A stretch of 64,000 nt of DNA. Source: Brachypodium distachyon. Taxonomy: Eukaryota; Streptophyta; Magnoliopsida; Poales; Poaceae. The position numbers and the translations under genes were made by a program. The stretch spans positions 2,418,001 to 2,482,000 of the forward strand of contig NC_016131.3 in NCBI RefSeq assembly GCF_000005505.3, written 5' to 3'. How positions within the stretch are numbered: position 1 is the first letter of the stretch; every line of letters begins with the position of its first letter. The notes under the pieces are model-generated. The model searched no databases and was not told the origin of the DNA. It saw nothing but the letters and a program-made list of their open reading frames with translations. This document shows positions 1 to 64,000 of the stretch, one piece after another.

Positions 1-369
1 TGGTAAAAAAATCAGTTCTTTTGGCTCATGATGTTCCAAACTTTATCATCTCTGTAGTTATATTAGATGATAACAGATAAGGTTGCATTGAATCAGCAAT
101 CCTAGATTTTTATTCCAGACAGTGGCTAATACTTTATCAGTCCCGTTGTATATGTTTTCTCTCTTGCTTGCACTTAAGTATTTGTCTCCATTTGCTTCGT
201 AGTAGAGTAACATCAATGCATTGTTTTCTTACAATACATTTAGTGTCCAATTATGCCATTAACATTAGTTCTCGCAGTTATGTCGGAATTCTATGGCAAT
301 TGTAAACTTGTCGGTCTTTGCAAAGAGATAACATCTGCGATGTCTCAGTTCTGATGGGGAGACGAAGGA
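1..369. other. No feature recognised
   Basis: AT-rich sequence with no ORF or repeat that I can support. It precedes a LINE fragment and may be older retroelement or intergenic DNA. Confidence 0.4.
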
Positions 370-765
370 AATAAGAAATGCACGCACTGGTTTGCTTGGT
401 GGAATGGAGACATGGGGGTATGGGTTTTAGAGATATTCGCTGTTTTGATCTTGCTTTGCTTGCTAAACAGGCGTGGAGACTTGTGGATTCGCCACACTCG
501 TTCCGTGCTTCTGTCCTGCCGAAGGACCTTCCAGATGGCAACCTCCTCAATGCCACACTTAAAAAGGGGCCTCCTTTACTTGGCAAAGTGTTATGGCGGG
601 TGTGAACACCCTCAAGCGTGGATAATCTGGAGAATTGGTAATGGGTCGAACGTTGACATCTGAACGGATCCTTGGCTTCCTGGTTGTGTCCCGAGGGGGC
701 AAAACCTCTTGTCCAAAGTAGCGGACTTGATTGATCCCTCCACACCGGTGAATGGGATGTGCAGC
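370..765 (+). pseudogene. LINE reverse-transcriptase C-terminal fragment
   Basis: The translation in this stretch matches the region between the reverse transcriptase and the zinc-binding zf-RVT segment of plant non-LTR retrotransposons. It carries a GGMGFRDIRCF-type motif followed by ALLAKQAWRL. After a frame break near 600 it continues with IIWRIGNGS and, after a stop, a PWLP motif. The last codons before 766 read GEWDVQL in another frame, a typical continuation of this protein, and the reading is then cut off by the hAT-like element. The same protein region appears in the better-preserved LINE at about 21970-22370, so both belong to the same broad superfamily. It is a non-functional remnant. 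Confidence 0.75.
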
Positions 766-2809
766 TAGGCCTGGTAATGGGTTGGATTCAAATGGTTTTT
801 ATGGTTCGGGCTCTCAACTGGGTCGTCTTTCGGTGGGTGGAAATGGATTGACTTTCCGAATGGATGGGTCTGGTGCGGTTTTAACGTAGAAATGGTTTGG
901 GGTGGTTTGGTTTTGGACTCAAACGCTTTGGTTTTGTATGGGCTGAACCCGTGGATTCCCTCTGGGCTCGACCCGTGGGCAGAGGAGCAGCTAGCGTCGT
1001 GTCCAGCGTCTTCTCCGTCTTCCCCAGATCCTTGCTGGGGGCCTAGGGTTGCGCCGCCGCCGTCTCCCCCATCCGGCGCTCCACCGCCGGCGTACCTAGG
1101 GCCGCCGGATTCCGCGGATCCGGTCCCTCACGCTGCCTTCCCCCAGGGATTTCTCTGCCTAGATCATCCTCTCATTGGCTGGCCCTGCTAGCGATTGTTC
1201 CCCAAGGTCCTACTCTGCCACAAGATTCCACCAGGACAACTTCCTTTTGCTCCATCCGATCTCAATCGAACCGCCCTTCACTAAATCGGTAAGCAATGTT
1301 AGATTCTGTTTTTGGATGAATCCGAGGATTGCTTTCCAGAATTTTCGTTTTACTCCCGTTTTTGTTGTTCAAGTAGGTGCAGTACTAATTGAATACCTAT
1401 TTTATTTGAAGGTACTGATTGAGTAAATGTACTTAATTTGGCCGTTGGCTTCAAGTACTGCTTACAGGTGATTATTCACATGTCCTAATTTATTTTTTAT
1501 TGTCTGTTCTGCTCACTATGTTTATGCAGAATTCCCTAATGCATTGCTTGAATGTATAGAGAATTAACTACTAAATACTAATATTAATTTCACATATACA
1601 GCATGAGAGATGGTTATTTTGATAGGGCAGTTGGTCCTTTGCTAAGATGTTATTACAGATTGACAGCACATGTCCACTGCCTCCTCCTAGTCACCGAGAC
1701 CTTCCACATCTGCCCTGTGAGTGTATCTTAGTTGTGTTGTAGAACTGCAAGTTTGTCCTGCTTAATATGGTCTGATGCAAATGGTTTTTTTTTTCGTTAG
1801 GAAAACATAACCGTTGATACTAGAGTTTCTTGTTATGTCATGAGATGTTGTCTGTCATTACTGAATGTGCAATGCCAATCATGCAGCCAGAGCATGATAG
1901 TCTCTGCATGTATATCTTCTAGTTATGTGAAGCTTGTATGAATATATGAAAAATCTGAAGCTTATCAGTGAAGCTTATCTGAATAACTATGTATGTAAAA
2001 TCTCAAAAGTTATATGTGTGTAGCTACTGTTAGTTCAGAATTAATTGAACTGAAGCTTAATTATGTCGACACTAATTCCTGATGTTTCATCCCTGTATAG
2101 ATATCACATGGGCCTCCCCTGCTATGCAAATAATTTCCTTTCTATAAGCAGATCACTCCATGTTTCAGGTGGTGAAGTGTTCACACAAATCATTGTACAA
2201 GTGTTGAATGGAAGGAGTCCATGAAGATGGTGACAAAATTGGTGTAAAAAGATGGGGCTTTTGCTCACTGACCAGATGCACTGAAGCTATGGACCCTAGT
2301 AAAGTTACTTTGTGTAGTTACTCCTAGAAATCATGTCTAATGAAGTAATAATTCAATCTATGTAACTAACCGTTAATTAAGCAGACATTTGATGGGACTT
2401 GATAGTTGCGATTGTTTGCCTGGAAGGATTTTTTTTTTTTGCAATTGTCATTTCACATTACATAATATTTGTTTCATTTGGATAGCAGGGTTAACCTGTA
2501 CTGCACCTTTAATGTTTCACTTTAAGAGCTGAAGTACCGAATCCAACAGCCAGCACGTCTGCATGCGCATCGTGGATTGTGAGCTAAACTATCGATGGCT
2601 CTTCTAGTGTGTGTACCGTGGTTCCGAAATGGTCTGAAATGGTTTGCCCAGTCCATTTGGTTGATTCGGGTTGGATGTAGATCGCGTACGAGTTGGTCTG
2701 GACTGGATCGAAGGGTCTAGTGTTTGGGGTGGATGCAGATTGGTTTTATGTATTGTCTTATCTGGTTTGGTGCGGGTATGGTCCGGATTTCAAACCATTA
2801 CCAGGCCTA
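766..2809. mobile_element. hAT-like non-autonomous DNA transposon (about 2.0 kb)
   Basis: The two ends are 15-bp perfect inverted repeats, TAGGCCTGGTAATGG at 766-780 and its reverse complement at 2795-2809. Both subterminal regions are rich in short TGG/TTTGG and AAATGG motifs, which is usual for hAT ends. No transposase ORF is visible, so the element would be non-autonomous. Its interior starts with a GC-rich, gene-like stretch (about 960-1200) and then becomes AT-rich. An 8-bp target duplication is not visible; the left flank is LINE and the right flank is gypsy-type sequence, so one flank was probably rearranged after insertion. The hAT assignment comes from the TIR form and subterminal motifs only. 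Confidence 0.6.
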
Positions 2810-4868
2810 AGTTGGCCCGGCGAGTATGCCGGAATCCGGGCCGAAGGTAGCAGCGGATGACGATGAGGCCCCCGCCGCCACTGTTTGGCCGGGGAGGGCA
2901 TCGTCCGCTTGCTGCGGAGCCTCCTCCACGCCCGCGCCCATGGGTTGCGGGGATGGCGGAGTTGCCGTTTCCCCGGCAGGAGACGCCTCCTGCGGGATCC
3001 GCGTCCCCGGCCTGAACGGCCCGGGACGCGCTGCCAAGCTTCGCCCCGATAGCACCGGCGGGCGCCTCCACCGTTGCGTCCGCCGCGGGGGAGCTGGGGG
3101 CAGGAGCCCCTTCTGGCTCCTCCCTCGTCCTTGCGTCCTCGGCGTCAGAGCCGAAGTCAACCACCACCGTGCCCGCTCCCATTGTGAGCACAGTCGGACT
3201 GCGACAAAGAAAGGAGTTAGAATTCAGAAATATGATGGGTTGCCCAGCGATAAACGGAAGGGGGCTCTGAGTGAATACCTTGCTGGGCCACCGAACTTGC
3301 GGGAAGCGCTTCCTCCCTTCCCGTTCCGGCCCCTGTCGCTGGGCCACCTGCCGCGGACTGGATTTCGCCTGTAAGTTTAGAAGGTGGCATAGTTGCAGGT
3401 AAGCGGACGGGATTAACATATGCCATGGGATCCAGGAGGGGTTCGGTACCTGCTGCCGGCTCCTCCTCTACATGCCATTAGGTCGGCGGTGGGCGCAATG
3501 GCAGCGCCGGCCCGGATGCGCGTCCTCTTGCTCGGCGCGGCGGGTGGTGAGTCGGCTCTCCCCCTCTTGCCGGCTCCCGACGAGGTGCCATCTTTCGGAG
3601 GGTTGAGCTTGAACTGGAAGCCCCGGAAGAGCTCCCGCTTGGGTGGGGCCATGGGCGCCCGGGGGGTTGCCGCAGCCCTGGGAGTCGCGGAGGCCGCCGC
3701 GGCGCTAGCGGCCACTGCGGAGGTGGCCGCTGCCGTAGGCGCCCTTGACCTTCGTAAGATCAGGGGCACATCATCATTATCCTCCTCCTCGTCTGCCACG
3801 GGGATGACCACCTGGGTCCCGGCGACCTAGCCTGCCTCTTCGTCGGAGGATGGGACGTCAGGCCAACTGACCTCCGACTCTCCCCCGCTCTCCTCAAGCA
3901 CCCGCTTCCCGCGGGGTGTAGGTGGAGGGGGACGCGGGGTCCGAGCAAGGGAGTCGACCATTAACCTCCACTCGTTGCAGGGCGGGTAGGCGGCGATGAT
4001 ATCGTGCAATCCCGGAACCCCGACGTGGAGGGAGAAAACCCCCGGCGGCAGCTCCGTGACGGGTACATCCTCGCCGGTGATCCCCTGGATGGCCTCCGGG
4101 TCCACGCCGGCTGATGTAGGTGCGCACCACGTCGAGATCGGTGAGCCTTGCTAGCTGCAGAGCCTTGATCTTCGCGACTATGGGGAGGAGCTCGGCGTCG
4201 CGGTGGTAGCGATTCCGCCAGGTGTCGTTGGGCACTGGCAGCTCGGTGGGCGTGAAGATGAACTCTTCGGGTTCCTCCACGTGGACCCAGCACTAGTCCA
4301 CTCGTCACTCATTCTCTATCTTCTTCTATGACCAAATGATGAACTCTGATTTCATCCGGTCGCGGGTGCGAAACACCACCCCCTATGACATCGCCCCCGC
4401 TTGCTCGATGCGGGGGTAAAAGTAGTGCCGGAATAACGCCACTGACGGCATTACTCCGACGAACGCCTCGCAGAGGAACTGGAAGACGGCAAGGAGAAAG
4501 AGGGAGGTGGGGTGGAGCTGCGCCACCCGGAGCTGGTACGCCTCCATGAGCGCATGGAGGAACAGGGAGTACGGAGGCACCAACCCGGCAAGGATGAAGC
4601 GCGCAAACACCCGGAAGTCGTTTTCCTGGTGGTCGGCGCCGGCGGGGAAAATGAGGGTCTCCCCGTACTCGTTGAAGCGCAAGGCGACGGCATACCGGAC
4701 CTTGTCCAGCGCCTCGCCGTTGTAGCCGGGCCGGAAGAAGGTGTACGAGGCCCTCAGCTCCCTCCTCTTTTGGTCATTATCCGAGACGGGCTTCTGAGAA
4801 GCCGCCTCGCTCCTGCCAGCTGCAGGCCTCTTGGAGCCTTTCCCTTTCTTGGGAGTAGGGGGCGCCAT
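2810..4868 (-). pseudogene. Degenerate gypsy-type transposon protein (PF04195-like)
   Basis: On the minus strand the reading starts with ATG at 4868, in a basic, Lys/Arg-rich leader. It runs through a segment typical of the putative gypsy-type transposon domain (PF04195), with LHPTSLFLLAVFQFLCEAFVG and PSVALFRHYFYPR as landmarks. Stops follow at about 4385 and between 4280 and 4380. The homologous reading resumes at 4280 (a DTWRNRYHRDAEL motif), shifts frame near 4105 and continues into an acidic, Ala/Pro-rich low-complexity region around 3410-3810. The rest down to 2810 is GC-rich and repetitive with no clear domain. Such proteins belong to Ty3/gypsy-related elements of grasses. The many stops and shifts make this copy inactive, and no protease, reverse transcriptase or integrase is visible. 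Confidence 0.7.
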
Positions 4869-4974
4869 GAGAGGTATGGGCGAAAGCTGGCCGGAGGCAG
4901 GGGCGCGAGGAAGATTGGAGACGAAGGAGAAAAGCTGGCGGGCTAAGTGTTTGGTCCCTAGCGCAGCGGCGGGG

Positions 4975-4981
4975 CCTTATA
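4975..4981 (-). promoter_or_regulatory. TATA-like box upstream of the gypsy-type ORF
   Basis: The minus strand reads TATAAGG here, about 107-113 bases upstream of the ATG at 4868. The spacing and the CT-rich leader between fit a core promoter. This is an inference from sequence only. Confidence 0.4.
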
Positions 4982-4989
4982 GCGCCCCG

Positions 4990-5816
4990 GCGCCGAGCAA
5001 CGGTCGCATCCGCACCCTGCCGGTGCGCTGGGATAATTACGCCCTAAGAGAAGGTAACGCAGGGCGTGGCCTTAACCACCCGTGTTTAATGGGGAGATTA
5101 AGGCGGAAATCTCGCGCCCACTACTCTGCACGTAACGGCAGAGCCCTTGAAGCGGCGCATAAGCAGGGCCCCGAAGCGGCTCGGGACCCACGTGTCGGTT
5201 AAGGGCGTAGCCCGGCAACCGACCAGGAAAGGTTCTACCCGGGAACAGGCGTTGCCGGCCCACGTCCGGGGGCTACTGTCGCACCAGTGGCACCCAGGGT
5301 ACCACCGTTGCATGGCGCGTGGGCCACCTCGCTTGCCCCCCGGAGGGACCACACCCCGGGCAGCTCCGCATCAGCTGCCCGGCCAGTCACTAGCCCGGCA
5401 GGGCTTGCAAGGCTGCGAAAGTTGCCTTGCAGGGCAGCAGGACGAATCCCGCCTGGGCGCTTCTCGGGGAGTTTACTTGCCGGGGAGGGTGTTCCCGGGC
5501 GCAAGTGTCCGTTACAAGAGCAGGAGCGAGCGGGGTAACAGCGGCACCACGTGGCCGCTCGGCGGGCGCGCTGCGCGCAGGATTCGTCAGGACCCAAGTT
5601 CACTGGCTAATAACAAACTCAGAAGCAGGACGTAGAGTTTTACACCTCAGGATGGCCCGAACCTGGGTAAACGATCTCGTGTTCATTGCGCTCTTACAAT
5701 TTACATTGGCCTCGCTCGCGACCGCTGGGGCGATCCCCGTCGCCCACTGCCGAACCTCAAAGGGGGTGCCCACGCATCCCTGGTGTCTGAGCCCCGTGCT
5801 ATGACATTGGGTGACA
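4990..5816 (-). mobile_element. Probable LTR of the gypsy-type element (minus orientation)
   Basis: On the minus strand this block begins TGTCACCC at 5816. It contains a TTTACCCAGGTTCGGGCC-type stretch (about 5655-5675) that is characteristic of LTRs of grass gypsy-type elements, and further on a GACAGTAGCCCCCG stretch (about 5265-5280). It lies upstream of the minus-strand ORF that starts at 4868. I could not find a primer-binding site or a second LTR copy, so the inner boundary is a guess. It abuts CACTA-type coding sequence at 5817, which suggests that the element inserted into the CACTA element. Confidence 0.5.
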
Positions 5817-5819
5817 CTA

Positions 5820-6290
5820 CTCATTTGTTTGCCTTGGTCCGTGGTGTACTATTTTGATTTACAACTTCCAAAGAAGGGTGTTCGAGGTCGGTTCTGGAAA
5901 CCCATCAAATCACTCATTAACACTGCCTGGAAAGTGGCGACCAAGGAAAAACTAGCTGGTAAAGGCTATAAAGACGAACCTCACCACAACCACAGGTTCC
6001 TTTGCCATCAACAGCCGCCCGGCAATGTGTTCTGTGGCTACTACTGCTGTCACATCTTTTTGTAGAATGCCAGCATGTTCAAGCCTGAGTGAAAGGGGTC
6101 AGTCGCGGCGATGGAAGAGTACCGGTGGCCCCGAATGACAATGGGACACCGACCTAAATGGGTCGTGTATAACATTCAAAGGGAGTTCGCCCATCTCATC
6201 AACAATGAGGTCATCAAGCCTAGTGGGGACTTCTACGAACGCGTGGAACAAGTGGTGTCTAGGGTTCGCCCACAACAATAGCTTCAAACT
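5820..6290 (+). pseudogene. Ulp1-like protease remnant of the CACTA element
   Basis: The translation shows a WSVVYYFDLQL segment, then about 60 residues later a CHQQPPGNVFCGYYCC motif. This is the Q/C catalytic end of the Ulp1-type (PF02902) protease carried by many plant CACTA elements, where HKQPPGSVLCGYYVC is usual. After a stop near 6063 the family's C-terminal tail is still readable in another frame (QREFAHLINNEVIKPSGDFY). The N-terminal part with the catalytic His is missing. Confidence 0.7.
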
Positions 6291-6529
6291 TGAAATGAGA
6301 TACATTTGTATTTTTTATATGCTTCTATGAAATTTTGACACTTTGTAATCAATATTGTGAAGTGAGATACATTTGTATTCTTTATATGCTTTAAATGATG
6401 CGGCTTTATATACATTTGTATGCTTTAAATGATGTGGCTGTGTATTTTTCTGTGCTATGATGTATATAATTTTCTGTGTATTTTCTATGTATTTTCTGTG
6501 GTTTTAATTATTTTTTAGTTACCGAAAAT

Positions 6530-6780
6530 GTATCAGTGTCGGTCGCTCCACTGATGTGGCAACGCGACCGTTACTGATGATGGTACATCAGTAACGTTCG
6601 GGTCGGGCCGCCCGCCACTGATGATATATACATCAGTAACGGTCCATCAGTAACGGTCGGAGCGACCGTTACACCGTTACTGATGATACCCATCATCAGT
6701 AACACAAAGTTAGTAACGACGGCCCCGACCGTTACTAATGTTGTTTTTCGATCGTTACTGATAAACCTTTCTGTAGTAGT
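6530..6780. repeat. CACTA subterminal repeat array and terminus
   Basis: Direct and inverted copies of GTTACTGATG, ATCAGTAACG and related words occur every 15-30 bases up to the TIR. Members of this superfamily bind their transposase accessory protein at such arrays. Confidence 0.75.
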
Positions 6781-7985
6781 ACAGCGGGAAGAAGAGACGC
6801 ATAGGGAGAAACCGTGAAGCATGGCATGCACTTTTGATGATAGATTATTTCTCTAGAACGCAAGTATACACCGATGCCATGTTTCGCCGCATGTTCCGAA
6901 TGCACAGACCTCTATTTCTACGCATCGTTAAAGCTCTTGGAGAATGATCACCATTGTTTCAGCAGAGAAGAGATGCCATAAACAAACTAGGATTCTCACC
7001 TTTGCAGAAGTGCACAGCAGCTACGTGTTTGTTGGTCTATGGGTGCTTTGCAGATTCCGTTGATGAATATCTTCGGATTGGGATAATCACAACAATAGAG
7101 AGCCTGGAGTATTTCGTTAAAGGCATCAACAAGATATTTGGGACACGGTATCTTCACCGTCCAACACCTGAAGACATCGAGCGACTGCTTCAAATAGGTC
7201 AGGCTCGTGGCTTTCTAGGCATGTTGAAAAGCCTTGATTGCATGAATGGAAAAATTGTCCAGTTGCATGAAAGGGTCAATTCACCCGTGGTGATCAAGGA
7301 GTATCTACTATAATGCTGGAAGCAGTGGCATCTCAAGACCCATGGATCTGGCATGCTTTTTTGGTGTTGCTGGTCTGGCATGCTTTTCTGGTGTTGCTGG
7401 ATCAAACAACGACATCAACATATTGAATCAATCTTCTTTGTTCACCAATGTGTTGCAACGGTGAGCTCTACCGATTCAATTTACAGTTTTGGGAAGACAA
7501 TACAACATGGGGTACTATCTTGTGGATGGAATATATCCTGAATGGGCTGCATTTGTGAAAACTATCCCTCTTCCACAAAATGACAAGGATAAATTATTTG
7601 CTCGCCAACAAGAAGCAGCAAGACAAGATGTAGAGCGAGCATTTGGAGTTCTGCTAGCCCGTTTCGGCATTTTACGTGGTCCAGTACGACAATTGCAGCG
7701 TGCATTTCTTAGTAAATTCATGTATGCCTGCATTATACTGCATAACATTATAGTCGAGGATGAGAGAGATTCATACGGTGTCCGCTATGACTATGATTGT
7801 GACTACGATCAGGGCCCGATCCAATACCAGAAGTAGTACCAATCCATGGACCACTTAATGGCTTTGCCGGTCTACTAGACATAAATGATTCTATCCATGA
7901 TCGGTCCAAGCATATCCTTCTGAAGAAAGACTTAGTTCAGCATATTTGGAATCGATTTGGAGATGACCAAGTGAACAATTAGATC
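6781..7985 (+). pseudogene. PIF/Harbinger transposase pseudogene
   Basis: The reading begins directly after the CACTA end with an MFRRMFRMHRPLFLRIVKALG stretch, the usual start of the plant Harbinger transposase domain (PF04827). It goes on with QKCTAATCLLVYGCFADSVDEYLRIG (positions 7010-7080) and a DCM motif near 7240, where the next catalytic segment is deleted and frameshifted. It resumes at 7489 with the YYLVDGIYPEWAAFVKTIPL motif and the block ARQDVERAFGVLLARFGILRG. The C-terminus (LLKKDLVQHIWNRFGD) ends at a stop at 7981-7983 after another frame shift. A 27-bp tandem duplication sits at about 7347-7400. The N-terminus is lost at the CACTA junction. Confidence 0.8.
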
Positions 7986-8599
7986 TATTATATACAGTCA
8001 GCGAGCTTTTTATTGCACTTCAACATTTAGTTTCTTTCAAATAGTATGTTTTTGGTACTGTAATCATCAATCATGCACCTCGGATACAATTTCGTTGTGA
8101 TATTTTTTTAGTTCGTCCATATCAACAGATTACCCATAAGTTTGTTGCTTTCAATATCCTAATTTAGTAACTTGGGATCACATCGGTAGCTAAAATACTT
8201 ATTTGCTGCAGTTAAATAATTGAAGAAGAAATATTGTAAAGGAAGCAGTAATATTTGAGACACATACCCCTTGCTCAGCTGGCTCACTCTCAAAGTCTGA
8301 ATGTCGACCAGCCGGAGATGGCTCTACTCTAGCATCCTGCACCTCGTACATGTATAAGTAATGTTATCAAGGAAAGTAGATCGTAAGGAGAAAAAAATCA
8401 AGCGCATAATAAGTCTTTGACCTGTGAGCTGATTGTTATCCAACTGGTTGATATGAGCTGCCGCAAAAAAAAAAAAAAGCTTGAGATTGAATCAAACTTT
8501 CCCATCAGACAGACTTCTTAAATTAGTTGAGAAAATATGTGCTTCGGAAAAAAAATGTTATTACATCATATTTTCACAGCCACTCATTTGTTCTTATAG
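7986..8599. other. No gene; AT-rich spacer between two transposons
   Basis: There is no ORF of interest. An A-run of about 14 bases lies at 8464-8478. The left part is probably the untranslated 3' end of the Harbinger element and the right part the 5' leader of the LINE, but I see no defined ends. Confidence 0.4.
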
Positions 8600-8668
8600 T
8601 TGGGAGTGACTAGTTCATGCATGCTACGAAGCCGGCGGATTGAGTTTTTTCTTGGCAAACAAGTTTCG

Positions 8669-9758
8669 ATGGCGACGACTTCGGAGGCGATGGCGGAGGG
8701 AAAGGATGGCGGTGATCTGGCATCCTCTTTGAAGAATCTGGTGCTCCGTGATGGTGAATCGGATGATGTGTTAATCGAGGTTGCAGCAGTTGAGCAATTG
8801 GAGAAGGAGGCGAGATGGATGGTTCTGGCCAGGGTGAATACACCTCAGCCCTTTCAGCATAACACCGCTCTACGACACCATGCGCTATTTCTAGGGTCTG
8901 GGTGCTGATTTTGACCCTCGTGAGATTACTGACAATTTGTTTATGTTCAAGTTTTTCTGCCTGGGAGATTGGAAAAAAGTTATGCTCCAGGGCCCTTGGC
9001 TGTTTCGTGGCAAGATGGTGGTCTTTGCGGACTATGATGGAGTAGCAGACCCGGCGTCTATTCCTCTGGATCGCGTAGCAGTTTGGGCCCAAATTCATAA
9101 GATCCCGCCGCTCTATCGTACACAGGCTGTGGTGGATCAGCTGGCTCGTCGGGTGGGGCGTGTGCTGAGCGTGGAGATGAACCCTGTGAAGGTGTTTGAA
9201 GGAGACTATGTCCGGGTGAGAGCAAGTATTGATGTCAGCGAGCCACTTATTCGGTTTGTACCTTTGAAGGTTCGTGGTGAGCGTCTTCTGCTTGATGTCA
9301 AATATGAGAAGATGGGATTTTTCTGTGAGGTTTGTGGCATCTTGGGTCACTTTCAGGATGAATGTGGAGACGGTGTTCATGATCCCTCGACCTTCCAATA
9401 TGGCAAGTGGATAATTGCAACTCGGCGTTCTGCCCAAACGAGCATGACCTTTGTTCCGCGGGCGCCCTTTGCTGGTAGACGCGGTGGTGGCCGAAATCAA
9501 GGGGGTAGAGGAAGGGGGATGAGCTCGATGAAAAGATCCTCGGAGGAAGCCAATTTAGACAATGATGAAGAATTGCGTGATACTGCCTCGAGTCCGGCTA
9601 AACCTGGTGATCAGAACAAGAAGCACGTATCTTCCTCTGTGAGCAAAAGCCTGAACATGGATATTGATCGGCGGCCTCCTCGGCAGAGGACCGCCAGGAG
9701 CAATGAGTATCCTAAGCTGGAACTATCATGGTATTGGCAACGACGCGACAGTTCGTGA
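8669..9758 (+). pseudogene. LINE ORF1 gag-like protein (DUF4283, zinc knuckle)
   Basis: The ATG at 8669 opens a protein with MATTSEAM. A frame shift and stop near 8868-8910 separate this start from the main part (8937-9758). The main part carries the DUF4283 nucleic-acid-binding region (GDWKKVMLQGPWLFRGK, then FADYDG and VWAQIHKIPPLYR). A zinc knuckle follows with C-x2-C-x4-H-x4-C spacing (CEVCGILGHFQDEC), then an Arg/Gly-rich basic stretch (GRRGGGRNQGGRGRG). The protein would bind LINE RNA. It overlaps the ATG of ORF2 (9703) by 56 bases in another frame. The upstream break makes this copy defective. Confidence 0.8.
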
Positions 9759-11175
9759 ACTCCGCACGCTGGTGCGGCGGTTCGCCCCCTCGGTACTCTG
9801 TCTTCAGGAAAATCAAGTCGGTAGTACGAGGGCTCACAATCTTGCTTTTACTCTTGGTTTTAATAATAGTTTTACTGTTAGTAGTCGAGGTCGTAGTGGT
9901 GGGCTTGCTTTGTACTGGAATAATGATTATACAATGAATTTAATTCATTACTCGCAGTATCACATTCATATGATTGTTCGGAAGGGAGATGAAGAGCCAT
10001 AGCGACTCACTTGTATTTATGGTGAGGCCTCTGTACGGGAGAGACACAAGACCTGGGAACTTATGCGCTTTTTACGAAGTGAATCCAACTTACCCTGGAC
10101 CTGTATTGGAGATTTCAATGAGGTATTGCACCAGAACGAGCACTTTGGTGTTGGTGAGCGGGATACTGGTCAAAGGATGGGCTTCCGCGAAGCAATTGAT
10201 CTATGTGGCTTATGTGATCTGGGTTTTAATGGGAATATCTGGACTTTTGAAAAAAGGGTCAGGGGTGGCACATATACGCGGGTGCGTCTGGATCGGGCGC
10301 TCGCTTCAACATCCTGGTGGTCCAGATTTCCTTTTGCCGCGGTGTTTCACCTCACGGCTGCACACTCTGATCACTGCCCAGTTCTGCTCAAGATTTCGGA
10401 ACCTGTGCAGGGGAGTGCTGAAATAACTGAACGAAGCTTTCGATATGAACGAATGTGGGAGACACATGAGAAGTTTGGGGAATTTTTGAAGCAGAAGTGG
10501 TCCGAGTCGACGCCTAGTCTCACGATGGTAGATCTCCATGACAAACTGAAAAACCTGTCCGCTGATCTGGTATCGTGGAACAATGAAGTTTTCGGGCAAG
10601 TTCGAAAGAAGACGCAGGAACTCTTGATCGAATTAGAACGCTTGAGGGCGTTGCCTGGGCGCATCGGCCCAACTGAGCAGGAATTGCAAATTGTTGACAC
10701 ACTGACAATGTGGAATCAAAGGGAAGAAATTATGTGGAGACAGAGGTCTCGCGTCCAGTGGTTGGCCAAGGGGGATAGCAATACAAAGTTTTTTCACCAG
10801 CGTGCTAGCAGCCGAAGGAAGAACAACCGAATTGAACAGCTCACGTTACCTGATGGTACTGTTACTCAGGACCTGCATGTAATGACTACGCATGCTGTGG
10901 ACTTTTACACAAATCTCTATACTTCCGAAGGTGTCTGGCATGGACGAGGTCTTACGCACTGTGCCGAGGAAGGTGACTGGGGCTATCAATGAGCGCCTGG
11001 ATAGAACTTATACAACGGAGGAGGTGAAGCACGCTTCATTTCAAATGTTCCCAACCAAGGCGCCCGGTCCGGATGGATTTCCGGCGCACTTTTTTCAGCG
11101 GCATTGGGATTTATGTGGTAATGAAGTTACGGCGGCTGTTCTGAGCATTCTTCATGGACGGGAGGAGCCTCTGGC
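9703..11175 (+). pseudogene. LINE ORF2, endonuclease and first RT segment
   Basis: It starts MSILSWNYHGIGN, the beginning of the AP-type endonuclease (exo_endo_phos). Motifs in order are LCLQEN, a TCIGDFNE motif near 10095-10120, then RLDRALAS and AHSDHCPVLL (10370-10390). A linker follows, then a KGDSNTKFFHQ motif that precedes the reverse transcriptase. A TAG stop interrupts the frame at 10000-10002, and a frame shift lies near 10930-10945. The RT start is readable as FPTKAPGPDGFPAHFFQRHW. The protein is cut at 11175 by the LTR insertion and continues at 20968. Confidence 0.85.
11171..11175. repeat. Target-site duplication CTGGC (left copy)
   Basis: The same five bases occur at 20968-20972. 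Both flank the solo LTR, which begins TG at 11176 and ends ACA at 20967. Confidence 0.85.
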
Positions 11176-12350
11176 TGAAGCGACCATCCCCTTATAGGGT
11201 ACGATCTCTGTGCTTACAGTGCTAGTTCTTGGATCGACTCACAAGCACACACAGTTTCATGATGAAATACCAGATACAAAGGTCAAGTAAATTTATTACA
11301 TCGTCATATCCAGAACTCATAGTACTTACAACTTGCATAACCCCTCGGGTTAGCTTAAAACAGATAACTTTAAAGTCTGGCAGCAGAAAGCAAATAGAAG
11401 AATGAGAGTCACATCAACACCACGGCGAGAGCATGTTGGAATGTAAACTCGTAACCCTAAAACAACGACGAACCTCACTTGTCGTCTGATCCACCTGCAT
11501 TATTTAATTGCAGCCACTACGTGGTCAATACATTGATGTATTGCCAAGTTCACCTGGTAATTATAACAGACCTAACAATGTACATGCAGCATATGGCAAG
11601 GTGGAGTTCAGGCTTTTTGCGTGGAAGCAGAACATTATTTACCCTACCAAAATTGAATGTTACAATAATGTTAAACTATTGGACACCGGGTAGACACACA
11701 GATGCTCCTATTAAACTATGGACATTGAGTAGACACATCAATGCTCCTAACTCAAGGTTGAACCATTCACTTTATTAGGAAATTAGAATGAGTGAGACTT
11801 TCCTTACAGCTCTCAAATCTAGTTGCTCATTATTGTCCGTAACCGGGGACACGGCTAAGTACTTAGTTTGACACTCTCGAGAGGTTGTTCACTTTACCCA
11901 CAAGAAATCGACGTGTTAATCCCTTGCTGTCCTCAGGGTAGAGTAGCAACAGCATCGATTACAAGAATTTTCAGAACATAATTCCCCACACCACCTGAGG
12001 GACGCGCCCCCACCTACACTGCTACAAACCGATGTCACCTCGGATCCAGGTTCATATTTCTTACTCCATCAAGCCAGAGCCCATTTAGCATGTGGTTGTA
12101 CTGAAAGCTACTAAACAGGAAAACTAGTCCAGCCTCTGGTTATCTCGGGTGGCATCCCACATTTGCGACGCAGACGCTCCCATAGACATGGAGAGACGAC
12201 TCATAGAAATGCACCTGACGCCGCATACATCTCAAATACTCAAAGCAGCCCACCCAGGATGATTCATTAGAGTTGTTTTGCCAGATTTCCAAAATACTCC
12301 ACAATATTAGTTTCATGATAATTGAGATTCCCTCCCACGTTTACTAACAT

Positions 12351-12355
12351 AGCAT
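12351..12355. repeat. Target-site duplication AGCAT (left copy)
   Basis: It is repeated at 18799-18803 and flanks the two Copia LTRs exactly. Confidence 0.9.
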
Positions 12356-12778
12356 TGTTAGAGTTGATCTCCCAATCGTGTGGGCCCAACGGCCCATCGG
12401 GCCTAGATCTGACGCGCCCTGATCGGGGGCGCCCAACCCAATATGGTTGGCGGGCCCCTGTCGCGCTGCGCATATATAAAGAGGTGGGGGGCCGGGGCAC
12501 GCACTACGAGGTTCGCTGCGTTGCCGTCCGCCCCACCGAAATACTCTACCGATCTAGGGCTTGCGCAGACCGTGACGGGAAGCTCCGCCGTCACTCACCG
12601 CCGTCGTCTCTCCCTCGCCGTCGACATGGCCGCCCCGTCGAGCTCCTCGTCGTCCCAAAGTGAAGGTACCTCGCGTTCTACTCTCTCTCTCTCTCGATCC
12701 CCTTACCCGTACCAAGTTTATTCACAGAACTCTTACTACCGATGAGATCTACACCTAATTGATAAAAGTATTCTAACA
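12356..12778 (+). repeat. Copia 5' LTR
   Basis: It is 423 bases long and starts TGTTAGAG and ends TTCTAACA. A TATATAAA-type box lies at about 12472-12480. A short CT microsatellite lies near 12685-12700. By eye it differs from the 3' LTR by about 11 substitutions and the microsatellite length. Confidence 0.92.
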
Positions 12779-12779
12779 T

Positions 12780-12791
12780 TGGTATCAGAGC
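12780..12791 (+). other. Copia primer-binding site
   Basis: TGGTATCAGAGC follows the 5' LTR after one base. It is complementary to the 3' end of plant initiator methionine tRNA, the usual primer of Copia elements. Confidence 0.9.
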
Positions 12792-14040
12792 CGATCTCTA
12801 GGCTTGTAGATCCGTCGGAAAAGAGAAAGAAAACAGAAAAGAAAAAAAAGGGAAGAAAAGCAAATGAAAAGAAACCCTAACCCTAGCTTTTCCTGGCAAG
12901 GAGAAGAGAAGCCGCCGGAGGCCATGGCCGTCGCCGTGGTCTTCGCCGGGAAAGAGGTGCCGCCGTGAGCCGCTTGACGGCGGCACGCACACCGTCGAGT
13001 GCACGCGCTCGCCGGCAAGGGGGCCACGGGCGGCGCCACAATGCCGGAGGGGCTCCAAGCTTCCACCGGAAAGAAAGAGGGAGGCCGGGGGGAGGAGAAG
13101 GCCGGCGGGCGGCTCCGGCCGGACAGCTCCCTCCCTCCGCTGTCGCAAAAGAAGAGACCGGGGTGGCAGTCGCCATCTCCGGTGAAAGAGAAAGAAAAGG
13201 GCATGGGGGAGAGGAGGGACCGGGCTCGCCGTCACCGGCGGGGGCGCGGCTCGCTAGCCGCTTGCCGGCGGGCGGTTCCGGCCGCCGCCCTTCCTCCGCC
13301 GCCGCCGCCAGAGGCAAAGAAGAAAAATGGCTAGGGTTTTCTGGCCGTTGGGGTGGTTTTGACCCAGGCAAAAGTCCCACCCGGCCGTCCGATTGGAACG
13401 GACAGCTACGGTTGAGCCTGGCGTGCGCTGGGCCGCGGGCGCGCGCTAGCTGGGCCATTGGGACGCGGAGCCTAGCAGGCTTGCGCGCGCGAAAGAAAGG
13501 CCCGCCGCCGTGCACCCTGGGCCGCTGCCCGTGCGAGGGATAGTATAGGGCCGTGCGCGAGCAGGCCATTGGGCCGCGACGGCCGAAAGAATGAAAAAAA
13601 AAATTACAGATGCATTTATTTTGCTGTATATGTTCAATCTTTGTACTTTTTGGTATAATTTTTACCCTATTCAAACAGAACCAACGAGATGTTTGTCTTA
13701 GGAAATAGTAAAGTGCAAAATATTGTTTCTGAAAAGTGTAAAGTATATTTTTGTTCAACGTTTCCGCTGCAAATAGTTTAAAAGTATTGTTTAAATCAAA
13801 AGAATGTGATTAAAGTGTTTATTATGTTAATTGTGACCGTGTTATTTTTCTTAGACCAACGTCATTAATAGCATGATCATGATTAATGGTTTAAAGTGTG
13901 CATTTAATTCTATTTTCTGCCCAACGGTGATTTAGATTAAATTGCAGGAACAGTTGTATGAATTAATTTTGACCAACGTTGGATTAATGCATGCAATTGT
14001 TGTTATCTTCTCACGTCATTGTGGTTTCAGGAGGGTACTA
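12792..14040 (+). other. Copia untranslated leader
   Basis: About 1.25 kb lie between the primer site and the first gag codons. The part at 12890-13560 is very GC-rich and open on several frames without a recognisable domain. The rest is AT-rich and ends in a splice-acceptor-like GTGGTTTCAG at about 14022-14031. Long leaders are common in such elements. Confidence 0.6.
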
Positions 14041-14715
14041 CTTGATGGGATGCCTCTAGGGCGTACCAACCCTCAAGGGTGACAACTACATTGAGTGGAG
14101 AAAGAAAGTGGACTTGGCTTTTGTTTGTGCCGAGGTGGACTAGGTGGTTGACACTCCACAGCCACCAAAGCCTACAGAGCTAGTCAGGGATGCAAAAGAT
14201 GATGATGATGCCTGGGAAAAAAAGAAGAGGGAGTATGCTCCATTGGAGATGTCATACACTCTCGAGAACAAAAAGTGGCTAACCGCCAATAAAAAGTGCA
14301 TGGCTTTCATAAAGAACACAATTGAGCACGCTATTGTGGGCTCAGTTGCAGAGTGTGCTTCCGTAGGGGAGTATCTTGAAAAGATAAAGAGCTAGTTTAC
14401 TGGTTCTTCAAAGACATATGCTACCCAGCTGCTGAAGCAGCTGGTCACAGAAAAGTACACAAGAGGGGGACACGGCATAAGAGAGCATATTCTTAGGATG
14501 AGCAACATGGCTTCTAAGTTGAAACCCATGGACGCTGATCTTGAGATTAAGCCTGCAATGCTTGTTCATCTCGTTATGGCTTCATTGTCAAAAGAGTTTG
14601 ACACTTTTGTTGTCAACTACAATATCCAACTAGAGAAGTGGGATATTGAAAAGAGTATATCCATGTGTATGCAAGAGGAGGATAGAATTAAATCCTCACA
14701 TGGTGGTTCCTGAAC
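14041..14715 (+). pseudogene. Copia gag (UBN2-type) remnant
   Basis: The reading contains DYIEWRKKVDLAF near 14085-14120 and a gag_pre-UBN2 segment through 14713 (ILRMSNMASKLK, VHLVMASLSKEFDTF). In-frame stops interrupt it at about 14140 and 14393-14395, and a frame break at 14711 separates it from the zinc knuckle. Gag would form the virus-like particle. Confidence 0.8.
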
Positions 14716-14718
14716 TAT

Positions 14719-16541
14719 GTGAGGGATAATAAGAAAAAGAACTTCGCTCAAGGCAATCAAAGTTCTCCCTCCAAACCACATGGTAAAGCTCCCATGCAAC
14801 ATCAGCAACAGCAAAGGATTCTTCCGGTGGACAGAGACACATGCCTCCACTGCAAGAAGACCGGGCATTACAAGAAAAATTGCCCGGAATGGCTAAAGTC
14901 AATCATGGCAAAGAATGGTATAAACTCCATTTTCTTTGTAAATGAATCCTTGTATACACAGTTTTCGAAATCTACTTGGTGGATTGACTCTGGTGCAACT
15001 GTTCATGTTGCAAATTCATTACAGGGATTCCGTTCGACACGGACTACGCAAAGAAATGAAAGATGCATTGAAGTTGCAAATGGAGTCCAAGCGGACGTAG
15101 AGGCTGTCGGCGAAATCTCCTTGGAGCTTCCCGATGGATTTACGATTCAGCTTAGAGATGTGTTTTATGTTCCTTCATTGCACAGAAATTTGATTAGTGT
15201 ATCACGTTTGGACAAAGTTGATTATGAATGTCATTTTGGACATAGCAAGTGTACCATATGGTTTAATAATGATTGTGTGCGTGTTGCCTTCCTTCACAAT
15301 GAGCTTTATTTGTTATCCATACGTGAAAAAGTACATTATGTGTGTAAAGTGAATGAACATGTTGCCGCGTCGGAGAAAGTACAAAAGAAAATAAAGAGGA
15401 CTAATGAATCATCGAAATTATGGCACTGTCGTTTAGGCCATATTTCGAGGGGGAGAATAGAAAGACTTGTTAAAACAGAAATTCTTCCTCCATTAGAGTT
15501 CTCAAAAATAGAGCAATGCGTAGATTGCATCAAAGGAAAGTATGTAAAACAAATAAAAAAGGGTGCAATACGAAGCACCAGCACACTCGAAATTATTCAC
15601 ACTGACATTTGTGGACCATTTCCTGTGAAAAGTGTGGATGGTTATGATTCGTTCATAACATTCACAGACGACTACTCCCGTTATGGTTACATTTATCTAA
15701 TAAAAGAAAGGTCAGAAGCATTGGATAAATTTAAAATATTCAAAGCTGAAGTTGAAATCAGCATGATAAAATGATAAAGATAGTAAGATTCGACCGTGGG
15801 GGGGGGGAGTACTACGGTCGGCACACCCCACACGGCCAAGTCCCTGGACCTTTTGCAAGGTTTCTACAGGAGACTGGAATAGTTGCCCAGTATTTAATGC
15901 CGGGCGAGCCTCAGCAAAATGGAGTAGCTGAAAGGCGTAACCGTACCCTCATGGATATGGTGCACAGTATGATGAATTATTCCACATTACCATTGGGATT
16001 GTGGATGGAGGCATTAAAAACCGCCATTCACATTCTCAATAGAGTGCCTAGCAAGTCGGTGCCCAAAACACCGTACGAGCTGTGGACAGGAAGAGTACCC
16101 TCTCTACAACACCTGCGGGTGTGGGGGAGTCCAGCTGAGGCCAAAATGTTTAACCCAAATATTGCAAAGTTGGATACCAAGACAGTAAGTTGCCATTTCA
16201 TTGGCTACCCTGAAAGATCAAAAAGTTTTCGTTTCTACTGTCCAGACAGATATACAAAGTTTGTGGAAACGAGACACGCCGTCTTCTTAGAGGACGAAAT
16301 GATGAGGGGGAGCACGGTAGCTCGGAAAGTTGATCTTGAGGAGAAGAGAGTGCATGCACCTAATCCGATGACTGAAGTGCCATTCTTTTCACTACCAATT
16401 GTTGTCGCACCGACAATCCCTGAGATTGTGGCGCCGACACCTGATGCGACTCCACACATGGCAACAATGAGTGAAGATCCGGAACCTGTCCTTCAGGAGC
16501 CGACTCAACCCATTGTTGCACATGAAAGGGAGCTCCAGTAG
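14719..16541 (+). pseudogene. Copia zinc knuckle, protease and integrase
   Basis: The first segment (14719-15774) has a CCHC zinc knuckle (CLHCKKTGHYKKNC), the aspartic protease active site (WWIDSGATVHV, 14976-15010), the gag_pre-integrase HCRLGH motif, and the integrase core start (HTDICGPF). A frame shift at about 15772 leads into 15771-16541, where the integrase core goes on through a [14 protein letters not shown] motif. A poly-G run with an insertion at 15800-15806 disturbs the catalytic neighbourhood. A TAG at 16539-16541 ends the reading. The third catalytic residue lies in the NGVAE motif. Confidence 0.85.
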
Positions 16542-16574
16542 CCCGAACATGCGCCACATGAAGAGACACAGAAC

Positions 16575-18182
16575 GTGCCAGAAAATGAGGCCCCTAGAAG
16601 GTCTCAAAGAGTTAAAAAGTTAGCCATTCCAAAAGATTATAAAGTTTATAATACAGAAAGAGTTCATATGGAGAATGATCCCACTTCATATGAAGAAGCC
16701 ATGAGTAGTTCTCACTCATCGAAGTGGCTGGAGGCCACGGAAGATGAGATGAGATCGATGAGTTCCAACAATGTTTGGGACCTAGAGGAAATTCCTAAAG
16801 GAGCCAAAACAGTAGGCTGTAAATGGGTCTACAAAAACCAAATATGACTCTAGAGGGAATATAGAAAAGTACAAAGCACGACTCGTGGCTAAAAGATTTA
16901 CACAAAAAGAAGGAATAGATTACAATAAGACATTTTCACCAGTCTCATGCAAAGATTCCTTCAGAACAGTGATGGCACTAGTGGCGCACTTTGACTTAGA
17001 GCTACATCAAATGGATATAAAGACGTCATTTCTAAATGGGGATTTAGAAGAAAAGGTCTACATGAAACAACCCAAGGGTTTTATCATGGAAGGCAAGGAA
17101 AACATGGGATGCCGCCTAAGTAAATCCATTTATGGATTAAAGCAAGCCTTTAGACAGTGGTATCTAAAGTTTAATGAGACCACTAAGAAATTTGGGTTTA
17201 AAGAGAATGTTGAGGACAACTGCGTTTATGCAAAGTTTAAAAGTGGTAAATATATTTTCCTAATTCTGTATGGGGATGATATCCTGCTTGCTAGCAACGA
17301 TGTCAGTCTACTTCTAGAAACAAAGAAGTTTTTGTCTTAAAACTTTGATATGAAAGATCTTGGTGAAGCTTCATATGTCTTGGGCATAGAAATTCACCGA
17401 GATAGGAAAAATGGGGTGCTAGAACTATCACAAAAGGCATAATTAGAAAAGATTCTAAAGAATACAATATGCATGTGAGCAATGCCACACCTGCTCCTAT
17501 AGTCAAGGGCAACAGTTTTGGGAAATTTCAATGTCCCAAAAGTCAATATGAGATCGATCAAATGAAAGCGGTTCCATATGCTTCGGCTGTTGCAAGCCTA
17601 CAGTATGCACAAGTGTGCACTCGCCCTGACTTAGCTTTTATCACCGGGGTACTCGGTAGATATCAAGAAAATCCAGGCATACTCGGTAGATCTGATTCCC
17701 TAGAGATAAGAGGGTATTCAGATGCAGATTTTGCGGGAGATAAAGATGATAGAAAATCCACGTCAGGATATGTGTTCACTCTCGCAGGCGGGGCTATTTC
17801 GTGGAGAAGCTCCAAACAGTCAATAGTTGTATCATCCACGATGTATGCAGAATTTATAGCATGTTATGAGGCCATGGGGCAGGCAATATGGTTAAAGAAA
17901 TTTATACCCAACTTAAAAGTAGTCGATTGTATTGACAAACCACTAAAGATATACTGCGACAATCAGCCCGCAGTGTTTTACACTCACAACAACAAGTCGA
18001 GTAATGCTACCAAACCAATAGAGATAAAGTATTATGTTGTGAAAGATAAAATCCAGGATCACACTATAAGTCTCGAGCATATAAAGACAAAGGATATGCT
18101 TGCGGATCCGCTTACGAAAGGCCTATCACCCAGTGTGTTCAAGGAACACTTAGCTGGCTTGGGTTTTAAGAAAAGCCTATGA
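16575..18182 (+). pseudogene. Copia reverse transcriptase and RNase H
   Basis: The reading is split into 16575-16847, 16885-17340 and 17469-18182 by stops and shifts. Landmarks are WLEATEDEM, KARLVAKRFTQKEGIDY, QMDIKTSFLNGDL (the Asp of the first RT motif) and ILYGDDILL (YGDD in place of the common YVDD). RNase H follows with GYSDADFAGDKDDRKSTSGY, SSTMYAEF and a final KGLSP motif. Compared with the family, about 35 residues are missing between GRYQENPG and the RNase H start (near 17675). Confidence 0.85.
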
Positions 18183-18356
18183 TTCTTGGATAAAGATTGG
18201 CCCAAAAAGAACAGAATTTGTTTCAACATGGAAAAGTATGTCGTAGCTGTCTGATTCTATCGGCAATTGAGCTGAGACGATGAAACATGCTCTATGTACC
18301 AATCGGTGGTGAAATGAGTAAAGCAAAAGGTATACAGTTAAAAGAAAGTTGAGATC

Positions 18357-18367
18357 AAGGGGGGGAA
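18357..18367 (+). other. Copia polypurine tract
   Basis: AAGGGGGGGAA directly precedes the 3' LTR. It is the usual primer for plus-strand synthesis. Confidence 0.9.
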
Positions 18368-18798
18368 TGTTAGAGTTGATCTCCCAGCCGTGTGGGCCCA
18401 ACGGCCCATCGGGCCTAGATCTGATGCGCCCTTATCGGGGGCGCCCAACCCAATATGGTTGGTGGGCCCCTGTCGCGCTGCGCATATATAAAGAGGTGGG
18501 GGGCCGGGGCACGCACTACGAGTTTCGTTGCGTTGCCGTCCGCCCCACCGAAATACCCTACCGATCTAGGGCTTGCGCAGACCGTGACGGGAAGCTCCGC
18601 CGTCACTCACCGCCGTCGTCTCTCCCTCGCCGTCGACATGGCCGCCCCGTCGAGCTCCTCGTCGTCCCAAAGTGAAGGTACCTCGCGTTCTACTCTCTCT
18701 CTCTCTCTCTCTCTCGATCCCCTTACCCGTACCATGTTTATTCACAGAACCCTTACTACCGATGAGATCTAGACCTAATTGATAAAAGTATTCTAACA
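18368..18798 (+). repeat. Copia 3' LTR
   Basis: It is 431 bases long, 8 bases longer than the 5' LTR because of a longer CT microsatellite (about 18690-18715). It ends TTCTAACA and is followed by the AGCAT duplication at 18799-18803. Confidence 0.92.
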
Positions 18799-20236
18799 AG
18801 CATAGCATTCAACTACTTACGATGGCAATTGGTGGAAAACTAATGGCACAGGTATCCTACTCTACTAGGGCCAAAATATAGCTAGCCTAGATACGAATAA
18901 ATATCTCTATCAATGCAAACTACACAACACTAGTGCATAACTATTTAAAATAAGCAATGTAATGGGAATTTATGATCAAAGTGAACTTGCTTTGGTAGTT
19001 GTTGGCATTCAAGCACTCTTCACAGTCACACGGTTCGCTCTCCGAGTAAACTAAAAGAAGCAATAAAAACATACATAAACAAACCATACACAAGCAAAAC
19101 ATATGCCATAATGCAATGCAAGCATGTGACATGAGTTGGTAGGTTTTTTTATTTAGCAAAAAGGATTTCAGTTTTGCATAACTCACAGGTTTTAAATCTC
19201 TGGTCCAAAAAGATTTAGCAATAAAAGTTTATTACTCTAGTTAAAAGCAAGGTTCTAAAATGAGGGTTTTAAAAGCATAGAACAAGGTTTTATAAGAAAC
19301 CAACAATAAAATAATTTAAAATATTACTCTTCCGGTCCTACTGGACAGAGGGCATCAAAACACAATTTTTAGAGTCGGTTGCATACAAAAAGGATTTTTT
19401 TTTAAAGATATGAATTAAATGGCATTAAAAGCCTTTCTGCAATTTGACTAGGTTTAGAATATTCAAATTTACAAATAAACTATGCCAAAGGATTCTACAG
19501 GCCGAGAGGATTTCAAAAAGGTGCAGAACACTAAATTTGGTCAAACGGTTTGAAAGATATGAGTGTTTGAAATTCTGCAAAGTTACAAATTAATTCGGTG
19601 GGGGGAAATAAGTTTAATTTTAGAACAGGACACGTGGCAATCTGTGATTGGCCGGTACCGGTTTGGGGTCAAAACATAACGCAACCGCCGGATATAACCT
19701 AAAAGAAATGAATGGCTCAAATCAAAAGATACCCCTTCGGGTAAGTGATCTAATCTACACCATAGATTGAGATCGGACGGGTGAGAGGCTTCGACCTTAC
19801 CTCCGGCGGCCTAGGGTTTCGGCGAGGTTGGCGGCGGCTCGGGAGAACGGCAGCCAGGGCTTCCGGCAGGTTCTCGGGCTCGGGGAAGATGGGCATGGCT
19901 CCTTCTCGTCACGAGGAAGAAGATGGCAGCGGCGGCTTCGCTGGGGTGGACGGTGTTGACGCCTAGGACGAAGGGAAGACGGCGGCGGCGGCGAAGCTTC
20001 GGGTCATCGATGTTCACGGGCTGCAGTGCACCAAACTAGGAAACGGAGTGCGGCAGATGTTGCGCGAGGGCGAGAGGAAGCAGAAGAGCTAAGTGCCGAC
20101 GGAGCTTACCCCTTCGGTCACCGGCGGCGACCAAAACTCGTGGTGGCGTCCGAAGATACTCCGGCGACGAATTTCGGCAGCGTGGGCGCGAGGTGGAGCG
20201 AAATTGGAAGAGGGGAAATGTTGAGGGGGCGTCGGG

Positions 20237-20243
20237 CTTTATA
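20237..20243 (-). promoter_or_regulatory. TATA box of the solo LTR
   Basis: The minus strand reads TATAAAG, followed by a CT-rich, GC-rich leader. This marks the likely U3/R border of the solo LTR. Confidence 0.5.
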
Positions 20244-20967
20244 GGGACACGCATGGAAAGGAGAGGGAGGCACGGAGATGGCGCGCGGGATCGGCGGCCG
20301 AGACGCGGGCGCGGTGATTTCGGGCACTTGCCCATTGGAGAAGAAGACCCTGACAGCCGGTGCCCGCCTGTCAGCGGCGCGGGAGCGCGGCGCGCGTGGC
20401 TGCTGGGCAGCGGTCTGGCTGGGCCGATCGGTGCGCAGGTAGGTCGGGCCGGTTCGGCCCATTTGGCTGGGCCGGTCCGTTTCCTTCTCACTTTTTTTTC
20501 TTTTTCCTTTTTCTTTTTCTGTTTTCTTTTATAACTTTTGATTTGAAACTCGAAATCAATCCAAATAAACTCCAAAAAAATTGTAAAATCAAATCCTCAA
20601 ATGATTTAGCCACTGGGACTTGATTTGCTCCAAACTAAAATATTTAAAAATAATTTTGCTTGTATACTTGCCTTTAGGGCTTTATAACAAATAAAGTAAA
20701 ATTGTTTTTCAATTCCAATTTAAATACCAAAAAGATTACGGGGTAGCTCATTTATGCAATAAACCCCTTTTATGATCAAACCCTATTGGGTTGGAAATCC
20801 AGTTTGCAAAAGGGAGGTGGAAAACCAGATTTCAAATAGGAAAGGCTTTGAAAAGGGATAAAAAAAATTCAAAACAAAGTTTTGAAAATGGCCAAAAATG
20901 CATAGGTGGCCTGATGCTTATGAATGCAAATGCATGATGAAGGGTTTGTAAAATTTGGGATGTTACA

Positions 20968-23415
20968 CTGGCAGCTAATCATACTTTACTTATGCTTATC
21001 CCTAAAGTCACAGGTGCCTCTTCTCTTTCGCAATTCCGTCCTATTAACTTATGTAATGTTATTTTGAAGATTGTTTTAAAGGTACAAGCAAATAGACTGA
21101 AAGAAATTTTGTCGGAGATTATCTCGGAACAACAATCGGCTTTTGTACCCGGGAGGCTGATCAAAAAGGAGGGCCAGATCTTCCCAGGTGTGTGCTCTAA
21201 TGCTGGATATGATGAAGGCATACGATCGCGTTGAGTGGACCTATCTCCGTGCTATTATGTCACAACTTGGCTTCAGCGAGCGTTGGATGTTTTCTATCAT
21301 GAAAGTGGTGTCGGTTACTTTTTCAGTCCTTTTTAATGGAAAACGCACTGAAGATTTTCATCCAAGCAGGGGGGGATCCGCCAGGGTGATCCCATCTCGC
21401 CGTATTTGTTTTTGCTTGCAGCTAAAGGTCTGTCTTGCCTGTTGAGGAGCAGGGGGAATTCTGAATTTTTGCAGGGCATCATTGTTGCGCCTATAGCACC
21501 CCCGGTCAATCATCTCTTATTTGCAGATGACAGTTTGCTTTTTGCAAAAGCTTGTGTGGAGGGAGCGGCTGCTCTTTCGGAAGTTGTTCATGTGTATTGT
21601 GAGGCTTCTGGTCAAAGGGTGAATCGGCAGAAGAGCTCGATCTTTTTCAGCAAAGGATGCCCTAATGATGTGCACCAAGCAATGAAAGAAATATACAAGT
21701 TCCAAATGAATCTCTTAGTGCCAAATACTTAGGTATGCCCACTGATGTTGGGGGATCGAAGAATGGGGCTTTCAAATATTTGAAAGATAGGGTCTGGGGC
21801 AAGGTGAAGGGTTGGATCGAAGAAACACTATCTGCCGGTGGGAAAGAAGTTCTAATTAAACCAGTCGCGCAAGCTGTGCCGACTTACTCAATGTCCTGCT
21901 ATAAGTTGCCACGAGGTTTATGCCAGAAGACAAACTCTATGATTAGAGGGTTTTGGTGGGGAAGCAAAAATGGAAAAAGGAAGACCCATTGGGTGTCCAG
22001 GGATACTATTTCTATGTCGAAGTACATGGGGGGGTATGGAGTTATTCAATCTCTCCTTGCTAGCTCGTCAGGCGTGGAGACTGTTGATCTGTCCTAGTAC
22101 TCTAAGTGGTCGTGTTTTACGTGATTTTTACTTCCCTACGAGCTCCTTGATGAAAGCTGAGCTGGGACGGTGCCTGTCGCAAATCTGGCGTTCCATCTTG
22201 GAAGGACGAGATGCGCTAAAATTGGGGCTGATTCGCCGGATCGGAGATGGAAGATCAACATCTGTTTGGGAGGACAATTGGATACCATCCGATGAGCGTA
22301 GGCTACCTTATGGTCAGATCTCCGATGATCCTTCGGTCAGGGTTGTTGAGTTGATTGATCAGACCGCCGGCTGCTGGAACATGGACATGCTTAGGGCTCA
22401 TTTTCTCCCTCTGGATGCTGACGTGATTTGCACTATACCGATTAGCACGGCTAACCATGGTGATTTTTGCGCATGGCACTTTGAGAAAACTGGAGTTTTT
22501 AGCGTCCGATCTTGTTATAAGCTACTGATTACGACCAAGAAAGTTCGAGAGGATTGGATTGAAAAGAGACCGGCGTCGAGCTCCAACTCAATGAGCAAGG
22601 CCTGGACCAAACTGTGGAACGTTAAAGTTCCGTCAAAGGTGAGAGTTTTCGCCTGGCGTCTTGCGCAACAGTCGCTGTCCACTAGAGATATTCACAGACA
22701 TATGTCAGACTCAGCGAGGTGTAAAATTTGTTGTTCAACCTCGGATTCTTGGTGTCACTCTTTGATCGAATGTACTATGGCACGTTGTGTTTGGGCCTTA
22801 GTAGATGAGCAGCTAGCAAAGCATGTCGGTGCTTCTATTTGCCCTGATGCCAAGGAGTGGCTTTTCCATCTAATGGAGACTATGTCCATTGTTGAATTTG
22901 TGGAGATCCTGTTGACACTTTGGGCAATCTGGTCAGCACGGAGGAAGGTTATCCATGAAGGTATTTTTCAGAGTCCAGTGACAGTCCATGGCTTAGTTGC
23001 TAGACTTATGTCTGAGCTCCAGGTGGCGCAGGTTGCATCGCAGGTGCATCCGCGCCCTGTTGCTAGAGCTGCGCCTCGATGGATTTCGCCACCGGCAGGG
23101 TATATGAAGCTCAGCGTTGGTGGTGGCATGTCAAAGAACCAAAACAAAGGAGCCTTGGCAGTTGTTTGCCGCGATGAGTATGGGGTGTATCAGGGCTCTT
23201 CCGCCCGTGTCTTTGACTCCTTGGTTGATCCTCCTACTTTGGAAGCCATGGCCTGCTGCGAGGCACTTGCGTTGGCCAAAGACCTACAATTGCAGAAGCT
23301 CTATATTGCATCCGATGCTGCCAATGTCATTAAGGACTTCTGGAAGGGACTCGTTTTTCTTATAGTGCTATTCTTCGTGAAGTTGCTGTTCGAAGCCGGG
23401 AATTTTAGGATGTGA
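20968..23415 (+). pseudogene. LINE ORF2, reverse transcriptase to RNase H
   Basis: The reverse transcriptase is readable as [14 protein letters not shown] and AFVPGRLI. A deletion and frame shift follow at about 21160, then [10 protein letters not shown] (first catalytic Asp). An extra G in a G-run near 21370 shifts the frame, then GDPISPYLF and LLFADDSLLFAK (catalytic FADD, about 21515-21550) follow. After 21720 the frame changes again to the KYLG, SMSCYKLP and GFWWGS motifs. The long ORF 21970-23415 has the zf-RVT region (WNVKVPSKVRVFAWRL, then C-x2-C-x11-H cysteine/histidine pattern) and an RVT_3-type RNase H (MKLSVGGG...). The C-terminus shifts near 23340. The protein is dead. Confidence 0.85.
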
Positions 23416-23585
23416 TCTTTGTTCATGAGGGCCGTGCTTCTAATATGGATGATCATATTTTAGTTAAGAGTTCTTTATCTCTCTCACACGGCAGACATAT
23501 TTGGCTAGTTAAGCCTTGGAATGATGCTATTGTACCTATGTCTATTAATTAATAAAGCCGTGTGTTTCGCTAAAAAAGAAAAGAG
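20968..23585 (+). mobile_element. LINE, 3' half (RT, zinc region, RNase H, tail)
   Basis: It continues the LINE interrupted at 11175. It carries the rest of ORF2 and a short 3' end with AATAAAG followed by a short A-rich tail (about 23550-23580). The two halves together give about 5.2 kb, a normal length for a plant L1-type LINE. Confidence 0.85.
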
Positions 23586-23643
23586 GATAGCACCTGCCAA
23601 CCTGCACCCAGACACCGCAGATTCTATCGGCCCAAGATCAACC

Positions 23644-23673
23644 AAGAAGAAGAAGAAGAAGAAGAAGAAGAAA
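23644..23673 (+). repeat. (AAG)n microsatellite
   Basis: About ten perfect AAG units lie just after the LINE tail. Confidence 0.95.
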
Positions 23674-23879
23674 TAAAGCAAAGCCAATCGAGTTTTTTAA
23701 TTTTGCTCAAAAAAAGTTGTTTTTTATTGGAAAAATCAAGACATGATTAAGTGATTTTGTGTCGGCAGAAAAGATCATGGGATGTATTTGCAGTACTAAA
23801 ACAAGTTGATGGATTTTGTGCCTGTTTCAAAAGTTTTGTTACCTTTTGGTAGGAGAGCGTGTCTCAGACTCAAAGCAAG

Positions 23880-24618
23880 TTTACGGGAGAGAAAAGTCTA
23901 TTTTAAACCCTAAACTTGTAGAACTTGTCTGAATCAAACCGTAACCTTCGAATCCCGGGTTTTCAACCCCTGACCTATCTAATCCCGGCCAATTTAAACC
24001 TTAGCCCGAAATTCCCTGTTTGGTTCGGACGAGTTAATCATCTCGGCCATCTTTCTCCTTCTTCGCCCCTCTCTGTCCCGAGATAAGCGTTGCCACTCCC
24101 GCCGCTGCTGCTCGCCGCGCCCCTGCCCGCCACTGCTCGCCGTGCCGTGCCCCACCACGCCCTACTGCTCTCCTAGTACATGCACGCAATGGAACGCTCT
24201 GTCGGCGACGGCACTGTGGGTGCGCACTATGCGCAGCAGCTGGTGCTTGGCGCCCCTCCTAGCCGCCTGCTGGTTCTACAGCAGCCTGGGCTCGGCGACG
24301 AGACCTACCTCCTAGAGGCCGTGCTCAACATCCCACCCAACCCGTCCATGGCCAACGCCAGGAAGGAAAGAGGCCAATTTTTTTCCAAGTATAACCGTAT
24401 AAGAATAAGTAGTCAGGACCCACATACAATGCTCACTTATCAGATCCTAAGACACATCATTATCCCGACCGAGTCAAACAGGAAATTTTGGGCTAAGGTT
24501 TAAAGTGACCGGGATTAGATAGATCAAGGACTGAAAATCCGGGATTAAAAGGTTAGGGTTTGATTTAGACAAAGTTCTACGAGTTCGGGGTTGAAAATAG
24601 ACTTTTGTCTTTACGTAA
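23880..24618. mobile_element. MULE with long inverted ends and a captured GC-rich core
   Basis: The ends are inverted repeats of about 155 bases (23889-24043 and 24457-24609), easily alignable, both opening with GA-x-AAAAGTCTATTTT. They are flanked by TTTACGGGA (23880-23888) and TTTACGTAA (24610-24618), a 9-base duplication with 7 matches; 9 bases is the Mutator-like value. The core (24050-24450) is GC-rich, unlike the AT-rich ends, and has no transposase. This is the plan of a Pack-MULE: a non-autonomous element carrying a piece of a host gene. Confidence 0.75.
24180..24395 (+). pseudogene. Captured coding-like fragment inside the MULE
   Basis: The open frame begins MHAMERSVGDG and includes LVLGAPPSRLLVLQQPG and YLLEAVLNIPPNP. 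GC content and the clean frame look like host coding sequence. I do not recognise the donor gene. The frame runs on into the AT-rich right TIR, so the fragment proper ends near 24380. Confidence 0.4.
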
Positions 24619-26186
24619 CCCGGGTGTGCTTGGGCGTGGGATGATAAATTGAAATCGGTTCGTAATCCGTGCTGCATCTGTAGTGTCACAAGCTTTCGAA
24701 ATTACGACAAGCTGCATCCGTAGAGTCACAAGTTTCGAAAGCCCCAACATATCCGCTGTTAGTTGTTACTAGGAACTTTAGGATTATCTGCCTGCACACA
24801 CAAAGGACACATGCCGATGTGCACAACACACCAACCCTACCGCACCCATAGTCGCCTCGTACAGCACCACACCACACCACGCCTTGTTTCCACGATTCGC
24901 CCCTGCAAGGCTTCAACCCCCCACGTCCCCTGTTTCCTTTCCTTTCCTTTCCTTTGATTCAGACGTGCCTGCACGGCACAAGCAGAAGGGCGGCGGCGTG
25001 CATGGCTCATCGAGCTGCGTGCCGTGCGACGCTGATCGTTACTAGTACCTCAGCTGAGCTTAAGCCCATCGGGTCAATGCAAAAATCCTCGTCTCAGGTC
25101 ACGGTGTCGGAGCGAGTGATCTGAATATCCGGTGTGCTCTCGATCATTGCTCACGTCGCTGGTCAATTCCTACTCCCGCCCCGTACGTACGTGAGCCCGG
25201 GACCCCTCCCTCCACCGCCGAAAGCCTGCGAGCCCGAGACCCAACAACAACAACAACAGCAACTAACAAGGAGGTGGCGCCGAAATGGCCTCCTATTCAC
25301 TTTTCTAGGCGGTGGATTATCAGTACAAAAGGTGCTCCTCATACGTATGCCAACTCGCAACAACAGACCAGGTTGACTATAGGAGAGGAAACTGTAGACG
25401 TACTGGTGAGTGCTGACTTCACTCAGTGGTTGAACTGGCCAAACATGCTCCAGGGCTCAGCACACAAAGGGAGAAATTTTGGACAGGGAAAGTAGTACAC
25501 GCAGTCACGCACTTCAGATTTTTACATCCTCCTGGTCAACTCTCCGAGACGCATGATGAGGGAGTAACAAAACAACTCTGTGATGCGATGCCCCTGACGG
25601 CAACCATGAGCAAGTGCCTGAAATCTGAACCGATTGACCTCAGGTATGGACGTACGTCTAAGCATGTGCTTCGCAGCTAATCATCATCAGTGACAAGAAG
25701 CCAAAAACAACAGCACTCCCTGACTTCCATCCCCCAGCTAACTACTGGATGTCTGGATCGCACTTTAAAAGCCCCCAGGCCAGGGAGGTGCAGTCAAACC
25801 CTTGTCGACCGCGATCGATCTGCCCAGGCGGTGGCAGCAACAGGAACCGTCACCTGGCCTAATTAACGCGCCATCTTACGATGCACACAAAAAAAGGACG
25901 CACAGGAATACAGGATAGGGGCGGTGGTGCGCCATGCATCGCAACCAGATCGATCGCCCCCGGGCAGGCAGCCACATGCCCACCTGGTGGTGCTGGCGCG
26001 CAAGATTTGCAACACCGTGACAAAGTAAGCAGCTTATATATATATGCTCGATCCGAAATCAGGGGATCGATCGGCCGGCGGCCAGAGCCCACACATGACT
26101 GACACTGTGTTGCTTTAACTGGCGACGTCGGTCGATCAAGGCCGGCATGTAGTATAACAACCCCTGTTGTCATTCATATATATAGT
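24619..26186. other. No gene recognised
   Basis: This intergenic stretch has only short ORFs. A diverged tandem pair of about 32-base units lies at 24670-24740 (GCTGCATC...TCACAAG). A (CAA)n-type run lies at about 25241-25262. Confidence 0.4.
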
Positions 26187-27010
26187 GTTGGAATTTTGGG
26201 TTAGACCAAGGTCCAATCTGAAATTAATTCTTGAAAAATCTCAAAAGACCATTCATGTAGTGGGATGAGGAAGTGGGAATAATCACATCTTGCTAGTTTA
26301 GGAGAAGTTGGACCAATGTATAAGGTATGTTGGTTCTCACCTCTTGAGCACTTGAGCAAGTGAGCAAGAGAAATCCCCACGCGCGCTCCTCCTCCTCCTC
26401 GGCACGGCACGCGCCGTGGATCAAGTTCGAGCCGTGCCGGGTCATGCTTATCTTTTTGGCAGTCGGAATCCGTTGCGGTCGCGTAACAAATCCCGATGAT
26501 TGCGGAGTCGGTTTTGGTTTCCTAAACCGAACCGAAGTCCACCTGCGTGCCTATATAATAAGAATAAGACGACCGCGGCCTCCACGATCCAATCTCGTTG
26601 TTCGCCGCCAACTGCTACTCCATCCCGTCGACTGCGTGCACAGATCGCCGGGAGAGCAGGCCTCCGGAACCCCGACCTTCGAGATCCTGCCCGGGAGACG
26701 GTCGATAAGGTTTTTGGGGAGCGTTCTCACGCGACTGCTCGCTTCTTCACGTCTCTGTTTCGTCGGCATCTTCATCACCAATGGCCGACGACCTCAGAGA
26801 TCCCGCGGCTCAGGCTACCGCTCTAACTCAGCAGCAACAGGCTGCCCAACTCCAAGCCCAGGCAACTGCTGCTGCACAGGCGCTGGCCGCTGCTCAGGAG
26901 GCAGTCAAGGCTGCTGCTGCTGCCGGCGTGAACATCGACGCCGCCGGACTCATCACCGACCTCAACAAACAAACACAAGAAAAGAGTACAGCACCGTACG
27001 TAATCTGATA
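26187..27010 (+). mobile_element. Possible LTR/leader of a Copia-type element with a short ORF
   Basis: The block starts TGTTGGAATTTTGGGTTAG, a typical LTR-like start. It has a CTATATAATA core-promoter-like sequence at 26551-26560 and a GC-rich leader. At 26781 it has an ATG in good context for a 75-residue Gln/Ala-rich protein (MADDLRDPAAQATAL...). The frame runs into a GTACGTAA at about 26996-27003 that looks like a splice donor. No primer-binding site, second LTR or clear target duplication was found. It could instead be the first exon of a host gene. I cannot decide from sequence alone. Confidence 0.35.
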
Positions 27011-28589
27011 TTTCTTGTTGATTTTGATTAGTAGTTCTATTATTCATGCCGTGAAATTAGATGAGTTTTATTGTTATGCGTTGCTATTTAATTTGTCTAG
27101 TTTGCATGATATAATATGCTACATGTTTTATACATTGTTTTTCTGAATTAAATATTCATCGAAATTACCTGATTACTCAGAATATAAGCGGAGGAACAAG
27201 TTAGTAATTGCGATTAATTGACTCCCACTTCTCAACGAAGCGAATCATGAATTCTCTCGGTCGACAAGATCAGATTTTCCTCGATCCAGGTTCAACCACG
27301 CTGTGGATCCAAAAGCGGAACGGTTTAGACGAGGAACAAGGAGGGATGGCGTTTTCAGTGTGTGAAACGTATGAAAATGGGGGATTATGTCAGGGAGCAG
27401 CACTTTTGCATGTGCCAACAATGTGCTGCTGCTAGTACTAACTCGTAGTCGATGCAAGCGCGATCGTGTCAGTTTCCAGCTAGTAGCGCAATGTGGATCA
27501 TATCAGCTCTTGTCATATGCATACAACGCCACAAAAGTCGCGCAAAGACGCGTCGACGACTCTTGCTTCAAACTTTCAATTCATAGTTGCCGCGACCGAT
27601 GGCTCGGGAATATTTCCCACCGGGTTCCTTCGCTTGCATCGCCGATCGGGAAAAAGCGAACAGAGCCAAGAAGAGACGGAACAGAGAGCTTTGGATATCT
27701 CTGGCTAGAAGCACGTTCTTGGGTTTGTCCGGCCCCTCTGTTTGACACGACAGGAGAATTCTGGTTTCGTTTCCTGCTTGTCCTGGTATCTCTATCGACT
27801 GTTTTCATCTGTGTGTGAATCGATCTCGGAGCTTCTTTACGGGGCACTGTGCTGTATATGGCCGTGTGACGACGCCGAGCAATGCATGCATGGTCGGGCC
27901 GCAATTCTTTACTAGCTCGATCTAGAGTAGTGAAGCGAATGTCCACATGTTTGCTCGGATTCCGAGAGGCTAAAACCCCCATCTTGGTCTGTCCAACGAA
28001 TTGAACAGCCGAAAAGACCAGAGAGCTAGCCACAGGGTTTGTTTACACTTATCGCCTTCTACTCTACAGTGCTGTCTGCAGTCTGCCAGCCAGAAGCCCA
28101 GAACACGTACTCCAAAACCACGTACTGATCGATAATGGTAGTGTGCCACGACAGGTCTAGAGCCGTCAAGGTCAAACCTATCGATCCCAAGAAAGAAAAG
28201 GTAAACTCCAAAAGCAGGCAGTTCTAAATGCGCGCGATATATAGCTAGCTAGGGACGTCGATCGAGTGTGAGTGTGCGGCCGGCCTCGATCCGGCCCTCC
28301 GATCGATCGATCCCTTCCGTTTCGCTGGTGGACAAGATGAGGAATGCTAGAAATTAATCGGTCACGTGGCTAGTGCTGGCTAGTCCGATCGCGTAGCTGC
28401 AATTGGACTCCACATCGTATAGGTACTCGCGGCTTCGAGGATAATACGGCCTAACAGTGCTGCAGTACTGCACTAGTACTCCTTTAGGCAGTGAGTAACA
28501 ACCACGCATGCTGACAATACTACACTCGTAGAGTGCGTAGAGCGAGTGAGCGACGTAAGGCTAGTTAGTCGTCGCAGTGCACGGTAACA
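27011..28589. other. No gene recognised
   Basis: There are short ORFs only, none with a recognisable domain. The composition is mixed, with many CGATCGATC-type words around 28250-28310. Confidence 0.4.
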
Positions 28590-28842
28590 TAAAATAGTAA
28601 CATGTATATGTTATTAGTCTATGTTACTATGCAATAGTGGGAGTAACATAATTTGTGGTAACATATAAACTTAATTAATTGTTTTATAGACTCATTATAT
28701 CTTGAAAAATGTGTTGTGATGGTAACATATATATAGTTATCACATCTCTCTTTTTCTTCATTAATTATCATGCCATGTTACCATAATGCCTAATTTGCAT
28801 CTATGTTACTACTTAAGTTACTTGGACCACTCTAATCCGTAA
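28583..28842. mobile_element. MITE-like AT-rich inverted repeat
   Basis: The two sides carry inverted copies of GTAACATA/TATGTTAC words. The right end, read backwards (GAGTGGTCCAAGTAACTT), aligns imperfectly to the left end (GTGCACGGTAACATAAAA). The length of about 260 bases, AT-rich core and imperfect ends fit a miniature element. Superfamily and duplication are unclear. Confidence 0.45.
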
Positions 28843-28860
28843 CAGAGCTGACCAACGGCA

Positions 28861-29297
28861 GGGCCAATGATTTTTTTAGAAAAGTAGGGGAGACCCCAGC
28901 CCCATTTTATTAAATGAGACCAAAGTGGCTGTCACCAAGATGCCAAGTTACAGTGCAGAGTCACACAGGCCAGCAGAAAATGGTCAAAACAAGTTTAAGT
29001 GCTCATTACAGGCAGGATTTCTCAAATTCAGAGAGAGATAGGCTCCGAAAACCAGTTGGTCTTCTCCAGTTGGTAGCGCAGCTCATCGACAGACCAGGTC
29101 CCGGAGCGTGGTTTCAGTTCCAGGCGATTCGCAGCAAATCGGAACGTCTGTGCTCCATAGCTCTGGTGAAGTTCTCCAGCATCTCCAACGCCACCTTCTT
29201 GCAAAGCAGCTTCCAGCGATGGCACAGCGCAGTCGCCGAGTCCCAAATCACCTGAATGTTTCGCCAGCTTTTTCCCTGAAAAGCGGGGCCAATGATT
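28861..29297 (-). mobile_element. 5'-truncated LINE copy with 12-bp TSD
   Basis: GGGCCAATGATT occurs at 28861-28872 and 29286-29297. Between them lies 413 bases. On the minus strand the insert ends with TTTAATAAAATGGGGCTGG, then CTCCCCTACTTTTCT and a run of A, a 3' end common to grass LINEs. The A-run abuts the left duplication, as expected for target-primed reverse transcription in the minus orientation. The body retains LINE-like coding sequence in broken form. Confidence 0.8.
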
Positions 29298-30028
29298 GAG
29301 ATGTGTAAAGTAAAACGAATCCGCGAGCAGAGTACTAGCTTAGGCGGCCAGGAGTACGCTGGCAGAGTAGTTTTGTAGCAGCAGCCCGGAGTTGACTTGT
29401 GTCCGTGCCGCCGGCCGGCAGGTAAAAACATGTGGGATTACGGGATCGGAGAAACTAGTGTAGATAGCAGAGAGTACCGTCTTTCCCCTGGCGTCGAGGA
29501 CGATGGAGCTGAGATCGACCGAAAACGTAGAGTCCAAGGGAGGCCGGGGCCCATGCAGTATAAAGTATGGCATGCACCCATGCAGCGTGTTCCGTGTAAC
29601 TTAATTCGCCAGTCCTTGGTTCCTAATTAATTGAAGGAAAAGGAGACGTATCCCGTTCGTTGGATCCATCCAACGGGGATCACGTACGTACACGTCGTGC
29701 GATTGGCGGATCCGGCATGCCGTCGATGCCGATCCCATTTATACACGCGTGCGAGGCAGGCAGGCATGCAAGCGTCACGCTCACGCACGCGCAGCAGTAA
29801 ATTGGCAAATCGGCCGATCGAGATTAATTCAAGTGCGTGCGCCCGCGATCAATTCCGTACCGGCTCCGAGGCGATCGATCGTCCGTCCATCACGCGGGCC
29901 GTGGAATTGTGCGTGCGTGCTGTGCGTACGGTTAGAGAGCCGCGCGCGAAAGGTATCCTAGGGCAGTGTAATACCGTAACACGAGTGCGTGCGTGCGTGC
30001 CAGCACATGCACACGATAACTCAAATAC
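29298..30028. other. No gene recognised
   Basis: GC-rich in its second half, with GCGTGCGTGCGT runs around 29980-30000. Open frames here have no domain and unusual composition. Confidence 0.4.
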
Positions 30029-30030
30029 TA

Positions 30031-30142
30031 CCTCCGTTTCATAATTTTTTCTTGAAATATTACATGTATCTATACGCTTTTTAGGAATAGATACATTCAG
30101 TTTTTTGGTAAATTTGAGACAAGAATTATGAAACGGAGAGTG
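30031..30142. mobile_element. Stowaway-type MITE
   Basis: It starts CCTCCGTTTCATAAT and ends with the inverted ATTATGAAACGGAG. The inside has the family words ATTACATGTATCTA and AAATTTGAGACAAG. A TA precedes the left end, the usual Tc1/mariner target. Related copies lie at 59580-59638 and 62992-63104. Confidence 0.8.
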
Positions 30143-32700
30143 TGTAATTATTACACTAACCATTTTGATCAGATACGCACATGATGTGAAACCTGGAAAT
30201 TTTGATTCATGCATGAAGAACAAAGATGATATGTAGTAGCACAATCTGTTGGAATATTGTACTCTAGTATGGTTAATTAATGGGTGTGGTTATGTATATC
30301 TTAGGCATCCAATTTTTAAGATAAAAATTATCTTAATCGACATATGAAAACCGTTGGATTAATATTCGAGTGACATATCTAAACCTTCTTCTCCCCTGTG
30401 TCATCGTTAGAGTAAGATCCAGCGGCCAAATCCGTCGACTTATCTCTAACTAAAAATTAAATGAATTCTCCGCAGAACAATGGTTAATTAATTAGAGCAA
30501 TAATCTACACAGCTGGTAGTTTATATAAAGAAAAAACAGATAAGTCATTTTTTAGGGAAGCGAACCAGTTCTGCTTGTGCATTACAGTCGTCGAGGTTTT
30601 CGGTGCCGACAAATTGGAGCGTACGTACGAGCATGTGCGCGAGTATGTACCTCCATACTAGCTGTAGGCAAGCAAGTGAATTCCGAGATTGTTAGCTCTA
30701 CGCACCCATCTTTTTTGTACTACTCCAGCGTGCGTCTATGCACTGGCCCCGGCCAGTGAACTACACCTGCTAATACCCAGCTCCTACTGCTGAGCATTGA
30801 AACGTCTATACGTACGGACAAATTAGTTCATACGCCAACCCAACCCGGCCTCCTCCTATGTGGTTAACTGGCCACCAGCTGGTGGTGTCCAGCTCTACTA
30901 ATACGTGCAAATCACGCGCGGCACGCCCATACGTGCCATGCAAGCGCCGATGCGCGCTCACATTTGTCGACTTACGTACGGATCAAGCTAAGCAAAGCAC
31001 ACGGCCGATCGATCAGGATCGCCTGCCTGCCTGCATGCATGTGTTGGGCCGCAGGGCCGGTGTGTGCCGTCGAGCAAACGGCAGCGCTCGCTCGCTTGTC
31101 CCAATCATCGTCTATTTCTACGGTTTTCATTCATGATCTTCCTGTTGCCTGGCCTAATTTAACTTGGGCCCATATGTACGAATATTATTCTGTCTCCGAA
31201 TTAAGCATATGCAACACACACCTCGCAAGGAGTGAAAATTGATACGTACATCCTCGACGGTCTGCTAGTTACGGTGCTTTGGTGTACGAGAAAGTCGGGG
31301 GACGAAAATGAGTCTCGGAGGCCGGCACACTCTGCGGATTTGCAGTTCCTCGGCAGTGTACGACAACTGGAATTTACGTTTGCCGGTGCAAGAACGGAAA
31401 ATAGTTACCGACCATTGATTTCTGAACAGGGCAGCAGCAGGCAGACAGCATGATGGCAGTGGCAGGAGGAGGCTTAAGGTTTCCTCGAAGAACTGCTGGT
31501 ACCACTGCGTAGTAAGTAGTACTGGAGACCATAGCTCACTCCAAAGCGTGCGCCACAGCTTGTGATCCTAACCAGAAATCAACGTAGACAACGTTTGTCG
31601 AGCCAGCCAGCGCGCGGTTTACGGCCGAGGGCAGAGCACGTACGGGCATGCAAACTGCTCCCACGAGGCCATGGCAGGGAGAAGAAGGTTCGCGACCCGG
31701 AGCAAGAGGCCGCTGTGAAGATTTTTGCCGTCTTGCTTTGCCCTCGATCGATCGGCTGTGTTCCCTGGACGATTTCCGGTGCCTTTCTATTCGAATCGAA
31801 ACACGGCACCCGCCAACGGAAAAACTCCAAAAACAAAGCCGCTCCTACGTAGTTACCAGTAATCAGCACGTAGTAGTGCTACCTGGCAGGCAAAAAGCGA
31901 AAGCATCGGCTCGGGTCAAAAAAAAGAAGAAGAGAGAAGCGACGCGACGCATCGAGTTCCGGCTCTCGCGCCGTTGAGCCAGTGCAGCAGCGCGGGGGGC
32001 CGGCGCCTGTGGGCACAAGTGGCGCCGCTTGCGATGGAAGCAAAGGGACGGGGGAAGCAGCGGGCAAGCCAACATGTACTACATTGCCTACAGCCGTGCC
32101 GGCGCCGCGCTTCGTTTTTTGGTCGGAGTCCCGCGCGCGCCTGCACCCGGCCCACAACACACTCCCATCCCATCCCTTCCGTTTCCGACCCAACGCATGC
32201 GTGGCGTGCACCCGTATCCGGCAGTTAAATCGCAGATCGATCATTTACCGACTGCAGGAGGATCTCCAGTGTTAACTCCTCCATCAATAATAAGGGCCAT
32301 TTTTGCTCGAACAAAGCCGTGGCAGGCGCTGCATAGCAAGCACTGTCCCAGAGTCCAAACAGTGCCAAAAAATTCCTTTTACCGTAAACACAAACAGTGC
32401 CAGATAGTGTGTGTATTAAGAGAGCAAGGAAAGGAGAAAAAAGAAGGTCCCAACTCCCAACTGCCCACGGTGATTTCCGTCCTTCAGAGGGAGCCGCGCG
32501 CATGGGACAGCAGCACGGCAGTATTACCCGGCCGAGCTGCCTCCATCAATGGCTAAAACTAGCAATGCCCCATTCCTTAACGCGAACGCCTCCTAGTATC
32601 ATCTTATCCCGTTTCCCTCCTCCCCCGTCATTACTCGCCCCCATCAATGGCTAAAAACACTCTCTCGCTAATAACCTTCTCCTTCTTTTCACCCGGCCCA
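30143..32700. other. Intergenic DNA upstream of the expansin gene
   Basis: No gene is recognised. The stretch is a mosaic of AT-rich (30150-30560) and GC-rich (31560-32230) DNA with short overlapping ORFs on both strands that lack domains. Confidence 0.4.
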
Positions 32701-32758
32701 GCTACGCGCCATAGCGGCCATTATTTGGTCTGCCTCGTGCCGTGCCGTGCCGTGCGTC

Positions 32759-32767
32759 CATAAATAC
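32759..32767 (+). promoter_or_regulatory. TATA box of the expansin gene
   Basis: CATAAATAC lies about 140 bases upstream of the ATG at 32906. It is followed by a C-rich and CT-rich leader (32768-32900), typical of a plant 5' UTR. Confidence 0.6.
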
Positions 32768-32905
32768 CCCCCCGCCCGCCTTCACCTTCCAGCCAATTCC
32801 ACCACACCACCCTTGACTCCTCCACTGTTCTCTTGTCTTGCCCCTCTCTGCTGACGAAAGCGGAGAGACGAGCCGAGACGAACAACGGCCGCCGCCGCCG
32901 CAACA

Positions 32906-35577
32906 ATGCCGTCTCCCCCGCTGCCGTTCTTCGCCGTCCTCCTCGCTTCGGTCCTTCTTCTGCTGCTTCCCCACGCCGCCGACGCCCGCATCCCCGGCGT
33001 GTACACCGGCGGCGACTGGCAGTCCGCCCACGCCACCTTCTACGGCGGCAGCGACGCCTCCGGCACCATGGGTAAACTCACCAACTAAATCCCCAAAACC
33101 CCATTCCAATTCCAAGAAAACGAGATTCATGGCAGAGACTCCGGCTTCGACTAATCTTGGCACTTTGGGATGATGCAGGAGGGGCGTGCGGGTACGGGAA
33201 CCTGTACAGCCAGGGCTACGGGGTGAACAACGCGGCGCTGAGCACGGCGCTCTTCAACGGCGGGCAGCGCTGCGGGGCCTGCTTCGAGATCAAGTGCGTG
33301 AACCAGCCCGACTGGAAGTGGTGCCACCCGGGCTCGCCGTCCATCCTCGTCACGGCCACCAACTTCTGCCCGCCCAACTACGCGCTGCCTTCCGACGATG
33401 GCGGCTGGTGCAACCCGCCCCGGCCCCACTTCGACCTCGCCATGCCCATGTTCCTCCACATCGCCGAGTACCGCGCCGGCATCGTCCCCGTCACTTACCG
33501 CCGGTACGTTTATTTCACGTCTCGTATACTTTGATTTGATTTACTCACCAAATTGCCTAGAACACGAGATTCGCTCCTGAGCGCGAACAATTGCGGCCAC
33601 GTTTCTTTTTTTGGTTTTTTCTCTTGGGGATTGTTGTTTATTTAGTGAACGACATTCGTCTTGATTGTGGTATCAGTGACAAAAAAACACTTCTTTTCCG
33701 ACCAATGGAGAGACGAGATGCCGCAACCGGACCGGACCGGACCGCAGCAGGTTCTGATCTGAGCTGCGCTCCACTTTACCCAGCACGATTCCCTTTTCTT
33801 TTTTTTCGCGTCTTTTAAGACGGGACTGCTGCTGTTGCTCCTGCTGCTCTTGTACTGCACCGTCCGTCCGTCCGTCCATCCCAGAGTAAAACGAGAAGAA
33901 AAAGACATCTCGACGCGTTCCATCTACAGATTATCTACTGTATTTGCGATTTTATTCACTGACAGTCTGACCCTCTAGGCCTCTAGGCATAGCCATTTTC
34001 TTTCCTGAAGAAAAAGATTGTACTACCACGGCAGATATGTGTTGCACGTAGGGCCGGTCTGGCACGGGCGATAAATTAAGTTTATCCCGTAACAATAAAT
34101 CTCGCCGCTCTTTATTTCTTCTTCCTGCCTTGCCTTTTCCGATCTGCTACGGCCGGAGGGAGATATGATCCGTGCCGGCAGAGGGATGGGAATGTGCACC
34201 GCTCTCCGGTTGGCTGCGGGGGCTTTAATTAGCGAGAACGTGACATAGCGATAGGTCCGTGCGTGGCGAAAAAAACGAAAGCCGAGAGTAAAAGCAGTTT
34301 TGGTACCAAGCCAGAAATGGGGCGAACCTTCGTTCCAGACCCCTCCGGCTCTCCCCAGTCGCAGACATGTGCTTCTCTCGTGATAAGGACAGCAGCGTTT
34401 GATGATACACTGATGCTGCTTACATTTATTTAGTGCACTGGTTTGTTTCTAGCAGGTCTCATCCTTCTGCTCACACTGTTTTTTGACACTCTTTTTAGGA
34501 CTGGTAGATCTTGAAGGGCTTCATCAGACGTTGCTTGTGCATGAACCCGCGCTTGTGATGGAAATCCATTCTGTCTTTTTTTTAGAAAATCAGAAAATCC
34601 ATTCTGGTTTTCCTTTTAAGAAAAAGTGGAGTGAATTTACGCTCTGATTGGAAGCCGAGCTGTGCGGGGTAATTGGACCCTTTTGCAGAGAAAAAAAGTC
34701 GGGCTTGTCTGTAGACCATCACAGAGGTCCACTAGCGTAGCATGTTTTGCGCAGGACACACCGCAAAATGCCCGGAGAAACGTCCAAATCATGCATGCCG
34801 TGGTAGGAGTAGTTGTTGGCTTTGTGGTACGTAGAACCCAGTGTTGGCAGGCAGACTGCAGAGCACAGTGCCGCGCCCACACACACACACATGTTTGAGT
34901 TTGACCTTCCGTTGTTGTTTACTCTGGATCACGGGTTCGCCCCGTCTCCCTTCGCTGACATCGATCCATCGACGGATCACCCATGCCCCATGCCCTGCCT
35001 GAGCAGTACTAGTAAATGACCCATCTGCCCCTCTCAACGCGTGAACTCTCGCTCCCTTCTCCTTGGCGGAGTGGTCCACATCTCTGCAGCACACTGCACC
35101 GTCGTCCCTTCTCCCTCGCAAATTTACCATCATACCCCGACAACTAATGTAAAGCCGTCTGCTGACACGTGCTGTCATGGTTCTAAGTTCTTATTTCTTT
35201 TCTTAGCCTTGGTTCTTTCTTTCTAGTACTCTATTTCTGAATTGTGTTGTTGCAAAACGCTGTGCAGGGTGGCGTGCAGGAAGAAGGGAGGGGTGCGGTT
35301 CACGATGCACGGGTTCAGGTACTTCAACCTGGTGCTGATCACGAACGTGGCGGGGGCCGGGGACCTGGTGCGCGCCAGCGTCAAGGGTTCAAGCACCGGG
35401 TGGATGCCCATGTCACGCAACTGGGGCCAGAACTGGCAATCCAACTCCGTCCTCGTCGGCCAGTCGCTCTCCTTCCGCGTCACCTCCAGCGACCGCCGCA
35501 CCTCCACCTCCTGGAACGTCGCCCCCGGAGGATGGTACTTCGGCCAGACCTTCGAGGGCAAGAACTTCAGGGTCTGA
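32906..35577 (+). CDS. EXPA: Alpha-expansin (EXPA), 3 exons, 266 aa
   Basis: Exons are 32906-33071, 33179-33503 and 35268-35577; all introns are GT-AG and the joined frame is 801 bases. The product is a secreted cell-wall-loosening protein that breaks non-covalent contacts between cellulose and matrix glycans during acid growth. Residues 1-27 form a signal peptide (long Leu-rich core, end ADA-RIPGVY). The GH45-like domain has GGACGYGN at 56-63, the conserved cysteines and the HFD motif at 139-141 within HFDLAMPMF. The C-terminal CBM63 domain has WGQNWQ and ends FEGKNFRV. The N-terminal alpha-insertion WCNPP is present, which separates EXPA from EXPB. Intron 1 is 107 bases and intron 2 is unusually long at 1,764 bases. 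I cannot give the paralog number. Confidence 0.95.
33504..35267 (+). other. Long intron 2 of the expansin gene
   Basis: The intron is 1,764 bases. It is AT-mixed with no recognisable gene or transposon; a CCGTCCGTCCGTCCGT run lies near 33860-33876. Most EXPA introns are short, so regulatory sequence or a decayed insertion is possible. Confidence 0.6.
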
Positions 35578-37015
35578 TCATCATCTGAAAATCCACCCTC
35601 TCTTCTTTCTCGCCGCCGTCAATCGTCGGTGCCGGTGATGGAGCTGAAGGAGTTTCATGTTATGGTGGATCTTACATATATATAGCGAGTAATTACTACA
35701 GCGATGGATGACAGTGGTTGATTATTAGGGATGGTCCGGGTTGGTTTGGTGAGTTTTTTTTTATTTGTCTGTCCTTGGTAGCCTGTGAATGCATGAGAGG
35801 TGCAAGCAGGGGTCAAACTGGTTGGTGGTGTCCCAAGTCTGGTGTTTGTTAGGGTGGGGTGGGGTGTGATTGCTCCTGCCGTGTCACCGAGGTCACACAG
35901 CTGGTAGTAGCAGTAACAACCATCAAGTCTGTGTGTCGAGTTTTATCAGTGGCTGAAGTGGCTGCAGAGCTGCGGCTGAAAATGGGAGCGGCGAGTGTAG
36001 CCCGCAGCTGCTTTGTCTGTCCGTCTTTAATCGTGTGTCCCTCCCCGTCCCGTGTCATCTTATCTTGCATGGCACGAGCCAGTGTTTTATTTTTATCATA
36101 TTGGACCTGGTTGGTTTATCTATCTACAAATGTATGGTGATTGGGGTTGTAACTTGTAAGAAGATCAATAGTACCAGTATCATTACCTTATGCTTATTCT
36201 GTTATTCATTCATCACCATCTCTGTCTTGGATGTTTGCGGCTGAAAGCAAACTTGCAGCGCTTGTGTCTATCATAGTATCATTCCTGTCGGCTCCTGTCC
36301 CTGAATGCGATGGTGGTGTGGCGAGGTAGCTGAGGATTACGTGAACGGGAAACAAAAAGGCGAAAGGCCTAAAGCAGGCTGGTTCCGGAAATGATTGATT
36401 TTGCTTTGTCCGGTTGCCCGAGTTGGGGACGCGAGAATGGCGCCAAGACGGCGACCGACCATGCCGTTTTTCCCGCAGGCATCATCATCGACCGTCGTCA
36501 TGGCTTATTTGCTCGGACCTTGACAGTGGGTGGGTTACCCGTCCACATCGCCGGGAAAGGAAGAAGCAAGTTTGCAGATCGGTCGGGTACTCGGCTCTTC
36601 GGGTCAAAACAAAGGACAGATTGCGAGTGCTCTCGCAAGACTTCCTCAGCTGAAAGTCACCGCCCATGCTATCTATCGGGGAAAAACGATCCTGGTTGAT
36701 CCTGTGGCGCCGGCGATATCGGCTGACGCACAGCAGGATCATACCATTACCAGCACCGTGATTCAGTTATGTCTGGGTACAAGGCGAAAGAAAAGATCAG
36801 CACGGTAGAGCTTAAGCCAATTTGGGTATGGATCTGATTCAGTTCTGTCTGACCACAGGTCCAGGGGGTTTGAGTTTTCTGGCATGTGAATACCACCGGT
36901 TTAACCTTTGAGTTGACAATAGAGAAAATGCTAGATGACCTCTCTGGAGTTAGGAATCTGCACAGGGCATTTACAAACTACTCCACCTAGCTAGCTAGCT
37001 AAGTCAGTTCCAGCT
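35578..37015. other. 3' region of EXPA and intergenic DNA
   Basis: The first few hundred bases are the likely 3' UTR; no clear AATAAA signal was found near the stop. Open frames at 36391-36808 overlap each other and have no domain. CTAGCTAGCTAGCT at about 36988-37001 closes the stretch before the kinase stop. Confidence 0.4.
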
Positions 37016-40000
37016 CTACTGAGGCTTTGGACTGCGAACAACAGGCTCCTTCTGAATGTCTCCCAAGCTTGGCTTTGGACTGCGGCCACCAGGCTCCTTC
37101 TGAATGTCTCCTGAGTTTGGCTTTGGAGTGAGGCCACTGGGCTCCTTCCGAACGTCTCCCGAGTTTGGCTTTGGACCTTGACCATCGGGCTCCTTCCGAA
37201 TGTCTCCCAGGTTTGGCTTTGCACTGCGACCACTGGGCTCCAACTTGATGCCTCCCAAGTTGTTGCGGCGATGTTTGCAAGCACCTGCGCCAGGGTCGTT
37301 TTTGGCTGCACCCTTGGGCTCTTGATGCTTCTCTGTTGCTGGTTTTCTGTCTGCCTCACTGGAGCCTTGAATCCCTTCTAGGATAGAGACTACGGCGTCC
37401 ATGGATGGCCTCATCTTAGCATCGTACGACAGACACTCGACAGCAAGGGCAGCAATTGTCTGCGCACCTCTGTGGGAGTATTGACCTTCTAGCTTGGTAT
37501 CCAGGACACGGAATACCTTGCGGCTATGTGTGAGATATGGCCGGGCCCATTCAACAAGATTGTGCTGCCCCTGGGGCCGGTTCTTGTCAATGGCCCGACG
37601 ACCTGAGAGCATCTCCAGGAGCACTACCCCGAAGCTATAGATGTCACTCTTTGCAGTAAGATGGCCTGAAAATGTTTTATCACATGCTGAATGTAAGCTC
37701 TTGGTGGATGCCATAAAAAAGTAGTGTATGTTTTTTTGCCAATAAGACAGTACCATAGCAAAGTAAACTAAGAGAATTTAAAATGTGAGATGGCCTGAAA
37801 TGTTGACCTGTTTATCACATGCCAAACATGAGCTTTTGGTCAATTTTATAAAGAAGTTAGTGTACATTCTTTGCCAAGAAGGAAGCTTGGTAACATTTTT
37901 GCAGATAACTAAACTAAGAGGAATTCAAAATATAACAGCCAGTGTCATGGACCAACTTATGGTTAAACACAATTAAAATGAACACTAACCATTTCTCTAA
38001 ATGTTATTTGTTCACACGGTTGAACATAGGCCACAAAGAAAACTTTTGCATAAATCTTTCATTTCATGGAATGGCCTTGTAGTGTTAGATAATTAAAATA
38101 AGATCCTGACATAGAATTGATTTCTAATGCATGTAAAGAAACTTCAACAGAGATAAAGCTGTGCCAAAAATGAGATCTGTAAAGCAAGGGATGAACAATT
38201 GTGTTTTTACAAATTAAATTTTTTTAGTGCAATTATAGCTTAGACTAATTTCCATTAATGAATGCATTAGCATTCAATGGTTCCTGTCAGACAAACCAAT
38301 GTGCAGAAAATTGGCTCGACAACACCCAAAACTGCAATTCAAAGGTTACCTGTTGACAGGTATTCTGGAGCAGCATAACCATATGTTCCCATTACCCTTG
38401 TGGATACATGACTCTTCTCACCAACAGGACCGTCTTTCGCCAATCCAAAATCAGAAAGCTTTGCAGTATAGTCCTGCGCGGTAACATGTGCATTCCGTTC
38501 AGTAGAGATCACACAATCATAGACGTTACACACAGTGTATTGATAATTCACTTTCACTTACAGTGTCAAGGAGAACATTGGATGTTTTAAAATCCCTATA
38601 AATAACTTTGGCCTCTGCACTGTGAAGGTAGGCAAGTCCTTTTGCAGCTCCAAGTGCAACCTTCATTCTTAGATTCCATGGAAGAGGCTGAATGTGCGAG
38701 CCTCCTAGATTGAGCATTGATATAGCAAGTTAACTATTACATACTACACTCAAAAGTGATATTGTATGCAAAACAAATAAATATTCCCAGGGTAGAGCAC
38801 CAAGTCCTGGTTTAACTTACTCCTGAAAAGATGATTCTCCAAACTCCCACGTGGCATGTACTCATACACTAGCAGCCGGTTCTCATCCTCTAAACAGTAC
38901 CCAATCAGCTTGACAAGGTTGGGATGGCAAAACTGACCTAGGAAATTAACTTCCGCCTACAGATGGAAACTTGATGAAGTCAGAAAAACATCCAAGTATT
39001 TGATTAACACTTCTGAAACTGTAACTAATGAATTCATAGACATCACATAAAGGTGGGATCTTCAAAATTAGACTTTAAATAAAATGAATCAAACATGATT
39101 TCCAGGACAACGACATAAAATAGAACATCACTTATACTCACCAACCACTCTCGGTGCCCTTGCAAACCCTCCTGGTTAAGTCTTTTCACAGCAACAGGTA
39201 TTCCAGAGCCAGGTTTGCAAGCTGACAATGTATTCTCATCGATCCATCCTTTATAGACAGGCCCAAACCCTCCTTCACCGAGCACATTGGTAGGACGAAA
39301 GCTCCTTGTGGCTAACCTGAGATCATTATAGCTGAAGATCTTAACATTGGCTGACTGCAAGATCTCCCATTCAGTCTTCGCACTTGGAGGCATGGAAGAC
39401 GATGAAGCCCGACTGCTGCATGCACTAAGCCTACTCCCATCTTTACCAGTACCCCTTGAGAAAAATCCTGCAAATCAGGTCATTAATAAATTTTCTACTG
39501 GATGAAACATAGATAAAAAAAATACCAAATCAAAGATTACGTTTGAAATCAAAGATCATGTATTGCAAGTTTCGAATGCTTGTTATTTAAGGAAACATTG
39601 CACAGCAATTAGGGACTGGATGAAGCAAGCAATAATCACTTCGCCATTATCTGAAATTCGAGATATATTTGCATCGAACACTGTGTGGCGATATGAATAA
39701 TGAAGTGTAAGATGCATTTTGCATCAAAAAAGTGGTAAGATGTATTTTGCGTCAAGAAGTGGTAAGATGCACGCATTAACAGTAACCTTGCCCCACCCAA
39801 TGTACACCCGATGCCATGGCACACAACATAACCCAAAGCTTATCATATTTATATACTACCAAGTTTAGAAATATCACAGCTTCAACTTAGTATGCTGTGA
39901 CCATGCAAAGAACATGGCAGTCAAGCCAAACAAATTGCAGACATGGTTATTTACTTGAACTTGATAGTACCCATCATCACCAACAAAAAGAAAGTTTCTA

Positions 40001-41350
40001 CCAGATTGGGAAAGAGAATGAGAATGTGGTATTATATCTAATCATTTGTAGACATGAAGCATACACAATAAATGACTAACAAAACCCAAGTGAATATGAG
40101 CGGGGAACCAAATCAAGAGACAGGTGTGAACCAACATAAAATAAAATCAAGATGCATGCTCCATATTGGACTTTAAATATGACACCTGAACAGGTGGTTT
40201 AACAAACAACAAGGAACAACTTGGGGTAAATCGATATATAATCTAGATCAGGATAGGAACCACAATAGCAATATAGAAAAACTAGTCAAACCCTAGTGAT
40301 CTTATTTTCCCTAACGAGGTACCCTCTAAATTCACGTGATACACTTTTTAAAGAAAACATGCAAATAATCAAAGTCAACTGCTGGCTATATACATACTAG
40401 AATGTCACAACAAGGGCACGCTGCACACTGTACTGTAGTATTAGTATTGCTACAACCTAATGTTGCTTGGTCAAGGAAAGAATCCAGGGTGATCTGAATC
40501 GGTCATGCTAAGTGGTCAGCACAGAGTACCAATAGGTACAAATACAATGCTAAAATATTTCCCCCACTGAGAGTCAACTGCCTGCCATGTCCCTTAGTAT
40601 TGTCATCTGATAAGGATAAGCACTGTCAAGTTTAAGACAGAAGAGCATGTAGTACTACTACACATGGTACTAGCTAGTGAAGCAATCATGTAAGGAGTGA
40701 ACCATCAACGTCCAATTACTGTACAAGAGAAGGTACCCACTACCTAATAGGCTAATAAAGCCTACAGCCCCAATGGCACAAGTCCTATGAAACCTCACAA
40801 CACAATAGCCAAAGCTTACTTTAACGAAACCACTCTAAAAGCGATTATGAAGTCATACTTTAGAGTCTGGACTTTGAACACTTTGAAGCTACCAACCTAG
40901 CTAGAACACTGAAACCATGTACTCAACTCAAACTACTGGATCACCCAAATTAAGTATGCTTCATCAACCAACCAACCAACCAAACAAACAAATCACATAC
41001 ATATGCAAACAAGTTGTGCCTTTTCACAACCGATTCGGAACAACATAAGCTAAAATTCCCCGTCATAAGAGTCCGCTGATAGCAGCGATTTTCCACCGGA
41101 ATGGAATGGAATCCATATGAACTAATCACATGATCAGGGATGGACTGTCACTCGCACATCGGAACCAGTCGCACGAATGAACCCCCGCATAATCGATTGA
41201 CCACGGCACCATCGGATCACACTATCAGAAAAACCAGCCTTCGCAGCGGCAGACAGTGAGAGTGAGGTGAGGCGAGGAGAGGAGAGCCGAACCTGAGGCG
41301 GCGGGGTGAGTGCTCCCGTGCGTGATCCGGGAGCCCAAGCAGTTCCCCAT
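37016..41350 (-). CDS. Receptor-like cytoplasmic kinase, PBL/RLCK-VII type, 478 aa
   Basis: Six exons on the minus strand: 41293-41350, 39142-39467, 38821-38956, 38562-38704, 38350-38473 and 37016-37665, all GT-AG, joined to 1,437 bases. The protein starts MGNCLGS, a site for N-myristoylation and palmitoylation, so it should sit at the plasma membrane. The kinase domain spans about residues 77-355: G-loop GEGGFGPV (83-90), Lys114 in VAVKRL, catalytic YRDFKTSN with Asp211 (an RD kinase), DFG at 229-231, and [16 protein letters not shown]. Family members relay signals from pattern-recognition receptors. The C-terminal tail of about 120 residues is unusual: it is built of 16-residue repeats (37025-37263). 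Intron 1 is 1,825 bases. I cannot name the Arabidopsis ortholog with certainty. Confidence 0.93.
37025..37263 (-). repeat. 48-bp coding minisatellite (5 units) in the kinase tail
   Basis: Five head-to-tail units start at 37025, 37073, 37121, 37169 and 37217. Each encodes 16 residues around KEP-x2-RSPKP-x-LGDI. The period is exactly 48 bases, so the frame is kept. Confidence 0.95.
39468..41292 (-). other. Intron 1 of the kinase gene
   Basis: It has 1,825 bases of AT-rich DNA. A local repeat of AAGTGGTAAGATG(C/T)A lies at about 39729-39770. No gene is recognised. Confidence 0.7.
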
Positions 41351-43212
41351 CCGCGGCGGCGCCCGCGCCGCACCACACCGGACCTTAACACGGCAATGAC
41401 AGGCCACCGCCGCCGAATTCGGGCGAGCGAGCGAGAGAGCGAGTTGGGGCAGGCAGGCGGCAGACTAGGGTTCCACGCGAGAAGGCGGTGATAAATAGGA
41501 GTGTGGTGGCGGGGCGCGTGAGGAGAGAGAGCGAGAAGGAGGGAGGCGAGCGTTAATGGCTGGCGGGGGAGCGGAGCGGAGGAGGAGGCGAGGGAAGCGT
41601 GCGCTGCTGGCTGCCGCTTCAGCACAGCGCAGCCGCGCCGCTGGTCCGGTGGTCCCGCTGTTTCTCGGGGCGGAAAAAAGGTACTACTCAAGGAGGCGTA
41701 GCGTCGGCTGCCTCGCGTGCCGCTGGAGCGTGGGGTCGCTCCGGTGGGACCTAGGGCCGTTTTTTTCTTTTCTTTGGAAAGCTTTTACCGCAAATAAAGG
41801 CTTCAGTTTTTCTTTTCGCCGCCAGCTAATGAGGAAGTAACCTGCCAGTGACAACTGGTTTGATCGAAACGCCCATTTCTGATTTAATACTCGTGTCTTT
41901 TATTTGAGCAAAATTTCGAATAGATTTGAGAATTGAACAGAAATGGACCGTTAGCGGGATCCCGCCAGCATTCCTAGGTTTGATGGTTTCGGTCAGGCCA
42001 TGCCTACGCATGACTTGTGGTTGAGGCTAGTCGCGTTGGGCTGATCTGATTTGTGAAGCTCACATGAAGCCGGATGCTCGAAACAGAGTGGCACGGTCTG
42101 TCTTAGCGAGCAGGTTCTTTACAAGCGCACATACACCTTTGAGGTATCCGCTACGGATTCGTAATTTGCTAATAAATGTGTCATAATGTAGTTCTTTTGG
42201 TATGTTGGTATGGTCTCTAAGATGACACTTTGACCATCACTTTAATGAAAAAAAAAGATGCGACGACCTCCAAAAATAGCTATTTGGAAAAAAAATTATA
42301 TATTTATAATTGTATAAGTACAAGTTGGCGGTGGTTCATCCGCGTCCTTCTATTTGCAACTTTTGCTAAAAAAGCTCTACCAGAGAGGATAAAATAATAG
42401 CTAGACGTGGTCGTGAAGTCAAATGCACGACATGTATGCCAAGGACGGACGTAGATACATGAAGCTAACTCAAGCAGTGTTTGAATGTGCAAGAATATTC
42501 AGAGATGACAACAACGGATATATCATAGCACGATTATCTATATACTACTATGTAAAGCAGTGCTGATAACATGCTAGACGACCTTATTTTCTTGTTTCAA
42601 ATACCATGTTTGAATATTTGAAAGCTTTTTTATATATTTTTTTATATGTGATTCACTGGAATTTCGGAAACATGTCAATTAATGGCTTCTTTGACTAAAT
42701 AATGTTTACCTTCAATGTTTTTATGTGTTATCTGAAGTATATGTTTTATCGGTTTCTTTGTACTACGTTCGAACCTCAACCTCAAACTCAACCTCCATCA
42801 TAGAAGAAGGATAAAGAAAACACGTGAGATTGAGACGTCATGAATTGTACACAAATCTAAACAGAAAGAAGGCTAGCACAAGATATATATAGTTTGAACT
42901 TTTTTCGTTGTTTACCATGACATACAAATTGAAGGAATTTTGATCCATTGCGAAATTTCTTGGGGCCTGAGGCGTTTACCTCCTTTTCAACAGAAAATGT
43001 GGAATGGTTCAAATTTGAAATCTTGTGTTTCGTCTGGTGCGGTGCTTTTCACAGATTTTTAAAAATGAATAGAAAGAGTCAAAACTTCGTTCATTTTCGC
43101 ACAAAACGAGTAAAATCACAAGGAAAACATCGACACCTGCCTGCTCAAGGGCTCCAGATCTCTCTCCCAATATCCGGCCACACCGAGCGAGCGACTCCCG
43201 CCGGCGGTACCG
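41351..43212. other. Intergenic region between divergent kinase and ALG5 genes
   Basis: The part next to 41350 (to about 41700) is GC- and GA-rich and holds the kinase 5' UTR and core promoter. The rest is AT-rich with short ORFs. The two genes point away from each other, but with 1.86 kb between them a shared promoter is unlikely. Confidence 0.5.
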
Positions 43213-46200
43213 ATGGCCGGCGCCGCCTGGACGCTCTCCTCCGCCGCGGACCTCCTTCCCGCCTCCCTCTCGCTGAGCCTCCTCCTCGCCTCCCTCGTAC
43301 TGCCCTCCCTCCCCACAAAACCCTCCCTCATCCATCCGCACTCCCTCCTTCCTCCTCGCGCTACTCACGCCATCTCTTCTCCTTCCCTGCGCAGGTCGCC
43401 ATCCTCGTGCTGGGCGTCGCCGCCGTCTTATTCGACCACCTCCGCAAGATCGGATGCATGCACTCGTAAGGCGCTATTCCGCACTTCCCCTATTATCCTT
43501 CTGCCCTTTTCTCTTGCGATCTGCCCGTGCACGTCGTTGACTGGTCCGCCGTTCCGGATCTCGGTCGCAGGCTGGAGCGGACCTCCGTCTCGGACGCCTT
43601 CTTCGAGGACCCCAGCTCGCTCAACAAGGTGCTGATTGCTTGTCTGGGCTGTGACACGGTGTGCACGCTAGGTGTTTGTTCATTTGCTTGTGTTACCTGT
43701 GGTAGGTGCCCTGCCCGTCGATTTTCGACCCTGCCGAGAAGTACATTTCGTTGATCGTTCCGGCTTACAACGAGGAGTGCCGGCTTCCGGAGGCTCTCAC
43801 AGAAACATTCAAGTAAGGCTCTCACTGCACAGAGCAGTCTATACAAGTAGTTGTCTCTGTCTAATTGTAGCTCTGTCAGGTGAATGTTTGATTTGCTAAG
43901 TTAATCACTCTGCTGTTTTCTTCTCCATTAGCTACCTGAAACAACGTTCAACTGCTGACAAGTCGTTTTCTTATGAGGTACGCAGGAATTGAACAAGCTC
44001 ATGTTCTTTATTAGATATGCAACATTTTGGAATAAGGCATTAAGCTACTTTTGCAAACAAAACAACTAGGTAAAAATGGGAGATTATGCATTTTAGTATC
44101 AGTAGTCATCAGATATGTTATGCAAGCTGGTTAAACACTTTGTGCATTATGCCATGACTCCACAGTAACACTTTCACCGGTGCAGCCACCAACAGATGCC
44201 TGTCATGTAAATATGTTTTTATTTTGGATTGCACACGCATATCACACATGATTGCCCCCTCCTAAGTTCCGTATACTTGTACTTTTCCCGCATTGAGTTA
44301 GAAATTTGTCTGTAATGGAGCTTTAACCCAATCTTTTATTTTAGTGAAGATGAATATGATGCAGAATTTGAATTGCTATAGCCTTTTCTGATTATATTCA
44401 TTTAGTCACGAAACTCTGTTCTGAAAGAAGAAAAACAGTTATCAAACCAGACTGAAGGCCTGGATCAAGGAATATAAATTCAGATTTGCATTGCTGTTAT
44501 TTGTTTAGAAAGGCTCTTAATAAGAGGACAGGTTACATACTTTCCTGGAGCTAGTTCTTATCCAGTTTCTGAGTTATAATAGCTTGTTCTATATTTATTG
44601 TTGCAAATTATGTTAGCATACATGCACCACTTGCCTTGGTAGCTAAATCATTGGAAAATCCATGTTAATAATGTAATTTACACATGACGCCTCGAAAAAA
44701 TGTAATGACCTGTAGGTGCCAAAAGCTGTTGTTGGAATAACTAGAACTGTTGCAACTGCCATCCATTGGCAGCAGTTTTGGAAGTACAGAAAGTAATTGG
44801 GTCAATTGACCCTGCTGAATTCAGTAGATGTGTCGATGTAACCTTAACAGAATGTGACCTGCCTTTGCAATGGCGCACAATCTCTGAGGCACACGTGCTT
44901 CTTCCAAATCTTGTTTCTATAACCTTATTAGTATTTGCATTGCTTTTTTACCTATCCTGGTAGTTAGCATTTTATAGGAAGACCTTTTATCTACAATCCT
45001 GTACTAATTTAGCTAATTTTGAATGTTTAATTTGTCATTTGCTTGATTTTATTAAGGTCTTGATTGTTGACGATGGAAGTACTGATTGTACCTCCAAAGT
45101 TGCCTTTGGGTATGTAAAGAAGCACAAGATTGACAATGTTAGAGTTCTTCTGCTTGGAAGAAATCACGGGAAAGGTGAAGCAGTCAGAAAAGTGAGTGTT
45201 GATGTACCTTCAACACAAACTTGTTGTAACAAATCAACTCTAATTGATGCTTTGCAATTGTTTGTGGAAGCATTTTCTAGGGGATGCTCCATTCACGGGG
45301 TGAACTATTACTCATGCTTGACGCTGATGGTGCCACTAAGATCACTGATTTGGAAAAGCTTGAAGCCCAGGTCTGTCATAAGCTCAATCAAATAACTTGT
45401 TGTTGGGCTGGTTTTGACTAGGATGAGCATAACATCCCAAGATTTGTGTTATTGCTGTTAGGTTCGTGCATTGGCCAAGAAAGCGGATTCCAGTTTAGCA
45501 CCCTCTGCTACTTCATCTCAGAGACTATCTGATGTTGAAATTGCTGTTTTTGGTTCCCGTGCTCATCTGGAGAAGGAGGCTCTTGCCACGGTATATATCT
45601 CCTAACGCCTCACTTCCCTTAGTTGCTTGCTTTTGTTTCATAATCTCTTAGATTCCCCCCTATTCCTGTCTTACTGCAGAGGAAATGGTATCGAAACTTC
45701 CTTATGAAAGGTTTTCACTTGGTAGTATTGTTGACTGCTGGTCCTGGAATCAGAGATACACAGGTATGCTTTTGCGAGCAGAAGATGTGCCCATTAGTCG
45801 TATGCGCATCGGTCTTTTTGAGGCATGCTATCTATCTTTTTCATTTCCTTCACTATTATAAATCCAGTGTGGCTTCAAGATGTTCACCCGATCTGCTGCA
45901 AGGAAACTCTTTACAAATATCAGATTGAAGAGGTATTTTCTTAAAAGGAAACCCGGTGATGTTTCTACATACAATATGTATCTTTCAATATAACGTCTAT
46001 ATTCAAATCATCCTGCAAGGCTTGAACCTGAAGGACCTGAGTGATTTTTTTTCTTCTACTTTTGCACGGCCAGGTGGTGTTTTGATGTTGAGATTGTATA
46101 CCTATGCAAGCACCTCAGGATCCCGATGGCGGAAGTGTCTGTTAGTTGGACTGAAATTCCTGGATCCAAAGTGCGCATGACAAGCATCCTGCACATGGTA

Positions 46201-46260
46201 TTTGAGCTCCTGCTGATCAAAGTAGGCTACGGGTTGGGCATATGGAAAATTTACTCGTAG
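43213..46260 (+). CDS. ALG5: ALG5 dolichyl-phosphate beta-glucosyltransferase, 351 aa
   Basis: Eleven exons: 43213-43296, 43395-43465, 43571-43628, 43706-43812, 43932-43977, 45057-45191, 45281-45370, 45462-45590, 45680-45763, 45868-45932 and 46074-46260. All are GT-AG, and the joined frame is 1,056 bases. The enzyme transfers glucose from UDP-glucose to dolichyl phosphate at the ER membrane; the product is the donor for the last glucose additions to the N-glycan precursor. A membrane anchor lies at about residues 29-43 ([13 protein letters not shown]). The GT2 fold shows [10 protein letters not shown] (86-95), [10 protein letters not shown] (123-132), and the DxD motif [10 protein letters not shown] (Asp181/Asp183). 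[16 protein letters not shown] follows. Length and every exon phase agree with the plant family. Confidence 0.95.
43978..45056 (+). other. Intron 5 of ALG5
   Basis: It has 1,079 bases, much longer than the others. It includes a 65-codon open frame at 44766-44963 without a recognisable domain, which I treat as chance. Confidence 0.7.
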
Positions 46261-46804
46261 ACCCCGTGCTGGGAACTCACTACAGCTTAGTTCCACCGCT
46301 GCAGCGTATACCAAACTTAGTCCATCACCGCAAAATCCATTTACCAAATTAGTTCAAGGAGCACTGTAAAATTTTCAGAGATTTTCGACTGGGAATAGTC
46401 CCATTCTTCGTGTATGTTAGCGTTTGAGCATAGCAGAGATTGACAGATATAGTTCACAACTTACATGTATTTGTTCCTGCTGATAAATCCTCTAATCCTT
46501 TTTTGTTGGCTTTTGTCACAATGATTTGTTTTCTTAAATGAAACAATACCAACTTCTGATCTGCTTTGACAGAATGTGTGCATATGACGGCACGTCTCTT
46601 CCGTTTCTGATACAATTGTCAATTTACCAGAGAAGATTAGCATGGTCCTTGTACAAGAAAGACAACCTCTAAAGTCTCTTACAAAGTTGGTCAATTTAGA
46701 AACACGTTGGCTCTGCAGAAGGAAACCAAGCCATTTGAGCGCAAAGTAAAAATGATGAAAACCGCACGGCCCCCTGACCTGCCCGCCGCCATGCGTTCGA
46801 GCAA
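46261..46804. other. ALG5 3' region and PPR 5' region
   Basis: The 3' UTR of ALG5 and the promoter/5' UTR of the PPR gene must share these 544 bases. No other gene is seen. Confidence 0.5.
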
Positions 46805-48640
46805 ATGCCGCCCCGCGCCCCGCCTCCGCGCCGCCGCCCATACACCACCACAGCGCCCGCCTCGAACCCCACGGCGTCGCCGTCGCGCGCTGCCGAGCAG
46901 CATTGCCTCCGCCTCCTGGAGCGCTCCTCGACGCCCGCGTCGCTCCTCCAGTCCTTCGCCTTCCTCCTCAAGTCCGGCCTCCACTCCAACCCGCTCGTCG
47001 TCACCAGGCTCTTCGCCGCCTCCGCCTCCGCCGCCCCGGCGCTCCTTGAGCCACTAGTCTCCTCCCTCCTCGGCCCCTCCCTCCCGCTGGACGCCTTCCT
47101 CGTCAACACCCTCATCCGCACCCACGTCACCTCCCCGTTCCCCTCCGCGCGCCGCCGCGCCGCGGCCTTCTTCCCGCTCATGCTCCGCGCCGCCGTCGCC
47201 CCCAACAAGTTTACCTTCCCCTTTCTCCTCAAGTCTTGCGCCGCGCTCCCGGGGTCCCCCGACGTCGGCCTCCAGGCCCACGCCGCCGCACTCAAGTTCG
47301 GCTTCGCGGCAGATCACTACGTATCCAATACACTGATACACATGTACTCCTGCTTTGGCGCGGGGTTCCTCGGGGACGCGCGGAATGTGTTCGAGAGAAT
47401 GCCTAGGGAGAGCGCAGTTACCTGGAGCGCCATGATCGGCGGGTATGTGCGTGCGGGTCTGTCGAGTGATGCAGTCGTGTTGTTCAGGGGGATGCAGGTC
47501 AGCGGAGTGCGGCCAGATGAGGTGACGGTGATCGGAGTTCTGGCGGCCGCCGCTGATTTGGGCGCGCTCGAGCTCACACGGTGGGTTGGGCGTTTTGTGG
47601 AGAGGGAGGGGATAGGGAAGTCTGTTACACTTTGCAATGCGCTGATTGACACGCTCGCCAAGTGCGGGGATGTAGATGGAGCAGTGGCGGTGTTTGAGGG
47701 GATGGAGGAGAGGACTGTTGTGTCATGGACGTCGGTGATTGATGCTCTTGCCATGGAGGGTCGTGGGAAGGAGGCTGTTGGGGTGTTCGAGGAAATGAAG
47801 GCTGTAGGTGTGCTGCCTGATGACGTTGCATTCATCGGGGTGCTCACTGCATGTAGCCATGCTGGAATGGTTGATGAAGGTCGTGGCTATTTTGATTCAA
47901 TGAAGACAGAGTACGGCATTGAGCCTAAGATCGAGCATTACGGTTGTATGGTTGACATGTTTGGTCGTGCTGGCATGGTTGAGCAGGGGTTGGAGTTTGT
48001 TCGTGCAATGCCCATGAAACCAAACCCAATAATTTGGCGGACACTAGTAGCTGCTTGTCGTGCTCATGGTCGGCTTGAGCTGGGCGAAAGCATCACCCGG
48101 AACCTTCTTAATGAGTTCCCTGCTCATGAGGCCAACTACGTTATGCTCTCTAATGTATATGCATTGACACAGAGATGGAAGGAGAAGTCAGAGATTAGGA
48201 GGGAGATGAGCAAGAGAGGAATCAAGAAGGTGCCAGGCTGCAGCCTTGTTGAGCTTGATGGAGAGGTCCATGAGTTCATAGCAGGAGACGAGTCACATCC
48301 ACAGTACAAGGAGATATACAGGATGGTCGAGGAGATGTCAAGAGAGCTAAGGCGCATTGGGCACATTGCTGCTACATCAGAGGTACTCCTTGATCTTGAT
48401 GAGGAGGACAAGGAGGGTGCGCTTCAGTGGCACAGTGAGAAGCTAGCAATTGCATTTGTGCTACTGAGGACTCCTCCTGGAACACAGGTCCGGGTGGTAA
48501 AAAACCTCCGTGTATGCTCAGATTGTCATGCGGCAATAAAGTGCATTTCACAGGTTTATAATCGGGAGATCGTAGTGCGTGATCGGAGCCGTTTCCATCG
48601 CTTCAAGGATGGTTCATGCTCGTGCAAGGATTTCTGGTGA
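46805..48640 (+). CDS. PLS-DYW pentatricopeptide repeat protein, 611 aa
   Basis: Single intronless ORF, usual for this family. The first residues are Arg/Pro/Ala-rich and could be an organelle transit peptide. PPR motifs of the P, L and S kinds run from about residue 100 to 440 (for example NTLIRTHV, SNTLIHMYSCFG, WSAMIGGYVRAG, NALIDTLAKCG and WTSVIDALAMEG). E and E+ motifs follow (NPIIWRTLVAACRAHG; KKVPGCSLVEL), then the DYW domain. The DYW domain has the deaminase-like HSE (WHSEKLAIAF) and the CSDCH zinc-binding site. The last residues are CSCKDFW, so the closing triplet is DFW and not DYW. DYW proteins choose and deaminate cytidines in chloroplast or mitochondrial RNA. The ATG at 46805 is the first in frame; the target site cannot be read from sequence. 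Confidence 0.93.
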   Translation: MPPRAPPPRRRPYTTTAPASNPTASPSRAAEQHCLRLLERSSTPASLLQSFAFLLKSGLHSNPLVVTRLFAASASAAPALLEPLVSSLLGPSLPLDAFLVNTLIRTHVTSPFPSARRRAAAFFPLMLRAAVAPNKFTFPFLLKSCAALPGSPDVGLQAHAAALKFGFAADHYVSNTLIHMYSCFGAGFLGDARNVFERMPRESAVTWSAMIGGYVRAGLSSDAVVLFRGMQVSGVRPDEVTVIGVLAAAADLGALELTRWVGRFVEREGIGKSVTLCNALIDTLAKCGDVDGAVAVFEGMEERTVVSWTSVIDALAMEGRGKEAVGVFEEMKAVGVLPDDVAFIGVLTACSHAGMVDEGRGYFDSMKTEYGIEPKIEHYGCMVDMFGRAGMVEQGLEFVRAMPMKPNPIIWRTLVAACRAHGRLELGESITRNLLNEFPAHEANYVMLSNVYALTQRWKEKSEIRREMSKRGIKKVPGCSLVELDGEVHEFIAGDESHPQYKEIYRMVEEMSRELRRIGHIAATSEVLLDLDEEDKEGALQWHSEKLAIAFVLLRTPPGTQVRVVKNLRVCSDCHAAIKCISQVYNREIVVRDRSRFHRFKDGSCSCKDFW

Positions 48641-49429
48641 CATTGTGTTTAGTAAAGAGTGGATTGAAGTTCCACAGCAGATGTAGGTTATCATGATGTG
48701 CTTTCGAGAAGCTTCTGCAAGTCCTCAAGGTTTGCCAATCTATTTGTAACACAATGATTTCAGTGGCTCAAAACTGTGATGCTTATTCAAGATTATTGGA
48801 AGCAGCATTGAAGCATATACTTTCCAGGTACTTCACATGTGTACTAGATGTCTTATTGCTTGTCGGTAAACATTTTTTGGACCAACAGTTTGTCAAAATA
48901 CCTCATAGGCTGTTGTGGGAGCACATCGTATGCATACCCCAGTTTACATTCCCTCAATTCAAATCATGAAATTAATCAAAAACATCTCAACATAATATTT
49001 CATTATTTTTATGCTACACATAGAAAAAATCCATGACATGTATGAATCAATATACGATGGTTCAACAACTCAATAAGATTATTTCGCGTCAACAGACTAA
49101 AAATAAATGGTTCATGCTATCTAATGGGCAATCTTGACCGAGAATTTGAGATTTACATGGCAAGCTCAAGCATATTGGCGATTTACATTGTATCACTGGC
49201 CAATCTCTCAAGGCCATACACTATATTCCTCATAATTATATGCTTGTGGTCTATTTGCCAGCATAGGTGCTGATGGTGTCAAGAATGTTAATGCATATTC
49301 AAATCATAGCACAGCTCTAAGCCTTTTCTCGAGCATCTGCTTCTCCATTGCTTCATTTATGCAGTGAGTTTATACCTGTTATCGTGATCTCCTCCTTCAT
49401 TCTTCCAGTTGGTACCTGTTCGTCATTTG
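48641..49429. other. PPR 3' region and spacer
   Basis: No gene is recognised. The DNA is AT-rich with only short ORFs. Confidence 0.4.
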
Positions 49430-49600
49430 GCGTCTTGGCGATACAACATGTGAGTAGAGACCTCCGGCCGTAGCAGCATGATGAACTTCATGATATCTGA
49501 AGACGGATTCTCTAACCTCCAGTAAGATGTTCAGCTTTTCATGTTCTTGTTGCCCGAGAAGAGCTCAACTGATCCACCCTGTTCTTTCTCCATCGTGGAT
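49430..49600 (-). pseudogene. Relic of the Rx-N-like family (middle segment)
   Basis: On the minus strand the reading ELFSGNKNM, then SSDIMKFIMLL in frame-shifted DNA, matches the LFSS-x-x-D-I-E-x-L ... SPDIGEFIRLL segment of the intact member at 54750-55958. Neither end of the gene is present. Confidence 0.55.
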
Positions 49601-49731
49601 GAAAGCTAATGTTCTAAAGAAAAGGAACTAACACATAGTGAGGGGTTGATCACAATGTGTCTAGATTTCACATATTGTTACCGAGATGAGCTGTCTTTAC
49701 ATGATAATAAGAAGTTAGCATCACGGAAATA

Positions 49732-50768
49732 GGTATACCAGTTTGCTTTAGTATTCCACGTCCCTAGCTAAGCCCTCGCTACGCACAAAACTTCTGAGTT
49801 CATCTATCTCTTGATCAGATTCCATCATTGACTCAATTTTGTCTTTGGTGCTTTGAGTTCTGCGTGACTGATAGCACTGAGGGCAGCACAGCCTTGTTGC
49901 TTCGTCTCCCCGAGGATGTCAGCCCAGTATGCTATACACCATGTCCTCTAAGTCGCAGCTGTCTGCCAGCTCGACGGTCTTGCAGATTGTTTCAGTTTGA
50001 GTCTGTCCAAGAGCGTTTCCTGTTGTTCCTTCTGGATAACGACTGTTTCATTGACTGAAATGTCCATCCATTTGTTCACCGCTGCCTCCATGCACGGAGC
50101 TCAAAAGTTTATCTCTTCCTCCTTATGTACTTTGAGGCCAAATGATCTAAACCCTGACTGTGTCGTCTTCCTCATTTTTTTACTTGGTTGATGCTCTGTA
50201 GTGGTGCCCTCATACTCTTGGTAGGTGTTAGATCTACCCTTGCCCAGGCCTCAAGCTGAAACAATCTTATGAACTCTCGGATATCCCTCGAGACCTGCTC
50301 TAACCTGTCCACTGTGCTGTTCAGCTTTTCCATGTCCTCGTCACTTGAAAATAACATCTGTGTTCGTCGCGAACGCCCTGCACCATACCCAACAGAGATT
50401 TGCTTGTGAAAGACAGTACCTGTAGTTGTTGCAGAAGTAGCACTAGAAGAAGAGGATGAGCTTTGCTGCCGCTTGGCTTTGGCGCTCCTAATGGCTTCTG
50501 CGTCCTCCACCTGTCGTGTGAAGTTTCCAAGCAATTTGTCTCCTTGTGAGTTAGCTTCATTTAGCTTGTGCGCCATCGAAGCAGCCACAGATTCTTGATG
50601 CTACGCCTCTTGGATGCTTTAACTGTGCTGTGGATCTTGATTAGCAGCATCTCCAGCCGCTGCAGCTTCTCGCCAGCAGCTGCCTGCTTACCGAACCTCT
50701 GTATTAGCCCGGAGAACACTCTGTTTGGTGAGCTCGCCGGTCACGGAGTTAACTCTCTGTTCTGCCAT
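49732..50768 (-). pseudogene. Rx-N-like two-module gene, pseudogene
   Basis: ATG on the minus strand at 50766-50768 starts MAEQRVNSVTGELT. One extra base in ACCAAACAGAG (ACCAGCAGAG in the intact copy) shifts the frame. The shifted reading then gives RLEMLLIKIHSTVKASKRR. A second shift at about 50588 restores the frame used by 50172-50588 (TRQVEDAEAIRS, SVGYGAGRSRRTQMLFSSDEDMEKLNS). Stops follow at about 50172. After that the C-terminal module is still readable in broken form (49735-50040: YWADILGETKQQGCAAL, LARDVEY). It has the full two-module plan of 54750-55958 but cannot make a full protein. Confidence 0.7.
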
Positions 50769-52147
50769 GGCCACGGAAATGGGGGAAAATGAGAAAGGTG
50801 TTAGCAACAAGAATGCTAACTCGTGCTCATGGCTTATACCACCCTTATAGCGACCTGTACTGTAGAAGTAACAGATGTTTTGGTGGCGGATAGTTTGTCA
50901 GTTTAGAGGTCTGCAAGGCCAAAAAAAAAAACAGTTCGGAGAGGAAGGCCTGTATGATTTGTACTATCCTCTTCCGTTTGTTGTTGCAGAATGATGTTTA
51001 CTACAAACACAAATTCTGAGTTATAAACTCGAGTATCATAGCATACCAAGAGTTGGAGAGTCTGTTAATCTGAAATAAAAAGAAAAAACACAAACTGCTT
51101 TTGCTTATAAAAGGTGATAAACCACAAGCACTAAACTGAATACAAATGCACAACACCAGTATAGGTCGGCACGATCTGAGTTCAGGCACCATGTTAATAT
51201 GATATTCTCTAGATCCAAAACCCTAACCTTTGCCAAGGCAGCATGGCACACAAATATTAGACAAACCCTTTGATCCAGCTGAAGACTTGCGAGAAGCTAT
51301 CGGCAGATGGCAGGGGTTCTTAGGATGCTGTTTGCCTAAAACCCCAACAATCTGACGGTAGCTTCTCGTGCGTCGACAGCTGCACTGCTCTTGATAAGCG
51401 ATGACTGCAGAACTAAAGAACATGTGATATGGCTCAAGAAATGGCATGTAATTTTTTCAAGAAAAATAAGCATCTGTCAGCTCAAAGGAAGATATGTTGT
51501 GTTGGAGTTGTAGCTTGCAATCTCCTCTGTGGCTATTTGTGTGGTGATCTGACAAGAAAAGGTAAGCTGATGAATTTCAAGCGAAAACGACAAGTAAAAC
51601 GAATATGGAGAAAATACATCAAGAGACATTGTTAAGGAAAATTCAAGAGATAGCTTAGAGAGAAAGTACAAGTGTACAACTTAGTTGCCGTCACCATTGT
51701 TTTAATCGCTCTGGATGTTAAAAGAAGTTGAAAACAGACAAATGATGTATGGTTGGTATCTGCATTAGAGTTGAAAGGCATCACATTCTCAATAATAAAA
51801 TGGATCTTTAGGTATGTCCTTTTTGAGGCCTCCACAGCTTTGGATATTTTAACTTCAGCAACTGTCATTTGAGGGAGGGAATATCTGGTCAAGCACGCAA
51901 CAGAAGTTACATATACAGAAAATTTGTTATAAAGCGTGTGAAAATTCAAAAATGGCCAGGGAATGCATACTGTGTATCCAAATAGAATTTTCAAGACCAA
52001 AATCAATCAAACTTGTGACAGGAAAAGAGAAGTTCCTTCAGTACCGGATGTATAAATTGTAACGGTTTTAATCAGAAAACATGACTAAAGTTACACAATC
52101 CAGAACAAAAGAAAAAATCACAGGTGCTGCCCTTTTCACGCTCCCTA
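50769..52147. other. No gene recognised
   Basis: Spacer between two family members. Short ORFs on both strands lack domains. An A-run lies at about 50921-50931. Confidence 0.4.
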
Positions 52148-52969
52148 TCATTTGGTGGAGTCAAGTGCCATCTTCCTGTTTGAACGTTGCTGTGCTTCCT
52201 TTTGCAACAATGGATGGTCACTTATAATCACTGGTTTCTTCCCTTTTCTAGGTCCATGCTCCTCCCCCATCAAAATCTCAAGCTCAACCAATCTCGAGGA
52301 CTTATCATTATCTGCTGATAGCTTCTCCAACATCTCTGGTTTCGTCCCTTTTGCTGGTGCATGGTCCTTCCCTGTCAAACCCTCAAGCTCAACCAATCTC
52401 GAGAACTCATCATTATCTGCCGATAGCTTCTCCAACAACTCTGGTTTCTTCCCTTTTGAAGGTGCACGCTCCTTACCCATCAAAACTTCAAGCTCAACCA
52501 ATCTTACGAACTCCTCATTATCTGCCGATAACTTCTCCAACATCTCCACCGTGCTGTTTAACTTCTGTACTTCCTCATTGTTTGAGAGCAGCGGCATCTT
52601 GGAAGCATTGCGGAAGTAATTTTCAATACTGGACCCAGCAATCTTTGTGTAAGTCTGACCACGGCGTGTGCCTATCTTATTATTGATGCTCTTGCTGGCT
52701 TCATTCAAGGCTCGCCATCGAAAGCCGAAGAGTACCTCATCACCCTCTGTGCCAGCTTCCCTCAGCTTCTCCTGCCACTTGAGCAGATAGGTGCCAGTGA
52801 TTCTGTGCTTCTTGGATGCCTCAACTGTGCTGTTTATCTTTATGCACAGCATCTCCAGCTTGCGCAGCTTCTCGTTGACAGCTGCCTGCATGTTTACTAT
52901 TCCTAGTACCTTGGAGACGACCCTGCTTGTGATTTCGCTGACCACTGCAGAACCAACTTGTCCTGCCAT
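52148..52969 (-). CDS. Rx-N-like coiled-coil protein with three 35-aa repeats, 273 aa
   Basis: The first ATG is at 52967-52969 (MAGQVGSAVVSEITSR). The helical hairpin LRKLEMLCIKINSTVEASKK ... LLKWQEKLREAGTEGDEVLFGF (about residues 35-85) resembles the N-terminal CC (Rx-N) region of grass NLR immune receptors; the A-G-x-E-G-D-E-V-L part sits where the EDVID-like motif lies. NEEVQKLNSTVEMLEKLS follows and also matches the segment before the NB-ARC domain in such receptors. No NB-ARC (P-loop) or LRR exists. The C-terminal half is three tandem 35-residue copies of LEKLSADN ... LVELE ... KGKKPE, a duplication of the last piece. Function is unknown; regulation of, or decoy function for, NLRs is only a guess. 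Confidence 0.65.
   Translation of the reverse strand: MAGQVGSAVVSEITSRVVSKVLGIVNMQAAVNEKLRKLEMLCIKINSTVEASKKHRITGTYLLKWQEKLREAGTEGDEVLFGFRWRALNEASKSINNKIGTRRGQTYTKIAGSSIENYFRNASKMPLLSNNEEVQKLNSTVEMLEKLSADNEEFVRLVELEVLMGKERAPSKGKKPELLEKLSADNDEFSRLVELEGLTGKDHAPAKGTKPEMLEKLSADNDKSSRLVELEILMGEEHGPRKGKKPVIISDHPLLQKEAQQRSNRKMALDSTK
52249..52563 (-). repeat. Three 105-bp coding tandem repeats
   Basis: Units are offset by exactly 105 bases (the CTTCTCCAACA word recurs at 52322, 52427 and 52532), so 35 codons each and the frame is preserved. Confidence 0.9.
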
Positions 52970-53314
52970 GCTCAAGGAACTTGTATGGATAGCCAGAACA
53001 GACTAAAGTATAACGAGGAATTATACTGGATAGTGGATCTATGGCAGCAATTAAGGATACACCTGTTGGTCTGAAACAAAAGGACTGCAGCTGTTTAATC
53101 ATCTCCTAGAGATTTTATTTAAGGTAACCCAATTGTAACAGGAACAAGACAGCCAAAATTAGATGGAGAAAAAGAGGTCATTTGTGGCATAGTTTGTGTC
53201 ACCCACTTACCCCCCTAGATACTTTCACCGAGACTGAAAAGTGATTGGGAGTAGGGCCTTGTTGTACATAGTTCGTATCTGCTAAGGGGCCTGGATAAAA
53301 TGAGATTGATAACT
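52970..53314. other. Upstream region of the minus-strand gene
   Basis: Probable 5' UTR and promoter of the 273-aa gene. No core motif could be fixed. Confidence 0.35.
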
Positions 53315-53546
53315 TCATATCTGTAGATAGTTTAGCTGCACCAGTTTGTCTTGTCTCGTTATTCTCCTCTCTTTGTTTAGAGTAGTACTTTTGGTTTGTA
53401 GGATGCTGTGGATGTTGACGAGATGAATCTCCAGGTTCTGTGGCTTCTTCCTTCATCAGGATTCAGGGTGTTTTGAGACCGGAGAGCACCCTGGTAGTCA
53501 CCATGATATCATACTAGATAATGGCTGGATCATTTTGTTCTGCCAT
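53315..53546 (-). pseudogene. Rx-N-like family relic (N-terminal module)
   Basis: ATG at 53544-53546 starts MAEQNDPA, with stops soon after. Further on, TTRVLSGL and, in another frame, KPQNLEIHLVNIHSILQTK and TRQDKLVQ match the first module of the family. It ends at a stop near 53315. Confidence 0.6.
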
Positions 53547-53984
53547 TGGCAATCTCTCTCAGATTTTACTTCTCAAGAAATTTGTTATCATTTCAGCATA
53601 TTATATTTTTAACAGTTTTCACTAAATAGACTGTTGTCATCTGGTCGACTAGTTGCATTGAGCAGGACCAAAACACGTACAGCCTATACTAGCCGATCCG
53701 ATACAAGAGTTTTAGCATGACAAAGTGGTCCAATGACATTTGGTCTTTTGCACTCCTTAATCCTTATAATGTCTTACTAGAAGTTTTGAGTATTTGAAAT
53801 TCTCGTATACTTCCATTTAAGCTGTCCCATGTCTGTTCGGCTTCTTGCTGTGAACAGCATGCCTACTCTAGTGGCGATAAATGAATAGATGGTACAATTA
53901 CAAAATCCCTATAGTTGGATTGATTTATCTTTCTTACCCTTGACAATATACACTCTGTTTTTCAAAAGGTAGAAGTGGTAATTC
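53547..53984. other. No gene recognised
   Basis: AT-rich spacer inside the cluster with no open frame of interest. Confidence 0.4.
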
Positions 53985-54395
53985 GTCACCATGGGAGGCA
54001 GCCTAGACCTTCTCCCGCCACTGGACCAGTGCGGTGCTCTTGATGGTGTGCTTCTCTGACACCTCGATCATGCTGCAGAGGCTGGAACTGATCCATGGAC
54101 CAGTGCGGTGCTCTTAATGTTCAGCTTTTCCATGTTTTTGGTATCTGAGAAAAGCGTCGTTGTGGCGTATGGTGTTGCACATTCTCCATGCCACACCTGA
54201 CAGAGAGCATTCCCTGTGGAAGACAGATTGAGAGGACGCACCCAGTGCGGTTACTCCTGCTACTACTAGCTTGCTGCCGATTTCCCTCTGTTTTTATTTC
54301 CGCTGCCTCTCCTCTGGCTCTCTGTTGGAAGATGAGTAGCACCTCCTCACCTCCAAGGTGGTTTCCTTTAGCCTATCGCGTCCTTGGAGCCACAA
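53985..54395 (-). pseudogene. Rx-N-like family relics, two overlapping fragments
   Basis: On the minus strand, 53985-54090 reads MIEVSEKHTIKSTALVQWREKV, the family hairpin. From 54395 to 54115 it reads EEVLLIFQQRARGEAAEIKTEG and further middle-region pieces. The order is not that of one gene, so at least two relics or a rearranged one are present. A GGACCAGTGCGGTGCTCTT repeat occurs twice (54022 and 54096). Confidence 0.55.
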
Positions 54396-54749
54396 ACATA
54401 GTTTCTATCGCCTTACAGCCCTGCGTTATCTGTATTGGCTAATGTCTGCATAAGAAATAAAACGGTAGCAGCTATTGATAGGCTGTCCAACCTGCCAAAA
54501 TGTACGCAGACAATTTCTGTTGTTTGTACTTTGTACACTTCAGGACTACAGCTGTCCTTATGAGGGTGATATGAACTATAAGCATAGCTGTTGCTGATGC
54601 CTTCTCTCATTTTTCATTCATGTCCTTGTATAAGTCACCTGAATTCTTCCACAGAGGATGAACCCTGGCAGCAAGTCGGACGGCAACATGTTTGACCTCC
54701 AAAGGTGAGAAGCTCTAGTGTTTCGAGCTATCACTTACTCCTTGGAGCC

Positions 54750-55958
54750 ATGGCAGAAAGGACAATTAACTGTGTCACCTCGGCCGTGACTGGCGAGCTC
54801 ACCAGCAGAGTGTTCTCCGGGCTGATCCAGAGGTATGGTAAGCATGCAGCCACCACCGAGAAGTTGCAGCAACTGAAGATGCTGCTCATAAAGATCCACA
54901 GTGCTGTCGAGGCGTCCGAGAAGCGTGCCATCGAGAACTCATGGCTGTTGCTATGGCGTGACAAGCTGAAGGAAGCCGCCAAACATGGTGACATGGTGCT
55001 TGCCAGCTTCCCACAGCAGGTCCAGGATGCTCAAGCCACTAGCAGCACCGATGGCAACCAGAAGCAAGGTGAAACAGCATCTTCTTCTGCTGCTCCCGTT
55101 ACAGCTGTAGGCGCGCTGTCTTTCACGAGGAATTCTCTGTCTGCTATGGTGCAGGGCGTTCGCAGCGCAAGAGAAATGTTTTTCTCAAGCGGCAACAATG
55201 ATATTGAAAGGCTGGACAAGATATTGAGAGTCTTAGAGAAGCTTTCACCAGACATCGGAGAGTTCATAAGATTGCTTCACCTTGAGGCCTTACCAAAGTG
55301 TACTACAGTGTTATCAACTCAAGTGCATGTACCAACAAAGAAGAGGACAATGAGAGAGAAGAAAAGGAAGAGACACTCTTCATCTGGGGAGGAACTGATG
55401 GAAGGATTATCAGCTTATTGCATGCCGTCGGAGGAGGAATCTGAACATTTTGAATCAAAATGTGATCCAGCACATCTCCAAGAGGAACAAAAGGAAGTGC
55501 TTTTGCAAGATAGACTCTTCGGCGTACCACGGGAGGGGGTAAAGTGGAGAGAAGTGCGCCATAGATTGTACTTCCAAGAAATAACAGCTCTTCCCAATTT
55601 AGCATGTGACTCAGCAAATCTTCAGAAGGAACAACAGTTAATGGTCCTGCAGGATAGGCTGCAGGCAGCATTCACTGAGATCTGCAGGGCCGTCCAGCTG
55701 GCCAACAGCCACGACTTAAAAGACCTGGAGTGGCTAGCGCATTGGGCTGGCATCCTCAGGGAGGCAAAGCAACAAGGCTGCAATATCCTCGGCACCATCA
55801 ACTCATGCAAAACTGACAACAAGGAAGATAACAAGGAGTCGATGGTGGAATGTGATCAAGACAAAGATGAACTCGGCACTTTCGTGCATAGACTGGAGAG
55901 CTTAGCTAGGGATGTAGAGTACTTCAGAAAATTGGTATACCTGTGTCCTGCGTGCTAG
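54750..55958 (+). CDS. Two-module Rx-N-like protein without NB-ARC, 402 aa
   Basis: Start at the ATG of GAGCCATGG (54750), aligned with the start of the paralog at 56478; an in-frame ATG at 54705 is less likely. Residues 39-87 (LQQLKMLLIKIHSAVEASEK ... WRDKLKEAAKHGDMVLASF) form the helical hairpin seen at the N-terminus of grass CC-NLRs. SFTRNSLSAMVQGVR and DIERLDKILRVLEKLSPDIGEFIRLLHLE follow, as in the linker before an NB-ARC domain. There is no P-loop, kinase-2 or LRR. A basic stretch (KKRTMREKKRKR, about 206-217) could be a nuclear signal. Residues 304-350 repeat the hairpin pattern (LQAAFTEICRAVQL ... WAGILREAKQQGCNILGTI), then LESLARDVEYFRKLVYL. The family resemblance is from sequence pattern, not a search; function is unknown. 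Confidence 0.75.
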   Translation: MAERTINCVTSAVTGELTSRVFSGLIQRYGKHAATTEKLQQLKMLLIKIHSAVEASEKRAIENSWLLLWRDKLKEAAKHGDMVLASFPQQVQDAQATSSTDGNQKQGETASSSAAPVTAVGALSFTRNSLSAMVQGVRSAREMFFSSGNNDIERLDKILRVLEKLSPDIGEFIRLLHLEALPKCTTVLSTQVHVPTKKRTMREKKRKRHSSSGEELMEGLSAYCMPSEEESEHFESKCDPAHLQEEQKEVLLQDRLFGVPREGVKWREVRHRLYFQEITALPNLACDSANLQKEQQLMVLQDRLQAAFTEICRAVQLANSHDLKDLEWLAHWAGILREAKQQGCNILGTINSCKTDNKEDNKESMVECDQDKDELGTFVHRLESLARDVEYFRKLVYLCPAC

Positions 55959-56174
55959 CTTCTTATTCTTCTTGTTTCTTGACAACTTGAGATATTGTTA
56001 GTTTAATGATCGGACAACCTGTATTAGGTGCCTTGTGGAGACCACGGAGGCCAACTTGAGATTTTGTGTGACGCAACTGGTGCATGAAACTTAATAAGTT
56101 GTCTTCTTCTTTCTTTTGATAGTCGCACTCATTTATTTATCCTCCTTTCCGGTTCTCTCATTTTTGTTTCCTTG
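55959..56174. other. 3' flank of the 402-aa gene
   Basis: Likely 3' UTR and spacer; no signal clearly visible. Confidence 0.4.
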
Positions 56175-56212
56175 CTTCTGAGGCGGTTTCATTTAGCTTG
56201 TCGCGTCAGTGG
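56175..56212 (-). pseudogene. Short antisense family relic in the upstream region
   Basis: The minus strand reads RDKLNETAS here, the WRDKL segment of the family. A matching antisense piece lies at 54360-54395, at the same place upstream of the other plus-strand copy. Confidence 0.5.
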
Positions 56213-56477
56213 AGACACAGGCATAGTTTCTATCCCCATATTGCCCTGCATTGTCTGAACCAGCTAATCCCTGCATAGGAAATGAAGCGGTAGCAACATA
56301 GGCTGTCCTTATGAAGCTGACACAAACTATGAGCATGAACATTGTAATTGCTGACGCCTCCTTTCATCTTTTCCCATTCCTGCCCCCATTTAAGTCACAT
56401 CAATTCTTCCATGGAGGATCTCAAACAGTGAGAATATCTAGTGCTTGAAGCAAAGCAACCACTAACTCTTCGGTACC

Positions 56478-57571
56478 ATGGCAAAGCAGGCAGTTAACTC
56501 TATGACCTCGGCCATGGCTGGGGAGGTCATCAGCAGGGTGTTCTCCAGGCTGATACAGAGGTATGGTAAGCATGCAACCACTGCCGATAAGTTGCAGCAG
56601 TTGGAGATGCTGCTAATAAAGATCCACAGTGCCATCGAGGCGTCTGAGAAGCACATCATTGAGAACTCGTGGCTGTTGCAGTGGCGTGACAAACTGGCGG
56701 ACGCCGCCAAACAGGGAGACGAGGAGCTTGCCAGCTTCCAACAGCGGTTCAAGGATGTCCAAGAGACTAGCAACACCGATGGCAACGCGCTGCAAGATGA
56801 AGCAGCCTCTGCTGCTGCTCCTCCCATTACTGCTGTAAGTGCACTGTCTTTCACGAGGAATTCTGTTTCCAGTATGATGCAGGGCATTCGCAGCGCTAGA
56901 GAAATGCTGTTCTCCAGCGACGACGATGATATTGAAAGGCTGAACAAGGTAGTTGGAAGGTTGGAGAAGCTCTCGCCAGATATTGGGGAATCATAAGATT
57001 GCTTCACTTCCAGGCCTTGCCAAAGGTATGGCAAAGACCTGGCACTACAGCTTTTCCGACTAAAGTTCATGGACCAACAAAGAAGATCAGTAAAATGAGA
57101 GAGAAGACAGCAAGGCGCTCTATCTCGGGTGGGTATTGCTTTCCTGACGAACTACCGACGGAGGAAAAGATAGTAAAAGAAACGTCAGCTCAGTGCCTCG
57201 AGGAGGAGGAATCTGAACATTTCAACTCAAAATGTGATCCAGCACATCTCCAAGAGGGACAACAAGGAGCGCCCCTGCAGGATAGACTCAAGGCAGCATT
57301 CGCTGAGATCTGCAAGGCTGTCGAGCTGGCTGACAGTCGTGACATAGAAGGCCTGGAGTGGCTAGCGTATTGGGCTGGCATCCTGCGGGAGGCGAAGGAA
57401 CAAGGCAGTACCGTCCTCGGCGCCATCAGCGCATGCATGGATGACAAGGAGTTGATGGTGGGATGTGATCCAGAAAAAGATGAACTCAGCGGTTTCGTGC
57501 ATGGACTGGAGAGCTTAGCTAGGGATGTGGGAGACTTCAGCAAATTGGTGTATCTGTTTCCGGCGTGCTAG
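56478..57571 (+). pseudogene. Two-module Rx-N-like paralog with one frameshift
   Basis: ATG at 56478 starts MAKQAVNSMTSAMAGE. The first module and the linker are intact to SPDIGES, where a TAA at 56994-56996 ends the frame. The paralog at 54750 has GAGTTCATAAGATTGC where this copy has GGAATCATAAGATTGC, so one base is missing at about 56990. After the shift the frame 56999-57571 continues the family protein to the common end KLVYL-x-PAC. This reads as a recent one-base lesion or a sequence error. If the base is present the gene would be intact. Compared with the 402-aa copy it lacks an inserted 48-residue stretch. Confidence 0.75.
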
Positions 57572-58006
57572 TTTCATGTTATTAATCATGGAATCCGGTG
57601 TGTAATCAAACTATGTTGTCTGTGACAAAATACTTCAAAGTTCAAATGGAGCAAATCATCTGTAAAATACTCCATAACATAATATTACTGATAAAAAAGT
57701 GTGTCCTGGACATCCTGTAAATATCTGAAGAATCACTTGCTTCGGGAGACGGTGACAACCAGAAAGTCAGTCATCGCCCCAACCTAGAGATAGTAAATGG
57801 TTGGCTAAGTGTATTGCAAGAAATTTCTACCTGCCCGCATGACCACATCCACATGATTCAGTACTTTTTTACACCACACAAATACATCCATAAGTTTCAT
57901 GGGTGATCTTGTGGACTATATAAGGAGCTAGGAGATGCAAGGGGGCAGGGTGGAAGCATACGTAGGAGGAAAACAGAGGAAATAATTCTCGCAGAAGAAA
58001 AAGAAG
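57572..58006. other. Spacer and promoter of the peptide gene
   Basis: The sequence is AT-rich until about 57900 and then holds a core promoter and a GA-rich 5' UTR. Confidence 0.5.
57917..57923 (+). promoter_or_regulatory. TATA box of the small secreted peptide gene
   Basis: TATATAA lies 84-90 bases upstream of the ATG at 58007, followed by a GA-rich leader. Confidence 0.65.
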
Positions 58007-58973
58007 ATGAGCAAGCAGCAGGGCTTCTATGCTCGCTCTCTTCTACTGGTGACGGTGCTGGTAGTTTTGGTCCTTCTTGCTATGCCTATAGCTTCACTGG
58101 GACTTGATATAGGTATTCTTATGTTTTTCACATAACTGGTATAAATAAATCTTCATTCCTTTCCTTGTTTTACTAACATGACCTTTTCAATCACCAGAAA
58201 GGTATTTTTTTTTTGTTTAGAAATAATCCAAACTATAGAAAACTCTGGCCAAGTTACATACGGAATTTATTTATTTTATTGTTTGACATCGGCATCAGTA
58301 TGCCATTCTTCTTCTAGATGTCATGCATGCCTTGCAAGGTATTTTTGGACATGCATAAACTATTGCCTTCCCATTGGAAAACTTCTCGGCGGCTTCCAAT
58401 TGGCTTGAAATCTACGATTGAATTTTCTTTCGTGCCTCCTCTCATCTCTGTTCTGTTTTATTAACATTTTTCCTTGCATAAAAATGTATACATGTCGATA
58501 CATTTAATATCCTTTTCATGACCCGAGGCATGCTATGCTTCCATTATTACGTATTGCATTTTGTTCCAATGGAAATCAAATTATATTTTCGTTTAAATTT
58601 ATTATGCCATTTAAAATTATTACATCAAATTTTATTTGAAATTAGCTATTTTACGTATGGTGTCATTGTATTGAACTTTAAATCTTAGCCTTTATAACCC
58701 ATAACATAATCAAATGGAGTAGATAATTTAGCCTATATAGATAAACGTGGTGGCCTTTTGTCCTTTTTAAATAAAATAATACTAACCTGAAACTATATAT
58801 GCTAACCTGAAAATTCTATGTTGCTGTATTTGTTCTGATCAGGAAGGCGAGGTTTAGGTGATGGTCCTGTAGTCGGCCAATCTAGGGGCAATACTGAGGC
58901 TGGGGGTTCTGCGCCCGGGAGGTTCTGCCGTTTCCGTTTTTGTCCACCACCAGCAGCATCGGTTTCCCCGTGA
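58007..58973 (+). CDS. Small secreted two-cysteine peptide precursor, 78 aa
   Basis: Exons 58007-58112 and 58843-58973 with a GT-AG intron (730 bases); joined 237 bases. The N-terminus is a signal peptide: MSKQQGF, then a long hydrophobic core (LLLVTVLVVLVLLAMPIAS, about residues 12-30). The mature part is Gly-rich (GRRGLGDGPVVGQ...) and ends with GRFCRFRFCPPPAASVSP. It has exactly two cysteines, in a C-R-F-R-F-C loop flanked by basic residues and followed by Pro residues; a Pro-rich C-terminus with basic residues before it is typical of processed plant peptide hormones. It does not match CLE, CEP, PSK, RALF, IDA or PIP signatures that I know. It lies directly after the Rx-N-like cluster, with its own TATA box. 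The call as a gene is by structure, not by homology. Confidence 0.6.
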
Positions 58974-59579
58974 CCACACTGGCACACTGCATAGTCCCAT
59001 ACTCCAATAATAAAGTTCAGTTTGCAAGAAATACAGTATCTATACCCAATAAAACTCCGTTAATTACAGTTTGAGAGGACTATCTGGTGCCTGCTAAGAA
59101 TACCTAATTAATGTGCTCCTTGGAGGACTGTTGCCGTGTGTGAAGAACTGCAAATATCTGTGCCGATTAGGTTCTCATGAAACTGTATAGGAGTGGACGA
59201 TCTTCGTAACAAAAAAAAGAGAACGGTTTGGATCCTCTGCCTGTGAGCCTGTCTGCACCACAACTCTCTTTTTTTCTTTATTTTTGAGAATACACTAGAA
59301 CTCTTCTGTGCTACGGGTACTTGGGTATGATTATGAAGTGGGGGAGTGGGGGAGATGGGCTGGAATTGAGAAATGGGCCTTGGGCTGTTTGTTGTTAGAC
59401 GTTTGGGCGGTGCTGGTACTTTCATAGGAAACAACTCACATAAGAAATTGCGAAGTTGCCAAAAGGAAAAGGTTACAAATTTGTGGCAGTACTGTCGTTC
59501 CACATCCGGCCGCATGTACGCTTCACTACGGTGGGTCTTTACTCTATAAGAGTTTGGTACAAGTATTTACTCATGACTG
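58974..59579. other. No gene recognised
   Basis: The 3' UTR of the peptide gene is probably included. A minus-strand open frame at 59108-59515 has no domain. Confidence 0.4.
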
Positions 59580-59638
59580 AAACATTACATGTATCTGTGA
59601 CAAATTTGAGACAAGAATTATGAAACGGAGGAAGTAAA
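59580..59638. mobile_element. Stowaway-type MITE fragment
   Basis: It carries ATTACATGTATCT and the right end AAATTTGAGACAAGAATT and ATGAAACGGAGGAAGTA, as in the full copy at 62992-63104. The left end and middle are missing. Confidence 0.7.
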
Positions 59639-59819
59639 GTTCTATACCCATGATGTGTAGATATGGTAATGGACAACCCATGCCACTTACCCGTATACAC
59701 ATTTGACATGTGAGCTAACATTGTTCAAATTTGAACTAAAACCATGACAAGAATTTAGGAACGGAGAAAATACGCATTATATTTCAATGTATCCCCCATA
59801 TCGGCCAGACCACAAGTTC

Positions 59820-60385
59820 AAAAGTCAAAGCGACATGTAGCATATCACACACGGTCCGCGGAAGGGAAACCAGATGCCGAATGATGAATGATCTAGCCTG
59901 AGAATTTCCAACTGTACATCTTTGTGAAAGGGCTCTGTTGGAGTACTCTGAGAAGGGACCGTGCGGGCGGGAGAAGCGATTCGGGGAAAGATGGGAGAAG
60001 GGCGTGGACACAAAGAATCAAAAGTCGCTCGGAAGAAATGCAGGCGTCCTCTCGATCGATCCTCTGGTCTCAAACCCGCTGAAAAATGAACAGTCTCCTC
60101 TAAAATTATGTGAATACTTTAGAGATACCTTGGCCATGTTTTTTTTTTCTTTTTCTTTTTTTTAGAATCAGCTTAGCCATGGGCTGTGCTGATACTGCGA
60201 GACATCAACTCTCAAAGACGAAACAGAACCAACAGATGGCCGATGTGCAAGTTCTTCAAAAGCGGCAAAGCGACATGTAGCAGACACGGCAAACCGGCCG
60301 CTGATCCGCGGGAGGAAAACCAGACCAGGTCGAATCAATGATCTGGCAGGAGATTTCCCAACAAGCCAGCTTTGTCAAAGGCGAG
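59820..60385. repeat. Diverged duplication of about 95 bases
   Basis: 59828-59920 and 60270-60365 share AAAGCGACATGTAGCA, then (G)CCGCGG, AAACCAGA, and ATGATCT at similar spacing. Neither copy has a gene. The interval between contains an unrelated stretch. Confidence 0.5.
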
Positions 60386-60937
60386 AATCTCGGCCGGCAC
60401 TAGCTACTACTTGCCGCACGAGCAGCATCATCGGTCCAAAGCGACGGGATTCCGGGCCGTATATATCGACCGAAAAGCTACAACGAGATACTACCACGAA
60501 TCTACGAAACGAAGAGATTTGTAGAAGCAGAGAAAGCCAGGAGAAGAAGAAGAACGTGGACGAAAAAGCAAAAGTCGCAGGATGACTCTGCACACAAGTG
60601 CTGCACAGTGCTCTGACTAATCTGGCATTCAGCTAGCTAGTTGCAGTTGACTGGGCAGGATGTCAATTGGCAAGGCATGAAGCTTGTTCTGACTTCCATC
60701 CATCTTGTAAGTGATCGCGTGTCGCTTTGAACATCAACACGACGTCCGGCGCGTGCTTCTAGATGCATACTACTGTGCGTCGCTATTAAAAAAACCAAGA
60801 GTTTTATTATGATGAAAGTGTTTTTCATGGCTACTCAAATGCTAATTAGGTAATGTCATTATCAGCGTGATGACATGATGCTAAGTCAAACGCTGCCAAT
60901 GTAATTTGGTTGAGCTTGTAGAAAAACAATCTAGTAC
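60386..60937. other. No gene recognised
   Basis: Mixed sequence with short ORFs only. Confidence 0.4.
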
Positions 60938-61060
60938 TTGCTCTGTCCAACAAAGGATGTGTCAACTTTGACTAAATTTGAATGCATCTATACACTAAGT
61001 CATGTCTAGATGCATCCAAATTTTAACAAACTTGAGACATCTTTTGTTGGACGAAGAGAG
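60938..61060. mobile_element. Stowaway-type MITE (second family)
   Basis: The left CTCTGTCCAACAAAGGATGTGTC and the right GACATCTTTTGTTGGACGAAGAG are inverted. Length of about 120 bases and AT-rich centre fit a Stowaway-like element of a different family from the 62992 copy. Confidence 0.6.
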
Positions 61061-62991
61061 TGGAAGAGAGTGGTATGTAACACTAGAGAAATGCGACATG
61101 AAAATATATTTGGAGTAATCCTAATTATGCTAGTTTGGTATAAACTTGATCAAATTAAATTGCCAACGTTTGACTTCAGACAAATCCAAATATACAAATA
61201 TTTCAGAATAGATATATAATAGGTTTTTTTTAGAGGATAGATAGTATAACAGTTTTAATATTACACAGGTAGCCAACGTTACAGATATTTTTTTTGCGGG
61301 TAAATGTTACAGATTTTTTATGGCACATACAGTAGTAGGATGACTCAGGCCTATTAATATAGGAACCTGCTCTGTTTGTTCCTCCTCGTTTGCAGCCGTG
61401 TGCAACGGAGTCTAGTGGGCTTCCACGAGCACGAGAGTCCACCAAATCACCAGCTTTCCTAGTCATAAAATCGAAGAGCGATTATTGTGTTGCAATGAGT
61501 ACTGATGTGTACTCCTAGTAATCAATTTGGTGGAATTAGTCCACGACTTAAATTCAGCGGTTGACTAAATAACACAAACTAATTAGTAGCTTCCCACTAC
61601 GATAGAAGCCCCTTTTGGTCCATGATAGCAGTACTGTTTAATTAGAAGCATAACATCCACACAGCATCAAGACTGTAATTAAGCATTCTATCAGCAAGAC
61701 TAATAGGAGAACTAATCAAAGATACATTCTCAATTTGCTTTACATGTGTTGCAGTTGTAGCATTAAGATTTAATTAAGCAGCTTCTTGCCTATGCCTTTG
61801 ACCAACTAATTTAAGTTCTTGAAAAGCACTGCAAAAAATATATACTTAGTACTACTGTTATTGAGTCATTGAGTCGGTAGGGAGCATGCCTATGTAGACT
61901 TTCACTTTCTGAAAAAAATTTCTCTATTTTATCCCTCCAACATTAGATTTAGGATCAACCTAATCCATGTTATAGCATGCTGATGCAAGTCAGCAAGTGT
62001 CGGATTAGTAAAAGCAGTGGGTGTTTGCCGCCGTGCACACTTGGACTTTTTATCATCTTTTCCAGTCCAAGGATTAATTTTTTACTTGGAATTTACCTTG
62101 ACTATTTGAATTAGTGTGCCATCAAAAGGAAAGCTATGGACGATTTAAGAGGTGCGCCCAATTACCTCCTTTTGGAAAGAAAAGGACCCCGAAAGCAATC
62201 ACACTAGCTAGACCATTGACCTGTGTTAATACCATTTCATTGGTTAGTAGTACCACTAGTGCTCTGCTTTTTGTAAATCTTCTGAAACGGGGAAACCAAG
62301 ATAGAAATTTTGGAGCGGCTCGAAATTAATTAATTACGTATGCACTTGTGGATGAACCTAGATGTCTTTTAATTTGGTCAACACTGTCAAAACGATGTCA
62401 CGATAAAATCGAAGTCCATATGTATATGCATCAATATCCTACTACCGTTTTGTTAACTAACAAACTCTAACAACCATCGATCTCAAGATAATGTTTGCAT
62501 ATAGTACTACATTAATTGGTTAGGGTTAACAAGTCTCACCGCAAGTTGGAAAGATATACTGAAGTATTTCGTTTACATACTTTGTAACTTTAGTCGTCAT
62601 GTTAAGTTGTTAAATTAACGGTGGCGAGTAGATAAATACATGTGTGCATCATGCCTGCAGAAGATTTGGTAGATCGCTAGCTGGTTGGTTCTGTCCAGAA
62701 GCTAGCACAAGGGAGCATGTGCAAGACATCAAAAGGTTAAATATAAGTAAGTTAGCCTTTTGGTTACCGCATGCTACTCCATTTCGAGTGGCAGTTATCT
62801 CCTGTTTATATGTGTGGATGACGATAATGCATGCATGTTCTATAGTGTACTGTACTGTAGTACATGTGCCGTAGCACATGTTAGGTTAAGCTGTTGCATG
62901 CACACTGCAATTGTCTTTCCTGATTTTTCCAATTTATATACCTGTCTTGTTCTTGTTCTTCTTTTTTTTGCAAAGGCAGTCAATTATACTA
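61061..62991. other. No gene recognised
   Basis: AT-rich DNA with several short ORFs (for example 62114-62329 and 62644-62874) that have no domains. Confidence 0.4.
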
Positions 62992-63104
62992 CTCACTGCG
63001 TTCTATAATTCTTGTCGAAATCTTACATGTATCTAGACACCTTTTAGGAATAAATACATTTATTTTTAGGCAAATTTGAGACAAGAATTATGAAACGGAG
63101 GGAG
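62992..63104. mobile_element. Stowaway-type MITE, full copy
   Basis: The element starts CTCACTGCGTTCTATAATTC and ends with GAATTATGAAACGGAGGGAG. TA at 62990-62991 and 63105-63106 is the duplicated target. The middle has ATTTTTAGGCAAATTTGAGA. It is the best-preserved of the three related copies in the window. Confidence 0.85.
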
Positions 63105-63630
63105 TACCTGTTAGTGACACGGCAAAATACTACAGTAGATACTGTAGTATGGTTAAGTCTAATTAATGAAGTTATATCTTGCTGCCTGCCTTTGTCAATA
63201 GCATGGGGTGCAGTAACATCAGCTAGCTAGCTGGATGCATGCAAGCAAATTACTCCATCTGTTTTCAAGTTGTAAATCACAAGTATAAAGTATGAAAAAA
63301 AAAGTATGAATGGTCACTTCACTTAATTAGTATCGGTGGTAACGGAATTAACACAAAATGTTTTAAGCACCCTCAATTGACTTGTCACTGATCAGCAGGT
63401 TTTTTAAACAGATTAATTAAGGACAAGGAAGAACTCAATCGCAACCAGCCTTTCATGCTCGATCAGCTTGATGGCGATCTTATCCCCTTTTGTTTTCATT
63501 TGCATAATTCAGCAGCAGGAGTTGGTTGATTGTTGGGGCTAGCTAGCTAGTGCAGTGATGTGATGAGGACGGAAAAGGAGGTGACCTAAAAGTCTACCAT
63601 GGACATTCAATTTCCAGCCCCCACACCAAT
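63105..63630. other. No gene recognised
   Basis: AT-rich DNA with GCTAGCTAGCTAG words near 63223 and 63540. No open frame of interest. Confidence 0.4.
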
Positions 63631-64000
63631 ACAAATGCGTGCTTATTTGCAAGTCAACGAGAAAGGTTTATCAAACGTACACAGGGTCCCATCGCTATAG
63701 TGCAATGAAATTCCCATCACGATGACAGATCTCTATAAACGTACGAGTCCTGGATCCAGCTCCAACTTCACAAATCAAGTAAGACTCGACAGAACCCACA
63801 AATTTTCCATAGAGAGAACTTATATACAGTATCGAGATAAATTCACATTCATTTTCTAGCTTCAATCATACAAGGTGGTGTTATTTACAAGTCAACGAGA
63901 AAGGTGATGCAAGGGGGTCCTGTATATCGTTCGTGCAATAAAATCGGCCGAATTAATTCGCATCATAATGGCAAGTCCAGATCTATACGAGAGCCTAGCT
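63631..64000. repeat. Diverged local duplication, two copies of about 130 bases
   Basis: 63641-63758 and 63881-64000 share TTATTT-x-CAAGTCAACGAGAAAGG. After that GGGTCC, a (T)GCAATGAAAT / GCAATAAAAT word and (A)GATCTCTATA / AGATCTATACGA follow in the same order. The second copy runs off the window. Confidence 0.6.

What the first reader, a model, noticed from the sequence alone, without database searches (positions are those of the whole stretch)
49430..57571. Tandem cluster of NLR-N-terminus-like genes without NB-ARC
At least two intact ORFs, one copy with a single-base lesion, one two-module pseudogene and several relics lie within 8 kb in both orientations. The proteins have the helical hairpin pattern of the N-terminal CC domain of grass NLRs, but end before any P-loop. 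The copies differ in architecture: two modules, one module plus 35-residue repeats, or fragments. Repeated birth and death in one spot is typical for immunity loci. A free-standing CC-type family could act by pairing with NLRs, but this is inference.
Basis: partly seen in the sequence, partly recalled or inferred. Interest (0 to 1): 0.75.

Follow-up and report, generated by a model that had tools for sequence, protein, structure and literature searches.

The report
Grass immune-receptor-tip genes without receptor
A small gene cluster in the grass Brachypodium codes for the front end (coiled-coil part) of plant immune receptors without the rest of the receptor; the same kind of free-standing protein, often built as two such bundles in a row, is found in many grasses, and I found no described function for it.

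Summary
The window is inferred to be Brachypodium distachyon. Between 49.36 and 57.57 kb lie one intact 402-aa gene (54750-55958 +), a frameshifted sister (56478-57571 +), a 273-aa gene with three 35-aa repeats (52148-52969 -), a two-module pseudogene (49697-50771 -) and about four relics. The 402-aa protein passes Pfam's Rx_N cut-off; the 273-aa protein and the sister match below it. Models resemble receptor coiled-coil bundles. No NB-ARC was found in the window. New here: the 402-aa type is an internal duplication, two bundles in one chain; two subfamilies, A (53 of 67 with a second bundle) and B (16 of 18 without), occur in many grasses and share a contig in four other species, but not in every species seen. 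None of 85 homologues shows NB-ARC, though the search's length band excludes most full NLRs. The nearest receptor CCs are one grass CNL group rather than 20 other CNLs sampled. No paper seen describes the family. A trans-acting, perhaps nuclear, partner or brake of CNLs is my best guess; not shown.

The parts
54750..55958 (+). Intact A-type gene, 402 aa: N bundle (residues 1-182), basic linker, C bundle (286-402)
54750..55295 (+). N module (Rx_N match at residues 17-99; predicted helices 2-57, 64-98, 129-146, 150-180)
55296..55604 (+). Linker with basic (NLS-like) cluster; 55430-55517 and 55574-55661 are 60% identical (possible partial internal duplication)
55605..55955 (+). C module, internal duplicate of the N module without its N-terminal helix (predicted helices 288-319, 327-356, 369-397)
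55069..55154 (+). 86-nt GT..AG stretch absent from contig protein P0001 (100% identical in the shared frame): possible optional intron whose removal breaks the frame
56478..57571 (+). Sister A-type copy with a frame break near 56990; public protein P0005 (BRADI_1g03681v3) fits this DNA only with a 38-nt 'intron' (56960-56997)
52148..52969 (-). B-type gene, 273 aa, one bundle plus repeats (BRADI_1g03672v3); C-terminal tail of some relatives is out of frame past its stop (by eye)
52227..52546 (-). Three 105-nt (35-aa) tandem repeats, each a copy of the fourth-helix segment
49697..50771 (-). Two-module A-type pseudogene; of nine queries its best protein match is barley P0010 (63% over 123 residues)
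49359..49554 (-). Relic of the linker/fourth-helix part
   Evidence: E 1.7e-6
53404..53448 (-). Possible small relic of the first helix
   Evidence: E 0.001, weak
53983..54068 (-). Small relic of the second helix
54118..54226 (-). Small relic of the third/fourth helix region
   Evidence: E 2e-4
54344..54470 (+). 5' flank shared with 56169-56295 (77% identical): the tandem duplication included upstream DNA

Best explanation
Identity (shown by sequence, supported by fold; about 0.9): a protein family, seen only in grasses among hits that name an organism, of free-standing CNL-type coiled-coil (Rx_N) bundles without NB-ARC or LRR. It comes in an A type, usually two bundles joined by a basic linker (an internal duplication), and a B type, usually one bundle; both sit together in this Brachypodium locus. 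Mechanism (inferred, about 0.3): the proteins cannot be ATP switches themselves, so they work in trans. The likeliest way is that the bundle binds the CC domain of unlinked CNLs of the related grass group, or a partner of those CCs, and holds them back or recruits them. The basic linker would bring the A type into the nucleus, and the second bundle would either cap the first or let one molecule bridge two partners.
Confidence: 0.38

Rival explanations
1. Executor: the free CC bundle itself oligomerises in a membrane through its first helix and triggers cell death when expressed, without a switch domain.
For: The N-terminal helix is kept and lines up with that of related CNLs (by eye, sequences printed); a CC fragment can kill cells alone (NRC4's first 29 residues suffice, PMC6944444 abstract passage).
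Against: The MADA consensus is poorly matched: by eye 3 of 13 fixed positions in the 402-aa protein and 4 of 13 in the 273-aa protein (consensus). No NB-ARC to build a ring.
Confidence: 0.12
2. Non-immune nuclear scaffold: an NLR-related helical bundle used in some other grass-specific process.
For: Basic cluster in 30 of 40 linkers; in Brachypodium one locus holds all strong matches (8 of 47), and A/B pairs recur in other grasses, rather than a large family spread over the genome; Urochloa, however, has A types on several contigs.
Against: Local turnover (one duplicate broken, one pseudogene, about four relics) looks more like an immune-type locus; no positive evidence for another process.
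Confidence: 0.25
3. Decoy: the proteins mimic CNL CC domains that pathogen effectors bind, and so soak them up or are guarded.
For: CC-like sequence and fold kept without the rest of the receptor.
Against: No effector or guard is known for it; no NLR in the window.
Confidence: 0.13
4. Debris: leftovers of NLR genes that lost their NB-ARC and are decaying without function.
For: Two of the four larger local copies are broken and a third has lost a tail; dN/dS about 0.5.
Against: The same NB-ARC-free two-bundle plan is found in many grasses; independent debris would not share it. One copy has a contig that looks like a spliced transcript.
Confidence: 0.1

Closest known systems
Rx_N (PF18052) coiled-coil domain of CNL immune receptors, e.g. 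NRC2/3/4, Sr35
   Same: Sequence match above Pfam cut-off for the 402-aa protein; first-ranked folds
   Different: No NB-ARC or LRR; duplicated bundle in the A type
The own-genome CNL-type loci L009-L024, with the full CNL L012
   Same: Closest CC domains found in this genome
   Different: Of 18 ORFs scanned, 14 show NB-ARC in the same ORF, two of them below the cut-off; the window genes show none
RPW8 genes of Arabidopsis (recalled; not fetched)
   Same: Free-standing NLR-type coiled-coil proteins in a tandem cluster
   Different: RPW8 has its own Pfam family; no RPW8 match for five window pieces
TIR-only proteins and truncated NLRs such as NRG1C (PMC12856790, passages seen)
   Same: Receptor parts that act without the whole receptor
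   Different: TIR proteins and an LRR/WHD fragment, not CC bundles; that review's main text held 0 occurrences of 'CC-only', 'CC domain alone' and 'without NB-ARC'
DUF1719 (PF08224), locus L019
   Same: Front part related to this family; no NB-ARC row for that ORF
   Different: Carries DUF1719; five window pieces do not match it

Membership tests
Rx_N domain (PF18052) | Score above Pfam gathering cut-off (27.7 bits) | tested here: met
   Met by 1 of 5 pieces: 402-aa protein 29.7 bits. Below: broken sister 25.6, 273-aa 20.3. No match: 57095-57568, 50175-50576
Rx_N domain (PF18052) | CC helical bundle fold | tested here: inconclusive
CNL immune receptor | NB-ARC domain | tested here: not met
   HMM of 13 relatives' NB-ARC side, maximum sensitivity, all frames of the window: best E 0.9, positive controls found; no NB-ARC in Pfam scan of five pieces; PF00931 genome search lists none in the window but scored 115 of 579 candidates
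CNL immune receptor | LRR domain | tested here: not met
   No LRR family among Pfam rows at E up to 1 for five pieces
CNL immune receptor | EDVID motif (87-96% in the four largest CC-NLR tribes, PMC6944444 passage; absent in CCG10-NLRs, PMC12856790 passage) | tested here: not met
   Aligned positions 81-85 read D-E-V-L-A in most of 43 rows; C module has no acidic pair in most rows. Not a strict criterion
MADA-type CNL | N-terminal MADA motif | tested here: inconclusive
   By eye 3 and 4 of 13 fixed positions; no MADA HMM was run
RPW8 family | RPW8 Pfam domain | tested here: not met
   No RPW8 row at E up to 1 for five pieces
DUF1719 family | PF08224 match | tested here: not met
   None for five pieces, while L019 gives E 3e-23
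Immunity gene of any kind | Role in resistance or cell death | not testable with these tools
   No expression or phenotype data

The most novel reading that the evidence does not exclude
A grass lineage of NLR-related proteins does without the switch and sensor and has doubled the signalling bundle, giving a free nuclear 'CC-CC' regulator that works in trans on a group of CNLs, with an old linked partner gene of the single-bundle kind.
Probability: 0.22. Interest if true: 0.75.

Novelty: new variant of a known kind. Interest (0 to 1): 0.5.

Why it matters
TIR-only proteins are known to act without the rest of the receptor; a CC-only counterpart kept across many grasses, with the bundle duplicated, would show that the CC part can live and be selected alone. 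In Brachypodium all strong matches of the 402-aa protein lie at one locus, so a knock-out in a model grass is practical and would directly test whether CC-only proteins tune CNL signalling. The public gene models here also look doubtful, which matters to anyone using them.

Tried and rejected
Hidden NB-ARC exon: tblastn of 14 own-genome ORFs and an HMM of 13 NB-ARC sides against all frames of the window found nothing significant. One spot, 50930-51064 -, shows up in both at E 0.63 and 0.9; it lies upstream of the pseudogene on its strand and was judged chance. Plain NLR debris: not the main reading, because the two-bundle plan is shared across grasses. C module as an unrelated helical region: rejected by profile comparison with 30 shuffles. 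Sequence match to solved NLR structures: none at E up to 1. Foldseek alone: nothing at E 0.001 or below; for the A-type model many axonemal proteins rank above NRC4 (rank 44). Pfam FANC_SAP on the 273-aa protein (23.5 bits, just above its cut-off of 23) lies on the repeat region and was judged a chance match; not followed further.

Literature: ten searches, of which one search was for MADA/EDVID background. No paper seen describes the family, but one search found 27 papers and listed 15, of which I opened PMC13398706 (whole text: PmD479, an ordinary CNL) and, as passages, PMC8380429, PMC10229466, PMC10433925, PMC10703678 and PMC11013425; the two papers were seen as listing only. PMC6944444 and PMC12856790 were seen as passages.

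Trees: the first used 19 A, 12 B, 3 window rows and 17 own-genome ORFs; the second 21 rows labelled A (P0064 and P0068, B-like by profile, among them), 10 B, 3 window rows and 14 + 4 own-genome rows. L012 fell inside the family side in the first and outside in the second; the two roots are midpoints for drawing only, so neither tree shows whether NB-ARC was lost or gained. That A and B form one clade without L018/L019 is unresolved (support 47/35). The 16 fetched regions cover 21 of the 39 non-window matches, two only in part; 18 ORFs were scanned with Pfam. The 20 regions were chosen from the PF00931 list mainly by long open frames; at least L040 (P-loop at residue 73) lacks most of a CC in that ORF. 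One search scored only the 7990 candidates sharing most words. In one search, 40 of 43 rows had all three parts.

Full report
What was checked. The window is G000:C1:2418001-2482000 of a 271.3-Mb, 11-contig genome. I infer Brachypodium distachyon, since the 273-aa gene and the broken copy correspond to BRADI_1g03672v3 (P0046) and BRADI_1g03681v3 (P0005).

Sequence class. The 402-aa protein (54750-55958 +) matches Rx_N with 29.7 bits, cut-off 27.7; the broken sister has 25.6 and the 273-aa protein 20.3, both below. So one of five translated pieces passes, two approach and two do not match. Nothing in the window resembles NB-ARC: an HMM built from the NB-ARC side of 13 related own-genome ORFs gave a best E of 0.9 in maximum-sensitivity mode and found its positive controls; tblastn of 14 such ORFs aligned with their CC parts, other stretches only at E above 0.1, and L012 gave no row. 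A genome-wide PF00931 search listed 127 matches, none in the window, but scored only 115 of 579 candidates.

Two bundles. The AlphaFold2 model of the 402-aa protein (mean pLDDT 70.4, pTM 0.61) shows an N bundle (helices 2-57, 64-98, 129-146, 150-180) and a C bundle (288-319, 327-356, 369-397). Profiles of the two parts align with probability 90.2, E 1.5e-6 and score 42.3; 30 column-shuffled controls scored at most 17.8. The C bundle is therefore an internal duplicate without the N-terminal helix. The B-type 273-aa protein has one bundle, and the fourth-helix segment occurs three times as 35-aa units; most of the repeat region is of low confidence in the model (mean pLDDT 67.5, pTM 0.50).

Family and distribution. 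Three protein searches gave 85 different homologues, three of them (P0001, P0005, P0046) products of the window's own genes; every row that names an organism is a grass. By profiles, 67 are A-like, 53 of them with a C module, and 18 are B-like, 2 with a C module. None of the 85 matches the NB-ARC profile, but the search returns only proteins within a length band, which excludes most full NLRs. This rests on equal contig lengths and locus tags, not on seeing the DNA; in Digitaria and Urochloa decumbens the A and B rows are on different contigs, and Urochloa has A types on several. The 402-aa gene and its broken sister are a younger duplication (99/91, 99/90) that took upstream DNA along. The pseudogene 49697-50771 is most like barley P0010 (63% over 123 residues in one frame).

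Relation to NLRs. In its own genome the 402-aa protein has 47 matches, 8 in this locus and 39 elsewhere. Of 18 ORFs scanned from 16 regions (21 of the 39 places), 17 show Rx_N (9 above the cut-off) and 14 show NB-ARC in the same ORF (12 above the cut-off); one is a DUF1719 ORF. The N-module profile scores 78 bits on L012, a complete CNL, and 33 to 70 on 17 others of these ORFs, but at most 17 bits on 20 other loci taken from the NB-ARC list. The first set was picked by similarity to this family, so the contrast is partly built in; the point is that many other CNLs are far away. In the second tree the family with L018 and L019 forms a group at 97/91, next to a CNL group at 100/99; in the first tree L012 also fell on the family's side. 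Branches are long and the root is not inferred, so loss of NB-ARC from a CNL ancestor is the simplest reading but is not shown.

Clues to function. The linker of A types carries a basic cluster (K-K/R-x-K/R or four basics) in 30 of 40 members, against 16 of 40 in the nearly three times longer N parts and 1 of 40 in the C parts. The place of the EDVID motif reads D-E-V-L-A in the N module and mostly lacks acids in the C module. In receptors this motif docks on the LRR (PMC12856790, passage), but by eye most of the related CNL ORFs printed lack it too, so this is no argument either way. MADA is poorly matched by eye. dN/dS between the intact gene and its sister is 0.45 in the N part, 0.50 in the rest and 0.53 in the C module: some constraint, not strong; among the 35-aa repeats it is 0.48, 0.59 and 1.59 on 35 codons each. 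A contig protein identical to the intact gene over its shared frame lacks exactly an 86-nt GT..AG stretch, which suggests transcription and optional splicing; removal breaks the frame. On this DNA the public models of the two other genes need GT..AG 'introns' of 38 and 42 nt at nearly matching places. That is unusually short for plants (recalled) and probably an annotation artefact, or a difference between assemblies (the public contig is 75,071,545 long, C1 here 75,069,854).

Verdict. The view of a purely local birth-and-death cluster is too narrow, and the NLR-pairing idea is untested. No paper seen in ten searches describes the family; the library lacks most subscription papers, and not every listed paper was opened.

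Noticed in passing
window 55069-55154 +: P0001, a protein from an unnamed contig of 1115 bases, equals the 402-aa gene over the shared frame but lacks exactly an 86-nt GT..AG stretch: looks like a spliced transcript that shifts the frame.
   Followed up: partly
window 56960-56997 + and 52398-52439 -: On this DNA two public models need introns of only 38 and 42 nt, starting GTTGGAG and GTTGTTGGAG at nearly the same place before the fourth-helix segment: annotation artefacts, assembly differences, or very short optional introns.
   Followed up: partly
window 46805-48640 +: Intact PPR protein with DYW domain next to the cluster.
   Followed up: no
window 21943-23415 +: ORF with zf-RVT and RVT_3 matches: retroelement remnant.
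   Followed up: no
window 37016-37777 -: Fragment with the end of a protein kinase domain.
   Followed up: no
window 44964-45395 +: ORF matching glycosyltransferase family 2, 31.9 bits.
   Followed up: no
window 56163-56231 -: Weak match (E 0.001) to the pseudogene inside the duplicated 5' flank of the A genes: perhaps one more relic; not counted.
   Followed up: no
window 58007 onward, +: By eye: a start codon followed by a leader-like hydrophobic stretch downstream of the cluster, possibly the first exon of a small secreted protein; not tested.
   Followed up: no
P0038 and P0044 (rice and an unnamed contig): The linker of these relatives contains a stretch that looks by eye like non-LTR reverse transcriptase, as if an element had inserted between the two bundles.
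   Followed up: no
L019:1696-2955 +: A DUF1719 ORF whose front part is related to this family and which shows no NB-ARC: DUF1719 may be another CC-related grass family.
   Followed up: partly
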